A DNA stretch of 59,363 bases from positions 1 through 59,363 of the forward strand of contig NZ_JAICBZ010000014.1 in the NCBI RefSeq assembly GCF_020179405.1. Direction: 5' to 3'. Below the pieces are notes generated by a model. It was not told where the DNA came from and ran no database searches. It saw nothing but the letters and a program-made list of their open reading frames with translations. Every line of letters starts with the position of its first letter. Position 1 is the stretch's first letter. The position numbers were made by a program, and so were the translations under genes. Shown here in pieces: positions 1 through 59,363 of this stretch. This DNA is from Xinfangfangia pollutisoli (GTDB taxonomy: Bacteria > Pseudomonadota > Alphaproteobacteria > Rhodobacterales > Rhodobacteraceae).

Positions 1-1260
1 CCCGCCCAGTTCGGCACCCGCCTCGGCCAGCGTGACATGGTGGCCGCGTTCGGCCGCAAGGCCCGCCACCTCCATCCCCGCAGGGCCGCCGCCGATCACC
101 AGCACACGGCGCGCGGCCGCCACACGCGCGGGTTCGGGGTGAACCGTCTCGCGCCCGGTGCGGGGGGTGCCGACACAGCTGATGTGCCGCCCGCGGTAAA
201 GCCGGCCGAAGCAGGCCTGCTCACAGCCGATGCAGGGGGTGATCTCTGCGGCCTGTCCCAGCCGCGCCTTGCGCGCCATATGCGGATCGGCAATCAGCGC
301 GCGGGCGATCCCTGCCATGTCGGCATCGCCCGCAGCCAGCATCTCTTCGGCGAATTCGGCGGTATGGATGCGGGTGCCGTGGATCACCGGCACATCCACC
401 ACATCGCGGATGCGCCGCGCCACCGGGCGATAGGGGCCGGGCGGCAGGCCCATTGGCGGCTCATGCAGCATGTTGGACACCAGATCGCCGTCGGTTCCCG
501 CGCTGACATCGACGTAATCCAGCGCCCCGGCCGTTACCAGAAGCGGCACGATGGCCGCCATATCCCCGCTGGTCAGCCCGCCAGGCACCAGCTCATCGCC
601 CGAGCAGCGGATGCCCAGCGGAATATCCGGCCCGATGGCGCGGCGCACGGCAGACAGGATTTCCATGGCAAAGCGGGCGCGGTTTTCCGGCGGCCCGCCA
701 TAGGCATCGGTGCGGAAATTCGTCAGCGGGGACAGGAACTGCTGCACCAGAAGACCATGGCCGCAATGGACCTCGATCCCGTCCAGCCCGGCCTCAATGC
801 AGCGGCGGGCGGCATCGGCATGGGCCTGCACGATGATCTGAATCTCCTCATGCGTCATCGCATGGGCCACCTCGGCATATTTCCCCTCGAACGTGGCCGA
901 GGCCGACCAGAGCGGCACCGGCCGGGCCGAGGTGGCCAGCCCCATATGCGACAGATAGCCAAAGACCCGCGTGCCATGCGCCTGCACCCGCCGCGCCAGC
1001 CGTGACAGGCCCGGGATGATGCGGTCGTCATAGTTGCACAGCAACCCGGTGATGCCGGGGCTGGACGGATGCACCTGCTGCGAGCCCAGCATGATCAGCC
1101 CGGTCTCGCCCTTCGCGCGCTCTTCGTAATAGGCGATCAGCTGGTCATTCGGCGTGCCGTCCCGCGGCATGCCGGTGCCGTGCCCGGTCAGCACCACACG
1201 GTTGCGGATCTCGACCTTGCCCAGGCGGATGGGGGATAGGAGGTTGGGAAAGGCGTTCAT
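1..1260 (-). CDS. Old-yellow-enzyme/NADH:flavin oxidoreductase with Fe-S site (partial, 3' end outside window)
   Basis: 420 codons are visible from ATG at 1260 and run off the left edge. The N-terminal part is an FMN-binding TIM barrel with the family signature HGLLVQQFLSP followed by N-x-R-x-D-x-YGG. Then comes a four-cysteine cluster motif C-x2-C-x3-C-x11-C (about C343, C346, C350, C362) and the start of a second dinucleotide fold, VIGGGPAG. This layout is that of the trimethylamine/dimethylamine dehydrogenase, 2,4-dienoyl-CoA reductase and N-methylproline demethylase group (FMN, 4Fe-4S, FAD). It starts 1 nt after the stop of the DAO-type gene, so it is the last visible gene of the operon. 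An amine demethylase/dehydrogenase role is inference; the substrate cannot be read from sequence. Confidence 0.85.
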   Translation of the reverse strand, partial: MNAFPNLLSPIRLGKVEIRNRVVLTGHGTGMPRDGTPNDQLIAYYEERAKGETGLIMLGSQQVHPSSPGITGLLCNYDDRIIPGLSRLARRVQAHGTRVFGYLSHMGLATSARPVPLWSASATFEGKYAEVAHAMTHEEIQIIVQAHADAARRCIEAGLDGIEVHCGHGLLVQQFLSPLTNFRTDAYGGPPENRARFAMEILSAVRRAIGPDIPLGIRCSGDELVPGGLTSGDMAAIVPLLVTAGALDYVDVSAGTDGDLVSNMLHEPPMGLPPGPYRPVARRIRDVVDVPVIHGTRIHTAEFAEEMLAAGDADMAGIARALIADPHMARKARLGQAAEITPCIGCEQACFGRLYRGRHISCVGTPRTGRETVHPEPARVAAARRVLVIGGGPAGMEVAGLAAERGHHVTLAEAGAELGG

Positions 1261-1261
1261 C

Positions 1262-2428
1262 TCAGGCCACCGCAAGGATGGGGGCAGAGTGGAACCGCGC
1301 CAGCGCGTCCGGGTCCGTGGCATCCAGACGGTGCGGATCGAACGGCGCCAGCAGCGGGTGCCCGCCACGGGCCACATCCTCGGCCACCGCCGCCCCCACG
1401 GCGGGCGAGATCTGGAAGCCGTGGTTCGAAAACCCCGCCGCCAGATACAGGCCCGGCATCGACATGCGCCCGACCAGCGGGTTGCCGTCGGGCGATTGCG
1501 CCTCGGCCCCGGCCCAGACCTGCACCATGCGCTGCCGGGCCAGCCGCGGCATCACCGCCACGCCGGTTGACCATTGTTCCGACATATGCGTATCCACCGG
1601 CAGCGCCTGCAGACCCTGCCCCGTGGGGCGCGACATCCAGTTGCCGCCCAGCATGAACTGGCCCGACCGCAATTGCTTCAGCGACAGATTCCGCCCCACG
1701 GCGGTGACCGTGGGGGCCAGAAGCCCGGGCACCGCCATGTCCGACAGCAGCATGGTCAGCGCGCGCCAGCGCAGGGGAAGCGTCAGGCCCAGCCCGGCCA
1801 GCAGCTCAAGGCTCCATGCCCCGGCAGCCACGATCGTCAGCGGCGCCTCCAGCGCGTCGGGGCCCGTGGTGATGCCGGTCACGCCTGCTGCGCCTCGGGT
1901 CAGCCGCACCGGGGCGCCAAGCCGCGCCTCTCCGCCCGCGCGGCGAAAGGCGGCCAGCGCCGCGCGCGCCACGCGGCCCGGATGGGCCTGGCCATCGCCC
2001 GGCGTCCACGCCCCGCCCAGCGCGCGGGGGGTGACTTCGGGCGCGATCTCGCGCAGATGCGCGCCTTCGACCAGTTCGATGTCCAGCCCGGCGGCCCGGT
2101 CCGTGGCCACCCGGGCGCGGATTACCTCCAGCCCCGCTTCGGTTTCGGTCAAATGCAGGTGGCCGCCAAGGCTGACCTCCAGATCGGCGTCCAGCTCTGC
2201 CTCCATCCCGGGCCAGCGGGCGGCGGCGATCCGGGTCAGCGGCTGGTCGGCGGCGCTGCGGCCCTGACGGCGCAATCCGCCCGCACTGGCCCATGTGGCA
2301 CTGCTGGCGCTGGCGGGCTGCTGGGCCGGATCGGCCAGCACGACGCGCGCGCCGTTTCGCACCAGATGCCAGGCGATCATGGTGCCGATGATCCCGGCCC
2401 CGGCGACGATCACATCCGGGCGGGTCAT
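1262..2428 (-). CDS. FAD-dependent oxidoreductase, DAO family
   Basis: 388 aa. A Rossmann FAD motif (VAGAGIIG) lies at residues 8-15, and the C-terminus has the DAO-type pattern GLYLAAGFSNHGFQISPAVG, where the isoalloxazine-contacting loop normally sits. Length and layout fit the glycine/sarcosine/D-amino-acid/opine oxidase group. The ATG overlaps the stop of the upstream GMC gene by 4 nt (ATGA), which implies translational coupling. Such enzymes oxidise a secondary or primary amine to an imine. Together with the OYE-type enzyme next door this suggests stepwise oxidation of an N-substituted compound, but the substrate is unknown. Confidence 0.82.
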   Translation of the reverse strand: MTRPDVIVAGAGIIGTMIAWHLVRNGARVVLADPAQQPASASSATWASAGGLRRQGRSAADQPLTRIAAARWPGMEAELDADLEVSLGGHLHLTETEAGLEVIRARVATDRAAGLDIELVEGAHLREIAPEVTPRALGGAWTPGDGQAHPGRVARAALAAFRRAGGEARLGAPVRLTRGAAGVTGITTGPDALEAPLTIVAAGAWSLELLAGLGLTLPLRWRALTMLLSDMAVPGLLAPTVTAVGRNLSLKQLRSGQFMLGGNWMSRPTGQGLQALPVDTHMSEQWSTGVAVMPRLARQRMVQVWAGAEAQSPDGNPLVGRMSMPGLYLAAGFSNHGFQISPAVGAAVAEDVARGGHPLLAPFDPHRLDATDPDALARFHSAPILAVA

Positions 2429-4683
2429 GCCGCCACCTCGGCATCCGCGGCCTGATCGGCAAGGATGCCGTCCGCCGCGCGCAGGGACAGCGCAAGGATC
2501 GTCAGCGCCGGATTCACCGGCGGCAGCGAGACGAAGCTGGACCCGCCCACCACCACCAGACCGGGCGTATCATGGACCCGCCCGAACCCGTCGGTGACCG
2601 AGGTTTCGGGGTCATCCCCCATTCTTGTGCCGCCGGTGTCATGGGTGCTGATCGGCCCGGTCAACACAGGACGGCGCCAGATCCGGACCGCCCCCATCTT
2701 CTCGGCGATCTGCACGGCGCGATCCTGCACATAGGGGATCATCTTCTTCTCGTTCTCGCCCACGTCAAAGGTGATGCGCACAACCGGGCGGCCATGGGCG
2801 TCCTTCACCTCGGGGTCCAGATCCAGCCGGTTGTTTCCGGAGGGCAGGATTTCCGGGTCGATGAACAGCATGGCCGTGCGGGCATAGGCGGCCACAAAGA
2901 AATCGCGCCAGGCCCGGCCATAGCGCGGCACATCCGGCGGCAGCACACCCGAAGCCTCGATCGGCAGATACTGGTTGAAGGCGGCGATCCGGCCGCCGCG
3001 AATGAAGCCAAGGCCGGTGTGGTCAAAATGATCGCAGGAGAGATCGGCCACCGCCATCGCCTGCGCGGTCGGCCCGATAAAGCGGTTGACCGGCGTGTCG
3101 AAGACCGCATGGACGGACGGCTGCTGCCGCGTCAGGTAGTGACGACCCACCTGTCCATGCGTGTTGCCAAGGCCCTGCGGATGCGCATCATCCCGGGACA
3201 ACAGCAGAAGGCGCGTGTTCTCAAAGGCATAGGTTGCCACCACCACCGTCCGTGCCTTTTGCACATGGCGCTGACCGTCGCGACTGAGAAAGGCCACGCC
3301 GCTGGCCCGGCCCTCCTCGGTCAGGATTTCCATCACCCGCGCGCCGGTCAGCACGGTCAGCCGCCCGCTGGCCAGCGCCTTGGGCAGCACGGTGTTCTGG
3401 GCCGAGGCCTTGGCATCCACATGGCAGCCGAACCGCGAACAGAAACTGCAATAGGTGCAGGCGTGCCGCCCTTCATAGGGCGCGGTCAGGATCGCGGCGG
3501 GCAGCGGAAACGGATGGTAGCCGCAGCTTTCGGCAGCATCGGCGAACATCTGGCCCAGGCCGGATGTCCGCAGCGCGGGCATGGCATAGGGGCGGCTGCG
3601 CGGCGCCTCGAACGGGTTGCCGCGGTTGCGGCGGCCGAAGGCCGCCTTGCCCCCGGCATGACCCGACACGCCGAGCAGGCGTTCCGCCGTGTCGTAATAG
3701 GGTTCCAGATCGGCATAGGACATCGGCCAGTCCGCCAATGTGCTGTCCGCCGGGATGCTGTCCTCGCCATATTTCGCCACCGTGGCGGACCGGACGCGGA
3801 AATCGTCTTCATAGAACCGCATCGCCACCGCCCCCCAGGCGATGGAATTGCCGCCAAGCGCGGTTTCCAGACCCTGGCTCATCACCGCGCGGCGGGCGGG
3901 CTGGCCGGGGCGCAGGCGCCAGGTCGGCACCTCGTCATTGAACTTCTCGGCGCCCCCGACGTTGCGGAAAGCGGTGGCGGATAACTCGTCCATCGCATGT
4001 TCCCGGCCGGAGCGGCGGCCTCCCGCCTCAAGGATCACCACGGTCTTGCCCGCCTGCACCAGACGGTGCGCCATGAAGCTGCCCACGGCGCCGCCACCCA
4101 CGATCAGCACATCGGGCGCCTCGACCGGGCCGGTGGCATCGGTGGTTTCGGGAGCATCGGGCAGCCGGGCATCCTGCGGCAGTTGCGCCATGGGTTGCGG
4201 GGCGCGGGTGATCGTGCGCCCGGCCTGTTGATCTTCGGCGGTATAGCCGAATTGCGCGCCCGGAAAGCCGATCAGCGCCCAACCCGCCGCATTGCGGTTG
4301 CCGCCATGGGCGGGATCGCAGAACAGCCCTTCGCGCAGATGCCGCCAGATCAGGTCAAACGCGCTGCGGTCCGGGTTCTGCGGCAGGCCGGGTAGGGTGC
4401 CGGCCTCGAAGGCTGCCAGAATGTCATCCTGCACCGCCTCTGCGGCCGCCGCATAATCACCCGCGGCCGCGGCATCCAGTGCGGACAGGACTGCGCGATA
4501 TTCCGCAACGAACCCGACATAGGGTCCGGCCAGTGCCGCACAGACGTAATCCGCCGCGCCGATCTTTACCGCGCCGGGGGTTCCGTCCCGGCCCGGCGGA
4601 AAAATCCGGTCGAACAAAGCATCAAGCGTGCGGCGTTCGGCGGGGGAAAGCGGCCCCGCCTCCGGCAGGCTGGCATCCGTCAT
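2425..4683 (-). CDS. Gluconate 2-dehydrogenase subunit 3-like domain fused to GMC oxidoreductase
   Basis: 752 aa from ATG 4683. An in-frame TTG lies one codon upstream, but the ATG forms a TGATG junction with the ABC ATPase stop. Residues about 12-150 match the gluconate 2-dehydrogenase subunit 3 family, including GGNRNAAGWALIGFPG. From about residue 190 comes a GMC flavoprotein with GGGAVG at its N-terminus. The C-terminal GMC pair is also present: His in STHDTGGTRMG and Asn in PPVNPALTILALSLR. In the classical enzyme the small subunit and the flavin subunit are separate, with a cytochrome c subunit; no cytochrome gene lies here and no signal peptide is seen. It probably oxidises an alcohol or sugar carbon of the compound imported by the adjacent ABC system. 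Confidence 0.85.
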   Translation of the reverse strand: MTDASLPEAGPLSPAERRTLDALFDRIFPPGRDGTPGAVKIGAADYVCAALAGPYVGFVAEYRAVLSALDAAAAGDYAAAAEAVQDDILAAFEAGTLPGLPQNPDRSAFDLIWRHLREGLFCDPAHGGNRNAAGWALIGFPGAQFGYTAEDQQAGRTITRAPQPMAQLPQDARLPDAPETTDATGPVEAPDVLIVGGGAVGSFMAHRLVQAGKTVVILEAGGRRSGREHAMDELSATAFRNVGGAEKFNDEVPTWRLRPGQPARRAVMSQGLETALGGNSIAWGAVAMRFYEDDFRVRSATVAKYGEDSIPADSTLADWPMSYADLEPYYDTAERLLGVSGHAGGKAAFGRRNRGNPFEAPRSRPYAMPALRTSGLGQMFADAAESCGYHPFPLPAAILTAPYEGRHACTYCSFCSRFGCHVDAKASAQNTVLPKALASGRLTVLTGARVMEILTEEGRASGVAFLSRDGQRHVQKARTVVVATYAFENTRLLLLSRDDAHPQGLGNTHGQVGRHYLTRQQPSVHAVFDTPVNRFIGPTAQAMAVADLSCDHFDHTGLGFIRGGRIAAFNQYLPIEASGVLPPDVPRYGRAWRDFFVAAYARTAMLFIDPEILPSGNNRLDLDPEVKDAHGRPVVRITFDVGENEKKMIPYVQDRAVQIAEKMGAVRIWRRPVLTGPISTHDTGGTRMGDDPETSVTDGFGRVHDTPGLVVVGGSSFVSLPPVNPALTILALSLRAADGILADQAADAEVAA

Positions 4684-5456
4684 CAAGAGGTCCTCAGCAG
4701 TCTTTTCAGGAAGGCCTGGCTGCGCGGATGCTGCGGATTGCGCAGCACCTCGGCCGTCGGGCCCTGTTCGACGATGCGGCCCTGATCGAAGACCACGATC
4801 CGGTCGGCCACATCGCGGGCGAATTGCATCTCATGCGTCACGACCAGCATGGTCATCCCCTGCGCCGCCAGATTGCGCATGACGTTCAGCACCTCTTCCA
4901 CCAGTTCGGGGTCCAGTGCCGAGGTCGGCTCGTCAAACAGCATCACCTGCGGTTCCATCGCCAGCGCCCGGGCAATCGCCACCCGCTGCTGCTGTCCGCC
5001 CGACAGCTCCGAGGGGAAGCGCGCTTCCTTGTCGGCCAGCCCGACCTGCGCCAGCAGATCGCGGGCGCGGGCGGTGGCCTCTTTGCGCGACAGGCCACGC
5101 ACGGCCATCGGCGCCTCGATCAGGTTCTGCAGCACGGTGAAATGCGGGAACAGGTTGAACTGCTGGAACACCATGCCGATGTCGGCGCGGCGGCGGCGCA
5201 GGGCACGTTCGCCCAAAGCAGCGCCCATCTGGCGGCCATCCACGATCACCTCGCCCGAATCCGGGGGATCCAGGAAGTTCAGGCAGCGCAGCAGCGTGGA
5301 TTTGCCCGAGCCGGAGCCGCCGACGATGGCCAGCACCTCGCCCTTGCGGACGGACAGGCTGACATCTTCCAGCGCGACATAGGTGCCGTAGGTCTTTTTC
5401 AGGTTGATGGCCTGAACCATCAGCCGCTCTTCCACATGATGAGGAACATGCGTCAT
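4683..5456 (-). CDS. Polar amino-acid-type ABC transporter, ATP-binding subunit
   Basis: 257 aa. Walker A is GGSGSGKSTLL, the signature is LSGGQQQRVAIARAL and Walker B is VMLFDEPTSALDPE, all in the arrangement of the GlnQ/HisP family. It begins directly after the stop of the second permease gene, so permease and ATPase are co-translated. It should energise uptake by the two membrane subunits encoded just upstream in the transcript. GlnQ-like ATPases serve amino acids, opines and related polar compounds. The substrate here is not known, but the operon ends in three flavoenzymes that presumably consume it. Confidence 0.93.
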   Translation of the reverse strand: MTHVPHHVEERLMVQAINLKKTYGTYVALEDVSLSVRKGEVLAIVGGSGSGKSTLLRCLNFLDPPDSGEVIVDGRQMGAALGERALRRRRADIGMVFQQFNLFPHFTVLQNLIEAPMAVRGLSRKEATARARDLLAQVGLADKEARFPSELSGGQQQRVAIARALAMEPQVMLFDEPTSALDPELVEEVLNVMRNLAAQGMTMLVVTHEMQFARDVADRIVVFDQGRIVEQGPTAEVLRNPQHPRSQAFLKRLLRTS

Positions 5457-6128
5457 TCAGCGCCCTCCGGGCGTCAGGCGGTAGCGCCGCCGCAGATGTC
5501 GTTCCGCCCAGGCCTGAAACAGCACCAGCGCCCCGCTGATGATCAGATACAGCGCCCCGGCGAAGAGGATGAAGGTGAACGGATCATAGGTGATGGACGA
5601 GGCCCGGCTGGCCGCGGCGGTCAGCTCCCCGACCGCCACCATCGAGGCCAGCGAGGATCCTTTCACCATGATGATCGCCCGCGTCATATAGGGCGGCACG
5701 ATCAGCGGAATGGCCTGCGGAATGATGATGCGGCAGAAGATCCGCGCGGGCGACAGGCCAAGCGCGCGGGCCGCCTGATACTGGCCGCGGTCCACCGCGG
5801 ACAGGCCCGCCCGGATATCCTCGCTCATATAGGCGGCGCCCATCACCGATAGGCCGATGATCGCCGCAGCCATGGGCGACAGGCTCAGCCCCAGCTGCGG
5901 GCCGCCGTAGAAGACGAAGAACAGCACGATCACCGCAGGCAGCAGACGCACTGCATTGACCGCAACGATCAGCAGGGCATTCACCACCGGCACCCGCGCC
6001 TCGCGCAGGATGGCGATCAGCAGTGCCACCGGGGTGGCAAGGATCAGCGTCGCGGCCGAAATCTGCAGGGTGACGAGCAGCCCCTCCCACAGTTGCGGCC
6101 AGTATTCGATCAGACGGGCGGGGTTCAT
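5457..6128 (-). CDS. Polar amino-acid-type ABC transporter permease (second)
   Basis: 223 aa from ATG 6128, which overlaps the stop of the first permease by 4 nt (ATGA). A longer reading upstream to 6443 only shadows the other permease in a different frame and was not used. The protein has several membrane segments and the EAA-loop region typical of HisM/GlnP permeases, around ARALGLSPARIFCRIIIPQAIPL. It probably forms a heterodimer with the next permease. It carries the same ARALGLSP loop as its partner, which suggests an old duplication within the family. Confidence 0.9.
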   Translation of the reverse strand: MNPARLIEYWPQLWEGLLVTLQISAATLILATPVALLIAILREARVPVVNALLIVAVNAVRLLPAVIVLFFVFYGGPQLGLSLSPMAAAIIGLSVMGAAYMSEDIRAGLSAVDRGQYQAARALGLSPARIFCRIIIPQAIPLIVPPYMTRAIIMVKGSSLASMVAVGELTAAASRASSITYDPFTFILFAGALYLIISGALVLFQAWAERHLRRRYRLTPGGR

Positions 6129-6796
6129 GTGCGGCCCCCCCGGCGGCGCCGGGCGGCCCAACGTTCCCCGGCCATCTGCAGGATCAGCAGGATTGCATCC
6201 AGCACGGCGTAGATCGCCGCCGCCACGATCAGGATTTCCAGCGGCCGGTAGGTGACCACGAAGACCCGCTTCGCGGCCGAGGCCAGCTCCGGCACGGCCA
6301 CCGCCGCGGCCAGGGCGGTGCCCTTCAGGATCTCGGTCGCGTGGCTGATATAGGGGGGCAGCGCGGCGGGAATGGTCTGCGGCAGGATCACCCGGATCAG
6401 CGTCCGCGTGGGCGACAGGCCAAGGGCGCGGGCCGCCTGCCACTGCCCGGCCGGGACAGAGTTCAGCCCTGCCGTGAAGGCTTCGGCAAAGTAGAAGGCC
6501 ATGTAACTGGACATCGCCACGATGGCCGAGGGCAGTGGGTTCAGCTTCAGCCCGATCAGCGGCAGCGCGAAGAAGGCGAAGAACAGGATCAGCAGCGGCG
6601 GGATACCGCGGAAGATCCAGCTGAGTGTCATCAGAATGCCGCGCACCGGGGCCGAGCGGGCATTGCGCAGCAACGCCAGAACGCAGCCGATGGGTGTCGC
6701 GATCAGCAGGACGGCGACGGTCAGCTGCAGCGTGACCAGCGCCCCGCGAAGAAGCGCTGGCCAGACGGTCGGCACGCCGCTGAAATCAAGCTCCAT
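6125..6796 (-). CDS. Polar amino-acid-type ABC transporter permease (first)
   Basis: 223 aa, starting at ATG 6796, 13 nt after the binding-protein stop. The N-terminus resembles GlnP/HisQ permeases (LLRGALVTLQLTVAVLLIATP). The cytoplasmic loop ARALGLSPTRTLIRVILPQ is the ATPase-contact EAA loop. Several hydrophobic helices span the inner membrane. Gene order (binding protein, permease, permease, ATPase) is the standard layout of polar amino-acid importers. Specificity depends on the binding protein at 6810-7700 and cannot be assigned from the permease. Confidence 0.9.
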   Translation of the reverse strand: MELDFSGVPTVWPALLRGALVTLQLTVAVLLIATPIGCVLALLRNARSAPVRGILMTLSWIFRGIPPLLILFFAFFALPLIGLKLNPLPSAIVAMSSYMAFYFAEAFTAGLNSVPAGQWQAARALGLSPTRTLIRVILPQTIPAALPPYISHATEILKGTALAAAVAVPELASAAKRVFVVTYRPLEILIVAAAIYAVLDAILLILQMAGERWAARRRRGGRT

Positions 6797-6809
6797 GCCG
6801 ACGCAGCCC

Positions 6810-7700
6810 TCAGTAACCGATGCGGTTCAGCAGGTCGACTTCGGCGGTCGAGGTGGCATGCTTGCCCACCAGTTCCGCCAGCGTGCCATCGGCGCGGTAA
6901 TTGCCCAGCAGCGTGTTCACGGCCACCAGCAGGTCCGGCTCGTTCGGGTTCACGCACAGGCTTTGGGCAAAGACCTCCAGCGCGGGGCCGATCATCACCA
7001 GATCATCCTTGTTCGGCGCCGATTCCAGCGTGGACAGGGCGTTCGACAGGTTCATCACGATGACCTGTGCCTGCCCGTTCTGCAGCCCCAGCAGCGATTC
7101 CTGCAGTCCGGGAAATTCGATGGATTCAGCTTCGGGCAGCTTGGTCTTTGCGCCTTCGAAATAGATTTCGCCGCGCACGCCGCCCAGGGTAAAGCCGCCC
7201 TGATCGAAGGTGCTGATGCCCGAGGATTTCAGCGTGATCCCGACCGTGGCATTCAGCCCGGTGGGCGAGGTCATGAGAAACTGGTCCGACCCCAGACGCT
7301 CGGCATTCCAGGAGGCGCCGTCGCAGGCGATGTCAAAGCGGCCCGCGGCCAGACCGGGCAGGATGCCCGCCCATTCCAGCTGCACGAATTCGACTTCCAG
7401 TCCCAGATCCTCGGCCAGCTTGCCGAAAAGCTCGACATAGGATCCGCTCAGCTCACCCGAGACCGGATCGACGAAGGTCCGGGGCGGAGAGGCGCCGGTG
7501 GTGCCGACCGTCAGGACGCCATCCTTGATCAGATGCTTCAGCGGCCAGGGCTTGGGGTAGTTCAGGAACGGCTGCGGTGCGCCGATCGCGTCTTCAAAGG
7601 CGGTCGTGGCGGCGGACTCCTGCGCCTTTGCGGGCAGGGCGGTCAGCCCGGCCGCAAGGGCCGCGGCCGAGATCAGGGCTTTGGTCGTCTGCGCGATCAT
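6810..7700 (-). CDS. ABC transporter periplasmic solute-binding protein (family 3 type)
   Basis: 296 aa from ATG 7700. This start is preferred over an extended reading to 7916 because a GGGAG Shine-Dalgarno lies just upstream and a clean signal peptide follows: a hydrophobic stretch ending in LPAKA before QES. The body has the family 3 pattern, LKHLIKDGVLTVGT near the start and GRFDIACD in the middle. It is secreted to the periplasm and delivers a small polar solute, probably an amino acid or derivative, to the permeases encoded downstream. It follows the Bug-type gene by 49 nt, so both are probably on one transcript. Confidence 0.9.
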   Translation of the reverse strand: MIAQTTKALISAAALAAGLTALPAKAQESAATTAFEDAIGAPQPFLNYPKPWPLKHLIKDGVLTVGTTGASPPRTFVDPVSGELSGSYVELFGKLAEDLGLEVEFVQLEWAGILPGLAAGRFDIACDGASWNAERLGSDQFLMTSPTGLNATVGITLKSSGISTFDQGGFTLGGVRGEIYFEGAKTKLPEAESIEFPGLQESLLGLQNGQAQVIVMNLSNALSTLESAPNKDDLVMIGPALEVFAQSLCVNPNEPDLLVAVNTLLGNYRADGTLAELVGKHATSTAEVDLLNRIGY

Positions 7701-7749
7701 TTGTTGAAACTCCCGGTTGGTGTTTTTGTCTGGTCTTCTTCGGTGCGGG

Positions 7750-8637
7750 TCAGCCCGGCAAAAGCCCGGCCAGCCCCAGATGGCTGCGGTACCAGTCCCA
7801 TTCGCGGTCAAGGAATGCGCGGAAGCCGGGGCCGGGCAGATAGGCATCGGCCTGCCCGTTGCGGGCCAGATAGTCCGCCCAGGCCCGGGTGCCGCGGACC
7901 TTTTCGATGATGGCATGCCAGCGGGCTTGCGCCTCAGGCGACACGCCGGGTGGTGCCATCAGCCCGCGCCACAGCTGGAACGTCACCGGCACGCCCGCCT
8001 CGCCCAGCGTGGGCACGTCGGGAAAGGCGGGCAGGCGTGCGTCATCCAGCGCGGCCAGCACCCGCAATGTGCCCGCCTCGACATGCGGCAGGATTTCGGC
8101 GGCCACGCCGCAACCCCAGTCCAGCGTGCCCTCGATCAGGCCGTTCCAGACCGCGGGTTCGCTGGGAACCACGATGAATTCCACATCCGCCCCGGCGCCC
8201 TTTGCGATGGACAGCGACAGGAGGTGGTTGATCCCGCCCAGAAAATACCCGCCCGTCCGGGTGGTGCGGCGGCCGATGTCGCGCAGGAAATCCGCCGCAT
8301 CGGCCCAGGGCGCATCGGCGCGGCAGACCAGAAAGAAGCGGTCCGCCACCAGCCGCGCCACCGGCGTCAGGTCCCGGTGCGTCAGTGCCATGCCACGCAG
8401 CAGCGGGGCCTGTATGAACACGGGCGTGCAGGTCGAGATCATGGTCTCTGCCCCCGGCCTGGTGATCATCAGGTTCATGGAATCGACTCCGGGATCGTCG
8501 CCCCGCGGCACGAATTGCCAGCTGCGGTCATCCGCGGCGGCCTCTGCCACGCCGGCGGCAAAGGCCTCGGCCAGGACGGGCGGGGCCGATCCGGGCGGTC
8601 CGTGGATGATGAATTCGACAGTCTCGGGGGGCGTCAT
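7750..8637 (-). CDS. Bug/TctC-like solute-binding protein lacking a signal peptide
   Basis: 295 aa. The sequence follows the Bug (tripartite tricarboxylate receptor) fold: a start near VEFIIHGPPGSAPPVLAEAF, then DLTPVARL, and the late motif FPDVPTLGEAGVP. Bug proteins are normally periplasmic and about 320 aa with a cleaved leader. Here the N-terminus begins directly with the mature domain and no hydrophobic leader is seen, and no upstream extension is obvious. No TctA/TctB membrane genes are in the window. It is the first gene of the ABC/oxidoreductase operon. It may be a cytosolic sensor or chaperone for the same ligand, or the leader may have been lost. Confidence 0.78.
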   Translation of the reverse strand: MTPPETVEFIIHGPPGSAPPVLAEAFAAGVAEAAADDRSWQFVPRGDDPGVDSMNLMITRPGAETMISTCTPVFIQAPLLRGMALTHRDLTPVARLVADRFFLVCRADAPWADAADFLRDIGRRTTRTGGYFLGGINHLLSLSIAKGAGADVEFIVVPSEPAVWNGLIEGTLDWGCGVAAEILPHVEAGTLRVLAALDDARLPAFPDVPTLGEAGVPVTFQLWRGLMAPPGVSPEAQARWHAIIEKVRGTRAWADYLARNGQADAYLPGPGFRAFLDREWDWYRSHLGLAGLLPG

Positions 8638-8677
8638 CAGCGGTCTTCCGGCAGTTCAGATTTCTTGTGATGTTACG

Positions 8678-8697
8678 TCTGATATTTCTTACGTCAA
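8678..8697 (-). promoter_or_regulatory. Candidate promoter element and GntR-type operator for the Bug/ABC operon
   Basis: On the minus strand TTGACG (8697-8692) stands 16 bp from TAACAT (8675-8670), a plausible -35/-10 pair. The spacer carries GAAATATCAGA (8688-8678), the same 11-mer found before the deacylase gene. The hexamer-plus-one GACGTAA occurs twice around it with 16-bp spacing. A repressor bound there would block RNA polymerase. It is inferred only from sequence. Confidence 0.5.
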
Positions 8698-8895
8698 TCC
8701 AAGAGATGCCTTTTCCCCGCCTGCTGTTCTGGCAAACGGCGCCGAAATGCGCATAAAGATGCATCTCTGTGGAAAGATTTCTGACCGGCCCGGCCATATG
8801 CCCGAAATGCGGCAATCAGCCCGGCGGCTGCCGCTTCCGCAGGCCGGCGTAACGCCCGAAAAACCGGAATCACCCGGCGGGCGGGGCCTTTGCCG

Positions 8896-9606
8896 TTAGA
8901 GGCTGATGCTGCCGAAGGCGCGGCTGCTGGTCAGGGCCTGCATCAGCCCCTGCCGCGTCTGGTCGTTGTGGCGGATCATGATCTGCCGCGCCTGCACCGG
9001 ATCGCGCCGGGACAGCACCTCGACAATCTCATGGTGGGAGATGGTGGTTTCGCTGCTGACATCGCGCAGCTGTGCGCCAAGATAGAAGAACCGCTCCAGC
9101 GCGTCGATCTGGCGCGACAGCAGATCCTCCAGCCGCCCGTTGCCCGAGGCGCGGGCGATGGCGAGGTGGAATTCGCGGTTCGCGCTGACGAAGGGGCCAA
9201 GGCTGGGCTGTTCGCCGCGGTCATAGGCCACATCCGCCAGCTTGTTCAGCTGGTCGATCTGTTCGGCCGTCACGCGCATGCAGGCCATTTCGGCGGCCCC
9301 CGCCTCCAGAATCGTGCGGATGTCGAAAAGCTCGTTCATGTCGCCGAAGGTGATCGGCGTGATCTGATAGCCGCGGCGGGGGAAGGTGCGGACCAGCCCC
9401 TCCTGCCGCAGGTTCGACAGCGCCTCGCGCACCGGGGTTTTCGAGATCTTGAACCGTTCGGCCAGCTCGGCCTCGTTGATTTCCTGTCCGGGCTGCAGGG
9501 CGCAGGTCAGGATTTCGGACCGGAGCATTTCATAGACCTTTCCGGTCAGCGAGACGGGCTTTGCCGTCTTCTTCTGGCGCGGTTTCCTGCTTGCGGCGGC
9601 GTCCAA
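8896..9606 (-). CDS. GntR-family regulator, FCD subfamily
   Basis: 236 aa from a TTG at 9606, chosen because a strong GGGAGGGGGA ribosome site lies a few bases upstream and no ATG is near. A basic N-terminal tail precedes the winged helix (VYEMLRSEILTCALQPGQEI, then FKISKTPVREAL), followed by an all-helical FCD effector domain. FCD proteins bind small acids, often metal-assisted, and usually repress uptake and catabolic operons. It lies between the Bug/ABC operon and the deacylase gene, and the same 11-bp motif is found in front of all three units. That supports local and autogenous control. The ligand is unknown. Confidence 0.92.
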   Translation of the reverse strand: MDAAASRKPRQKKTAKPVSLTGKVYEMLRSEILTCALQPGQEINEAELAERFKISKTPVREALSNLRQEGLVRTFPRRGYQITPITFGDMNELFDIRTILEAGAAEMACMRVTAEQIDQLNKLADVAYDRGEQPSLGPFVSANREFHLAIARASGNGRLEDLLSRQIDALERFFYLGAQLRDVSSETTISHHEIVEVLSRRDPVQARQIMIRHNDQTRQGLMQALTSSRAFGSISL

Positions 9607-9685
9607 GGCGATCCCCCTCCCCCGGGGTGCGGTTTCAGCGTGACAGAACAGCCGTGCGGGACGGATGCGGTCTGTGACCAGACTA

Positions 9686-9709
9686 TCTGATATTCCAGGA
9701 ATATATCAA
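9686..9709 (-). promoter_or_regulatory. Candidate autoregulatory promoter/operator of the gntR gene
   Basis: A perfect inverted repeat ATATTCC-A-GGAATAT covers 9690-9704. On the minus strand TTGATA (9709-9704) is 16 bp from GATAGT (9687-9682), and GGAATATCAGA (9696-9686) fills the spacer end. It matches the motif before the two neighbouring transcription units with one difference. Confidence 0.5.
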
Positions 9710-9735
9710 GCTTCCCTCGCAAATCCCGTGCAGAT

Positions 9736-10662
9736 TCATCGCGGAATCCCGATATTCCCGATCTGCCGCCCCTGCCCGAGCCAGGCGCTCTGGCTTTGGC
9801 GCAGCACGATGCCGCCCGCCGGCGCGGCAATCGGCCGGGGCGGCCCGGCGGGCCCGTTCAGCACATGCAGAAGCGCGATCGTCTGCCCCGCGTCCACCCG
9901 GGCGCCCAAGGGCACGACATGTTCCACCACGCCGCGGGCGGGGGCATGGATCTGCGCGCATTCCGGTACGTCGAATTCGATCCCGTCAAAGGCGGGCACC
10001 GTCCCGGCCATCACGCCGCAGGCCACCAGCCCGTTCAGAATGCCCCCCGTCATGACCTCCAGCGCATCGCTGCGCAGGGCACCGCCGCCGCCCTCCACCT
10101 CGACCGAGGCCAGACCGTCCTGCAATGCCGCATGGCAGATCGTACCGGGAACGCAGTCCATATGCTGCACGAAGCGGTAGCCCCAGCCGTGCAGGATCGG
10201 GCGCAGCGCCTCTGGCCCGATGCGGCATCCGGCCGAGGAAAAGCCGAAGACCATGGGCACCACAGCGACATCCCGCCCCCCGGCATGAACGTCGATCAGC
10301 AGATCGGCGCCGGGGAACATGCGGGTGACCAGCCAGTCGGCAATCCGCTCGGTCAGGGTGCCATCGGGCTGGCCGGGGAACACCCGGTTCATGTTCTTCC
10401 CGTCTTCGGTCGCAACCCGCAGCCCCGCGCAGGCGGCCGGATGGTTGACGATGGGCACGATGCGCAGCCGGCCGTTCAGTCGTGCGGGGTCGATCCGCGC
10501 CGCCAGCTGGCGCAGCACGACCTGCGCCTCGTATTCGTCGCCGTGAACGCCGCCGGTCAGCAGGATCGTCGGGCCATCGCCCGACCCGATCTCGGTCCAG
10601 AGCGGCATCTCTGCGGAGGGCAGGGCGGATGGGGCGGCAAGGGATGCGGGCTGCGGGGACAT
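9736..10662 (-). CDS. Succinylglutamate desuccinylase/aspartoacylase family (DoeB-like) deacylase
   Basis: 308 aa from ATG 10662, with GGAG about 5 nt upstream. An in-frame start 16 codons earlier would lie inside the operator. Zinc-site motifs are visible: GGVHGDEYE (His and Glu ligands) and DVHAGG (third His). NMNRVFPGQPDGTLTERIADWL is close to DoeB-type N-acetyl-diaminobutyrate deacetylases, though no other ectoine genes are here. The family removes acyl groups from amino acids in the cytoplasm. In this context it may release an amino acid or amine from an N-acyl substrate for the flavoenzymes. Substrate assignment is inference. Confidence 0.85.
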   Translation of the reverse strand: MSPQPASLAAPSALPSAEMPLWTEIGSGDGPTILLTGGVHGDEYEAQVVLRQLAARIDPARLNGRLRIVPIVNHPAACAGLRVATEDGKNMNRVFPGQPDGTLTERIADWLVTRMFPGADLLIDVHAGGRDVAVVPMVFGFSSAGCRIGPEALRPILHGWGYRFVQHMDCVPGTICHAALQDGLASVEVEGGGGALRSDALEVMTGGILNGLVACGVMAGTVPAFDGIEFDVPECAQIHAPARGVVEHVVPLGARVDAGQTIALLHVLNGPAGPPRPIAAPAGGIVLRQSQSAWLGQGRQIGNIGIPR

Positions 10663-10679
10663 GGCGGCTCCGGTCTGCT

Positions 10680-10701
10680 TCTGATATTTCAAATGAAATA
10701 T
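10680..10701 (-). promoter_or_regulatory. Palindromic operator before the deacylase gene
   Basis: A perfect inverted repeat ATATTTCA-AA-TGAAATAT covers 10684-10701 and, read on the minus strand, ends in GAAATATCAGA (10690-10680), identical to the 11-mer before the Bug operon. A possible -35 TTGCAC (10723-10718) lies 17 bp upstream of the palindrome's TATTTC. It is a likely site for the FCD regulator at 8896-9606. Confidence 0.55.
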
Positions 10702-10753
10702 GAGAAGCACCGCCCCCGTGCAACCCCAAACCCCGCACGGGGCCGAAACCCGG

Positions 10754-11315
10754 TCACGCCTCTGGCGAAAGCCAGCGCAGGGCGGGGCCGACCGGCACGA
10801 TCCCCACCGGGTTCAGCCGCTTGATCGAATAATATCCGCGCTTGATATGGTCGATGTTCACCGTCTCACGCATCCCGGGAAGGGCCGATGTCCGTGCCAG
10901 ATAGGCCGACAATGCGGGGTAGTCGGCAATCCGGCGGAGGTTGGTCTTGAGCAGCCCGTGATAGGCCGCGTCGAACCGCACCAGCGTCACGAGAAGCCGG
11001 ATGTCCGCTTCGGTAATGCGTTCCGCCGTCAGCCAGGGTCCGCCCGCGGCCAGCTCCTCCTCCAGCAGGTCCAGTTCGGTGAACACATCGCGGAACGCCT
11101 CTTCATAGGCGGCCTGCGTGGTGGCGAAACCGGCCCGGTAGACGCCGTTGTTCAGCCGCGGATAGATCCGGCTGTTCAGGGCGTCGATCCGCGGGTTCCT
11201 TCGCAAACTTTGCCGAGCGTCGGCATAGCCTGATCTGCCGCGGCAGCTGCTGGTCCAGCAGGCTGCGCAGGGTGTTAACCCCGGTCGGACCCGTTCCCAC
11301 CACCGCAATCCGCAT
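10754..11315 (-). pseudogene. Deletion scar: start of an FAD/NAD(P)-binding protein joined to the C-terminal half of a glutathionyl-hydroquinone reductase
   Basis: From ATG 11315, preceded by a good ribosome site (GGAGGCGGGAC), about 30 codons read as the start of a flavoprotein (MRIAVVGTGPTGVNTL). The similarity then stops and the frame is lost. In another frame, from about 11195 to 10754, is the C-terminal helical domain of a glutathionyl-hydroquinone reductase (ECM4/YqjG type): RIDALNSRIYPRLNNGVYRAG through to NIDHIKRGYYSIKRLNP. The N-terminal thioredoxin domain with its active cysteine is absent. Two unrelated gene ends meeting within about 30 bp is best read as an internal deletion. A functional product is unlikely. 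Confidence 0.75.
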
Positions 11316-11353
11316 AGCGTCCCGCCTCCGGCGCCGGCTGTTCGGCGCAGCAG

Positions 11354-11382
11354 GGGAACGCAGGCCCGGGCCCCAGGTTCCC
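11354..11382 (-). terminator. Stem-loop after the sulfotransferase-like gene
   Basis: GGGAAC and GTTCCC pair around an inner self-complementary GGCCCGGGCC, 5 nt after the stop of the gene ending at 11388. There is no T tract, so it may be an mRNA 3' end stabiliser rather than a true terminator. Confidence 0.35.
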
Positions 11383-11387
11383 GCGGA

Positions 11388-12101
11388 CTAGGCGTAGGGC
11401 AGCAGCTTTTCGTAGTAGGGAAGCGCCTGATCCAGCAGCGGCCGGAACGCGGGGTCCAGATCGGGCAGCGGCGGTTCGGGATCGCCGAAGCCGGTGCTGG
11501 CATGGACGGCATTGTACCAATGCGGCGCCCAGGCGCCGTCATAGGGTTTCGGGCCGGCAGGCCAGGACAGCATGGCCTCGGTAAAGGGAATCCCCAGACG
11601 CGCGCAAAGATTTTGCAGCGATTCCCGTGGGTTGGCGCGGATCGCCGCGGCATCGGCGACAAGGGGGGCGGTGCCGGTCATCTGGGCCACCTGATCGAAC
11701 AGCTCGGCCTGCTGGACAAAGCCGATATCGGCCAGCGTCGGGGCTTCACGCTTTTGCGCATAGCTGGCGATCACCCGGGCCGGATGGCGGATCAGGAACA
11801 CATTGGTCAGCCCGCGCAGAAAGCCGCGGTCGAAGCCGGGGATCATGTGCAGCGTCATGTGCTTTTGGTAAAACAGGCTCTGTTCCTGCGGAATTGGCCC
11901 CAGACAGGCCGCGGCCACCTGCGCCGGATCGGTCTGCCCGGCGGCGATCACCTGATCCGCCATCGGATGGGCAATGCCCGTCGCAGCCAGATAGGCGGCA
12001 TAGAAGGGTTCATCCCAGACCGCACAATCGCCCCGCGCGGCGAAACTGTACATCATCGCGGTCGAAAGGTTCCGAGGGCCGCTCCACATCGCTATTCGCA
12101 T
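11388..12101 (-). CDS. Sulfotransferase-like P-loop protein
   Basis: 237 aa. The N-terminus MRIAMWSGPRNLSTAMMYSF is a PAPS/P-loop type phosphate-binding segment of the sulfotransferase superfamily, and NVFLIRHPARVIASYAQKR in the middle matches the second phosphate-binding region. It lies 65 nt after a class IV aminotransferase gene on the same strand. A protein of this family fused to a class IV aminotransferase is, as I recall, present in plants as branched-chain-aminotransferase-like proteins, which argues for a shared pathway. Whether it transfers sulfate or acts on another phosphorylated ligand cannot be told from sequence. Confidence 0.75.
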   Translation of the reverse strand: MRIAMWSGPRNLSTAMMYSFAARGDCAVWDEPFYAAYLAATGIAHPMADQVIAAGQTDPAQVAAACLGPIPQEQSLFYQKHMTLHMIPGFDRGFLRGLTNVFLIRHPARVIASYAQKREAPTLADIGFVQQAELFDQVAQMTGTAPLVADAAAIRANPRESLQNLCARLGIPFTEAMLSWPAGPKPYDGAWAPHWYNAVHASTGFGDPEPPLPDLDPAFRPLLDQALPYYEKLLPYA

Positions 12102-12123
12102 GGTCTTTTTCCCGTCTTCCTTG

Positions 12124-12156
12124 CGTCTCTACGCCGTCTCTACGCCGTCTCTACCG
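12124..12156. repeat. Three tandem copies of an 11-bp unit
   Basis: The unit CGTCTCTACGC occurs at 12124-12134 and 12135-12145, followed by a third copy with two changes. It sits between the aminotransferase stop and the sulfotransferase-like start and could vary in copy number by slippage, altering the spacing in the operon. Confidence 0.7.
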
Positions 12157-12166
12157 AACCGCCGGC

Positions 12167-13066
12167 TCAGCCGCCGACCAGCGCCTTGTACAGCCCGCGC
12201 AGCCGTTCGGTGACCGGCCCCATCTGCCCGCTGCCGATTACCCGCCCGTCGATCACGCCCACCGGGGTCTGCGCGCCGAATGTGCCGGTCAGAAAGGCCT
12301 CGTCGGCGCCATAGGTATCGACCAGGCTGAAATTGCGCTCGAACACGGGAATGCCGTTCGCGCGGCACAGGTCGATCACCTTCTGCCGCGTGATCCCGTT
12401 CATGCAATAGTCGCCGGTCGAGGTCCAAACCTGGCCCTTGCGCACGATGAAGAAGTTGCAGGCATTCGTCGTGTTCACGAAACCATGCACATCCAGCATC
12501 AGCGCCTCGTCCGCGCCGGCCTTTTGCGCCGCGATACAGGCCAGGATGCAGTTCAGCTTGGAATGCGAGTTCAGCTTGGGGTCCTGCGTCATCGGCAGGC
12601 CGCGCAGATGCGGAACGGTGGCAAGCGTGATCGGCCGCGGGATCTTGGGCCGGGAATGTTCCATGATGATCACCATGGTCGGCCCCTGCTGCGACAGGGC
12701 CGGATGCTGGAAGGGCCGCGTCTTCACCCCCCGCGTCACCATCAGCCGCGCATGGGCGTCGGTGACCATCGCATTGGCCTTCTGCGTCTCGAACACGGCG
12801 GAAATCACCTGATCGCGGGTCAGCCCGATGTCCAGATCAATGGCTTTCGCGGCCTCGAACAGCCGGTCCATATGCTCGTCCAGAAAGGTCCAGCGGCCGT
12901 TGTACAGTCGGATGCCTTCCCAGACCCCATCGCCCAGCATGAAGCCGGAATCATAGACCGAAACCACCGCCTCGGCCCGGGGCTTCAGCGCACCATTCAC
13001 CCAGATCAGGATCTGCGCGTTGCGGCTGTCTTCTTCGGCCTGATGCGTGGACACATGTTCGGTCAT
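12167..13066 (-). CDS. Class IV PLP-dependent aminotransferase (branched-chain/D-amino acid type)
   Basis: 299 aa. The fold-type IV pattern is clear: VYDSGFMLGDGVWEGIR early, the PLP lysine near K170 in the stretch LNSHSKLNCI, and EALMLDVHGFVNTTNACNFF afterwards. Usual length for the family is about 290-310. It could act on branched-chain, D-amino or aromatic 2-oxo acids; the family name alone does not decide. It forms an apparent two-gene unit with the sulfotransferase-like gene downstream. The class and lysine are visible; the substrate is unknown. Confidence 0.88.
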   Translation of the reverse strand: MTEHVSTHQAEEDSRNAQILIWVNGALKPRAEAVVSVYDSGFMLGDGVWEGIRLYNGRWTFLDEHMDRLFEAAKAIDLDIGLTRDQVISAVFETQKANAMVTDAHARLMVTRGVKTRPFQHPALSQQGPTMVIIMEHSRPKIPRPITLATVPHLRGLPMTQDPKLNSHSKLNCILACIAAQKAGADEALMLDVHGFVNTTNACNFFIVRKGQVWTSTGDYCMNGITRQKVIDLCRANGIPVFERNFSLVDTYGADEAFLTGTFGAQTPVGVIDGRVIGSGQMGPVTERLRGLYKALVGG

Positions 13067-13150
13067 CCCCTGCCCCCTTCAGCGTCGCTGGACTGGCGCC
13101 ACGCTAGGATGCGGCCGCGCGAAGGGGAAGGGCCTGCCCGACAGGCGCGC

Positions 13151-14464
13151 TCAGGCGGCGCTGGGCTTTTGCTGATCGCCGGGATTTTCGGCAGGCTCTG
13201 CCGACAGGGGCGCGGCCTCGGCCGGGTCGGGCGCCGCCTCGGCCGGGGGGCCGGGCAGCAGCCGGTCCAGAATCCGGAACACGGCCGGGTTCAGCACGAT
13301 CGAGACCAGCGCCCCGGCCACGACCAGATCGCGCGCCTCGGGCGGGACGATCGACAGTTTCACCCCCATCACGATCAGGATGAAGGAAAACTCGCCGATC
13401 TGGGCCAGGGCGGCGGCAATGGTCAGCGCCGTCACCCGGTCGCGCCCGAAGGCGCGGACGATCCAATAGGCCGCGGCGGATTTCACCCCCATGATGATCA
13501 GGATCGTCACCATGACCGAGAAGGGCTGCTGGATCAGGATATCGGGGTCGAACAGCATGCCGACCGAGACGAAGAACAGAACGGCAAAGGCATCGCGGAA
13601 GGGCAGCACATCCTTGGTGGCCTGGGCCGACAGGGTTGACCCGGCCATCACCATTCCGGCGAAAAACGCGCCCAGCGCGAAGGAGACACCGAAGATCGAG
13701 GCCGCGACGAAGGCCACGCCCAGCGCAATGGCCAGGACCGAAAGCCGGAACAGCTCGCGCTGGCCGGTGCGCGAGACCATTTCAAGCGCGACCGGAATGA
13801 CCCTGCGCCCGACGATCAGCATCACCGCGACGAAGGCCGCCACCTTGGCCAGCGTGATCAGCAGCACCGCGCCGATCGTGCCGACGCCCAGCTGGGCGAT
13901 TTCGGCGGTTTCGGGTTCGATCGGCTGGGCATCGCCGCCCAACAGGCCCGACAGCGCCGGAATGATCACCAGCGCCACCACCATGGCCAGATCCTCGACG
14001 ATCAGCCAGCCCACGGCGATATGGCCCTGCGGGCTGTGATCCAGCCCCCGATCCTGCAGCGCGCGCAGCAGAACGACGGTCGAGGCGACGGACAGCGCCA
14101 GGCCGAAGATCACCCCGCCGCCCCAGCCCCAGCCCAGAACCAGCCCCAGCGCCGTGCCCATGGCGGTGGCGACGGCGATCTGCGCCAGCGCGCCGGGAAT
14201 GGCGATGCCGCGCACCGCCATCAGCTCGCGCAGGGAAAAATGCATGCCGACGCCGAACATCAGCAGGATCACCCCCATCTCGGCCAGTTCGGTGGCGATG
14301 TCCTGATTGGCGACATAGCCCGGGGTGAAGGGCCCGATCAGCACGCCGGCCGCCAGATAGCCCGCGATCAGCGGCAGGCGCAGCCGATGCGCCAGCAGAC
14401 CCAGAAGGCAGGCCAGGCCAAGGCCGACAGAGATCGTGGTGATCAGCGGAAGATCATGCGGCAT
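13151..14464 (-). CDS. Kef/YbaL-type cation:proton antiporter without RCK domain
   Basis: 437 aa from ATG 14464 (MPHDLPLITTI); an in-frame TTG at 14488 is possible. About twelve membrane segments follow the CPA2 pattern, with GYLAAGVLIGPFTPG near the start and VGWLIVEDLAMV in the ion-path region. YbaL/KefC relatives carry a C-terminal TrkA-N (RCK) nucleotide-binding domain and reach about 550-600 aa. This protein stops after the last helix with a Pro/Ala/Glu-rich tail, so that regulatory domain is missing. It probably exchanges K+ or Na+ for H+ at the inner membrane. Confidence 0.85.
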   Translation of the reverse strand: MPHDLPLITTISVGLGLACLLGLLAHRLRLPLIAGYLAAGVLIGPFTPGYVANQDIATELAEMGVILLMFGVGMHFSLRELMAVRGIAIPGALAQIAVATAMGTALGLVLGWGWGGGVIFGLALSVASTVVLLRALQDRGLDHSPQGHIAVGWLIVEDLAMVVALVIIPALSGLLGGDAQPIEPETAEIAQLGVGTIGAVLLITLAKVAAFVAVMLIVGRRVIPVALEMVSRTGQRELFRLSVLAIALGVAFVAASIFGVSFALGAFFAGMVMAGSTLSAQATKDVLPFRDAFAVLFFVSVGMLFDPDILIQQPFSVMVTILIIMGVKSAAAYWIVRAFGRDRVTALTIAAALAQIGEFSFILIVMGVKLSIVPPEARDLVVAGALVSIVLNPAVFRILDRLLPGPPAEAAPDPAEAAPLSAEPAENPGDQQKPSAA

Positions 14465-14565
14465 CGGCGGTTTCGCGAAAGGGGGCAAGGATCAGGAGCG
14501 CCGCGCCGGCGCCCCTGCCCCAGATATATACCGCTTCCCCCGGTTCAAGGAACCGCGCGTCGGGC

Positions 14566-16821
14566 CTAGCCGATCCGGCAGGCCGCCAGCGCCGCCATGT
14601 TCAGGATGTCATTGGCGGTGGCCGAGGTCGAACAGATCTGGATCGGCTTCTTCACCCCGGTCAGGATCGGGCCGATCACCGTGGCCCCCGCCAGTTCCTG
14701 CATCAGCTTGACCGAGATCGAGGCCGAATGCCGGGCCGGCACCACCAGGATATTCGCGGGCCCGGTCAGCCGGCAGAACGGGTAATGCCGCATCTGATCC
14801 ATGTTCAGCGCCACATCGACGGTCATTTCGCCTTCATATTCGAAATCGACCTGCATCCGGTCCAGCACCGCCGGGGCGCGGTGCATCTTGGTGGCGCGCT
14901 CGGACACCGGATAGCCGAAGGTCGAGAAGGACACGAAGGCCACCCGCGGCTCCAGCCCCAGATTGCGCGCGACGCCCGCGGCGCGGACGGCGATATTGGC
15001 CAGATCCTGCTCTTCGGGCCATTCATGCACCAGCGTGTCGGTGATCAGGACGATGCGCCCCTTGACCAGAAGCGCCGTCACCCCCACCGCACCATCGGCG
15101 GCCGAGGCGTCGAACACCGTGTTCATCAGGTTCAGCACATGCGCCGATTTCCGGGTGGCCCCGGTGACCAGCCCGTCGCCATGGCCATGCGCCAGCATCA
15201 GCGCGGCGAAGACATGGCGGTCGCGGGCGGCCAGGCGGTGGATGTCCTGCCGGTCATGGCCCTGGCGCTGCAGGCGCTGGTACAGGAAATCCTTGTAGGC
15301 ATCGAGATGGCGCGTGTTCGCGGCATTGACAATTTCCAGCTCGCGCACCGCATCGGCCAGACCGGCGGCTTCCAGCTTTTCGCGCACATCGGCCTCGCGC
15401 CCGACGACCAGCGCCTTGCCATAGCCGCCGCGCTGATAGGCCACGGCCGCGCGCAGCACCCGCGGCTCGTCGCCTTCGGCAAAGATCATCCGGGCCTGGG
15501 CCTGGCGGGCGCGGGCATGCACGCCCTGCAGGATCGACGCCGTGGGATCCATGCGCGAGCGCAGGCTGGATTCATAGGCCTTCATGTCGATGATCGGCCG
15601 CCGCGCGACGCCGGTATCCATGCCCGCCTTGGCAACAGCCGGCGGGATCACATGGATCAGCCGGGGGTCGAAGGGCGTGGGGATGATGTAATCGCGCCCG
15701 AAAGACAGCTTGCGGCCATAGGCCATCGCCACTTCATCCGGCACATCCTCGCGCGCAAGCGCCGCAAGGGCGCGGGCACAGGCCAGCTTCATCTCGTCAT
15801 TGATGGCGCGGGCGTGAATGTCCAGCGCCCCGCGGAACAGATAGGGAAAGCCCAGAACGTTGTTGACCTGGTTGGGGTAATCCGACCGGCCTGTGGCCAC
15901 GATCGCATCGGGGCGCACGGCATGCGCCTCTTCCGGCGTGATCTCGGGATCGGGGTTCGCCATGGCGAAGATCACCGGGTTTTCCGCCATGGTCGAGACC
16001 ATTTCGGGCGTCACCGCCCCCTTGGCCGACACGCCCAGGAACACATCGGCGCCCACCATCGCCTCTTCCAGGCTGCGCAGATCTGTCTTCACCGCATGGG
16101 CGGATTTCCACTGGTTCATCCCCTCGGTCCGGCCCTGGTAGATGACGCCCTTGGTGTCGCACATGATGCAATTCTCATGCCGCGCGCCCATGGTCTTCAA
16201 CAGTTCCAGACAGGCGATCCCCGCCGCCCCCGCCCCGTTCAGGACGATCTTCACATCCTCGATCTTCTTGCCCGACAGCTCCAGCGCGTTGATCAGCCCC
16301 GCGGCACAGATCACCGCAGTGCCATGCTGGTCGTCATGGAACACCGGAATGTCCATGATCTCTTTCAGGCGCTGTTCGATGATGAAACATTCCGGCGCCT
16401 TGATGTCTTCAAGGTTGATGCCGCCGAAGGTCGGGCCCATCAGGCTGACCGCCTTGATGATCTCATCCGCGTCTTCGGTGTCCAGCTCGATGTCGATCGC
16501 ATTCACATCGGCAAAGCGCTTGAACAGCACCGCCTTGCCTTCCATCACCGGCTTGCTTGCCAGCGCGCCCAGATTGCCCAGGCCCAGAATGGCGGTGCCG
16601 TTCGAGATCACCGCAACCATATTGCCCTTGACGGTATAGTCATAGGCGGTCTCGGGCCGCTCGGCGATGGCCTGCACCGGCACGGCCACGCCCGGCGAAT
16701 AGGCCAGCGACAGATCGCGCTGCGTGGCCATCGGCACCGAGGCCACCACGTCGAATTTGCCAGGATAGGGTTCCAGGTGATAGGCAAGCGCCTCTTCGGG
16801 CGTGATCTTCGCGCGGGACAT
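14566..16821 (-). CDS. maeB: NADP-type malic enzyme with phosphotransacetylase-like C-terminal domain
   Basis: 751 aa from ATG 16821, with a textbook GGAGGAGGAG upstream. The malic domain covers about residues 15-155 (SLAYSPGVAVPV, DIPVFHDDQHGTA), the NAD(P) domain follows (VLNGAGAAGIACLELL), and from about 425 a phosphotransacetylase-like domain (KSAHVLNLMN, GPANILVVPARHSASI). This fused layout and length are those of MaeB. It decarboxylates malate to pyruvate, making NADPH; in such fusions the C-terminal domain usually lacks phosphotransacetylase activity but responds to acetyl-CoA. It is divergent from mutS. Confidence 0.95.
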   Translation of the reverse strand: MSRAKITPEEALAYHLEPYPGKFDVVASVPMATQRDLSLAYSPGVAVPVQAIAERPETAYDYTVKGNMVAVISNGTAILGLGNLGALASKPVMEGKAVLFKRFADVNAIDIELDTEDADEIIKAVSLMGPTFGGINLEDIKAPECFIIEQRLKEIMDIPVFHDDQHGTAVICAAGLINALELSGKKIEDVKIVLNGAGAAGIACLELLKTMGARHENCIMCDTKGVIYQGRTEGMNQWKSAHAVKTDLRSLEEAMVGADVFLGVSAKGAVTPEMVSTMAENPVIFAMANPDPEITPEEAHAVRPDAIVATGRSDYPNQVNNVLGFPYLFRGALDIHARAINDEMKLACARALAALAREDVPDEVAMAYGRKLSFGRDYIIPTPFDPRLIHVIPPAVAKAGMDTGVARRPIIDMKAYESSLRSRMDPTASILQGVHARARQAQARMIFAEGDEPRVLRAAVAYQRGGYGKALVVGREADVREKLEAAGLADAVRELEIVNAANTRHLDAYKDFLYQRLQRQGHDRQDIHRLAARDRHVFAALMLAHGHGDGLVTGATRKSAHVLNLMNTVFDASAADGAVGVTALLVKGRIVLITDTLVHEWPEEQDLANIAVRAAGVARNLGLEPRVAFVSFSTFGYPVSERATKMHRAPAVLDRMQVDFEYEGEMTVDVALNMDQMRHYPFCRLTGPANILVVPARHSASISVKLMQELAGATVIGPILTGVKKPIQICSTSATANDILNMAALAACRIG

Positions 16822-16939
16822 GCTGTCTCCTCCTCCGGGGCTTGGGTCATATCCGCTCATACGCGACCTGCAAAGCACGATTCGCGGCCTTTTCGCCGTC
16901 CGACGGGGCGGTTAGGGTCGGCGGGCCAAAGGGGGACGC

Positions 16940-19564
16940 ATGACTGACGACGCCGTGACGCCGATGATGGCGCAGTATCTGGAGATCAAGGGCCGCAACG
17001 AAGGGGCGCTGCTGTTCTACCGGATGGGCGATTTCTACGAGATGTTCTTCGACGACGCTGTGGCGGCGGCCGAAGCGCTGGACATCGCGCTGACGAAACG
17101 CGGCTTCCATCTGGGCCAGCCGATCCCGATGTGCGGCGTGCCGGTGCATGCCGCCGAGGGCTATCTGCTGACGCTGATCCGCAAGGGGTTTCGCGTGGCG
17201 ATTGCCGAGCAGATGGAAGACCCGGCCGAGGCGAAGAAGCGCGGGTCGAAATCGGTGGTCAAGCGCGATGTGGTGCGGCTGGTGACGCCGGGCACGCTGA
17301 CCGAGGATTCGCTTCTGGAAGCGCGGCGGCACAATTTCCTGGCAGCTTACGCCGAGGTGCGCGACGAGGCGGCGCTGGCCTGGGCCGATATCTCGACCGG
17401 CGAATTCCGCGTCATGCCCTGCCCGCTGCCGCGGCTGGCGCCCGAACTGGCGCGACTGGCCCCGCGCGAAGTGCTGATTTCCGAAGCGCGCGACCGCGAG
17501 CTGACGGCGATCGTCAGCGAAATGGCCGCCGCCGTCACGCCGCTGGCCCGTGCCAGCTTCGATTCCGCCGGGGCGGAGAAGCGGCTTTGCGCGCTGTTCC
17601 AGGTGGGGTCGCTGGAAGGCTTCGGCACGTTTGACCGCGCCGAACTGTCGGCCATGGGCGCCTTGGTCGATTACCTTGACCTGACGCAGCGCGGCCGCCT
17701 GCCCCTGCTGCGGCCCCCGGTCAAGGAACTGGCCGGCGGCGCGATGCAGATCGACGCGGCGACGCGGCGCAATCTGGAAATCACCGCGGCTTTGGGCGGC
17801 GGCCGCGACGGCTCGCTTCTGGCGGCGGTCGACCGCACCGCAACCGCGGCCGGCGCCCGGCTGCTGGAGCGGCGGCTGTCGGCGCCCTCACGCGATCTGG
17901 GGGTGATCCGCGCCCGCCATGCCGCACTGGCCCATCTGCTGGAGCAAAGCGCGCTGCGCCACGATCTGCGCGAGGCGCTGCGCCGGGTGCCCGACATGGA
18001 CCGCGCCCTGTCGCGGCTGGCGCTGGACCGGGCGGGGCCGCGCGATCTGGCGGCGATCCGCGCCGGGCTGAGCCAGGCCGCGGCCATCGCGCCCGCGCTG
18101 TCAGACGCGCCGCCGCTGCTGGCCGAGGCGGCGCGGGCGCTGACCGGGCATGAGGCGCTGATCGCGCTGCTGGACCGCGCCCTGGTGGCCGAGCCGCCGC
18201 TTCTGGCGCGCGATGGCGGTTTCATCGCGCCGGGCTACGACCCGGAACTGGACGACACCCGCCAGCTGCGCGACGAAGGCCGCGGCGTGATCGCGCGGAT
18301 GCAGGCCGATTACGTCGAACGCACCGGGGTGCAGGGGCTGAAGATCAAGCACAACAACGTGCTGGGCTATTTCATCGAGGTCACCCCCACGCATGAGGAA
18401 CGGCTGCGGTCGATGCCGGACCTGTTCATCCACCGCCAGACCACGGCCGGTCAGGTGCGCTTTACCACGCTGGCGCTGTCGGAACTGGAAACCCGGATCC
18501 TGAACGCCGCCAATCACGCGCTGGAGATGGAGCGGCGGCATTACGACGCGCTGAAGGGCCAGATCCTGGCCCAGGCGGCCGCCATTGGCACTGCCGCGCG
18601 GGGCCTGGCCGAGATCGACCTTGCCGCGGGCTTTGCCGATCTGGCCGCCTCGGAAGACTGGGCGGCGCCCCAGGTTGACGAGACCCGCGCCTTCCAGATC
18701 ACCGCCGGCCGCCACCCGGTGGTGGAGCGCGCGCTGAAGCGCGCGGGCGAGCCCTTCGTGGCCAATGACTGTGCGCTGACCCCGGCCGAGACGCCAGCGA
18801 TCTGGCTGCTGACCGGGCCGAACATGGCCGGCAAATCCACCTTCCTGCGCCAGAATGCGCTGATCGCCCTGCTGGCCCAGGCCGGCAGCTATGTGCCCGC
18901 CGCCGCTGCCCATATCGGGCTGGTGAGCCAGCTGTTCAGCCGGGTCGGCGCCAGCGACGATCTGGCCCGCGGCCGGTCGACCTTCATGGTGGAAATGGTG
19001 GAAACCGCGGCGATCCTGAACCAGGCCGACGACCGCGCCCTGGTGATCCTGGACGAAATCGGCCGCGGCACCGCGACTTATGACGGGCTGTCCATCGCCT
19101 GGGCGGTGCTGGAGCAGCTGCATGGCGTCAACCGCTGCCGCGCGCTGTTTGCCACCCATTACCACGAGATGACGGTGCTGGCCGGCAAGCTGCCGGGGGT
19201 GGAAAACGCCACCGTCAGCGTCAAGGAATGGGAAGGCGAGGTGATCTTCCTGCACGAGGTGCGCAAGGGTGCCGCCGATCGCAGCTATGGCGTGCAGGTC
19301 GCGCGGCTGGCTGGCCTGCCGCCGGCGGTGATCGAGCGGGCCAAGACCGTGCTGGAAAAGCTGGAACAGGGCGACCGCGAAGGCGGCAAGCAGATGACGC
19401 TGATCGACGACCTGCCGCTGTTCCGCGCCGCCCCTGCCCCGGCGCCGAAGCCCGCGCCGCAGAAGGCTTCGGCGGTCGAGGACCGGCTGAAGGACATCCG
19501 CCCCGACGAGCTGACGCCGATCGAGGCGCTGACGCTGCTTTACGAGCTAAAATCGCTGGCCTGA
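16940..19564 (+). CDS. mutS: DNA mismatch repair protein MutS
   Basis: 874 aa. The mismatch-reading motif in the N-terminal domain is seen as FYRMGDFYEMFFDDA, and GRHPVVE and Walker A TGPNMAGKSTF (about 624-634) lie in the ATPase domain, followed by LVILDEIGRGTATYDGLSIAWA. The length is close to E. coli MutS (853 aa). A short GGGGGAC ribosome site precedes the ATG. It recognises mispairs and recruits MutL. It converges on grpE, with a strong GC hairpin between the two genes. Confidence 0.97.
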   Translation: MTDDAVTPMMAQYLEIKGRNEGALLFYRMGDFYEMFFDDAVAAAEALDIALTKRGFHLGQPIPMCGVPVHAAEGYLLTLIRKGFRVAIAEQMEDPAEAKKRGSKSVVKRDVVRLVTPGTLTEDSLLEARRHNFLAAYAEVRDEAALAWADISTGEFRVMPCPLPRLAPELARLAPREVLISEARDRELTAIVSEMAAAVTPLARASFDSAGAEKRLCALFQVGSLEGFGTFDRAELSAMGALVDYLDLTQRGRLPLLRPPVKELAGGAMQIDAATRRNLEITAALGGGRDGSLLAAVDRTATAAGARLLERRLSAPSRDLGVIRARHAALAHLLEQSALRHDLREALRRVPDMDRALSRLALDRAGPRDLAAIRAGLSQAAAIAPALSDAPPLLAEAARALTGHEALIALLDRALVAEPPLLARDGGFIAPGYDPELDDTRQLRDEGRGVIARMQADYVERTGVQGLKIKHNNVLGYFIEVTPTHEERLRSMPDLFIHRQTTAGQVRFTTLALSELETRILNAANHALEMERRHYDALKGQILAQAAAIGTAARGLAEIDLAAGFADLAASEDWAAPQVDETRAFQITAGRHPVVERALKRAGEPFVANDCALTPAETPAIWLLTGPNMAGKSTFLRQNALIALLAQAGSYVPAAAAHIGLVSQLFSRVGASDDLARGRSTFMVEMVETAAILNQADDRALVILDEIGRGTATYDGLSIAWAVLEQLHGVNRCRALFATHYHEMTVLAGKLPGVENATVSVKEWEGEVIFLHEVRKGAADRSYGVQVARLAGLPPAVIERAKTVLEKLEQGDREGGKQMTLIDDLPLFRAAPAPAPKPAPQKASAVEDRLKDIRPDELTPIEALTLLYELKSLA

Positions 19565-19570
19565 GCCGGT

Positions 19571-19589
19571 CCGGGGGCGCCGCCCCCGG
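19571..19589. terminator. GC hairpin between mutS and grpE
   Basis: A perfect 9-bp inverted repeat, CCGGGGGCG and CGCCCCCGG with a single-base centre, lies just after the mutS stop and before the convergent grpE stop. No T run follows on either strand, so its role as a bidirectional terminator is only likely by position. Confidence 0.4.
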
Positions 19590-19601
19590 GTTCGCGCGGG
19601 C

Positions 19602-20135
19602 TTAGCCCGGGTTCGACGACACGCCCACCTGCGCGGGGCGCAGCAGCCGGTCGTACAGCATGAAGCCTTCGGTCATCACCTGGATGATCTGCCCGGCCTT
19701 GGTGCCCGGCAGCGGCGCCTCGAACATGGCCTGATGCTGCTGCGGATCGAACAGATCGCCCACCGCCGGCGAAATCGGCGTCACGCCATGCTTGGTCATG
19801 ACATTGGTCAGCTCGCGCAGCGTCAGCTCGACCCCCTCGATCAGCCCCGCCGCCGTGGTGCGGTTTTCATCCGGGATCGCCTGCAAGGCGCGCTGCAGAT
19901 TGTCATAGACCGGCAGCAGATCGCGGGCCAGCCGCGTGCTGCCATATTGTTCCGCCTCGCGCCGGTCGCGATCGGCCCGCTTGCGCGAATTCTCGGCATC
20001 GGCCAGCGCGCGCATGAATTTGTCGCGGAACTCGTCACGCTCGGCCCGCAGCGTTTCCAGTTCGCCATTGTCCAGAAATTCTTCCAGCTCGGGCAGATCG
20101 CCTTCGATCCGGTCCGCCGGGTTTTCCTGCACCAT
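19602..20135 (-). CDS. grpE: Nucleotide exchange factor GrpE
   Basis: 177 aa. A charged helical N-terminal region (ELEEFLDNGELETLRAERDE) leads to the dimer coiled coil, then the conserved head: YGSTRLARDLLPVYDNLQRAL and FDPQQHQAMFE, ending in GFMLYDRLLRPAQVGVS. GrpE releases ADP from DnaK. It lies 17 nt after the hrcA stop and so is co-transcribed with it, an arrangement common in Alphaproteobacteria. Confidence 0.96.
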   Translation of the reverse strand: MVQENPADRIEGDLPELEEFLDNGELETLRAERDEFRDKFMRALADAENSRKRADRDRREAEQYGSTRLARDLLPVYDNLQRALQAIPDENRTTAAGLIEGVELTLRELTNVMTKHGVTPISPAVGDLFDPQQHQAMFEAPLPGTKAGQIIQVMTEGFMLYDRLLRPAQVGVSSNPG

Positions 20136-20152
20136 CTTCTTCCACTCCAGTC

Positions 20153-21223
20153 TCAGCCGCGCCCGCGATCCGAAACAAGCCGGCCCACGAGCTGCGCAGT
20201 ATAATCCACGATCGGAACGACCCGCCCGTAATTCAGCCGCGTAGGACCGATCACGCCGACCGCACCGATGATCTTTCGCTCGGCGTTCATATAGGGAGAA
20301 ACCACGAGACTGGAACCCGAAAGTGAAAAAAGCTTGTTTTCCGAACCGATGAAGATCCGCACCCCCTCGCCCTCATCGGCCAGTTCCAGGAATTCGGCGA
20401 TGTCGCGCTTGCGTTCCAGATCGTCGAACAGGCTGCGGATCCGGTCGACATCGCCTTCGGTTTCGCTGGCCAGCAGGTTCGCCCGCCCGCGCACGATCAG
20501 CCGTTCCGAGGATTGCCCGGCGTTTTCCCAGACCGCCAGCCCGCTTTCCACCAGATCGCGGGCCAGCTGGTCGATTTCCTGCCGGCGCGCGGTGATCTCG
20601 GCGCGGATGCGGCGCAGCAGATCGGGCAGGCTGCGGCCCTCGGCCATGGCGTTCAGGAAATTCGCGGCCTCGCGCATCGAACTGGGCGTCTGGCCCGGCG
20701 GCGGGCGGAACAGCCGGTTTTCCACCTGACCATCGGCAAAGACCAGCACGACCAGCGCCCGGTCGGGGCCAAGGCTGACAAATTCGATATGGCGGATCGG
20801 CGCTGATTCGTGCTTCGGCGCCAGAACGATCGAGGCGCCATGCGTCACCGCCGACAGCGCCGCACCGATTTCATCCAAAAGCCCGCCGACCCCCGGCTCG
20901 TTCGTCTGCAAGGTGGCGTCGATCTTCTGCCGGTCGGAGGCATCGACATGGCCCATTTCCAGAAAGCCATCGACGAACAGCCGCAGGCCTTGCTGGGTCG
21001 GCACCCGCCCCGCCGAGACATGCGGGCTGTCCAGAAGCCCCAGATATTCCAGGTCCTGCATGACGTTGCGGATCGTCGCGGCCGAAACCTGTTCGGGGAA
21101 GCCGCGCGTCAGCGTGCGAGAGCCGACGGGTTCGCCGGTCGCCAGATAGCTTTCCACCACCCGCCGGAACACCTCGCGGGAACGGTCGGTCATTTCGGTG
21201 AGAAGTGAAGATCCATTCGACAT
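20153..21223 (-). CDS. hrcA: Heat-inducible transcription repressor HrcA
   Basis: 356 aa from ATG 21223, chosen over longer readings because of AGGGCAG just upstream and alignment with the family N-terminus. The winged helix is at about residues 10-75 (VESYLATGEPVGSRTLT, SAATIRNVMQDLEYLGLL), then GAF-like and C-terminal regions, ending in MNAERKIIGAVGVIGPTRLNYGR in the family style. HrcA represses groESL/dnaK operons at CIRCE sites. No CIRCE is seen in its own upstream region, so its control here is by another means. Confidence 0.95.
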   Translation of the reverse strand: MSNGSSLLTEMTDRSREVFRRVVESYLATGEPVGSRTLTRGFPEQVSAATIRNVMQDLEYLGLLDSPHVSAGRVPTQQGLRLFVDGFLEMGHVDASDRQKIDATLQTNEPGVGGLLDEIGAALSAVTHGASIVLAPKHESAPIRHIEFVSLGPDRALVVLVFADGQVENRLFRPPPGQTPSSMREAANFLNAMAEGRSLPDLLRRIRAEITARRQEIDQLARDLVESGLAVWENAGQSSERLIVRGRANLLASETEGDVDRIRSLFDDLERKRDIAEFLELADEGEGVRIFIGSENKLFSLSGSSLVVSPYMNAERKIIGAVGVIGPTRLNYGRVVPIVDYTAQLVGRLVSDRGRG

Positions 21224-21241
21224 TCTGCCCTGCCTTGTCTG

Positions 21242-21270
21242 AATAAAGGCGCCCCGGCGCCCGGCGTCAA
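21242..21270 (-). promoter_or_regulatory. Promoter for hrcA-grpE
   Basis: On the minus strand TTGACG (21270-21265) is 17 bp from TTTATT (21247-21242), a good housekeeping-type match, 18 nt before the hrcA ATG. The spacer is very GC-rich. Confidence 0.5.
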
Positions 21271-21335
21271 TCGGGGTTGCGTCACAGGGCCCCGCAGGGG
21301 TATCCCCCGGCCCGTCAAAACCGAAAGGAAAAGCC

Positions 21336-22045
<710 letters not shown>

Positions 22046-22049
<4 letters not shown>

Positions 22050-22657
22050 CCCGGGCGTTCACCGGCGACAGGCTGGTGATCGCCAGCCACAACCGCGGCA
22101 AACTGGCCGAATTCTCGGACCTTCTGGCGCCCCTGGGCATCACATGCGTTTCGGCGGCGGATCTGGGCTTGCCCGAACCCGCCGAAACCGAAGACACGTT
22201 CCTGGGCAATGCGCGGATCAAGGCCCATGCCGCGGCGAAAGCCTCGGGCCTGCCCGCCCTGTCGGACGATTCCGGCCTGACAGTCGACGCGCTGGATGGC
22301 TCGCCCGGGGTGTTCACGGCGGATTGGGCCGAAACGGGCCAGGGCCGCGACTTCATCATGGCGATGGAAAAGACCTGGGCGCATCTGGAATGGCTGAAAG
22401 CCCCCCTCCCCCGCCGCGCCCAATTCCGTGCCACTCTGGTCCTGGCTTGGCCCGACGGCCATGATGAATGGGTCGAAGGCGTCGCCGAAGGCCAGCTGGT
22501 CTGGCCCCGCCGTGGCGCGGACGGCCATGGCTATGACCCGATGTTCCAGCCCGACGGCTTTGATCGCACATTCGCCGAACTGACCTCGGCGGAAAAGAAC
22601 GCAATCAGCCATCGCGGCAAAGCCGTGACTGCATTGCTGGCGAAGTGTTTCACGTGA
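22046..22657 (+). CDS. rdgB: XTP/dITP pyrophosphatase
   Basis: 203 aa. It begins [15 protein letters not shown], the typical (S/T)xN-x4-K motif of the HAM1/RdgB family, and carries [15 protein letters not shown] and [25 protein letters not shown]. It hydrolyses non-canonical purine NTPs (ITP, dITP, XTP) and so keeps them out of DNA. It overlaps rph by 4 nt and hemW by 13 nt. Its stop codon lies inside the parS-like site. Confidence 0.95.
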
Positions 22658-23820
22658 AACGGCCGGAGAACTGGCAAGAGGGCGGCTTTGCGCTGTACTT
22701 GCACTGGCCGTTCTGCAAGGCGAAATGCCCCTATTGCGATTTCAACTCGCATGTGCGGACGGCGATTGACCAAAGCGACTGGCAAAAAGCCTATCTGGCC
22801 GAACTGGACCGCGTCGCGGCGGAAACGCCTGGCCGCATTCTGAGATCGGTGTTCTTCGGTGGCGGGACGCCCTCGCTGATGGAGGGCCCGCTGGTCGCGG
22901 CAATTCTGGACCGCGTGGCGCGGAACTGGCGCTTGACCAATGATGTCGAGATCACGCTGGAAGCCAATCCGACTTCGGTTGAAGCCGCGCGTTTTCACGC
23001 CTATCGCGCGGCCGGGGTCAACCGGGTGTCGCTGGGTCTGCAGGCCCTGAACGATGCCGATCTGCGCCGCCTTGGCCGCCAACATTCGGCCGCCGAGGCC
23101 CTTGCCGCCTTCGCATTGGCGCGCGAGACCTTTCCCCGGGTGTCCGGCGACCTGATCTATGCCCGGCAGGACCAGACTTTGCCGGCCTGGCGGCAGGAAT
23201 TGCGGCAGTTGACGGCGCTTGGCCCCGACCACCTGTCGCTGTACCAGTTGACGGTCGAAGACGGCACGGCCTTTGGCGCCCTGGCCCGCGCCGGCAAGCT
23301 GAAAGGCCTGCCGGATGAGGATCTGGCGGCGGAAATGTATCTGGCCACCGAAAGCATCTGCACCGAAGCGGGCTTGCAGGCCTATGAAGTGTCGAACTAT
23401 GCCGCTTCGGGCGCGGAATCGCGGCACAATCTGGTCTATTGGCGGATGGGCGATTACATCGGCATCGGCCCCGGCGCGCATGGACGGCTGACGCTGGACG
23501 GCTTGCGCTATGCGACCGACACGCCGAAATCACCGGAAGCCTGGCTGAAAGCGGTCGACCAGACCGGCTCGGGCGAGTTGCCGCGTGAAGTGATTTCCCG
23601 CGATGCGCAGGGAACCGAGTATCTGCTGATGGCGCTGCGCCTGTCGGAAGGCGCCTCGCTGGCGCGATATGCTGGGCTTGCGGGCCGCAAAATCGCGGAA
23701 AATCGGCTGCAGCAGCTGCAGGATGACGGGTTTCTGACCCGCGACGGGGACCGGATCGCCGCCACCGACACCGGCCGGTTGCTGCTGAACCGGCTGGTGC
23801 TGGAACTTCTGCCCGATTAA
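22645..23820 (+). CDS. hemW: Radical SAM protein HemW (heme chaperone)
   Basis: 391 aa. The cluster motif C-x3-C-x2-C (CKAKCPYC) lies near residue 24, followed by FFGGGTPSL and ITLEANPTSVE of the coproporphyrinogen-dehydrogenase-like group. HemW inserts heme into respiratory enzymes rather than oxidising coproporphyrinogen. The GTG start at 22645 makes the first codons part of the partition site, giving the peptide start MFHVK. There is no clear Shine-Dalgarno, so translation is probably coupled to rdgB. Its stop overlaps the convergent parB stop. Confidence 0.93.
   Translation: MFHVKRPENWQEGGFALYLHWPFCKAKCPYCDFNSHVRTAIDQSDWQKAYLAELDRVAAETPGRILRSVFFGGGTPSLMEGPLVAAILDRVARNWRLTNDVEITLEANPTSVEAARFHAYRAAGVNRVSLGLQALNDADLRRLGRQHSAAEALAAFALARETFPRVSGDLIYARQDQTLPAWRQELRQLTALGPDHLSLYQLTVEDGTAFGALARAGKLKGLPDEDLAAEMYLATESICTEAGLQAYEVSNYAASGAESRHNLVYWRMGDYIGIGPGAHGRLTLDGLRYATDTPKSPEAWLKAVDQTGSGELPREVISRDAQGTEYLLMALRLSEGASLARYAGLAGRKIAENRLQQLQDDGFLTRDGDRIAATDTGRLLLNRLVLELLPD
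22646..22661. promoter_or_regulatory. parS partition site (one mismatch)
   Basis: TGTTTCACGTGAAACG matches the 16-bp parS consensus TGTTTCACGTGAAACA at 15 positions. It lies across the rdgB stop and the hemW start, about 2 kb from parB. The palindromic core GTTTCACGTGAAAC is perfect, so ParB binding is very likely. Confidence 0.85.
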
Positions 23821-24695
23821 CCCTCGGCCAGGGGGGATGCGCCCGAAGACAGCAGCGCACACAGCCGGTCAAGATCCTCGAAGGATCCATAGCGAATGGC
23901 CAGCGTGCCGCTGCCGCCGCGGTCTTCGATCGTCACTGCCATGCCCAGTTGCGCCGAAAGATCGCCTTCCAAAGCCCTTGTATCGGCATCTTTCTGGCCG
24001 CCGCGCTGACCATCGCGCGCCTTGCTGCGCGACGCGCCGCTGTCACGCATCAGCTTTTCGGTTTCGCGCACCGAAAGGCCCTTGGTCGCGACATGCCGCG
24101 CCAGCGATACGGCATCCGGGGCGCCGATCAGCGTGCGGGCATGGCCGGCCGACAACAGCCCATCGCGGACCATCGACTGAACTTCGTCCGGCAAGGCCAG
24201 CAGCCGCAGCAGATTGGCCACATGGCTGCGGCTTTTCGACAGGGCTTCGGCAACCTTTTCCTGCGTGTGGCCGAAGCGGTCGATCAGCGCCTTCAGACCC
24301 AGCGCCTCTTCGATCGCGTTCAGATCCTCGCGCTGGATATTCTCGATGATCGCAACTTCCAGCACTTCCGTATCGTCAAGATCGCGGATCACCACCGGCA
24401 CATCATGCAGCTGGGCCAGTTGCGCCGCCCGCCAGCGCCGTTCGCCGGCCACGATTTCATATTCGTTGCCCAGGGGCCGCACGACCAGAGGCTGGATCAC
24501 CCCCTTCTGGCGCAGCGATTCCGCCAGCGATTGCAGCGCATCGGAATCAAAATCCTTGCGCGGCTGATGCGGGTTCGGCCGCAGCTTTTCCACCGGCAGG
24601 CGCGTATCGGCCCGACGCGGCCCTTCGCTTTCCGGCCGAAGATTCACATCCGACATCAATGCCGAAAGCCCGCGGCCCAAGCCCTTGCGTTCCAT
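23817..24695 (-). CDS. parB: Chromosome partitioning protein ParB
   Basis: 292 aa from ATG 24695; an upstream TTG (24710) is less likely because of the position of AGGGCAGG. The N-terminal part has LRPNPHQPRKDFD and the CTP-binding motif GERRWRAAQLA, followed by NIQREDLNAIEEA and the helix-turn-helix FGHTQEKVAEALSKSRSHVAN. The C-terminus is a short dimer domain. It binds parS, loads as a CTP-dependent clamp and spreads over the origin region. It is 33 nt downstream of parA on the same strand, with two parS sites flanking the pair. Confidence 0.97.
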   Translation of the reverse strand: MERKGLGRGLSALMSDVNLRPESEGPRRADTRLPVEKLRPNPHQPRKDFDSDALQSLAESLRQKGVIQPLVVRPLGNEYEIVAGERRWRAAQLAQLHDVPVVIRDLDDTEVLEVAIIENIQREDLNAIEEALGLKALIDRFGHTQEKVAEALSKSRSHVANLLRLLALPDEVQSMVRDGLLSAGHARTLIGAPDAVSLARHVATKGLSVRETEKLMRDSGASRSKARDGQRGGQKDADTRALEGDLSAQLGMAVTIEDRGGSGTLAIRYGSFEDLDRLCALLSSGASPLAEG

Positions 24696-24728
24696 GTCCT
24701 GCCCTTTCAAGTCTCTATTGCTGCGGAA

Positions 24729-25544
24729 TCAGCGCCGCAGACGCCCTGCAATCTCTTCCGCCAGCGCCCGATAGGCGACGGCCCCGCGCGACGCCGTGTC
24801 ATATTGCAGCACCGGCAAAGCATGCGAGGGCGCTTCCGACAGCCGCACATTGCGCGGAATGATGGTCTGAAACACCATATCGCCCAGGTTTTCGCGCGCA
24901 TCGGCCTCGACCTGCTGGGCCAGATTGTTGCGCCGGTCGTACATCGTCAGCACCACGCCTTCGATCCGCAGATCGGGATTGGCGCTGCGGCGCACATCGC
25001 GCACCGTCAACAACAGCTGCGACAGGCCTTCCAGCGCGAAAAACTCGGCCTGAAGCGGCACCAATACGGCATGCGAGGCGACCAGCGCATTCACCGTCAG
25101 CAGGCTGAGCGAGGGCGGGCAATCGATCAGCACGACATCGAAGCCGCGCTGTTCGATATCGGGATGACGCAGAGCGTCATGCAGCAGGAAGCTGCGCTTT
25201 TCATTGGCCACAAGGTCGATGTCGGCCGAGGCAAGATCGGAATTTGCCGGACAAATCCACAGGTTAGGCACGGCGGTTTCGCGGATGATCAAATCCGGCT
25301 GCCCATCGGCAAGCAGCAGATCATAGGTGGTCATCTGCCGTTCAGCCGGCGTCACCCCAAGCCCGGTCGAGGCATTGCCCTGCGGATCAAGATCCACCAG
25401 CAGCACGCGAAAGCCGATCTCGGCCAGGGCTGCCGCCAGATTGATCGCCGTCGTGGTCTTGCCGACCCCGCCCTTCTGATTGGCGATGGCGATGACATGT
25501 GCGGGTTGAGGATCGGGAAGGGACAGGGGCTCAGTCGCCGGCAC
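24729..25544 (-). CDS. parA: Chromosome partitioning ATPase ParA
   Basis: 271 aa from a GTG at 25544, overlapping the rsmG end by 14 nt. The deviant Walker A KGGVGKTTTAINLA sits at about residues 24-37, DLDPQGNASTGLG follows, and VLIDCPPSLSLLTVNAL is Walker B. It binds DNA as an ATP dimer and pulls ParB-parS complexes apart. The N-terminus has a short extension before the Walker motif, as is usual for alphaproteobacterial ParA. It is co-transcribed with rsmG and parB. Confidence 0.97.
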   Translation of the reverse strand: MPATEPLSLPDPQPAHVIAIANQKGGVGKTTTAINLAAALAEIGFRVLLVDLDPQGNASTGLGVTPAERQMTTYDLLLADGQPDLIIRETAVPNLWICPANSDLASADIDLVANEKRSFLLHDALRHPDIEQRGFDVVLIDCPPSLSLLTVNALVASHAVLVPLQAEFFALEGLSQLLLTVRDVRRSANPDLRIEGVVLTMYDRRNNLAQQVEADARENLGDMVFQTIIPRNVRLSEAPSHALPVLQYDTASRGAVAYRALAEEIAGRLRR

Positions 25545-26154
25545 GGGTCAAATTCCTCAATTCCAGGATGGCTGCGCCTTTATGCCCCGGATCGTCGTGC
25601 GTCTCCAGATCGAAGCGCCAGATTTTCGCGGCCGCGCTGCATTCTGCCGCATGGGATTCACCCTTGGGAAACAGCGCCCGGCCGGCCGGCGCCAGATGGC
25701 GATGGGCCAGGGCACACAGCTGATCCAGGGGCGCCAGGGCCCGCGCAGAGACGATTCCGGCCCCAAGCGGCGCCAGGGATTCAGCCCGTTCCGCCCGGAC
25801 ATCCAGCCGCAAGCCCAGCTGACGCCCGGCTTCACGCAGGAATGTTGCCTTGCGTTGATCGGATTCGACCAGAATCATCCGGGTTTCTGCGCCACGGTCG
25901 GCCAGAATTGCCGCAACCACGATGCCCGGAAAGCCGCCCCCTGCCCCGAAATCCGCCCAGATCGCCGGGGCATCGGGCACCAGAAGCGCCAGCCGCGCTG
26001 AATCTTCGATATGTCGTGCCCAAAGATCGGGCAGCGTGGACTTGGCGATCAGATTGATTCGCTGGGTCCATTTCTCGACCAGCGCAGCAAAGGCCTGAAG
26101 CTGCGCGATTCCCCCGGCCGAGGTGCCTAGGGCCTGCCAAAGCTGTTGATCCAT
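25531..26154 (-). CDS. rsmG: 16S rRNA (guanine527-N7)-methyltransferase
   Basis: 207 aa. It has the SAM-binding motif WADFGAGGGFPGIV (about residues 66-79) and the preceding helix RINLIAKSTLPDLWARHIEDS. It methylates G527 of 16S rRNA using SAM; loss gives low-level streptomycin resistance in other bacteria. The start is directly adjacent to the mnmG stop. The order mnmG-rsmG-parA-parB is the classical origin-proximal cluster. Confidence 0.96.
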   Translation of the reverse strand: MDQQLWQALGTSAGGIAQLQAFAALVEKWTQRINLIAKSTLPDLWARHIEDSARLALLVPDAPAIWADFGAGGGFPGIVVAAILADRGAETRMILVESDQRKATFLREAGRQLGLRLDVRAERAESLAPLGAGIVSARALAPLDQLCALAHRHLAPAGRALFPKGESHAAECSAAAKIWRFDLETHDDPGHKGAAILELRNLTRAGD

Positions 26155-28032
26155 CTAGACCGCCCGCGGCAGCGGCTGGCGTTTCAGCGCGGCGATCAGC
26201 AGCAGGATCGCGGCCGGGGTCATCCCCTCGATCTGGCGGGCCTGGTGCAGGTTTTCGGGCCGCAGCCGTTCCAGTTTCAGCGTCAACTCGGCCGAAAGAC
26301 CCGACAATGCGCGATAATCGAAGCCCTGCGGGATCCCCAGGGCCTCGTGCCGGCGCAGATCTTCGGCATCTTCGGCCTGGCGGCGCGCATATTGGGCATA
26401 AAGCGCCTCGATTTCAGCCTGTTTGCGGGTTTCCGGGGCCAATTCAACCAGTTCCGGCGCCAGTGCATCGAGCCTTGCGGCGTCGTAATCGGGCATGGCC
26501 ATCAAATCGAAGATCGGCCGGCGCAGCCCATCCTGGCTGACCAGGATGCCGCCCGCTGCCAGTTCTTTCGGAGTAAAGCTGCGCGATTTCAACAGGTTGA
26601 TCGCTTGATCGAGCGCTTCCAGCTTCTCGCTGAAGGCCCGCCCGCGCGGTTCCTTCACCAGGCCAAGGGCCAGGCCCAGCGGCGTCAGGCGCTGATCGGC
26701 ATTGTCGGCCCGCAAGCTGAGGCGATATTCGGCGCGCGAGGTGAACATGCGATAGGGCTCAGTCACGCCGCGCGTGGTCAGATCGTCGATCATAACGCCA
26801 AGATAGCTGTCGCTGCGCGAAAACGCCTGGCCGTCGCGCCCTTTCGCCAGCAGCGCGGCGTTCAGACCCGCAACCAGGCCCTGCGCCGCGGCCTCTTCGT
26901 ATCCGGTGGTGCCATTGATCTGGCCGGCCAGGAAAAGCCCTACCAAAGCCTTGGATTCCAAGGTAATCTTCAGCCCGCGCGGATCGAGATAGTCATATTC
27001 GATCGCATAGCCCGGCTGGGTGATGACCGCCCGTTCCAGCCCGCGAATCGTGCGGACATAGGCTTCCTGCACCTCGGCCGGCAGCGAGGTGGAAATGCCG
27101 TTCGGGTAGACCGTGGGATCGTCAAGCCCTTCTGGTTCCAGAAAAACCTGATGGCTGTCCTTGTCGGCAAAGCGCACGACCTTGTCTTCGATCGACGGGC
27201 AATAGCGCGGCCCCACGCCTTCGATATGGCCGCCATACATCGCCGAGCGGCCGAGATTGTCGCGGATGATCTGATGCGTGGCGTCGGATGTATGGGTGAT
27301 GCCGCAGGAAATCTGCCGGGCGATCGGCGCGCGGTTCAGGAAGGACAGCATCACCGGATCGTCATCGGCGGGCTGCATCTCCAGCTGCGCCCAGTCGATC
27401 GTGCGCCCGTCAAGCCGCGGCGGCGTGCCGGTTTTCAGCCGGCCCGTCGTCAGGCCCAAGCCGCGAATCTGGTCGGCCAAAGCGACTGACGGCCGGTCGC
27501 CGACCCGGCCCCCCGCGCGCTTCTGATCGCCGACATGGATGATTCCATTCAGGAAAGTGCCCGTCGTCAGCACCACGGCGCGCGCGAACAGCTCGGACCC
27601 ATCGGCCAGGCGCAGGCCTTCGACGGCTGTGCCCGACAGAATGAGTTCGGCCGCTTCGCCTTCGACGATGTCCAGCCCGGGCTGGGCTGACAGCAGCGCC
27701 TGTACGGCGGCACGATAGAGCTTCCGGTCGGCCTGAGTGCGCGGCCCCTGAACGGCCGGGCCTTTGCGCCGGTTCAAAAGCCGGTACTGAATGCCTGCCA
27801 TGTCGCCCGCGAGGCCCATGATCCCATCCAGCGCGTCGATTTCGCGCACGAGATGGCCCTTCCCCAGCCCGCCAATCGCCGGATTGCAGGACATGACGCC
27901 GATCGTATCGGCCCGCATCGTGACAAGCGCAGTCGCAGCGCCCATGCGTGCCGCCGCAGATGCAGCGTCCGCGCCGGCATGACCGCCGCCCACGACGATG
28001 ACGTCAAAATGTTTCACGTGAAACACCCTCAC
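26155..28032 (-). CDS. mnmG: tRNA uridine-5-carboxymethylaminomethyl modification enzyme MnmG
   Basis: 625 aa from GTG 28032, overlapping the mnmE stop (GTGA). A second GTG at 28026 is equally possible and would give the start MFHVKHFD seen in relatives. The FAD motif [12 protein letters not shown] is near the N-terminus, and the GidA signature [15 protein letters not shown] lies in the middle. With MnmE it modifies the wobble uridine of several tRNAs. The start codons are part of a perfect parS. Confidence 0.97.
28010..28025. promoter_or_regulatory. parS partition site (perfect consensus)
   Basis: TGTTTCACGTGAAACA, all 16 consensus bases, lies in the first codons of mnmG. It is about 2.6 kb from the probable origin and about 2.5 kb from the start of parA. 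Confidence 0.95.
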
Positions 28033-29306
28033 TTCCCGATACAGAAACTGGCGAAGATCTCGCCCAGCAAATCTTCCACATCCACACGTCCGACAAGCGC
28101 ATCCAGCGCGCGGATCGCCCGCCGCAAGTCTTCGGCCGCCAGTTCCGGCAACAAGCCGGAATCCAGGCCGACAAGCACAGCGCGAATCGCTTGAGCGCCC
28201 TGGTCCAGCGCCAGGCGGTGGCGGTCGCGGATCATAATACCAGCCCCCGCCACTTTTTCCGAGAGGCGAAGCGACAGTTCGGCCAGAAGCGCGTCGATCC
28301 CTGCCCCGGTCTTGCCCGAGACGGAAAGCCCGCCCGCACTGCCCAGATCGGCCTTCGCGCCGACCAGCAAGTCCCCCGCGCGCGGCGCAACTTGGCCAGT
28401 CACCGGGCCAAGAAACAGCCGCAGATCCGCCGCTTCGGCACGGTCGACCGCGCGGCGGATGCCTTCGCGTTCCAGCGGATCGGCACTGTCGCGCAGGCCC
28501 GCCGTATCCAGCAGCGTGACGGCCAGCCCGTCCAGATCCATCCGCACTTCGATCACGTCTCGCGTCGTGCCCGCGAATTCCGAAGTGATCGCGGCTTCGC
28601 GGCCCGCCAAGCGGTTCAAAAGCGTAGATTTTCCGGCATTCGGCGCGCCGATGATCGCCACTTCAAAACCGTCGCGGATGCGTTCAGCCTTTTCGACAGC
28701 TTTCGATTCCGCAGTCAGCTCATCGAGAAGACCTTGCAGCAACCCGCGCACTTCCGGTGTCACATCGACTGGAACGTCTTCATCTGCAAAATCGATCGTC
28801 GCTTCGATCAGGGCCGCCGCCCGGATCAGCCGCGCGCGCCAATCGGCCACGCGGGCCCCGATCTGGCCCGACAGAACCCGAAGCGCCTGACGCCGCTGCG
28901 CTTCGGTTTCGGCGTCGATCAGATCGGCCAGACCTTCGACCTGCGCCAGGTCCAGCACGCCATTGTCCAGCGCGCGGCGGGTGAATTCGCCGGCCTCCGC
29001 CGGCCGCGACAGGCCGGTTTCGCCCAGAACCCGCAGCAGGGCGGACGCCACGGCCGGGCTGCCATGGATGTGGAATTCCACCACCGGCTCACCGGTAAAA
29101 CTGGCGCCTTGTTCAAAGAAAACCACAAGGGCTTGATCCAGAACCTCGCCCATCCACGATATGTTGCGCAATACCGCGCGGCGCGCGGGCGGCAGAACCC
29201 CGGCCAAGGCCTGACAGACCGCCGCCGCAGCCGGCCCCGAGACCCTTACGACGCCAAGGCCGGCGCGGCCCCGCGCCGTGGCAAGCGCATGGATCGTGTC
29301 AGCCAT
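28029..29306 (-). CDS. mnmE: tRNA modification GTPase MnmE
   Basis: 425 aa. The N-terminal formyl-THF-binding domain ([19 protein letters not shown]) is followed by helices and an inserted G domain with Walker [27 protein letters not shown] and [13 protein letters not shown]. The essential C-terminal cysteine motif CIGK closes the protein. It is slightly shorter than the E. coli protein (454). It works with MnmG at U34 of tRNAs. It lies 16 nt after rho. Confidence 0.96.
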
Positions 29307-29322
29307 GGCAAGGATCCCGGCC

Positions 29323-30591
29323 TTACGTGTTCATCGAGTCGAAGAAATCGCTGTTCGACTTGGTCTGTTTCAGCTTGGAAATCAGGAACTCGATCGCATC
29401 GGTGGTGCCCATCGGGTTCAGGATGCGCCGCAGCACATACATCTTCTGCAGATCGTTCTTGTCGACCAGCAGGTCTTCCTTCCGGGTGCCGGATTTCAGG
29501 ATATCCATGGCCGGGAAGGTGCGCTTGTCGGCAACCTTGCGGTCCAGCACGATTTCGCTGTTCCCGGTGCCCTTGAATTCTTCGAAGATCACTTCATCCA
29601 TGCGCGATCCGGTGTCGATCAGGGCGGTCGCGATGATGGTCAGCGACCCGCCCTCTTCGATGTTCCGCGCCGCCCCGAAGAAGCGCTTGGGGCGCTGCAG
29701 GGCGTTGGCGTCGACACCGCCGGTCAACACCTTGCCCGAGGACGGCACGACGGTGTTGAAGGCGCGGCCCAGACGGGTGATCGAATCCAGCAGGATCACC
29801 ACATCGCGCTTGTGTTCGACCAGCCGCTTGGCCTTTTCGATCACCATTTCCGCCACCGCGACGTGCCGCGTCGCCGGTTCGTCGAAGGTCGAGGACACGA
29901 CCTCGCCCTTCACGGACCGCTGCATGTCGGTGACTTCCTCGGGCCGCTCGTCGATAAGAAGGACGATCAGGTAGCATTCCGGGTGATTGGTCGCGATGGA
30001 ATGGGCAATGTTCTGCAGCAGAACGGTTTTACCCGTGCGCGGCGGCGCCACGATCAGCGCCCGCTGGCCTTTGCCGATCGGCGCCACCAGGTCGATGATC
30101 CGGGCCGAACGGTCCTTGATCGTGGGATCGTCGATTTCCATCTTCAGCCGCTCGTCCGGGTACAAGGGCGTCAGGTTGTCGAAATGGACCTTGTGCTTGG
30201 CCTTTTCCGGGTCGTCGAAGTTGATCTTCGTGACCTGGGTCAGGCTGAAGTATTTCTCGTTTTCCTTGGGCGCGGCGATCACACCTTCGATCGTGTCGCC
30301 GGTGCGCAGGCTGTACTGGCGCAGGATGTCGGGCGAGACATAGATGTCATCCGGGCCGGGCAGATAGTTGGCCGAGGGGCTGCGCAGGAAGCCGAAGCCG
30401 TCTTGCAGCACTTCCAGAACCCCGTCGCCGCCGATTTCATAGCCTTCTTCGGCATGCTCTTTCAGGATCGAGAACATCATCTCGCCCTTGCGCATCGAAG
30501 GGGCGTTCTCGATTTCCCACTCCTCGGCCATGGCGAGGAGATCGGCAGGCGTCTTTGCCTTGAGGTCGGCGAGGTTCAAACGTTCGGTCAT
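29323..30591 (-). CDS. rho: Transcription termination factor Rho
   Basis: 422 aa. An N-terminal RNA-binding helix and cold-shock-like fold ([23 protein letters not shown]) are followed by the hexameric helicase with Walker [12 protein letters not shown] (about 182-192), [13 protein letters not shown] and [13 protein letters not shown], then the Q-loop-type [11 protein letters not shown]. It is the first gene of the left-hand arm of the origin region. A GGATCTTCC lies next to the ATG, so the ribosome site is weak. Confidence 0.98.
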
Positions 30592-31134
30592 GGAAGATCC
30601 CGGGGCCCGGTCGCAACAGACCAGGACAGAAGCGAGGAAAGGGGAAGTGCCTGGGCCGGACGGCCCTGCTGATCGCGCAGATAGTCGGCCGGGCAGATAA
30701 AGTCAACTGCGGTCTGGGTCGGGGGGCGGATGGGCCACCGTCCTCTTCTTCTTAATAAGAAAAGAATCTTGAAAGGATGATGATGTAGGGGCGGTGGATA
30801 ACAGGATTGTCGCCAAAGCCCCCGGACTTTCCCCCAGACCAGCCGCCCGTGGATAAGCCGGGGATAAAACTGCAGAACCTGGAATTCATCGAAAATAATC
30901 ATTTTCTGTCAGAGGCTTGTGCTGATCCGCGCCGGTGGAAAAGATCTGCGGCGCAGGGGCGGAAAACCCCCGATGGCAGGCTTTCCCACAGGCTTGGGAC
31001 AGCCCCATCCCCTTGCGGATAACCCGCGCGGGGCTTGACAGAACCGGCCCTCGCACCGCTTTCTGGCAGCCGAGGCCGGGTTTACCCTTGCCGACTTCGC
31101 AGGAACGAAACCGGATTTTCCACAGATTCCCCCC
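30592..31134. other. oriC: Probable chromosomal replication origin (oriC), gene-free
   Basis: 543 bp with no coding region between divergent rho and maf. DnaA-box-like 9-mers (consensus TGTGGATAA) with one mismatch: GGTGGATAA 30793-30801, CGTGGATAA 30848-30856, TGCGGATAA 31014-31022 and, on the other strand, TTTTCCACA 31116-31124. Weaker ones are at 30859-30867, 30934-30942 and 30982-30990. A+T-rich patches at about 30741-30785 and 30881-30906 (including the inverted repeat GAAAAT-AATC-ATTTTC) could be unwinding elements. rho-mnmE-mnmG-rsmG-parAB on one side and maf-aroE-coaE-dnaQ on the other is, by my recollection, also the arrangement around the Caulobacter origin. No experiment supports it here. 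Confidence 0.8.
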
Positions 31135-31725
31135 ATGCTTCTTCTCGCCTCCGCCTCTGAGACGCGGCTCGCCATGCTGCGCGCCGCCGGTCTGACCGTC
31201 GATGCCCTGCCCGCGCGGGTCGATGAAGACGAGGTGCGCCGCGGGCTTGAGGCCGAGGGCGCCTCGTCCCGCGACGTGGCCGATGCGCTGGCCGAGCTGA
31301 AGGCGGCCAAGATCTCGGCCCGCCGGCCCGAGGCGCTGGTTCTGGGCGCCGATCAAGTGCTGGATCTGGGCGGCAAGATCTATGCCAAGCCCGAAAGCCC
31401 GGAACAGGCGCGCCAGCAGCTGCAGGAGCTGCGCGGCCGCACCCATATGCTTCTGTCGGCGGCGGTGCTGTATCAGGGCGGGCAGCCGCAATGGCGCCAT
31501 GTCGGCGTGGCGCGGCTGACGATGCGCGACGTCTCGGACAGCTATCTTGACGATTATCTGGCGCGGAACTGGGAAACCATCCGCCACAGCGTCGGCGGAT
31601 ATCGGCTGGAAGAGGAAGGCGTGCGGCTGTTCAGCGCGATTTCCGGCGACCACTTTACCATACTGGGCCTGCCGCTTCTGCCGCTCTTGTCCAATCTGTC
31701 CGAGCGAGGGATCATCCCGGCATGA
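31135..31725 (+). CDS. maf: Maf-family nucleotide pyrophosphatase
   Basis: 196 aa. The start [18 protein letters not shown] is the Maf signature, with [18 protein letters not shown] afterwards. Maf proteins hydrolyse modified or canonical nucleoside triphosphates (dTTP, UTP, or m7GTP in the YceF subgroup); which applies is not clear. The ATG lies 10 nt after the last DnaA-box-like sequence, and no Shine-Dalgarno is visible, so initiation could be leaderless. It is the first gene of the right-hand arm of the origin and overlaps aroE by 4 nt. Confidence 0.92.
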
Positions 31726-32561
31726 CCGACCATCCACGTATTCCGCTTGCTGGCGTCCTTGGCCATCCTGTCGCCCATAGCCGCAGCCCGGCGCTGCACG
31801 GCTATTGGCTGCGGCGCTATGGGCTGAAGGGGTTCTACATTCCCATGGACATCGCGCCCCTGGATCTGGCCGAGGCGGTGCGGATGCTGCCGAAGCTGGG
31901 CTTTGTGGGCGTCAATGTGACGATCCCGCATAAAGAGGCGATGCTGCAGATCGCCGATATCATCACCGATCGGGCGGCGCTGATCGGGGCCGCGAATACG
32001 CTGATCTTCCGCAAGGATGGCAAGATCCATGCCGACAATACCGACGGGATGGGCTTTGTCGCCAACCTGCGCCAGAACGCGCCGCATTGGCAGCCCTCGG
32101 CCGGGCCGGCGGCGGTGCTGGGCGCGGGTGGCGCGGCGCGGGCCGTGGTGGCGGCGCTGATCGAGGTGGGGGTGCCGGAAATTCGCATCGCGAACCGCAC
32201 AAGGCCGCGTGCCGATGCACTGCGGTCGGATTTCGGCGCGAAGGTGGTGGTGCAGGACTGGTCGCAGGCCGGCGCGATGATGGAAGATTGCGCGACGGTG
32301 GTGAACACCACCTCGCTGGGCATGACCGGCAAGTCGGACCTGCATCTGTCCTATGACGCGCTGTCGCCGCAGGCCCTGGTGACCGACATCGTCTATACGC
32401 CTTTGCAGACCCAGTTCCTGATCGAGGCGGCGGCCCGCGGCTGCACCACGGTCGATGGTCTGGGCATGTTGCTGCATCAGGCTGCGCCGGGGTTTGAACG
32501 CTGGTTCGGCCAGCGCCCCGAAGTCGACGAGGCCACCCGTCAGGCCGTGCTGTCGGCATGA
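31722..32561 (+). CDS. aroE: Shikimate dehydrogenase
   Basis: 279 aa. Family motifs are [17 protein letters not shown] (substrate pocket), [16 protein letters not shown] with the catalytic Lys, [10 protein letters not shown] with the catalytic Asp, and the NADP loop [11 protein letters not shown]. It reduces 3-dehydroshikimate in aromatic amino-acid synthesis. It overlaps maf and coaE by 4 nt each (ATGA), making a tightly coupled operon. Confidence 0.96.
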
Positions 32562-33148
32562 GCGCCTTTCGCCTTGGCCTGACCGGCAGCATCGGCATGG
32601 GCAAATCCACCACCGCTGGCTTCTTTGCCAAGGCCGGGATTGCGGTCTGGGATGCCGATGCGGCGGTGCATCGGCTATATGCGCCCGGCGGGGCCGCGGC
32701 GGCGGTGTTAGAGCCGCATTTTCCCGCTTCCGTGCGGGATGGCGCGGTGGACCGCGGCGCGCTGAAGGCGGCGCTGGCGGCCGATCCGGCCGCGCTGAAA
32801 GTGCTTGAGGCGCTTGTGCATCCGCTTGTGGCCAAAGACCGCGCGGCGTTCCTTGCCACCGCCACCAGCGACATCGTGGTGCTGGATATTCCGCTCTTGT
32901 TCGAAAAGGGCACCGAGGCCGAATGCGATGCCACGCTGCTGGTGACCGCCCCGCCCGCCGTGCAGCGCGACCGTGTTCTGGCGCGGCCCGGCATGACCGA
33001 AGACCAGTTCCGCCTGATCCTGTCGCGGCAGATGCCCGACGCTGAAAAGCGTTTTCGTGCAACTCATGTGGTGGAAACCCTGTCGCTGGACAGCACGCAG
33101 GCCTATGTTCAGGCCCTGATCGCCCATCTGAGGTCTGCCCATGCGTGA
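32558..33148 (+). CDS. coaE: Dephospho-CoA kinase
   Basis: 196 aa. P-loop [16 protein letters not shown] sits near the N-terminus, followed by [27 protein letters not shown] and the [14 protein letters not shown] region. It phosphorylates dephospho-CoA to CoA, the last step of the pathway. The start overlaps aroE by 4 nt and the end overlaps dnaQ by 8 nt. Length is typical for the family. Confidence 0.96.
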
Positions 33149-33842
33149 GATCGTTCTGGATACCGAAACCACCGGCTTCGACCCGGCCGAGGGCGACCGG
33201 ATCGTGGAAATCGGCGGGGTCGAGCTGTTCAACCACCTGCCGACCGGCCGCACCTATCACCAATACATCAACCCCGAACGCGACATGCCGCAATCGGCCT
33301 TTGAAGTGCATGGGCTGAGCGCGGAATTCCTTAGCGACAAGCCGGTCTTTGCCGCGGTTGGCCAGGCTTTCCTGGATTTCGTGGGCGAGGCGAAGCTGGT
33401 GATCCACAATGCCAGCTTCGACATGAAATTCCTGAATTTCGAGCTGAAGCGCATCGGTCTTCCGGCCCTGCCGAACGATCGCGCCATCGACACGCTGATG
33501 ATCGCCCGGCAGCGGTTTCCCGGCTCGCCCGCATCGCTGGACGCGCTGTGTCGGCGGTTCGGCGTCGACAATTCGCGGCGGGAAAAGCACGGCGCTCTTC
33601 TCGACAGCGAGATCCTGGCCGAGGTCTATCTGGAACTGATCGGCGGCCGGCAGCCCGATCTGGTTCTGGCCCCCGCGGGCGGTGCCCGCGCGTCGCGCGA
33701 AACCGTTCAGCAGCAGGAGGCCTGGCGCCCGCGGCCGCGGCCCGTGCCGCTGGCCCCGCGGCTGAGCGCCGAAGAAGCCGCCGCGCATGAGGCCTTTGTC
33801 GCCGGTCTGGGCGAGGCGGCGCTGTGGCGCAAACGGGTGTGA
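33141..33842 (+). CDS. dnaQ: DNA polymerase III epsilon subunit (3'-5' exonuclease)
   Basis: 233 aa. ExoI motif [10 protein letters not shown] carries the catalytic D and E, ExoII is [14 protein letters not shown], and ExoIII is [16 protein letters not shown] with the general-base His. A proline-rich linker ([11 protein letters not shown]) and a short C-terminus for alpha-subunit contact follow. It proofreads for replicative polymerase. It closes the origin-proximal operon; secB, which follows in some relatives, is not here, and flagellar genes come next instead. Confidence 0.95.
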
Positions 33843-33882
33843 TCTGCCCCCGCCGGATTGCGGCAGGATCGTGAAACTCGCC

Positions 33883-33908
33883 TAAAACCCTGAAGGTTAA
33901 GCCGATCT
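33883..33908 (+). promoter_or_regulatory. Possible sigma-28-like flagellar promoter before motB
   Basis: TAAA (33883-33886) is followed after 14 bp by GCCGATCT (33901-33908), close to the flagellar sigma consensus TAAA-N15-GCCGATAA but one base shorter and with two changes in the -10. It stands 50 nt before the motB ATG. Confidence 0.35.
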
Positions 33909-33957
33909 TCACCCGCGGCGCGCTAGCTTTGGCCTGGGTGTGACGATGGGTGACGGG

Positions 33958-34785
33958 ATGGCAGGGCAGACGAATGCCGCGCCAGTCATCATCAAACGGA
34001 AGAAGGTTGTCGCGGGCGGCGGTCACCACGGGGGGGCGTGGAAAGTGGCCTATGCCGATTTCGTGACGGCGATGATGGCCTTCTTCCTGTTGATGTGGCT
34101 GCTGAACGCGACGACGGAAAAACAGCGCAAGGGGCTGTCGGATTACTTCAACCCCTCGATCCCGGTGAACCGGGTCTCGGGCGGGGGCGATGGCGCGCTG
34201 GGCGGCGAGACGCTGTTTACCGAAGACACCAAGGTGCATAACGGCAAGGGCGGCACCGCCAATGACAAGGGCAGTTCCTCGGGCGAGGCATCGGATACGC
34301 TGGCCGATGACGGGGCCTCGGAAAAGCTGCAGGCGGTGGAAAAGGCGCTGTTCGACCGCGGCGGCGAAAGCCGCACGATGGAGCAGATGCTGCGCCATGT
34401 GGTGACGCGGATCACCGATGAAGGCCTGGTGATCGAGATCTTCGATCTGCCCGACGCGCCGCTGTTCGATGCCGATACCGCGACGCCTCAGCCCATCACC
34501 GTGGCGCTGGCGGCCCTGCTGACCGAGGTGATGAACCTGACCACCAATGAAGTCGCGGTGAACGGCCATGTGCGCACCTATCCGGTGACGCTGGCGCAGA
34601 ACCCGGTCTGGGACCTGTCGACGGCGCGGGCGCAGAACATGCGGCTTCTGCTGCAGGCCCAGGGTCTGCCCACGGCGCGGGTGCAGCGCATCGGCGGCTT
34701 TGCCGATCGTCAGCCCGCCGTGGCCGATCCGGCCGCGATCCGCAACAATCGGATCGAGATCATCCTGCTGCGCGACGACAGGTAA
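33958..34785 (+). CDS. motB: Flagellar motor stator protein MotB
   Basis: 275 aa from ATG 33958; GTG 33940 and ATG 33946 are in-frame alternatives. After a Lys-rich N-terminus comes VAYADFVTAMMAFFLLMWLLNA, the single membrane helix with the proton-carrying aspartate in AYADFVTAMMAF. The C-terminal OmpA-like peptidoglycan-binding domain has LSTARAQNMRLLLQAQGL and ends IRNNRIEIILLRDDR. motA is not next to it in the window. The stator drives rotation from the proton gradient. Confidence 0.93.
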   Translation: MAGQTNAAPVIIKRKKVVAGGGHHGGAWKVAYADFVTAMMAFFLLMWLLNATTEKQRKGLSDYFNPSIPVNRVSGGGDGALGGETLFTEDTKVHNGKGGTANDKGSSSGEASDTLADDGASEKLQAVEKALFDRGGESRTMEQMLRHVVTRITDEGLVIEIFDLPDAPLFDADTATPQPITVALAALLTEVMNLTTNEVAVNGHVRTYPVTLAQNPVWDLSTARAQNMRLLLQAQGLPTARVQRIGGFADRQPAVADPAAIRNNRIEIILLRDDR

Positions 34786-34874
34786 AGTCGGAAAAATCGA
34801 AGACGTTAGGGGGTTGTTAGACCTTTGGGCGCCAGTCTGGTTGCAAATGTCGATGCAGCAGAAGGGTGCAAACG

Positions 34875-36182
34875 ATGTCGATTTCCTCGGCGCTCAGCGC
34901 CGGTGTTGCCGGGTTGAACGCGAATGCAACCCGCCTCGCCACGATCTCGGACAATATCGCCAATTCGGGAACCTATGGCTACAAGCGGGCCACGGCGGAT
35001 TTCTCGTCGATGGTCATCACCACCACACGCGGCGCCGGGGTCTATTCCGCCGGCGGCGTCCGTGCCCAGGCCGGCCGGCTGATCGAAGAACGCGGCGGGC
35101 TGGTCGGCACCGCCAATGCGCTGGATCTGGCGGTCTCGGGCCGCGGCATGCTGCCGGTGCTTCCCGAAGTTGCGCTGGGCAATTCCGTGTCCGACATGCC
35201 GCTGCGGATGACGACGACGGGGTCTTTCCGCACCGATTCCAACGGGGTGCTGAAAACCGATACCGGGCTGGTGCTGCTGGGCTGGCCCGCAACCTCGGAT
35301 GGGGTGATCCCCACCTTCCCGCGTGATACGATGACCGGGCTGCAACCTGTCGTCATCAACACCAACCAGACCGCGGGCGATCCCACGACCACGATCACGC
35401 TGGGCGTCAACCTTCCCGCGACCGAAACCGAAGTGGGCGCCAGCGGCGACGACCTGCCGCTGTCGGTCGAATATTTCGGCAATCTCGGCACATCGGAATC
35501 GCTGGATTTCACCTTCACCCCCACGGTTCCGGGCGCCGGGTCATCGAATGAATGGACGATGAAGATCTTCGATTCCGCCAGCGGCGGAGTGCAGATCGGC
35601 GAATATGTCCTGACGTTTGATGACAGCCGCACCGCCGGCGGCACGCTTGCCTCGGTTACCGAAGTGTCGGGCGGCGCCTATGACGCCGCCACCGGCAGCC
35701 TTGCGCTGACGGTCTTTGGCGGCCCGCTGGATGTCAGCATCGGCAAACTGGGCGATCCGAACGGGTTGACCCAGCTGTCCGACAGTTTCGCCCCGGTCTC
35801 GATCGTGAAGAACGGCTCGCCGGTTGGTAATCTGACCACGGTGGAAGTCGATGAAAACGGTCTGATCCATGCCACCTATGACACCGGCTTTACCCGTGTG
35901 CTGTATCAGATCCCGCTGGTCGACGTGCCCAATCCCAACGGGCTTCTGTCGCTGTCCGACCAGACCTATCAGGTCTCGCCCCAGTCCGGTTCGTTCTTCC
36001 TGTGGGATGCCGGCACCGGCCCGACCGGCGCGATCGAAGGCTATGCGCGCGAAGGATCGACCACCGATGTGGCGGCCGAGCTTACCTCGCTGATCCAGAC
36101 CCAGCGCGCCTATTCCTCGAATGCCAAGGTGATCCAGACCGTCGACGAAATGCTGCAGGAAACCACCAATATCAAACGCTAG
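34875..36182 (+). CDS. flgE: Flagellar hook protein FlgE
   Basis: 435 aa from ATG 34875 (MSISSALSAG), with AGAAGGG 8 nt upstream. The N-terminal rod motif LNANATRLATISDNIANSGTYGYK and the C-terminal helix LTSLIQTQRAYSSNAKVIQTVDEML are those of flagellar rod/hook proteins. The beta-rich central region matches hook proteins, with a length typical of FlgE (about 400-430 in relatives). It is secreted through the flagellar type III pathway and forms the universal joint. flgK starts 12 nt later. Confidence 0.92.
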   Translation: MSISSALSAGVAGLNANATRLATISDNIANSGTYGYKRATADFSSMVITTTRGAGVYSAGGVRAQAGRLIEERGGLVGTANALDLAVSGRGMLPVLPEVALGNSVSDMPLRMTTTGSFRTDSNGVLKTDTGLVLLGWPATSDGVIPTFPRDTMTGLQPVVINTNQTAGDPTTTITLGVNLPATETEVGASGDDLPLSVEYFGNLGTSESLDFTFTPTVPGAGSSNEWTMKIFDSASGGVQIGEYVLTFDDSRTAGGTLASVTEVSGGAYDAATGSLALTVFGGPLDVSIGKLGDPNGLTQLSDSFAPVSIVKNGSPVGNLTTVEVDENGLIHATYDTGFTRVLYQIPLVDVPNPNGLLSLSDQTYQVSPQSGSFFLWDAGTGPTGAIEGYAREGSTTDVAAELTSLIQTQRAYSSNAKVIQTVDEMLQETTNIKR

Positions 36183-36194
36183 GGATAAACGCCG

Positions 36195-37652
36195 ATGAGC
36201 GTGACCTCCGCCCTGAACAGCGCCCTGTCCGGCCTTGGTGCCAATGCTCGGCAGGCGCAGGTCCTGTCGTCGAATGTCGCCAATGCCACCACCCCGGGCT
36301 ATGCGCGGCGCGAGGTTTCGCTGTCGGCCGCGGTGCTGGGCGGCACCGGCCAGGGTGTCATGGTGAACGGCGTCCGGCGCGATGTCGATCTGTTCCTGCT
36401 GAACGACCGCCGCTCTGCCCAGGCCGGCGCCTCGGACACCTCGACCCGCTCGGCCTTCCTGGCGCGGCTGGAAAAGATCGTCGGCGATCCCGAAGATGAC
36501 GGGTCGCTGTCGTCGCGGATCAGCCTGCTGGATCAGCGCCTGATCGAAGCGGCCAGCCACCCCGAATCCGAAGCGCGCCTGGCCGCGGCGGTCAATGCCG
36601 CGCGGTCCCTGGCCCACGGCCTGAACGAGGCGAGCGATGCAGTGCAGCTGGAACGCCAGCGGGCGGATCGCGCCATTGCAACCCAGGTCGATCAGCTGAA
36701 TGTCTCGCTGCGGCAGGTGCGCGATCTGAACAGCCAGATCCGCTCGTTCAGCGGCTCGGGCCGCGATGTCGCGTCGCTTCTTGACCAGCGTCAGCAGATC
36801 GTCGACCGGATCGCCGATATCGTGCCGATCCGCGAAGTGCCGCGCGATTTCGATCAGGTCGCGCTGATGACGACCGGCGGCGCGATGCTGCTGGACGGGA
36901 TGGAATCGGAATTCGGCTTCACGGCGGTGAACACGATCGTTCCGGACATGACGCTGGACAGCGGCGCCCTGTCGGGCCTGACGCTGAATGGCCGGCCGAT
37001 GGCCACGTCGGGCGCGGCCAGCCTGATCCAGGGCGGTTCGCTGGCGGCGTCTTTCGCGCTGCGCGACGATCTGGCGGTGACGGCCCAGGCCAAGCTGGAC
37101 GCGCTGGCGCTGGATCTGTACCAGCGCTTCGCCGACAGCGGCGTCGATCCGACACTGACCGCGGGAAATCCGGGCCTGTTCACCGATGGCGGCGCCGCTT
37201 TCACTGCGCCGGATGAGGTGGGGCTTTCGGCCCGCATCAGCCTGAATGCGCTGGTCGATCCGCAACAGGGCGGCTCGGCGCTGCGGCTGCGCGACGGGCT
37301 GGAGGCCGCGGCGCCCGGCCCGACCGGCGATGCCACGCTTCTTCTGGCCTTGACCGGCGCGCTGAACACCGCGCGCCTGCCCGCTTCGGCAGCCGTCACG
37401 GCCACCGCGCGGTCTTTGCCGGGCCTGGCGGCCGACATCCTGTCTGCGATCTCGACCGACCGGCTGGCCGCTGAATCGAAAACCGCTTTCACCACGGCGC
37501 GGCATCTGGCGCTGACCGATCTTGAGGCGGCGCAGGGCGTCGATCTTGATGCCGAGATGCAGAACCTTCTGGTGATCGAGAAGAATTATGCCGCCAATGC
37601 CAAAGTAATCGCGACCGTCGACGAGATGATCTCGACGCTCCTGGGGTTGTGA
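36195..37652 (+). CDS. flgK: Flagellar hook-filament junction protein FlgK (HAP1)
   Basis: 485 aa. The N-terminus follows the flagellar rod signature (ALSGLGANARQAQVLSSNVANATTPGYARREV). The C-terminus LLVIEKNYAANAKVIATVDEMI is the matching helix of the conserved terminal domain. It is longer than FlgE, fitting HAP1. It links hook and filament together with FlgL, whose gene starts 1 nt later. It is exported, with no cleaved signal peptide expected. Confidence 0.92.
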   Translation: MSVTSALNSALSGLGANARQAQVLSSNVANATTPGYARREVSLSAAVLGGTGQGVMVNGVRRDVDLFLLNDRRSAQAGASDTSTRSAFLARLEKIVGDPEDDGSLSSRISLLDQRLIEAASHPESEARLAAAVNAARSLAHGLNEASDAVQLERQRADRAIATQVDQLNVSLRQVRDLNSQIRSFSGSGRDVASLLDQRQQIVDRIADIVPIREVPRDFDQVALMTTGGAMLLDGMESEFGFTAVNTIVPDMTLDSGALSGLTLNGRPMATSGAASLIQGGSLAASFALRDDLAVTAQAKLDALALDLYQRFADSGVDPTLTAGNPGLFTDGGAAFTAPDEVGLSARISLNALVDPQQGGSALRLRDGLEAAAPGPTGDATLLLALTGALNTARLPASAAVTATARSLPGLAADILSAISTDRLAAESKTAFTTARHLALTDLEAAQGVDLDAEMQNLLVIEKNYAANAKVIATVDEMISTLLGL

Positions 37653-37653
37653 C

Positions 37654-38655
37654 ATGACGGGTGTGCTTTCGACATCGGGTTTCCTGACCGCCGCGCTGGC
37701 CCGCCAGGGCAACAGCCTGCGCGCTGACCTGCAGCGCGCCTCGACCGAGCTGACGACCGGAAAGAAGGCAGATGCCGGCAAGGCGGTTGGCGGCGATTTC
37801 TTCGCGCTTGCCGCGCTGGATCACAGCCTGTCGCGGTTGGCGGGCTTCAAGGCCACCACGGCGGAAACCGCGTTGCTTGCCGATACGATGCAGGTTGCGC
37901 TGGGGGTGATTTCCGACGGCGCCACCAGCGTCAGCAGCGATCTGTTGCGCAACACCGGGTTGAACCTGCCTGAACAGCTGACAGCCGTGGTCACCGATGG
38001 GCGCCGCCAGTTCGACTCGGCGATTTCGGCGCTGAACACCCGCTTTGCCGAACGCGCGGTCTTTGCCGGCACAAGGGCCGAGTCGTCGCCCCTGCCGGGC
38101 TCCGAAACGATCCTGGCCGCGCTGGATGGCGTCACGGCCGGGGCAGCGACCGTGGCGGATGTGGTCACGGCGATTTCCGATTTCTTCGACGATCCCGCCG
38201 GTTATGAGGCGCTGTATTCTGGCGGGCCGGCCCGCGCCGCCCTGCCGGTCAGCGAAGGCGAAAACGTGGATCTGGGCGTGACCGCCCTGGATCCGGCGAT
38301 CCGCGAAACGCTGAAGGGGCTGGCGATGGTGGCCATGCTGGACCGCGGCATCCTGTCGGGCCAGGACGCGGCGCGCAGCAACCTGGCCCGGGCGGCGGGC
38401 GAACAGCTTCTGTCCTCCAGCGAGGCGCGGGCGGTTCTGGCGGCGCGGATCGGCACCGCCCAGGCCCAGATCGAGGATGCCGCCACCCGCAACGGGGCGC
38501 AGGACACCGCGCTGACCATTGCCCGCACCAATATCATGGCCGCCGATCCCTATGACGCCGCCGCGCGGCTGGAAGATCTGCAATCGCGGCTCGACTCGCT
38601 TTACACGCTGACGGCGCGGCTGTCGTCGCTGAACCTGACCACGTATCTGCGATGA
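37654..38655 (+). CDS. flgL: Flagellar hook-filament junction protein FlgL (HAP3)
   Basis: 333 aa. It has a flagellin-like N-terminal helix (GNSLRADLQRASTELTTGKK) and a C-terminal helix with LEDLQSRLDSLYTLTARLSSL, a central region containing RFAERAVFAGTRAES, and no signal peptide. Position after flgK and length fit HAP3. The stop overlaps flgI by 4 nt (ATGA). Confidence 0.88.
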   Translation: MTGVLSTSGFLTAALARQGNSLRADLQRASTELTTGKKADAGKAVGGDFFALAALDHSLSRLAGFKATTAETALLADTMQVALGVISDGATSVSSDLLRNTGLNLPEQLTAVVTDGRRQFDSAISALNTRFAERAVFAGTRAESSPLPGSETILAALDGVTAGAATVADVVTAISDFFDDPAGYEALYSGGPARAALPVSEGENVDLGVTALDPAIRETLKGLAMVAMLDRGILSGQDAARSNLARAAGEQLLSSSEARAVLAARIGTAQAQIEDAATRNGAQDTALTIARTNIMAADPYDAAARLEDLQSRLDSLYTLTARLSSLNLTTYLR

Positions 38656-39743
38656 TCCGGCTGTTTCTGTGCCTGTTCCTGCTGCTGCCAGGCCTTGCCG
38701 GGGCCGAGCCGATCCGGCTGAAGGATCTGGTCGAGGTGGATGGCGTGCGGGGCAATGACCTGGTGGGGTATGGGCTGATCGTCGGGCTGAACGGCACCGG
38801 CGACGGGCTGCGCAATGCGCCCTTCACCGAAGAGATCATGACAAACATGCTGGAACGGCTAGGGGTCAACATCACGGGCGAGGACTATCGGCCCAAGAAT
38901 GTTGCGGCGGTTTTCGTCACCGCCACCCTGCCGCCCTTCGCCCGGGCCGGATCGCGGATCGACGTGACGGTCTCGGCGATCGGCGATGCCAGCAGTCTTT
39001 TGGGCGGTACGCTGGTGATGACGCCGCTGAACGGGGCCGATGGGCAGATCTATGCCGTGGCGCAGGGCACGATCATCGCCGGCGGGATCTCGGCCCAGGG
39101 GCAGGCGGCGCGGGTGGTGCAGGGTGTGCCGACGGCGGGCACCATCCCGTCGGGCGCGCGGGTGGAACGCGAGGTGCCCTTCGATTTCAGCCAGGTCAGC
39201 ACGCTGCGGCTGGCGCTGAAGACGCCCGATTTCACCACCGCCGCGCGGATCGAAGCAGTGATCAACGCCGAATTCGGCGCCCGGGTCGCGGCGATGGAGG
39301 ATTCGGGCACGGTCACCCTGACCCTGGGCCGCACCGGGCAGACGCCGGCCCATGCCATCGCCCGGATCGAGGGTCTGCGGGTCGAGCCTGAAACCCGGGC
39401 GACGGTGGTGGTCGATCAGCGATCCGGCACGATCGTGATGGGCGCGGATGTGCGGATCAGCCGGGTCGCGGTGGCGCAGGGCAATCTGACGCTGCGGGTG
39501 GAAGAGGCGCCGATTGCGGTGCAACCCAGCCCGTTCGGCGAGGGCGAGACCGTGGTGGTGCCGCGCAGCTCGGCCTCGATCACCAAGGACGGCACTGGCC
39601 TGGCCGAAGTGCCGGGCGGCACCAACCTGTCGGAAGTCGTGGCCGGGTTGAACGCCCTGGGCGTGGCACCGAATGACATGATCGACATCCTGAAAAGCAT
39701 CAACGCGGCCGGGGCCTTGCATGCGGAATTCGTGATCCAGTAG
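38652..39743 (+). CDS. flgI: Flagellar P-ring protein FlgI
   Basis: 363 aa with a clear signal peptide (hydrophobic stretch ending LPGLAGA before EPIRL). The conserved start RLKDLVEVDGVRGNDLVGYGLIVGLNGTGDG and the SSLLGGTLVMTPLNGADGQIYAVAQG segment identify FlgI. It builds the periplasmic P-ring around the rod and requires FlgA. flgH, which makes the L-ring, is not in the window. The following 239 bp to the MarR gene hold no recognisable coding region. Confidence 0.95.
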   Translation: MIRLFLCLFLLLPGLAGAEPIRLKDLVEVDGVRGNDLVGYGLIVGLNGTGDGLRNAPFTEEIMTNMLERLGVNITGEDYRPKNVAAVFVTATLPPFARAGSRIDVTVSAIGDASSLLGGTLVMTPLNGADGQIYAVAQGTIIAGGISAQGQAARVVQGVPTAGTIPSGARVEREVPFDFSQVSTLRLALKTPDFTTAARIEAVINAEFGARVAAMEDSGTVTLTLGRTGQTPAHAIARIEGLRVEPETRATVVVDQRSGTIVMGADVRISRVAVAQGNLTLRVEEAPIAVQPSPFGEGETVVVPRSSASITKDGTGLAEVPGGTNLSEVVAGLNALGVAPNDMIDILKSINAAGALHAEFVIQ

Positions 39744-39982
39744 GGGTCGGGCCCGGAACCGCCCCGATCGGGCAGGCTGGCGAGGGTCGCGCGGGCTGCG
39801 GCCGGCAGCGTATCGTGCGGCGTCAGGGTGCGCACAACCGGCTTGCGCGGCGCGAAACGGCCGACCGGCGGCGGAGGCGGTGGTGCGGGCCCCGCGGGAC
39901 TTTCCGGAATTGCGGCGTGGCGCGGTCTGGCATGACCGGATCGTGGGCGCTGGCGAAATCCGGGTGACTGAAGGCTTCGGCC

Positions 39983-40429
39983 TCAGATCAGCCGGTGCAG
40001 CAGCCGCAGGAAGGTTTTCCGCTCGGCCGGGCGCAGCGGCGACAGGGTGGCGCGCGTGACCTCTTTCGCCGCCAGACAGGCCGCCGCGACCGCCTCGGCC
40101 CCGGTCTCGCTAAGCGAGATCAGATGGCGCCGCCGGTCCTCGGGATCGGGCGCGGTCCGCAGCAGGCCGCGCGCCACCAGCCGGTCGACAACGCCCTTGG
40201 TCGTCGCGCCATCCATTGCCACCGAGCGGCCCAGAAGGTTCTGCGACATCGGCCCCTGGTCCTGCAGCCGGACCATGACCGCAAACTGCGTGGTGGTCAG
40301 ATTGCCCGGCACCAGCTCGGAAAAGATCAGCGAGTTGCGCTGATAGGCCTTGCGCAAGAGATAGCCGACCTGCTCGTCCAGCAGATAGTCCTGCCCGGCG
40401 TCGATCTTCGCCTGATGATCCTGCGCCAC
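39983..40429 (-). CDS. MarR-family transcriptional regulator
   Basis: 148 aa from GTG 40429, chosen because AAAGGTGG precedes it and longer readings add only low-complexity residues. The winged helix includes NLTTTQFAVMVRLQDQGPMSQNLLGRSVAMDGATTKGVVDRL and the wing APDPEDRRRHLISLSETG. MarR proteins sense phenolic or aromatic ligands and repress nearby genes. It is divergent from the TRAP transporter genes at 40680 and is the obvious candidate to control the aromatic module together with the IclR protein at its far end. Confidence 0.9.
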   Translation of the reverse strand: MAQDHQAKIDAGQDYLLDEQVGYLLRKAYQRNSLIFSELVPGNLTTTQFAVMVRLQDQGPMSQNLLGRSVAMDGATTKGVVDRLVARGLLRTAPDPEDRRRHLISLSETGAEAVAAACLAAKEVTRATLSPLRPAERKTFLRLLHRLI

Positions 40430-40521
40430 CTGTCGCCACCTTTGCCGCTTGCCCGTGCCGCCCAGTCTGCGGCATGGCGCCAGGACAGTCCAGAACGGCA
40501 CGCGGGGGGCCGGGCTGGGAA

Positions 40522-40540
40522 CTGTCCGGCTGGCGGACAG
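40522..40540. promoter_or_regulatory. Candidate MarR operator
   Basis: CTGTCC and GGACAG form a perfect inverted repeat with a 7-bp spacer (40522-40540) in the MarR-TRAP intergenic region. A nearby palindrome GGACAGTCC (40483-40491) shares GGACAG. Both lie where a regulator could control the two divergent units. Confidence 0.4.
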
Positions 40541-40620
40541 ATTGGCGCCCCCTGTCGCCCCGCCGCCCGTGGCGCGGCTAAAGCTGAATGTGGGAGTTGG
40601 CGTTCGTCCGGGAGGGGGCA

Positions 40621-40683
40621 ATGCAAAGAAGGGCACGCGAAGCGTCAGGCGGGCGGCATCGGCCGCGTCGGGGCGGCGGATGA
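40621..40683 (+). CDS. Possible 20-codon leader peptide before the TRAP small permease
   Basis: The start ATG 40621 has an excellent ribosome site (GGAGGGGG, 40611-40618), the only good one in this intergenic stretch. The arginine- and glycine-rich 20-codon frame ends in TGA at 40681, overlapping the ATG of the TRAP small permease (ATGA, 40680). It could couple translation. It could equally be the remnant of a longer N-terminus if a frameshift occurred. It resembles no known peptide. Confidence 0.35.
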   Translation: MQRRAREASGGRHRPRRGGG

Positions 40684-41162
40684 GACGGCGGCCGATCCTG
40701 CGCCGGCTGCAGCCGGGTCTTCTGGGCCTGGCGGCGGCCTGTTTCCTGGCCGGCGCGGCCGTCACGGTCGCCGATGTCCTGCTGCGGCGCCTGGCGGGCG
40801 CCAATGTGCCGGGCGCGATCGAGCTGACCTCGTTCCTGATCGGCTTCGGCGCGCTTGTGTCGATGCCGGTCTGCTATGCGCGGCGCTGCCATGTGACGGC
40901 AAAGCTGCTGTCGGAAATGGCCCCGAACCGCTTTGCCCTTCCGCTGGGCCGGCTGGGCGCGCTGGCATCGCTGGGCTTTGCGGGGCTGATGCTGTGGAGC
41001 GTCGGCAGCAATGCCTGGGAGAAGATCGGCTCGCCCGAGACCTCGCGCGATCTGGGCTTGCCGATGCCGCTTCTGCTGGGCGCGGTCAGCCTGATCCTGG
41101 CGGCCGCCGTGCTGGGCGCGCTGGTCGGGCTGCGGCGGCATGCCCGCGGATCGGAGGTCTGA
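40680..41162 (+). CDS. dctQ: TRAP transporter small permease (DctQ type)
   Basis: 160 aa from ATG 40680. Four membrane helices follow the DctQ layout, with GAIELTSFLIGFGALVSMPVCYARRCHVTAKLL in the middle. There is no clear ribosome site of its own; a 20-codon leader frame ends over its start. It pairs with DctM (next gene, 1 nt gap) in a sodium-driven TRAP importer. Specificity comes from the DctP protein. Confidence 0.85.
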   Translation: MRRRPILRRLQPGLLGLAAACFLAGAAVTVADVLLRRLAGANVPGAIELTSFLIGFGALVSMPVCYARRCHVTAKLLSEMAPNRFALPLGRLGALASLGFAGLMLWSVGSNAWEKIGSPETSRDLGLPMPLLLGAVSLILAAAVLGALVGLRRHARGSEV

Positions 41163-41163
41163 G

Positions 41164-42465
41164 ATGAGCGGGCTTCTGGTCGGGGGTCTGGGCTTTGTCG
41201 CCGCGATCCTGATGATCCTGCTGGAAATTCCGGTTGCCGTTGCGCTGGGCCTGGTGGGGCTGGCGGGCTCGGCGCTGATCATCGGCTGGACGGGCGCCGT
41301 GGCCATCGGCGCGACGACCTTCTGGGACAGCGTGACCAATTACACGCTGACGATGCTGCCGCTTTTCGTGCTGATGGGCAATCTGGCGGCGCATTGCGGG
41401 TTGTCGGGGCGGCTGTATCGGTCGATGGCCACGCTTCTGGGCCATCGCCGCGGCGGGCTGGCCCTGGCCACGATCGGCGCCTCGGCCGGGTTCGGGATGA
41501 TCTCGGGCTCGTCGCTGGCGACCACCGCCACCATGGGCCGGATCGCCCTGCCCGAGATGCAGGTGGCCGGCTATTCGCGGTCGCTTTCGGCGGGGTCGGT
41601 GGCGGCGGGCGGCACGCTGGGCATCCTGATCCCGCCCTCGACCGTGCTGGTGATCTATGCCTTCATCGCGGAACAGTCGATCCGGTCGCTGCTGCTGGCG
41701 ACGGTCGGGCCGATCGTCATCGCGATCACGCTCTACTGCCTGGCGATCTGGCTGCCCCTGTGGCTGGGCTGGTCCAGCGCACCAGAGCGCGCCCGGGCCG
41801 TGGGTGCCGAACGCCGCCAGGCGCTGGCCGAGCTTTTGCCGCCCCTGGGCATTTTCGGCCTGATCATGGGCGGGCTGTACACCGGGCTGTTCACCGCCAA
41901 CGAAACCGCAGCCATCGGTGCGGCCGTGGTGCTGGCCTATGGCATGCTGTCGCGCCGCCTGTCCTGGCCGGGCTTTCTGGATGCGGCAATGGACACGGCG
42001 ATGACCTGCGGCGCGCTGTATCTGGTGCTGGTGGGCGCGAACCTGTTCAACTTCTTTCTGGCCCTGTCGGGCCTGCCCTTCAGCCTGACCGGGATGTTTT
42101 CGGGCCTTCTGGACCAGCCGCTGCTGGTGATCCTGCTGATGCTGGCGATCTATCTGGTGCTTGGCACGCTGATGGACAGCCTGGCCATGCTTTTGCTGAC
42201 CGTTCCCTTGTTCGTGCCCATCGCCCAGGCGGCCGGCATCGACCTGATCTGGTTCGGCATCTTCGCGGTCATGGTGGTCGAGATGGGCCTGATCACGCCG
42301 CCCGTCGGGATGAACCTGTTCGTGCTGAAGACCACCAATCCCGAAATCGAGATGATCGAGCTTTGGCGCGGGGTCATGCCGTTCGTTCTGGCCGATCTGG
42401 TGCGCGTCGGGCTGATCATTGCCCTGCCGGCTTTGGTGACCTGGCTGCCGCTGCACGCCTTCTGA
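41164..42465 (+). CDS. dctM: TRAP transporter large permease (DctM type)
   Basis: 433 aa from ATG 41164. About twelve helices and typical signatures are visible: AGFGMISGSSLATTATMGRIALPEM and GSVAAGGTLGILIPPSTVLVIYAFI, then GLYTGLFTANETAAIGA. It is the ion-coupled transport subunit. It lies between dctQ and dctP in one operon, in QMP order. No structural change from the family is seen. Confidence 0.93.
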   Translation: MSGLLVGGLGFVAAILMILLEIPVAVALGLVGLAGSALIIGWTGAVAIGATTFWDSVTNYTLTMLPLFVLMGNLAAHCGLSGRLYRSMATLLGHRRGGLALATIGASAGFGMISGSSLATTATMGRIALPEMQVAGYSRSLSAGSVAAGGTLGILIPPSTVLVIYAFIAEQSIRSLLLATVGPIVIAITLYCLAIWLPLWLGWSSAPERARAVGAERRQALAELLPPLGIFGLIMGGLYTGLFTANETAAIGAAVVLAYGMLSRRLSWPGFLDAAMDTAMTCGALYLVLVGANLFNFFLALSGLPFSLTGMFSGLLDQPLLVILLMLAIYLVLGTLMDSLAMLLLTVPLFVPIAQAAGIDLIWFGIFAVMVVEMGLITPPVGMNLFVLKTTNPEIEMIELWRGVMPFVLADLVRVGLIIALPALVTWLPLHAF

Positions 42466-42489
42466 CATTGACATTCCAGGGAGGACTTC

Positions 42490-43491
42490 ATGTTCACGTC
42501 ACTGCTGAAACCCGCGCTTCTGGCGCTGGCTTTGACCGCGCCTTTCGCCGCCCAGGCGCGCGAGCTGCGCGTATCGGTTCATGAGCCGCCGCAAGGCTTT
42601 TATTCGGCGAAGATCCTGCAGGCCTGGATCGACGAGATCGGGCCGAAGCTGGCCGGCGGCACAAGCTTGCGGCTGTATCCGGGCGCAATCCTGGGGGCCC
42701 CTCCGGCCCAGGCCGAGCTGGTCAAGGCTGGCGTCGCCGATATTGCCCTGGTCGTGCCGACCTATACGCCGGGCCTGTTTCCGCTGTCGGGCGTGGTCGA
42801 GGTGCCCGGTCTGGTCGCCAGCTCGGCCGATGGCACGGCGATCCTGAACGCGCTGGCCGAAAGCGGCGCGCTGGACGGGGAATATGCCGATTACCAGGTG
42901 CTGGCGCTGTTCTCGACGCCCGGCTACCGCTTTCTGATGGCGGGCGACGGTGTCACGAAACCTGCCGATCTGGCCGGACTGAAACTGCGCACGCCTTCGC
43001 CCTTCGGGTCCGAGTTGCTGGCGATGCTGGGCGCCTCGGGCGTCGCGATCCCGGCGCCGCAGGTCTATGAAAACCTGGAACGCGGCGTCGTGTCGGGCGC
43101 GGTCTGGGTGATGGACGCCTACAAGACCTTCCGGCTGGACGAAGTGGCCCCCTCGGTCACGACCCAGCGCTTCACCGCGCAGCCGATGGCGATCCTGATG
43201 AACAAGGCGGCCTGGGACAGCCTGCCCGAGGAAGACCGCAAGGTGTTCGAGGCGGAAACCGGCCGCGTCCTGGCGGATTGGATCGCGGGCGTGGTGGATG
43301 CGACCGATGCCGAGATCGAAAAGGGCTTTCGCGAGGGCGGCAAGGTGACGTTCATCGATCCGGACGCCGCCACTGCCGCGGAATGGACCGCCGCGCTGGC
43401 CCCGGCGGCCGAGGCCTGGATCGCGGGCCAGCCCGATCAGGCCGCCGCGACAGCCGCGCTTGCGGCCGCCCATGCGGCGGTGGGCAAGTGA
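42490..43491 (+). CDS. dctP: TRAP transporter substrate-binding protein (DctP type)
   Basis: 333 aa with a leader (LLALALTAPFAAQA) and GGGAGGAC-type ribosome site. The mature part has family features: PGAILGAPPAQAELVKAGVADIALV and LKLRTPSPFGSELLAMLGA, then the ligand-arginine region LRTPS and YENLERGVVSGAV. It is periplasmic and captures an organic acid. The aromatic catabolic genes downstream make an aromatic acid a reasonable guess. A strong stem-loop follows the stop. Confidence 0.88.
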   Translation: MFTSLLKPALLALALTAPFAAQARELRVSVHEPPQGFYSAKILQAWIDEIGPKLAGGTSLRLYPGAILGAPPAQAELVKAGVADIALVVPTYTPGLFPLSGVVEVPGLVASSADGTAILNALAESGALDGEYADYQVLALFSTPGYRFLMAGDGVTKPADLAGLKLRTPSPFGSELLAMLGASGVAIPAPQVYENLERGVVSGAVWVMDAYKTFRLDEVAPSVTTQRFTAQPMAILMNKAAWDSLPEEDRKVFEAETGRVLADWIAGVVDATDAEIEKGFREGGKVTFIDPDAATAAEWTAALAPAAEAWIAGQPDQAAATAALAAAHAAVGK

Positions 43492-43507
43492 CAGCGCCCT
43501 GACGGGA

Positions 43508-43542
43508 CGGGCCCTGTCCGCCCTGCGGACGGGCGGGGCCCG
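43508..43542 (+). terminator. Nested stem-loop after dctP
   Basis: CGGGCCC (43508-43514) pairs with GGGCCCG (43536-43542), enclosing GTCCGC-CCT-GCGGAC (43516-43530). No T tract follows. It may attenuate read-through or protect the transporter mRNA, giving more binding protein than downstream enzymes. Confidence 0.4.
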
Positions 43543-43610
43543 AAGCCTGTGACCCCGCCGCCGGGACGGGCAGGACGGAATTTCCGAAACGCGAAGCGAA
43601 AGGGACGACC

Positions 43611-44591
43611 ATGGCGATCAATGCTCTGGGCTATCTTGGCGTGCGCTCTGACCGGCTGGAGGACTGGTCCGAGTTTGCCGGCACACTTCTTGGCATGCAG
43701 AAGATCGACCGCGGCGGCAGGGCCGTGGCCTTCCGCATGGATGACCGCGCGCAGCGGCTGCTGGTCTCGGACGAGCCGGGCGAGACGCTGGCCTTCCTGG
43801 GTTTCGAAGTCGCGGCGCGCGACGATCTGCAGGCCTATGCCGCACGGCTGGAGACGGCCGGGGTCGCGGTGCATCCGGGCCGCGGCGGGCTGGCCGACCG
43901 GCGGCTGGTGGGCGATCTGATCTGGTTCCACGATCCGATGGGCAACCGGGTGGAGCTGTTCCACGCGCCGATGCTGGCAAGCGATCCTTTCGTGCCCGGC
44001 CGGCCGATCGACGGCTTCAGGACCGGACCCCTGGGCATGGGCCATGCCGTCCTGCATGTGCAGGAGATCGACATCATGATGCCCTTCTACCGCGACCTGC
44101 TGGATTTCCACGTCACGGATTACGGGCTGGAACCCTATGGTCTGTATTTCTTCCACCTGAACGACCGCCACCATTCCTTCGCCATGGTCGGCTCGGGCCA
44201 GCGCGGCTTTCACCATTTCATGGTCGAGTTTCAGAACCTGGACGATGTCGGGCAGGGCTATGACCTTGCCCAGCAACGCGAAAACGGCGTCGCCTATACA
44301 CTGGGCCGGCATACCAACGATTACATGACCAGCTATTACGCGCATTCGCCCTCGGGGTTTTTCGTCGAGAACGGCTGGGGCGGGCGGTTGATCGACCCGG
44401 CAACCTGGGCGCCGCATGAAACCCATGACGGGCCCAGCTTCTGGGGGCATGAGCGGCTGTATCTGACCGAGGAGGGCGGCCGAAAGCGGCTGCGCGACAT
44501 GCGGCTTGAGGCGGCGGCAAAGGGGCGCCGCGCGCCGCCGGTGGCGGATTGCCCCTGGCTTTACGGTGAACTTGCAAAGGCGGGTCGGTAG
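43611..44591 (+). CDS. Type I extradiol ring-cleavage dioxygenase (VOC superfamily)
   Basis: 326 aa. It has two VOC modules; the second carries the metal site: H145 (LGMGHAVLHVQ), H201 or H202 (GFHHFMVEF) and E253 (GFFVENGWG), in the order of BphC-type Fe(II) catechol 2,3-cleaving enzymes. H187/H188 lies where the acid-base His is expected. It opens a catechol ring next to the diol with O2. The adjacent hydroxylase and hydrolase genes complete a short ring-cleavage path. The substrate could be a phenylpropanoid-like or substituted catechol; this is inference. Confidence 0.88.
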   Translation: MAINALGYLGVRSDRLEDWSEFAGTLLGMQKIDRGGRAVAFRMDDRAQRLLVSDEPGETLAFLGFEVAARDDLQAYAARLETAGVAVHPGRGGLADRRLVGDLIWFHDPMGNRVELFHAPMLASDPFVPGRPIDGFRTGPLGMGHAVLHVQEIDIMMPFYRDLLDFHVTDYGLEPYGLYFFHLNDRHHSFAMVGSGQRGFHHFMVEFQNLDDVGQGYDLAQQRENGVAYTLGRHTNDYMTSYYAHSPSGFFVENGWGGRLIDPATWAPHETHDGPSFWGHERLYLTEEGGRKRLRDMRLEAAAKGRRAPPVADCPWLYGELAKAGR

Positions 44592-44593
44592 GA

Positions 44594-46096
44594 ATGGAAC
44601 GGTTCGATGTTGCGGTGGTGGGCTATGGCCCGACCGGCGCCACGCTGGCGCATCTTCTGGGCCAATGCGGGCTGAAGGTTCTGGTGCTGGAACGCGAAAG
44701 CGCCGCCTATCACCTGCCCCGCGCGGTGCATTTCGATGCCGAGGTGATGCGCGTGCTGCAATGGATCGGCGTGGCCGAAGCGATCGAGCCGCTGACCGCC
44801 CGCCATCCCGGCATGCGCTTTGTCGATCCCTCGGGCAAGCTGCTGCTGGATTGGCCGCGCCCGCAGGATGTGGGTCCGCAGGGCTGGCGGTCGAACTTCC
44901 GCTTTCACCAGCCCGATCTGGAGCGGCTCTTGCGCGACGGCATGGCGGCGCGGCCGAGCGTGACCGTGCGCAGCCGCTGCGATCTGTTCCTGGTCGAGGA
45001 CGGGCCCGAGGCGGTGACCCTGCGCTATGAAGACATGAGCCGCGGCAAGGTCGAGCGGGTTCAGGCGACCTATGTCGTGGGCTGCGATGGCGCGCGGTCG
45101 CTGATCCGCCGCTTCATCGAGACGGAGATGGAGGATTACGGTTTCCACGAACGCTGGCTGGTGATCGACGCGATCCTGAAGGCCGAGAAGCCTGAACTGG
45201 GCGACCATTCGATCCAGTATTGCGTGCCCGAGCGCCCGGCCACCTATGTGCGCGGCCCGGGGCTGCGGCGGCGCTGGGAAATCACCGTCCGGCCCGGCGA
45301 GGATGCGGCCGAAATCGCCCGGCCGGCCCGGGTCTGGCAGCTGCTCTCACCCTGGCTAAGCCCGGACGAGGCCGATCTGGAACGGACGGCGGTCTATGTC
45401 TTCCACTCGCTGGTGGCGCAGGACTGGCGCCGGGGCCGGCTGTTTCTGGCGGGCGATGCCTGCCACCAGACGCCGCCCTTCATGGGCCAGGGCATGTGCG
45501 CGGGCATTCGCGACGCGGCGAACCTGTATTGGAAACTGGCGCTGGCCTGTCAGGGCAAAGTCACGGGCGCGGCGGCCGAGCGGCTGCTGGACAGCTACGA
45601 CTCCGAACGCAGGCCCAATGCCCGCGACTATATTCAGACCGCCGTGCGGCTGGGCGGGCTGATCAACACCGCCGGCACGGAAACCGCGCTGCGCGCCGCG
45701 CTGCCCGGGGCCGATGGCACTGCGCGGATGGAAAGCATCGCGCCGCCCCTGGGGCCGGGCCTTGGCATCGGCGACAAGGCGGGGCGGCTGTTCGGCCAGC
45801 CGCGTCTGGCGGATGGGCAGCTGATGGATCGCGTTTACCCGCACCAATGGGTGCTGGTGGCCGATGCGGATCTGGCCTCGGCCGTGCCCCTGCCCAAGGG
45901 GGTGGCTCTGGTCACCGCTGACAGTTCGGCCGATGCCGCCGCGCATCTGGCCCGGCTGGCCACACGCGCCGTGCTGCTGCGCCCCGACCGCCACACGCTG
46001 GGCGCCGCCGAAACCCCGGCCGACCTGGCCGCGCTTCTGGCGGCGGCCCTTCCAAACCCTGTCGATCCGCAAGAACCAAGGATGGTTGCCCCATGA
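44594..46096 (+). CDS. FAD-binding aromatic monooxygenase (MhpA-like)
   Basis: 500 aa. The FAD motif VVGYGPTGATLAHLLG is at the N-terminus, VVGCDGARSLIRR is the DG motif, and GDACHQTPPFMGQGMCAGIRDA is the second flavin motif. This is the class A hydroxylase layout, close to 3-(3-hydroxyphenyl)propionate hydroxylase (MhpA). It would hydroxylate a phenol to a catechol using NAD(P)H and O2. It starts 2 nt after the dioxygenase stop and overlaps the hydrolase by 4 nt, so these genes make sequential products. Confidence 0.88.
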   Translation: MERFDVAVVGYGPTGATLAHLLGQCGLKVLVLERESAAYHLPRAVHFDAEVMRVLQWIGVAEAIEPLTARHPGMRFVDPSGKLLLDWPRPQDVGPQGWRSNFRFHQPDLERLLRDGMAARPSVTVRSRCDLFLVEDGPEAVTLRYEDMSRGKVERVQATYVVGCDGARSLIRRFIETEMEDYGFHERWLVIDAILKAEKPELGDHSIQYCVPERPATYVRGPGLRRRWEITVRPGEDAAEIARPARVWQLLSPWLSPDEADLERTAVYVFHSLVAQDWRRGRLFLAGDACHQTPPFMGQGMCAGIRDAANLYWKLALACQGKVTGAAAERLLDSYDSERRPNARDYIQTAVRLGGLINTAGTETALRAALPGADGTARMESIAPPLGPGLGIGDKAGRLFGQPRLADGQLMDRVYPHQWVLVADADLASAVPLPKGVALVTADSSADAAAHLARLATRAVLLRPDRHTLGAAETPADLAALLAAALPNPVDPQEPRMVAP

Positions 46097-46935
46097 GATT
46101 CTGTTCCTTCACCACCGCGGCCGGCCCCAGCTGGGGCCTTGTGACCGAAGCCGGGATTGTCGATCTTGGCAAACGCGGTCTGGCGCCCAGCCTGCGCGGT
46201 TTCCTGGCCCAGGGCGACATGGCGCCCGCCGCGGCTTTGGCGGCCGAAAAGCCCGACCATGCCTTTGACGCCGTGACCCATGCGCCGGTGATCCCCGATC
46301 CCGACAAGATCATCTGCGTCGGGCTGAACTACCATGACCACATCAAGGAAACCGGCCGCGAGGAAACCCCGAACCCGGTGCTGTTCGCGCGCTATGCCGG
46401 CAGCCAGATCGGCCAGGGCGCGGCGCTGGTGAAGCCGCTGGACTCTGATCAGTTCGACTATGAGGGCGAGCTTGCGGTGATCATCGGCCGCGAAGGCCGT
46501 CGCATCGCCGCGGCCGAGGCCCTGTCTTATGTGGCGGGCTATGCCTGCTACAATGACGGGTCGGTGCGCGACTGGCAGAAGCACACGCATCAGTTCATGC
46601 CTGGCAAGACCTTTGCCGGCACCGGCGCTTTCGGGCCCTGGATGGTGACGGCGGATGAGATCGGCGATCCGTCCGCGCTGCATCTGCAGACCCGGCTGAA
46701 CGGGCAGGTGGTGCAGGATACCGACCTGTCCCTGATGATCACGCAGGTTCCCCGGCTGATCGCCTATTGCTCGACCATCCTGCCGCTTTTGCCGGGCGAT
46801 GTGATCGTATCCGGCACGCCCGGCGGGGTGGGTGCGCGGCGCAACCCGCCCTTGTGGATGCGCGACGGCGATGTCTGCGAAGTGGAAATCTCGGGCATCG
46901 GCACGCTGACCAACCCGGTCCGGGCCGAGGGCTGA
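46093..46935 (+). CDS. Fumarylacetoacetate hydrolase family protein
   Basis: 280 aa. GLNYHDHIKETGRE and the metal site in DYEGELAVIIGR (E-x-E) plus Asp in GYACYNDGSVRDWQ are those of the FAH superfamily. The C-terminus contains GDVIVSGTPGGVGARRNPP. Members hydrolyse or isomerise 2-oxo acids made by ring cleavage. In type I meta pathways the C-C hydrolase is often an alpha/beta-hydrolase, which is absent here, so this protein may take that role or act a step later. Confidence 0.9.
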   Translation: MRFCSFTTAAGPSWGLVTEAGIVDLGKRGLAPSLRGFLAQGDMAPAAALAAEKPDHAFDAVTHAPVIPDPDKIICVGLNYHDHIKETGREETPNPVLFARYAGSQIGQGAALVKPLDSDQFDYEGELAVIIGREGRRIAAAEALSYVAGYACYNDGSVRDWQKHTHQFMPGKTFAGTGAFGPWMVTADEIGDPSALHLQTRLNGQVVQDTDLSLMITQVPRLIAYCSTILPLLPGDVIVSGTPGGVGARRNPPLWMRDGDVCEVEISGIGTLTNPVRAEG

Positions 46936-46976
46936 CCCCCTTTCCCCGCCGGGCGCCGCGTGCCAGTCTGCCCGCC

Positions 46977-47765
46977 ATGACCGGCCGCGCCGAGACCGAA
47001 CGAAAACCCGAGGCCGTGCGCGCCCTGACGCGCGGCCTTGCCATCCTGCGGCATGTGAATTCCGTGGGCGAGGCGCGCCCGGGCGAGATTGCCCGCGCGC
47101 TGGATATTCCCCGGCCCAGTGTCTACCGCCTGCTGCAGACGCTGGAAGAGGCGGGCTATGTGGTCTTTTCCGGCAGCTCCAACCTGGTGCGGGTCACGCG
47201 GCTTGCGGCCTCGCTGGGCGATGGCACGGCCCTGACCTCGGATCTGTGCCAGGCGGCGGCGCCGCTTTTCGCCGAATATGGCCCCAGGCTGGTCTGGCCG
47301 CTGGACCTGTCGGTCTATCACAATGCGGCGATGATCATTCAGGAAACCACGCATGGCCGGTCGCCGCTGTCGATCGACCGGGCGATGGTCGGCTACCGGC
47401 TGCCGGTGCTGCGCACCTCGGCCGGGCGGGCCTATCTGGCCTTTTGCGGCGATGAGGAGCGGGCGCTGATCATCGCCCATCTGCGCCGGCTGGGCGATCC
47501 GGTCGATGCGCCCTATCTGGAACCGGAATGGCTGGCGCGGATGATCGAGGAAACCCGTGCCCGCGGCGTGGCGCTGCGCGATGCGGGCGAGTTTCGGCCG
47601 CAGACCTCGTCGATTGCCGTGCCGATCCTGTCGGGCGATCTGGTGCTGGGCTGCGTGTCGATGATCTGGATCCGCAGCGCGATGACGGCGCGCAAGGCGC
47701 TGGACAGCTGCGCCACGCCGCTGGCCGAGATCGCGGCCCGGCTGGCCCTGGCCCTGCCCGGCTAA
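46977..47765 (+). CDS. IclR-family transcriptional regulator (MhpR-like)
   Basis: 262 aa from ATG 46977; the long extension upstream reads through the hydrolase gene in another frame. The winged helix lies at about residues 15-75 (LTRGLAILRHVNSVGEARPGEIARALDIPRPSVYRLLQTLEEAGY), followed by the IclR effector domain (SPLSIDRAMVGYRLPVLRTSAGRAYLAF). IclR proteins often activate aromatic catabolic operons. It is the last gene of the unit, and its stop overlaps the convergent CMD gene by 4 nt. Confidence 0.92.
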   Translation: MTGRAETERKPEAVRALTRGLAILRHVNSVGEARPGEIARALDIPRPSVYRLLQTLEEAGYVVFSGSSNLVRVTRLAASLGDGTALTSDLCQAAAPLFAEYGPRLVWPLDLSVYHNAAMIIQETTHGRSPLSIDRAMVGYRLPVLRTSAGRAYLAFCGDEERALIIAHLRRLGDPVDAPYLEPEWLARMIEETRARGVALRDAGEFRPQTSSIAVPILSGDLVLGCVSMIWIRSAMTARKALDSCATPLAEIAARLALALPG

Positions 47766-48307
47766 AGCGGCGCCGCTGCCAGTTCGGCGGCCACCGCATC
47801 GTCAATCGGTGTGCCATAGGTCATCAGCAGATAGCCCAGCACCGAATAGAAACCCACCAGCGCCAGAAGGTCGATCACCGCCTTGCGGCCAATGGCCCCG
47901 GCCAGTTCTGCCTCCAGATCCGGCGGCAGGCGGCGTTGGTCGAACAGCGCGTCGACCGCATGGGCGATCAGCGCATCTTCACCCTGGGGCCTGTCGCGCA
48001 GCGCGGCGATCCGGGCATCGGAAAAGCCCAACGCCCGGGCCCGGCTGACGTGATGCGCCCATTCATAGGCCGACCCCATCCGATGCGCCGCCCGCAGGAT
48101 CACCACCTCCGAGCGTTCGGGGCCAAGCGCGTTTTCCCGGACCAGATGCTGCCGCAACGGCGCCCAGGCGCGCAGCAGCGCGGGATGATGCGCCATGGTC
48201 CGGTACACGTTCAGCGCCCCGGCAAATCCCGATTGCAGATCGGCGATCTCGGCGGGCCAGTCCGCATCGGTCAGGGGCGGGCAGGGTGAAGGCCTGGGTT
48301 CGGGCAT
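47762..48307 (-). CDS. Carboxymuconolactone decarboxylase-family protein
   Basis: 181 aa from ATG 48307, with AAGGA just upstream; a longer reading overlaps the MFS gene in a different frame. The core has GPERSEVVILRAAHRMGSAYEWAHHVSRARALG, the CMD family pattern; the Cys expected in AhpD-type members is Ser/Gly here, so peroxidase-type thiol chemistry is unlikely. It may be a decarboxylase or a non-catalytic member. It follows the Fsr-like MFS gene by 41 nt on the same strand. Confidence 0.78.
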   Translation of the reverse strand: MPEPRPSPCPPLTDADWPAEIADLQSGFAGALNVYRTMAHHPALLRAWAPLRQHLVRENALGPERSEVVILRAAHRMGSAYEWAHHVSRARALGFSDARIAALRDRPQGEDALIAHAVDALFDQRRLPPDLEAELAGAIGRKAVIDLLALVGFYSVLGYLLMTYGTPIDDAVAAELAAAPL

Positions 48308-48348
48308 GATATCCTTGCTTCGGAGTCGGCCGGTCGGATGGCGCGCGC

Positions 48349-49557
48349 CTAATGCCTTGCGTCGGGCAGCAGGAAGGCGAACAGGCCGAAGGCCGGCAGG
48401 AAGGCGCAGATCTGATAGACCGTGGTGATGCCCACATAGTCGGCCAGCACGCCCAGCCCCGCCGCCCCCAGCGCCGCGATGCCGAAGCCGAAGCCGAACA
48501 GCAGCCCCGCCACCATGCCGGTATGCTGCGGCATCAGATCCTGCGCATAGACCACCATCGCCGGGAAGGCCGAGGCCATCACCATGCCGGCCAGGCCGGC
48601 GACGATGACCGTGGGCACCAGCGGCAGAAGCGGCAGCATCAGCGACAGGGGCAGCGTGCCCAGGATCGACCACAGGATCACCCGGCGCCGGCCGATCCGG
48701 TCGCCAATCGGGCCACCGATGATCGTGCCCACCGCGACCGCGGCCAGGAAGATGAACAGGCAATTCAGCGCCTGGCTTTCGGTCAAATCGTAACGCTCGA
48801 TCAGGTAGAAGGCGTAATAGCTGGAAAAGCTGACCTGATAGATGAATTTCGAAAACATCAGCACCATCAGCAGCCCCATGCCGAAGCGCACCGCATCGGC
48901 CGGCAGCACCGCGGCCGAGCGCGCCCGTGCCTTGCGCGCCTGGGCCCGCTCGGCCCCGGCGCGGATGTACCAGCGGCCCACCAGCGTCAGCACCAGCATG
49001 CCCAGCATCGCGACGGCGGCAAACCATTCGATGGTGATCTGCCCGTGGCGCAGCACGATCCAGCCCGCGGCCAGGGGGCCAAGCGCCGTGCCGGCATTGC
49101 CGCCGACCTGGAACACCGATTGCGCGAAGCCGGGCCGCATCCCGGCCGCAAGCCGGGCAATGCGCGAGGCTTCGGGGTGGAAGATCGACGAGCCCAGCCC
49201 GATCAGCGCCACCGAGATCAGCACCGCCGCGAAACTGGCCGCCTGGGCCAGCAGCACCAGCCCGATGCCGGTCATCGCCATGCCCACGGCCATTGCATAG
49301 GGCAGCGGCCGGCGGTCAGTATAAAGCCCGACCAGCGGCTGCAGGATCGACGCGGTGCCCTGAAAGACGAAGGTGATCAGCCCGATCTGGGTGAAGCTGA
49401 GCGCCAGATTGGATTTCAGCAGCGGATACGAGGCCGGGATCAGCGATTGCATCAGGTCATTCAGGAAATGACCCGTCGCGACCGCAAGAATGATTGAGAT
49501 GACGGTGGATTCGGCCGAAGCCGGCGGGGTCGAACTGGCAGGAGATGGGGCAGTCAT
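48349..49557 (-). CDS. MFS transporter, Fsr (fosmidomycin resistance) type
   Basis: 402 aa. About twelve helices follow a short Ser/Pro/Ala tail. HFLNDLMQSLIPASYPLLKSN and GLGSSIFHPEASRIARLAAG are characteristic of the Fsr group of drug efflux permeases. The second half has GGPIGDRIGRRRVILWSILGT. It would export small toxic molecules using the proton gradient. The ribosome site is weak. It is probably transcribed with the CMD-family gene after it. Confidence 0.88.
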   Translation of the reverse strand: MTAPSPASSTPPASAESTVISIILAVATGHFLNDLMQSLIPASYPLLKSNLALSFTQIGLITFVFQGTASILQPLVGLYTDRRPLPYAMAVGMAMTGIGLVLLAQAASFAAVLISVALIGLGSSIFHPEASRIARLAAGMRPGFAQSVFQVGGNAGTALGPLAAGWIVLRHGQITIEWFAAVAMLGMLVLTLVGRWYIRAGAERAQARKARARSAAVLPADAVRFGMGLLMVLMFSKFIYQVSFSSYYAFYLIERYDLTESQALNCLFIFLAAVAVGTIIGGPIGDRIGRRRVILWSILGTLPLSLMLPLLPLVPTVIVAGLAGMVMASAFPAMVVYAQDLMPQHTGMVAGLLFGFGFGIAALGAAGLGVLADYVGITTVYQICAFLPAFGLFAFLLPDARH

Positions 49558-49661
49558 GGCGTATCCGTGAAACGGCTGACGGCGCGGACCATGCCGCGCC
49601 GCCTGACAAAGTGCAATCTCATATCCGACTTTACACGGCCGGAAGCGCCGGCAATGCCGGA

Positions 49662-50003
49662 TCAGCCGTAGACGGCTTCCTTGCCGAAATGCTTGACCAG
49701 CAGGTAATAGAACGGCGCGCGATATTTGTTGCGTTCGGATTTGCCGTAGGTTTCCACCGCGGCCATGATGCCTTCCATCAGCGCCGGCCCGTCCTTCAGG
49801 CCCAGCTTCTTGATCAGGAAATTGACCTTGATCCGCTCCAGCTCTTCCGGATCCGAAGCGGCGACGGTCTGGGCGTCATTGTCATAGATCGCCGGGCCGC
49901 AGCCGATGGTGACCTTGGTCAGCAACTCCAGATCGGGAACCACGTTGCACTTGGCTTTCAGATCCTCGGCATATTTCGCGATCAATTCGTCCCGTTTGCC
50001 CAT
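49662..50003 (-). CDS. DUF2853 family protein
   Basis: 113 aa. It matches the small helical DUF2853 family (GKRDELIAKYAEDLKAKC at the start, YRAPFYYLLVKHFGKE near the end), whose function is not known. It lies between the MFS gene and ahcY on the same strand, separated from ahcY by an intrinsic terminator. There are no membrane segments or signal peptide. The only clue to role is its conserved cytosolic nature. Confidence 0.82.
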   Translation of the reverse strand: MGKRDELIAKYAEDLKAKCNVVPDLELLTKVTIGCGPAIYDNDAQTVAASDPEELERIKVNFLIKKLGLKDGPALMEGIMAAVETYGKSERNKYRAPFYYLLVKHFGKEAVYG

Positions 50004-50084
50004 CTTACCCTCGTTCCCATTTTACATCCCCCCAACCGGGGCGGCGCAGAAACCTTAGGCCATCGGGCCGGTGGTTCAATGGGG

Positions 50085-50125
50085 AAAAAACGCCGCCCCG
50101 CCGCAGGATCGCTGCGACGGGGCGG
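50085..50125 (-). terminator. Intrinsic terminator downstream of ahcY
   Basis: On the minus strand a 14-bp GC stem (50125-50112 with 50106-50093, one wobble) closes a 5-nt loop and is followed by GCG and six T residues (50090-50085). It starts 34 nt after the ahcY stop. This is the clearest Rho-independent terminator in the window. Confidence 0.9.
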
Positions 50126-50158
50126 ACAAAGGGCGGAAATGCCCGCGTGGGGGCAGGA

Positions 50159-51556
50159 TCAATAGCGGTAGTGATCGGCCTTGTAGGGGCCTTCGACCTT
50201 GACGCCGATATACGAGGCCTGTTCCGGTTTCAGCTCGGTCAGTTTCACGCCGATCTTCTTCAGATGCAGGCGCGCCACCTTTTCATCCAGCGCCTTGGGC
50301 AGGATGTAGACACCGGGGGCGTAATCCTGGCCCTTGGTCCACAATTCGATCTGCGCCAGCGTCTGGTTGGTGAATGAGGCCGACATCACGAAGCTGGGGT
50401 GGCCGGTGGCATTGCCCAGGTTCAACAGCCGGCCTTCGGACAGAAGGATGATGCGGCTGCCCGAGGGCATCTCGATCATGTCCACCTGGTCCTTGATATT
50501 GGTCCATTTGTGGTTGCGCAGCGCCGCGACCTGAATCTCGTTGTCGAAATGGCCGATATTGCCGACGATCGCCATGTCCTTCATCTCGCGCATATGCTCG
50601 ATGCGGATCACGTCCTTGTTGCCGGTGGTGGTGATGAAGATATCGGCCGAGGCGACTTCGTCTTCCAGCACGGTGACTTCGTAGCCGTCCATCGCCGCCT
50701 GCAGCGCGCAGATCGGGTCGACTTCGGTGACCTTCACCCGCGCGCCCGCACCGCGAAGCGAAGCGGCCGAGCCCTTGCCGACATCGCCATAGCCGCAGAC
50801 CACGGCGACCTTGCCGGCCATCATCGTGTCGGTGGCGCGGCGGATGCCGTCGACCAGCGATTCCTTGCAGCCATATTTGTTGTCGAACTTCGACTTGGTG
50901 ACCGAGTCATTGACGTTGATCGCCGGGAAGGGCAGCTGGCCCTTCTTGTGCAGCTCGTACAGGCGATGCACGCCGGTCGTGGTTTCTTCCGACACGCCCT
51001 TGATCGCGGCGCGCTGCTTGGTGAACCAGCCGGGGCTGGCGGCCAGGCGCTTCTTGATCTGGTTGAACAGGCAGACCTCTTCGTCGCTGGTCGGCACCGC
51101 GATCAGATCGGTTTCGCCGGCTTCGACCCGCGCGCCCATCAGAATGTACAGCGTCGCGTCGCCGCCATCGTCAAGGATCATGTTGCAGGTGCCGCCTTCG
51201 CCGCCGAACTGGAAGATGCGGTCGGTGTAATCCCAATATTCCTCAAGGCTTTCGCCCTTGATCGCGAAGACCGGGGTGCCCGAGGCGGCGATCGCGGCGG
51301 CAGCGTGGTCCTGGGTCGAGAAGATGTTGCACGAGGCCCAGCGCACATCGGCGCCCAGCGCCTTCAGCGTCTCGATCAGCACGCCGGTCTGAATGGTCAT
51401 GTGCAGCGAGCCGGCAATGCGCGCGCCCTTCAGCGGCTGGCTGGCCCCGAATTCCTCGCGGCAGGCCATCAGGCCCGGCATTTCGGTTTCGGCGATGGTC
51501 AGTTCCTTGCGGCCGAAATCGGCCAGGGCAATGTCTTTGACGATGTAATCGGCCAT
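50159..51556 (-). CDS. ahcY: S-adenosylhomocysteine hydrolase
   Basis: 465 aa from ATG 51556; the longer reading upstream has no family similarity. The NAD site is [17 protein letters not shown] and [16 protein letters not shown] carries the substrate-binding His/Asp region. The C-terminal YKADHYRY matches the conserved Lys and Tyr that contact NAD of the neighbouring subunit. It hydrolyses S-adenosylhomocysteine to adenosine and homocysteine. In Rhodobacter capsulatus ahcY lies by the hvrB/regB/senC/regA/hvrA genes, as broadly here. Confidence 0.97.
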
Positions 51557-51653
51557 GTCGCCGCTGCTCCACGATTGCTGCTTGGCAGCGCACTTAGCAT
51601 CAAGGGCGCTTTTCGGCAACGCTGCGGGCCGCGGGTGGGCGGCGACAATCCGT

Positions 51654-52109
51654 TCAACTTGCGAGATCGACCTTGGCAAACACCATGTCGGGGGTGGCCG
51701 ACGCGGTCCAGCCGGTGCCCGAGCTGACAATGCAGGCAATCCCGTCATTGCCCTTGTGAACCAGCGTCCAGGTGCCCATCAAGTCGGAGGCGTAAAGCTC
51801 CATCATCAGGCCGTCGGCCTTCACTTCGGTCTCGACCAGGCTTTCGGCGAAATCGTGGTCCAGCCCGGCAACCATGGTGGCATGCGCCTCGCAATGCGGG
51901 CGGTCATAGGCTTCGGATGCGGCAAGCCCGTCCATGCCGTAGATGGCCAGGTCATCGGTGCCCGCGCCCGAAAAGGCCGGATAGGCGGTGATTTCCGCGG
52001 CAGGTGCGGCCAGGGCGGCCGAGCGCGAGGTGTCGGCATCCAGCGAGCCGACCATGGCGGCATAACCCGAGGCAATCATTCCAAGGGCCAGGAAAGGGAT
52101 CGGATTCAT
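51654..52109 (-). CDS. Hypothetical exported or membrane-anchored protein
   Basis: 151 aa from ATG 52109, with GGAG upstream. A short hydrophobic N-terminus ([16 protein letters not shown]) could be a signal or anchor, followed by an Ala-rich linker and a C-terminal part with [19 protein letters not shown] and [12 protein letters not shown] do not recognise a family. Two cysteines (in DRPHCEAH and GIACIV) could pair if exported. It lies between ahcY and the HD gene, upstream of ahcY on the same strand. Confidence 0.6.
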
Positions 52110-52280
52110 CCGTGCTGTCTCCTGCTTTCCGGCGCGCTGCGGCGCCTTGACGTTCGGGTCAACAACGCGCGGCAGCGCTTTGGGTTCCCTGCGGCACGGG
52201 ACGGGCGCTTTACAGGCCGGCGGCGGGCGCGCTATCGGCGGGCCAGGACAGGGCGGATGACGGCGCAAAGGAACAGGGCG

Positions 52281-52874
52281 ATGGCGCGACAGGCGCGGGC
52301 ATGGCAGCGGATGCTTTCGGGGCGGCGGCTGGACCTTCTGGACCCCACGCCCATGGATATCGAGATCGAGGATATCGCCCATGGTCTGGGTTTCGTGGCG
52401 CGCTGGAACGGCCAGACCCGCGGCGACTGGCCCTATTCGGTGGCCGAGCATTCGCTGCTGGTCGAGGAAATCTTCCTGCGCGCCAATCCGGGCATTGCGG
52501 TGAAATGGCGCCTGGCGGCCTTGCTGCACGATGCGCCGGAATATGTGATCGGCGACATGATCAGCCCGGTCAAGGCGGCGGTGGGCGCGGCCTATGGCGC
52601 GCTGGATGAAAGGCTGACCGCGGCGGTGCATCTGCGCTTCGGCCTGCCGGCCGCGCTGCCCGTGGCGGTGAAAAAGCAGATCAAGGCGGCCGATCGGATC
52701 TCGGCCTGGCTTGAGGCGGTGCAGATCGCCGGGTTTTCCGAAGCCGAGGCGAACCGGCTGTTCGGCAAGCCCGATCCGATGCTGATCCGCGGGTTGACGA
52801 TCAAATTGCGTCCGCCCGTCGCGGTGCGGGCGGACTATGTCGCGCGGTTCAACACCCTGCTGGCGGGCTGCTAG
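52281..52874 (+). CDS. HD-domain phosphohydrolase (YfbR/5'-deoxynucleotidase-like)
   Basis: 197 aa from ATG 52281 (AAAGGAACAGGGCG before it); an ATG eight codons earlier is possible. The HD motif AALLHDAPEYVIGDMISPVK is central, preceded by SVAEHSLLVEEIF with the first His ligand, as in the YfbR/YabS-type family. The metal-binding H..HD..D set is complete. It probably hydrolyses nucleotides. It is divergent from the hypothetical at 51654-52109. Confidence 0.85.
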   Translation: MARQARAWQRMLSGRRLDLLDPTPMDIEIEDIAHGLGFVARWNGQTRGDWPYSVAEHSLLVEEIFLRANPGIAVKWRLAALLHDAPEYVIGDMISPVKAAVGAAYGALDERLTAAVHLRFGLPAALPVAVKKQIKAADRISAWLEAVQIAGFSEAEANRLFGKPDPMLIRGLTIKLRPPVAVRADYVARFNTLLAGC

Positions 52875-52883
52875 ACCCCAGGG

Positions 52884-53027
52884 CTAGCGCAGAAGCCCGG
52901 TCAGCCCGAACCAGCGGCAGCGGGTTTGTTCGTCGCTTTTCGCGTCGCGGCGATACGGCCGGCCCTGATCCGGCAAGGGCTGCATCCGCGTGGCAATGAG
53001 CAGCGCGTCGGCAAAAATATGTAACAT
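52884..53027 (-). CDS. Small ORF of 47 codons, divergent from LysR gene
   Basis: It starts at ATG 53027 behind a strong GAGGAGCAGGAA ribosome site and stops at TAG 52884. The product begins MLHIFADALLIATRMQPLPD and ends with an Arg-rich part followed by CRWFGLTGLLR. It resembles no family I recognise. Its position, back to back with a LysR gene, is that of a typical LysR target, and an inverted repeat lies in the shared region. It was missed by length-based ORF calling. Confidence 0.55.
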   Translation of the reverse strand: MLHIFADALLIATRMQPLPDQGRPYRRDAKSDEQTRCRWFGLTGLLR

Positions 53028-53053
53028 TTCCTGCTCCTCTTCTGGATGGATCA

Positions 53054-53069
53054 TGCCATAGTAATGGCA
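53054..53069. promoter_or_regulatory. Inverted repeat between the small ORF and LysR gene
   Basis: TGCCAT-AGTA-ATGGCA, perfect 6-bp arms, lies 27 nt upstream of the small ORF start and 58 nt before the LysR ATG. It may be the LysR binding site, although it does not hold the classic T-N11-A form. Confidence 0.4.
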
Positions 53070-53126
53070 GAAACAGCGGTGTTCCTCGAGTCAGCAAGTT
53101 TTCCAAACTATAAGGTGATCTAACAT

Positions 53127-54002
53127 ATGCCCATCGCCTGGAACCGCCTTCCGCCGCTGACGGCCCTGCGCGCCTTTCAGGCCGTGGCCGAGCTGGGCGG
53201 GCTGTCGGCGGCGGCGCGGGCGCTGAATGTGACCCATGCCGCAGTGGCCCAGCAGATCCGCGCGCTTGAGGCGCATCTGGGCGTGGCGCTGGTGCTGCGC
53301 GCGGGCCGCGGCATGGCGCTGACGCCCGAAGGCGCCGATCTGGCCCGCAGCCTGGGCGAGGGCTTTGCCGCGATCCAGTCGGGGGTCGAGGCCTTGCAGG
53401 CCGGCGGGGCGGATCGCCCGGTGAAGATCACCCTGACGCCCAGTTTCGCCACCCAATGGCTGATGCCGCGGCTGAAATCGTTCTGGGACCGGCACCCTGA
53501 CATCGCGCTGGCGCTGCATCCCGATCCGCGGGTGTCCGATCTGAAGCGCGAGGGCATGGATCTGGGCATCCGCTATGGCAATGGCAGCTGGCCGGGGGTC
53601 GAGGCGCGGTTCCTGACCTCGGCCCGGATGGCGGTGGCGGCCTCACCCGCGCTGCTGGCCGGGCGTCCGACCCTGACGGCGGACGAGATGCAGGCCGAAG
53701 ACTGGATGCTGACCCGCGACTGGCCCGAGCAGGAGAATTACCTGCGGGCGCTGGGCCTGCAGCCGGAAAGCCTGAGCCGCACCGAATTCCCCGATGAAAG
53801 CCTGTCGCTGGCCGCGGCGCGTCAGGGGCTTGGGATCGTTCTGGAAAGCATGGCGCTGCTGGAAGACGACCTGAGCGCAGGCCGGCTTGTCCTGCTGCGC
53901 GACAGCCGGCACAGCCTGCCGGCCTATTTTCTGGTCACTGTGCCCGGGCCTCAGCGGGCGCCGGCCCGGGCTTTCGTCAGATGGCTGTTGCAGGCGGCCT
54001 GA
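53127..54002 (+). CDS. LysR-family transcriptional regulator (GcvA-like)
   Basis: 291 aa. The HTH at about residues 8-66 (LPPLTALRAFQAVAELGGLSAAARALNVTHAAVAQQIRALEAHLG) and the effector domain (GLGIVLESMALLEDDL) follow the GcvA subgroup. In Rhodobacter capsulatus the LysR protein HvrB is encoded near ahcY and controls it; this gene occupies a related place, so it could be HvrB, but ahcY is now about 1.6 kb away with two genes between. The start codon is preceded by no strong ribosome site. Confidence 0.9.
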   Translation: MPIAWNRLPPLTALRAFQAVAELGGLSAAARALNVTHAAVAQQIRALEAHLGVALVLRAGRGMALTPEGADLARSLGEGFAAIQSGVEALQAGGADRPVKITLTPSFATQWLMPRLKSFWDRHPDIALALHPDPRVSDLKREGMDLGIRYGNGSWPGVEARFLTSARMAVAASPALLAGRPTLTADEMQAEDWMLTRDWPEQENYLRALGLQPESLSRTEFPDESLSLAAARQGLGIVLESMALLEDDLSAGRLVLLRDSRHSLPAYFLVTVPGPQRAPARAFVRWLLQAA

Positions 54003-54035
54003 CCCCACATCGGGCCGCTGCATTCGCCCCCGACC

Positions 54036-54350
54036 TTAGGCCGCCATTTCTTCGGGCGATTTGCCGGCCTTGATCGCCGCCGCGTACCAACGCGGTTGGC
54101 GGCCGCGGCCGGTCCAGGTTTCCGACGGATTCTCGGGGTTGCGGTATTTCGCAGCCGAGACCGTGCGCTTGCGGCCGGCGGAAACGCCGGTCAGTTCCGC
54201 CAGCGAGAAACCCATGTCACGCGCCTTCTCTTCCAGCGCGGCCAGGGCTTCTTTCTTCTTGCGGTCCGCAAATCCCGAGATCGCCTTCGCAACCTGGGCC
54301 TGCAGATCCTTCAACTCTTTCAGGGAGAGGGTGTTTAGATCAATATCCAT
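54036..54350 (-). CDS. hvrA: H-NS family nucleoid protein (HvrA/Spb type)
   Basis: 104 aa from ATG 54350. An N-terminal coiled coil (LSLKELKDLQAQVAKAISGF) for dimerisation is followed by a linker and the DNA-binding motif YRNPENPSETWTGRGRQPRW, which is diagnostic. In Rhodobacter the homologue is HvrA/Spb, tuning light- and oxygen-controlled genes. It lies beside regA, as in R. capsulatus. It is not co-directional with the LysR gene. Confidence 0.93.
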   Translation of the reverse strand: MDIDLNTLSLKELKDLQAQVAKAISGFADRKKKEALAALEEKARDMGFSLAELTGVSAGRKRTVSAAKYRNPENPSETWTGRGRQPRWYAAAIKAGKSPEEMAA

Positions 54351-54380
54351 TGCGGGTCCTTCCGATTTACCCAAATCTCT

Positions 54381-54409
54381 GATCTAGGCAAAACGGCACA
54401 AATCCGCAA
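54381..54409 (-). promoter_or_regulatory. Promoter for hvrA
   Basis: On the minus strand TTGCGG (54409-54404) is 17 bp from TAGATC (54386-54381), 30 nt before the hvrA ATG, in an A+T-rich region. The match is moderate. Confidence 0.45.
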
Positions 54410-54420
54410 CTCGGAAACGG

Positions 54421-54975
54421 TTATTTCGGGCTGCGCTTGGCCAGAATACGCTGTAGCGTACGCCGGTGCATGTTCAAGCGGCGCGCCGTTTCCGAAACAT
54501 TGCGATCGCACATCTCATAGACGCGCTGAATATGCTCCCAACGCACGCGATCGGCCGACATCGGATTCTCGGGCGGCGAGGGCAGGGCGTCGCCACGCGC
54601 CAGCAGCGCATTCATCACATCATTGGCATCTGCCGGCTTCGACAGGTAATCAATCGCGCCAACCTTGACCGCCGCCACGGCCGTGGCAATGGCGCCATAG
54701 CCGGTCAGCACGACGATCCGGCAATCGGGGCGCTTGTCGCGCAGCGTCTCGACCACATCCAGCCCATTGCCGTCTTCCAGCCGCAGATCGACCACCGCAT
54801 AGGCCGGCGGCCGGCTTTGCGCGATCAGCTTGCCCGCGGCAACGCTTTCGGCCGTTTCCGGCAGGAAGCCGCGCTTCTCCATTGCCTTGGCCAGACGCTT
54901 GACGAAGGGCTCGTCATCATCGACCAGAAGCAGGCTCCGGTCGGGCCCCAGATCCGGTGCCGTGTCTTCCGTCAT
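54421..54975 (-). CDS. regA: Redox response regulator RegA/PrrA/ActR
   Basis: 184 aa from ATG 54975; an ATG two codons earlier sits too close to GGGGGAC. The receiver has LLLVDDDEPF, the phospho-Asp D63 in AVVDLRLEDG and LTGYGAIATAV, with the Lys in DYLSKPAD. The C-terminal Fis-like HTH NVSETARRLNMHRRTLQRIL is nearly invariant in the family. RegA receives phosphate from RegB and controls photosynthesis, respiration, CO2 and N2 fixation genes in relatives. It is separated from senC by 54 nt. Confidence 0.97.
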   Translation of the reverse strand: MTEDTAPDLGPDRSLLLVDDDEPFVKRLAKAMEKRGFLPETAESVAAGKLIAQSRPPAYAVVDLRLEDGNGLDVVETLRDKRPDCRIVVLTGYGAIATAVAAVKVGAIDYLSKPADANDVMNALLARGDALPSPPENPMSADRVRWEHIQRVYEMCDRNVSETARRLNMHRRTLQRILAKRSPK

Positions 54976-55029
54976 ACGCATGTCCCCCGTTCGCCGTTCG
55001 GCCGAGATTAAGGTCAATCCAGGAAGGGG

Positions 55030-55668
55030 TCAATTTCCGCGCGGTGCCGCGTCAAGGAAGCAGCCCACGCCCTGGGCAACCTCTTCCGCCGAGGCGCCGT
55101 GCTTGTAGAAATCGGCAAAGCCCGATCCCGGCAGCATCAGATAGCTGAAGGCCGAGTGATCCATCAGATAGTAATTCGGATCGCCGTCTTCCTGTTTCTT
55201 GAAATAGACCCGGTAGGCCTTGGCGGCCGCCGCGATCTGCGCGTCGCTGCCGGTCAGCCCGATCGCGCGCGGGTGGATATTGGCGGCGAAATCGCCCACC
55301 GCCTGCGCGGTATCGCGCGCCGGGTCGATGGTGATGAAGACCAGATTGATGTCCTGGCCCTGCTCTTCCAGGATGTCGGCCGCTTCGGCGTTGCGCGACA
55401 TGTCCATCGGGCAGACATCGGGGCAGAAGGTATAGCCGAAATAGACCAGCGTGGGCTTGGTCATCACCTCGGCATCGGTCACGGTCTTGCCGTCCTTGTC
55501 GACCAGGGTGAACGGCCCGCCGATATCGGCGCCGCCGGTCTGGCCCTGGCGGCATTGGGCGAAGGGGTCGGCCGGCTGCAGCGACGACTTGCCCACGATG
55601 TATGCGCCGGTCGCGATAAGACCCAGCGCGACAACCGCCGCCGCCACTGTCGCATAGAGTTTCACCAT
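55030..55668 (-). CDS. senC: SCO1/SenC copper chaperone (PrrC)
   Basis: 212 aa from ATG 55668. A membrane anchor at about residues 5-27 precedes a thioredoxin fold with the copper site FCPDVCP (C82, C86) and H171 in LMDHSAF. SenC helps assemble Cu sites of cytochrome oxidase and is a proposed signal link to RegB in Rhodobacter. It is divergent from regB with a 90-bp gap. Confidence 0.95.
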   Translation of the reverse strand: MVKLYATVAAAVVALGLIATGAYIVGKSSLQPADPFAQCRQGQTGGADIGGPFTLVDKDGKTVTDAEVMTKPTLVYFGYTFCPDVCPMDMSRNAEAADILEEQGQDINLVFITIDPARDTAQAVGDFAANIHPRAIGLTGSDAQIAAAAKAYRVYFKKQEDGDPNYYLMDHSAFSYLMLPGSGFADFYKHGASAEEVAQGVGCFLDAAPRGN

Positions 55669-55758
55669 CTCGGCACCCCCGGTTTTCGTTGCGGCGCCAT
55701 TGATTGCCCGGATCGCCGCCCGTAACAATGCCGAAAAGACCCCAGGAACGGCAGGAAG

Positions 55759-57150
55759 ATGCGGCAGGACGGCACACAGGGCATCTGGTCGGCCGAGGCA
55801 GTGGGCAATTGGGTTCGGCTGCGGACGCTGATCTTCCTGCGCTGGATGGCGGTGATCGGCCAGCTGGCCGCCATCACCGTGGGCGAGCGCTGGTTCGGCC
55901 TGCAGCTGCCCTTGGGCCTGTGCTATCTGGCGGTCGGCACCTCGGTGATCGCCAATCTGGTTTCGGTCTTCATTTTCCCCGAAAACAAGCGGCTGTCGGA
56001 ATTCGAGGCGCTGCTGACGCTGCTGTTCGACCTGGCGCAGCTGTCCTTCCTGATCTTCGTGACCGGCGGGCTGACCAATCCTTTCGCGCTGCTGATCCTG
56101 GCGCCGGTGATCATCTCGGCCTCGGCGCTGGGGCTGCAATCGACGCTGATCCTGTCGGGCACGGCCATCGCGCTGGTCTCGGTCACGGCCTTTGCCAATA
56201 TCCCGATCCGGCTGGCCGATGGCAGCGATCTGGCCGTGCCGCGGCTGTTCGAATTCGGCTTCTGGCTGGCCATCGTGGTCGGCATCGCCTTTCTGGGCCT
56301 GTATGCCCGCCGCGTCGCGACCGAGATCCGCGACATGGCCGATGCGCTCTTGGCCACCCAGATGGCGCTGGCGCGCGAACAGAAGCTGACCGATCTGGGC
56401 GGCGTGGTCGCGGCAGCGGCGCATGAGCTGGGCACGCCCCTGGCGACGATCAAGCTGGTCTCGTCCGAGCTGATGGCCGAATTGCAGGACAAGCCCGATC
56501 TGCTTGACGACGCCAAGCTGATCCGCGACCAGGCCGATCGCTGCCGCGACATTCTGCGCGGCATGGGCCGGGCCGGGAAGGACGATCTGCAGACCCGCCA
56601 GGCGCCGCTGGGCTCGGTGCTGAAAGAGGCGGCCGAGCCGCATATGCTGCGCGGCAAGCAGGTGGAATTCACCCTGCGCGCCCTGCCCGGCGGCAGCCCG
56701 CGCCAGCCCACGATCCTGCGCCGGCCCGAAATCATCCACGGGCTGCGCAATCTGATTCAGAACGCGGTCGATTTCGCCCACAGCACTGTCTGGATCGACG
56801 GGGAATGGAGCGACAGCAGCATCTCGATTCGGGTGGTCGACGATGGCGACGGCTATCCGCCGCATGTCATCGGCCGGATCGGCGACCCGTTCGTGCGCGC
56901 CCGCCGGACCGAGCAGGATCTGACCCGCCGCCCGGAATATGAAGGCATGGGTCTGGGCCTGTTCATCGCCAAGACGCTTCTGGAACGGTCGGGGGCGCAG
57001 ATGTCCTTCGCCAATGCCGCCGACCCGTTCCTGACGCCCGAAGAGCGCCCCGAACGCTGCGGCGCCCTGGTCGAGGCGGTCTGGCCGCTTGCGGCGCTGG
57101 AGGCCCCCGCCGCCGCCACCGCGGCCCTGAACCAGCGTTTCGAGGCCTGA
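55759..57150 (+). CDS. regB: Redox sensor histidine kinase RegB/PrrB
   Basis: 463 aa. Six predicted helices in the N-terminal half include the quinone-binding motif GGLTNPF (103-109). The H box is AAAAHELGTPLATIKLVSSEL with H222, and the redox-sensing Cys is C262 in DRCRDILR. The ATPase domain has NLIQNAVDFA, DDGDGYPP and GMGLGLFIAKTLLE. It senses the ubiquinone pool and redox state, phosphorylating RegA when oxygen is low. All sensor residues are intact. Confidence 0.97.
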   Translation: MRQDGTQGIWSAEAVGNWVRLRTLIFLRWMAVIGQLAAITVGERWFGLQLPLGLCYLAVGTSVIANLVSVFIFPENKRLSEFEALLTLLFDLAQLSFLIFVTGGLTNPFALLILAPVIISASALGLQSTLILSGTAIALVSVTAFANIPIRLADGSDLAVPRLFEFGFWLAIVVGIAFLGLYARRVATEIRDMADALLATQMALAREQKLTDLGGVVAAAAHELGTPLATIKLVSSELMAELQDKPDLLDDAKLIRDQADRCRDILRGMGRAGKDDLQTRQAPLGSVLKEAAEPHMLRGKQVEFTLRALPGGSPRQPTILRRPEIIHGLRNLIQNAVDFAHSTVWIDGEWSDSSISIRVVDDGDGYPPHVIGRIGDPFVRARRTEQDLTRRPEYEGMGLGLFIAKTLLERSGAQMSFANAADPFLTPEERPERCGALVEAVWPLAALEAPAAATAALNQRFEA

Positions 57151-57217
57151 GCCCGGCCTTGCCGCGGTGCATCCGGCTGGCCCGCCCCGCCGCCCGGGCC
57201 CGGCAATTCCTGTCACG

Positions 57218-57232
57218 TTAACCCGGCGTTAA
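57218..57232 (+). promoter_or_regulatory. CtrA-type binding site TTAA-N7-TTAA
   Basis: TTAACCCGGCGTTAA is a perfect match to the CtrA full-site consensus TTAA-N7-TTAA. It lies 45 nt before the start of the PAS-domain protein at 57277. Both half sites are followed or preceded by extra symmetrical bases (GTTAAC). Confidence 0.7.
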
Positions 57233-57276
57233 CACATCCGTTCTTATCTGGCCTGATTTGGCCAGGGTAGGATCAG

Positions 57277-58866
57277 ATGGATTGGTCGCTTGCCTTCGGA
57301 TTGGTTCTGACTGCGGGCTTCGTGTCGCTTGCCAGCCTGCTTGCGATCGCCGCCCTGCCGGATCGCCAGGGCGCGCGGGCGCGGTCGATCTTTGCCGAAG
57401 CCACGCCGGCAACTGTGCTGCTGTTCGATGGCGATCAACTGGTCGACGCCACGCCCTCGGGCTGGGCGATGATCGCCGCGACCGAGCCGCGCGATGGCCC
57501 GGCTGCCGAGGATGATCCGGGCGCCGCCTGGATCCGGGCGCTGTCGAAGCTGGAGCCGATCTTTCCGGGCCTGGCCCAGCGCATCTCGGGCCTGCCGCGC
57601 GAGGGCCGCTTCATCCTGTGTTCGCGCGATGACGTGAAACCGCCCCTTGTGTTGCGGGCAGAAAACCTGGGCGGCCTGACCCGGCTGACGCTGCTGGATT
57701 CCCAGGCCGAGGCGCATCTGCCGGCCATCGACGGTGCCGCCGAAACCGCGATGCAGGAAGAGGTGTTCGCCCTGCGCGACATGCTGTCCCGCGCGCCGAT
57801 GCTGATCTGGCGCGAAACGGCCGAGGGCGAGGTGGTCTGGGCCAATGGCGCCTATCTGAAGACCGCGATCGAGTTGATCGAGCCGGGCCAGGAACTCAGC
57901 TGGCCCCTGCCCGTGCTGTTTCCGCGCGAAGGCGGCGCCTCCGCGGCCCAGCGCCGGGTGCTGCGCATCGCCGATCAGGCCCGGTGGTACGACCTGACCC
58001 GCACCCCCCTGCGCGGCGAGACACTGAATTACGCCCAGCCCGCCGACCGGCTTGTCGCGGCCGAGCAAAGCCTGCGCGATTTCATGCAGACCCTGGCCAA
58101 GACCTTCGCCCATCTGCCGATCGGCCTGGCGATCTTCGACTCGCAGCGCGTGTTGCAGATGTTCAATCCCGCGCTGATCGAGCTGACGGGCATGCCGGCC
58201 GAATTCCTGATCGCGCGCCCGACGCTGGCCTCGCTGCTGGATGCGATGCGTGAAAAGCAGATGATTCCCGAACCCAAGGATTACCGCAGCTGGCGTCGCA
58301 AGCTGGTGGATCTGGAGGAAGCGGCGGCCTCGGGCCTGTTCGAAGACACCTGGACCCTGCCCACGGGCCAGACCTATCGCGTCATCGGCCGGCCGCATCC
58401 GAATGGCGCGCTGGCCTTCATGCTTGAGGATATCTCGACCGAAATCTCGCGCACCCGCCGCTATCGTGCCGATCTGGAACTGGGCCAGGCGGTGATCGAC
58501 GCGATGGAAGATGCCGTGGTGGTCTTTGCCCAGGATGGCAGTGCCGTGCTGTCGAACCGGGCGGCGCTGGATCTTTGGCCGGGGATGGAGGCGGCGATGA
58601 TCTCGGTCCCGGGCGAGGTTTCGGTTCTGGCCCTGTGGCGCGAGATGACGGCGCCCACGCTTTTGTGGAACGATCTGGCCGAATATGTCGGCAGTTTCGG
58701 CCCGCGCGACCCCTGGGATGGCGAGTTGCGGCTGAAGGACGGGCGGCTGTTGCGTTGCCGCGTCTCGGCCATGCCGCATGGCGCCACGCTGGTCAGTTTC
58801 CGCCTGCCCGACCCGGCGCTGTTGCCGGTCAGCCCGGGCGAGGAAAAGGCGATCATGATCGCCTGA
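57277..58866 (+). CDS. divL: PAS-domain regulatory protein without kinase domain (DivL-like)
   Basis: 529 aa, with AGGATCAG just before ATG. An N-terminal membrane segment (FGLVLTAGFVSLASLLAIAAL) leads to several PAS-like domains; one starts near FAHLPIGLAIFDSQRVLQMFNPALIEL and another near VIDAMEDAVVVFAQDGSAVLSN. No H box or HATPase motifs follow; it ends at AIMIA. In other alphaproteobacteria DivL, a CtrA-pathway regulator, is encoded next to tsaE, and a PAS-only DivL is, as I recall, described in Rhodobacter capsulatus. The perfect CtrA box before the gene supports this. The name is inference. Confidence 0.7.
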   Translation: MDWSLAFGLVLTAGFVSLASLLAIAALPDRQGARARSIFAEATPATVLLFDGDQLVDATPSGWAMIAATEPRDGPAAEDDPGAAWIRALSKLEPIFPGLAQRISGLPREGRFILCSRDDVKPPLVLRAENLGGLTRLTLLDSQAEAHLPAIDGAAETAMQEEVFALRDMLSRAPMLIWRETAEGEVVWANGAYLKTAIELIEPGQELSWPLPVLFPREGGASAAQRRVLRIADQARWYDLTRTPLRGETLNYAQPADRLVAAEQSLRDFMQTLAKTFAHLPIGLAIFDSQRVLQMFNPALIELTGMPAEFLIARPTLASLLDAMREKQMIPEPKDYRSWRRKLVDLEEAAASGLFEDTWTLPTGQTYRVIGRPHPNGALAFMLEDISTEISRTRRYRADLELGQAVIDAMEDAVVVFAQDGSAVLSNRAALDLWPGMEAAMISVPGEVSVLALWREMTAPTLLWNDLAEYVGSFGPRDPWDGELRLKDGRLLRCRVSAMPHGATLVSFRLPDPALLPVSPGEEKAIMIA

Positions 58867-58941
58867 TCCCGGGGCCGCACCGGCCGTCCGTCTGTCGCCC
58901 CCCGCCTTGCACTTGCCCGGCGGGGCGCTAGACTCGGGCGC

Positions 58942-59363
58942 ATGGATGCCGCCGCCCCCGTGACCCTGACCCTGCCAGATGCCGAAGCGGCAAACGCCTT
59001 TGGCACGCGCCTGGGCCATTGCCTGCGCCCGGGTATGGTGGTGCTGCTGGACGGCCCTTTGGGGGCTGGAAAAACCCATATCGCCCGCGCCGCGATCCGG
59101 GTGATCTGTGGGGCGGAAACCGAAGTGCCCTCGCCCAGTTTCACCCTGGTGCAAACCTATGACGGGCCCGAGGCCGAGATCTGGCATGCCGATCTGTACC
59201 GCCTGTCGGGTCCGGACGAGATCGAGGAACTGGGGCTGGATGCCGCGATGGGGCGCGAGATCGTGCTGATCGAATGGCCCGACCGGCTGGGCCGCGCCCT
59301 GCCCCCGGGCGCGCTGCACCTGCGGCTGGCGCATGCCGGCGAGGGGCGCGCCCTGCAGATCGA
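58942..59363 (+). CDS. tsaE: tRNA threonylcarbamoyladenosine biosynthesis protein TsaE (partial, 3' end outside window)
   Basis: 140 codons from ATG 58942, cut by the right edge. Walker A LLDGPLGAGKTHIARAAI sits at about residues 35-52, followed by VPSPSFTLVQTYDG and IWHADLYRLSG, all of the TsaE family. It drives the TsaB-TsaD complex that makes t6A37 in tRNA. It follows the PAS-domain gene by 75 nt. Confidence 0.95.
   Translation, partial: MDAAAPVTLTLPDAEAANAFGTRLGHCLRPGMVVLLDGPLGAGKTHIARAAIRVICGAETEVPSPSFTLVQTYDGPEAEIWHADLYRLSGPDEIEELGLDAAMGREIVLIEWPDRLGRALPPGALHLRLAHAGEGRALQI

Follow-up and report, generated by a model that had tools for sequence, protein, structure and literature searches.

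The 543-bp noncoding gap between rho and maf in the Rhodobacteraceae bacterium Xinfangfangia pollutisoli is very probably the bidirectional replication origin (oriC) of the main chromosome, where DnaA would bind, open the duplex and allow initiation. The support for this assignment was computed directly and consists of a cluster of DnaA boxes, the recurrence of these boxes in relatives, a reversal of GC skew at the orthologous place in congeners and matches to parS. The origin is an ordinary one, at a place already published for Rhodobacteraceae, and the analysis confines it to 543 bp in this genome.

The rho–maf locus

The analysed stretch of DNA (hereafter the window) comprises 59,363 nucleotides and corresponds to contig C46 of the draft genome (G000). 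A first-pass annotation, made from the sequence alone, had described a noncoding gap of 543 bp flanked by rho on the minus strand and maf on the plus strand, and this gap is real. The locus is made up as follows.

30592..31134, no strand: predicted chromosomal oriC, rho–maf intergenic region (box cluster, recurrence in 51 sequences, congener skew minimum)
29323..30591, minus strand: rho, left flank (Pfam Rho_RNA_bind, Rho_N)
31135..31725, plus strand: maf, right flank (Pfam Maf)
24729..25544, minus strand: gene for a ParA-type ATPase (Pfam AAA_31, CbiA, MipZ)

The statement that the flanking genes all point away from the gap holds for the adjacent blocks, from rho to parB on one side and from maf to dnaQ on the other, but not for the whole window, in which reading frames further to the left, such as 22645–23820, lie on the plus strand. 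Seven neighbouring proteins were assigned by a Pfam scan (Rho, Maf, AroE, CoaE, a DnaQ-type exonuclease, MnmE and the ParA-type ATPase), and MnmG, RsmG and ParB were identified from their translations only. The G+C content of the gap is 59.9%, compared to 66.5% for the whole window. No Rfam family matched within the window at gathering thresholds, and a DNA search with the gap as query produced matches in 6 of 40 genomes, its own included. Beside rho, at 30636–30669, a stretch of 28–34 bp is 89–93% identical in two congeners (G002 and G010) and is perhaps a promoter or leader element of rho.

A cluster of DnaA boxes

Four 9-mers with one mismatch and three with two mismatches to TTATCCACA had been claimed for the gap, and all of them are present. 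Except where indicated, the sites listed below come from a consensus scan, and their positions were compared across the rows of the alignment of related sequences considered in the next section.

30793..30801, minus strand: DnaA box TTATCCACC, one mismatch, adjoining the triplet element; position recurs in the alignment
30848..30856, minus strand: DnaA box TTATCCACG, one mismatch
30859..30867, minus strand: weak DnaA box TTATCCCCG, two mismatches
30934..30942, minus strand: weak DnaA box TTTTCCACC, two mismatches
30982..30990, plus strand: weak DnaA box TTTCCCACA, two mismatches
31014..31022, minus strand: DnaA box TTATCCGCA, one mismatch
31116..31124, plus strand: DnaA box TTTTCCACA, one mismatch, next to the start of maf; a plus-strand box lies nearby in most rows

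Dinucleotide shuffles of the gap contained on average 0.05 sites with one mismatch and 0.75 sites with up to two, and none of 5000 shuffles reached four of the former or seven of the latter. The gap therefore carries a cluster of DnaA boxes beyond chance, which is one of the properties looked for in an oriC. Within the window, every 543-bp stretch with seven sites overlaps the gap, the maximum clear of it being four, and four of the five one-mismatch sites fall inside it. Perfect copies of TTATCCACA are absent from the gap, and five are found elsewhere in the same genome.

The draft genome as a whole contains 158 sites within one mismatch of the consensus, and among the matches listed (about 100 of the 158) no other place has four such sites equally close together. 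The next densest group among those same matches is found on another contig (C90:5563-5983), where three one-mismatch boxes occupy ∼420 bp; this group might serve as the origin of a plasmid or titrate DnaA. The reversed TTATCCACA pattern yielded 321 sites at the same threshold, against the 158 counted, so that such sites look avoided in this genome.

Recurrence of the boxes in relatives

The comparison set consisted of the 420 bp preceding maf in 51 distinct sequences, the window included. Duplicates (L070, L071 and L077) and rows shorter than 420 bp (L007, L021 and L065) had been dropped. Apart from nine rows from congeners and three (L019, L022 and L027) assigned no further than class or phylum, the rows belong to Rhodobacterales or Rhodobacteraceae. 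In two rows, L039, which reaches a contig end, and L074, no rho was observed next to maf. The number of sites with at most two mismatches has a median of 7 per row (range 3 to 12) and is at least four in 50 of the 51 rows, whereas mononucleotide shuffles of the rows contained about 1.1, with only 16 of 5100 reaching the count of their own row. At the stricter limit of one mismatch the median drops to 2, and two rows, L017 and L026, are left without any site. The boxes recur about 340, 315, 290, 200, 150, 130 and 20 bp before maf, not all of these places being occupied in every row.

The rho–maf gap measures ∼1 kb in many relatives, and in the three that were checked (L010, G011 and G015) a gene of the UPF0093 family, which we take to be hemJ, lies between rho and the origin (187–199 bits); no such gene intervenes in the window. 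The genome of the window and 11 of 12 sampled congeners contain only more divergent UPF0093 copies (best scores 78–92 bits), none of them on the window contig. The pattern resembles a replacement of the gene accompanied by its loss from the origin.

GC skew in congeners and the dnaA locus

The genome of the window is a draft of 188 contigs, which puts its own whole-chromosome skew out of reach; two congeners with chromosome-size contigs were therefore used, G008 (contig C1, 3.43 Mb) and G012 (contig C1, 3.51 Mb). The first-pass annotation had proposed a search for the skew minimum as a check, and in both congeners the outcome agrees with an origin between rho and maf. Over 400 kb of tiled sequence, cumulative G−C reaches its minimum at 3057043 in G008 and at 725152 in G012, each ∼60 bp outside the orthologous rho–maf gap (3056368–3056983 and 724474–725089, respectively).

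On a coarser scale, 20 samples of 15 kb were taken per contig. When the arms were split at rho–maf and half a contig away, skew was positive in 9 of 10 samples on one arm against 2 of 10 on the other in G008, and in 9 of 10 against 0 of 10 in G012. The mean-corrected cumulative minimum of these samples falls at 707500 in G012, the sample nearest to rho–maf, and at 2914500 in G008, where the next sample but one is already past rho–maf. The two-arc split with the highest contrast is bounded elsewhere than at rho–maf in either congener (520500–1033500 in G008; 7500–2807500 in G012), and hence the turning point cannot be located from the coarse samples alone. Within the window, cumulative skew is lowest at 29940, inside rho, with a skew of −0.021 to the left and +0.027 to the right, a contrast matched by 1 of 10,000 block permutations. 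Thus, the cumulative GC-skew minimum expected at an oriC is found at the orthologous place in G008 and G012 and, for the draft genome itself, only locally.

The fine skew also bears on whether replication might start at the dnaA gene, as it does in many bacteria, with the rho–maf boxes serving only as a regulatory DnaA reservoir. The dnaA gene is only ∼80 kb away in both congeners, so that coarse skew alone would not separate the two places, and in the genome of the window the dnaA contig begins inside the gene, leaving its upstream side out of view. However, on the fine scale cumulative skew is still descending at dnaA: it drops another 830 units in G008 and 991 in G012 before reaching rho–maf, where it turns. 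Over about 360–420 bp upstream of dnaA, sites within one mismatch of the consensus are absent from three loci (L091, L095 and L096); of two further loci that begin at or inside dnaA, L094 has none and L092 has one, located past the domain match. We consider an origin at dnaA very improbable and reject it on the fine skew of the two congeners.

Distant loci and the place of the Caulobacter origin

In ten more distant loci (L045–L054), all with long gaps, the 420 bp preceding maf contain no site within one mismatch of the consensus. In the four of them that were annotated (L046, L048, L050 and L052; none belonging to Rhodobacterales), the gene for uroporphyrinogen decarboxylase (hemE) and a Kinase-PPPase gene stand between rho and maf, and the boxes within one mismatch of the consensus are located in the interval between these two genes or right at the beginning of the longest PPPase reading frame. 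The PPPase family, PF03618, presumably equals COG1806. As had been noted in the first-pass annotation, neither hemE nor the PPSR-like gene stands between rho and maf in the window: hemE is located on a different contig (C22), and a search of the window's own genome for PF03618 gave no match. In Caulobacter, mapping placed oriC between hemE and the COG1806 gene (PMC1914354). The origin has probably stayed in place while the framing hemE and PPPase genes left, as gene order suggests. The analysis indicates that the origin of the group is located at the place framed by these two genes in other alphaproteobacteria, which ties it to the mapped Caulobacter origin.

That the boxes merely form a DnaA-controlled promoter region for rho or maf is hardly credible: the gap does lie upstream of both divergent genes, and one box ends 10 bp before maf, but seven boxes over ∼330 bp together with A+T tracts exceed, in our judgement, a usual promoter, the skew reverses at rho–maf in two congeners, and in the four annotated distant loci the boxes keep to the hemE–PPPase interval, the stretch before maf being free of sites within one mismatch in all ten. 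The view of the first-pass annotation that the rho–maf gap is the chromosomal origin is supported by the skew minima of the congeners, the recurrence of boxes in 51 sequences and the hemE–PPPase position in four distant loci.

Putative sites for chromosome segregation

The window was scanned with the parS consensus, and two sites were retrieved.

28010..28025, plus strand: perfect parS consensus match, at the start of the mnmG reading frame (0 in 100 shuffles)
22646..22661, plus strand: second parS-like site, one mismatch (consensus scan)

The perfect site lies 2.6 kb from the gap, and parA is near. Each of the two sites falls right at the beginning of a listed reading frame, where it encodes FHVK close to the N-terminus. 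In Rhodobacter sphaeroides, ParB1 has been used as a marker of the origin of chromosome 1 (PMC6315104).

A+T tracts and a conserved triplet element

The two A+T-rich stretches reported earlier are present, each with 62% A+T over 60 bp (from 30742 and from 30862) against a window mean of 33.5%. The following elements accompany the boxes.

30746..30775, no strand: A+T-rich tract by the outermost DnaA box, predicted duplex unwinding element (62% A+T in 30742–30801)
30776..30792, minus strand: conserved triplet element, GCCC spacer followed by CTA-CAT-CAT-CAT-C (51-sequence alignment; putative role)
30891..30906, no strand: small hairpin GAAAAT-AATC-ATTTTC, not conserved
30907..30919, plus strand: degenerate IHF-like site, two mismatches from WATCAANNNNTTR; better match in many relatives

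An A+T-rich element is thus found, as is usual for an oriC, and it would be the site of unwinding; at the aligned place (30735–30774) the mean A+T fraction over the 51 rows is 0.69. The hairpin to which the first-pass annotation had drawn attention exists, but the weight given to it does not stand: hairpins of 6 bp are present within the aligned zone in 3 of 51 rows, one of them the window, where shuffling yields 2.5 on average, and we reject the hairpin as a functional element. The sequence WATCAANNNNTTR is taken here as the IHF consensus. Sites with at most one mismatch to it were found in the aligned zone of 30 of 51 rows, whereas 200 mononucleotide shuffles gave a mean of 5.9 and a maximum of 13; the window itself has two mismatches.

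The best conserved segment of the alignment is 30746–30801, which on the minus strand reads as DnaA box, GCCC, CTA-CAT-CAT-CAT and a T-rich tract. In 33 of 51 rows, the window among them, CTA comes four bases beyond the box place, and ATCATC is present in the element of 29 of 51 rows, compared to 4% of 44-bp windows from the same regions. Of the 42 rows that could be scored for register, 35 have the last CAT a multiple of three bases from the first triplet, seven leave a remainder of 1 and none a remainder of 2. This count left out nine of the 51 rows, which lack a start triplet or a CAT. A CAT beyond the repeat was picked in four of the seven remainder-1 rows (L067, L068, L069 and L074) and in one of the 35 (L028). 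The rows are non-independent owing to shared ancestry, L067–L069 being close to each other. When up to three mismatches were tolerated, a 23-letter pattern describing the element matched 9 of 80 genomes (its own included), once in each, and the reversed control matched none of the 80; with so few genomes matched, the pattern is not a family-wide detector. Among the matches in other genera, all five loci that were fetched lie between rho and maf, and three more matches came without a locus.

Taken together with the boxes, this arrangement suggests how initiation may proceed. DnaA-ATP would bind the array of seven boxes between 30793 and 31124 and spread from the outermost box (30793–30801) across the short G+C spacer onto the triplet element. 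The adjoining A+T tract (∼30746–30775) would then be opened and the helicase loaded there, and two forks would leave, one through rho and mnmE and the other through maf and aroE. ParB bound to the nearby parS sites may subsequently segregate the copies.

Comparison with known origins

According to PMC4793288, which cites DoriC, the origin of Rhodobacteraceae adjoins maf, and the origin assignments in PMC6699656, covering 101 Rhodobacteraceae strains, relied on GC disparity, DnaA boxes and parAB. The gap adjoins maf and has parA and parB near, parB being assigned from translation only. The maf-adjoining origin predicted by DoriC/Ori-Finder, with Ketogulonicigenium vulgare as example (PMC4793288), and the gap are alike in the position beside maf, the box cluster, the skew minimum and the proximity of parAB. 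No essential difference was found, although all boxes here are at least one base off the consensus.

With Cori of Caulobacter crescentus (PMC1914354), the gap shares its syntenic place, DnaA boxes and an A+T-rich region; many relatives also have an IHF-type site, which is degenerate in the window. The gap differs in the flanking genes, hemE being elsewhere and the PPPase gene not found, and in having no exact CtrA site (TTAA-N7-TTAA). An exact CtrA site occurs in only 1 of 51 rows and one with at most one mismatch in 16 of 51, the latter number standing without a control; we reject control by CtrA for the gap. In Rhodobacter capsulatus CtrA is not essential (PMC2877005).

The box–spacer–triplet–A+T element is the least described part of the origin and, as judged by its sequence, resembles the basal unwinding system (BUS) while departing from the published DnaA-trio rule. 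The DnaA-trio lies on the strand opposite the box strand. The BUS, as outlined in PMC8287927, PMC6669920 and PMC10721633, consists of a DnaA box, a short G+C spacer, triplets with the consensus 3'-GAT-5' and an A+T tract. The same order is seen here (box, 4-bp G+C spacer, triplets, A+T tract), and the first triplet is the complement of 3'-GAT-5', the triplet that is most frequent nearest the box in the BUS: CTA holds this place in the 33 rows mentioned above. The later triplets, read in the register of the first, differ from those in the published descriptions in being without the middle adenine.

The published general rule (a box, a spacer of up to 16 bp and at least three NAN triplets) fits 30 of 51 rows; in shuffles it fitted 24.4 on average and 35 at most. 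The mean NAN run over rows, 3.16, equals the highest of 300 shuffles (mean 2.67), and in the window the run comprises 4 triplets starting 8 bp from the box. Judged by the number of rows, a strict DnaA-trio reading is not favoured, the 30 rows being no more than shuffles provide, although the mean run equals the shuffle highest. No tandem box with at most two mismatches lies beside the element, the next co-oriented one in the window being 55 bp away; tandem co-oriented boxes accompany trios in 57% of the published BUS predictions and so are not strictly defining. A narrow literature search on the terms Rhodobacteraceae and DnaA-trio found no paper joining the two. Deviant DnaA-trios were expected by the BUS authors, but not shown. 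Our tentative suggestion, for which we would put the chances somewhat below even, is that Rhodobacterales origins open via such a deviant trio, formed by one canonical triplet followed by CAT or CAA without the middle adenine, in a register held by selection. If so, the Rhodobacterales element would be a natural example of the suspected deviant DnaA-trio. The box–spacer–triplet element also provides a short DNA substrate with which one could ask directly how strictly DnaA depends on the published trio sequence.
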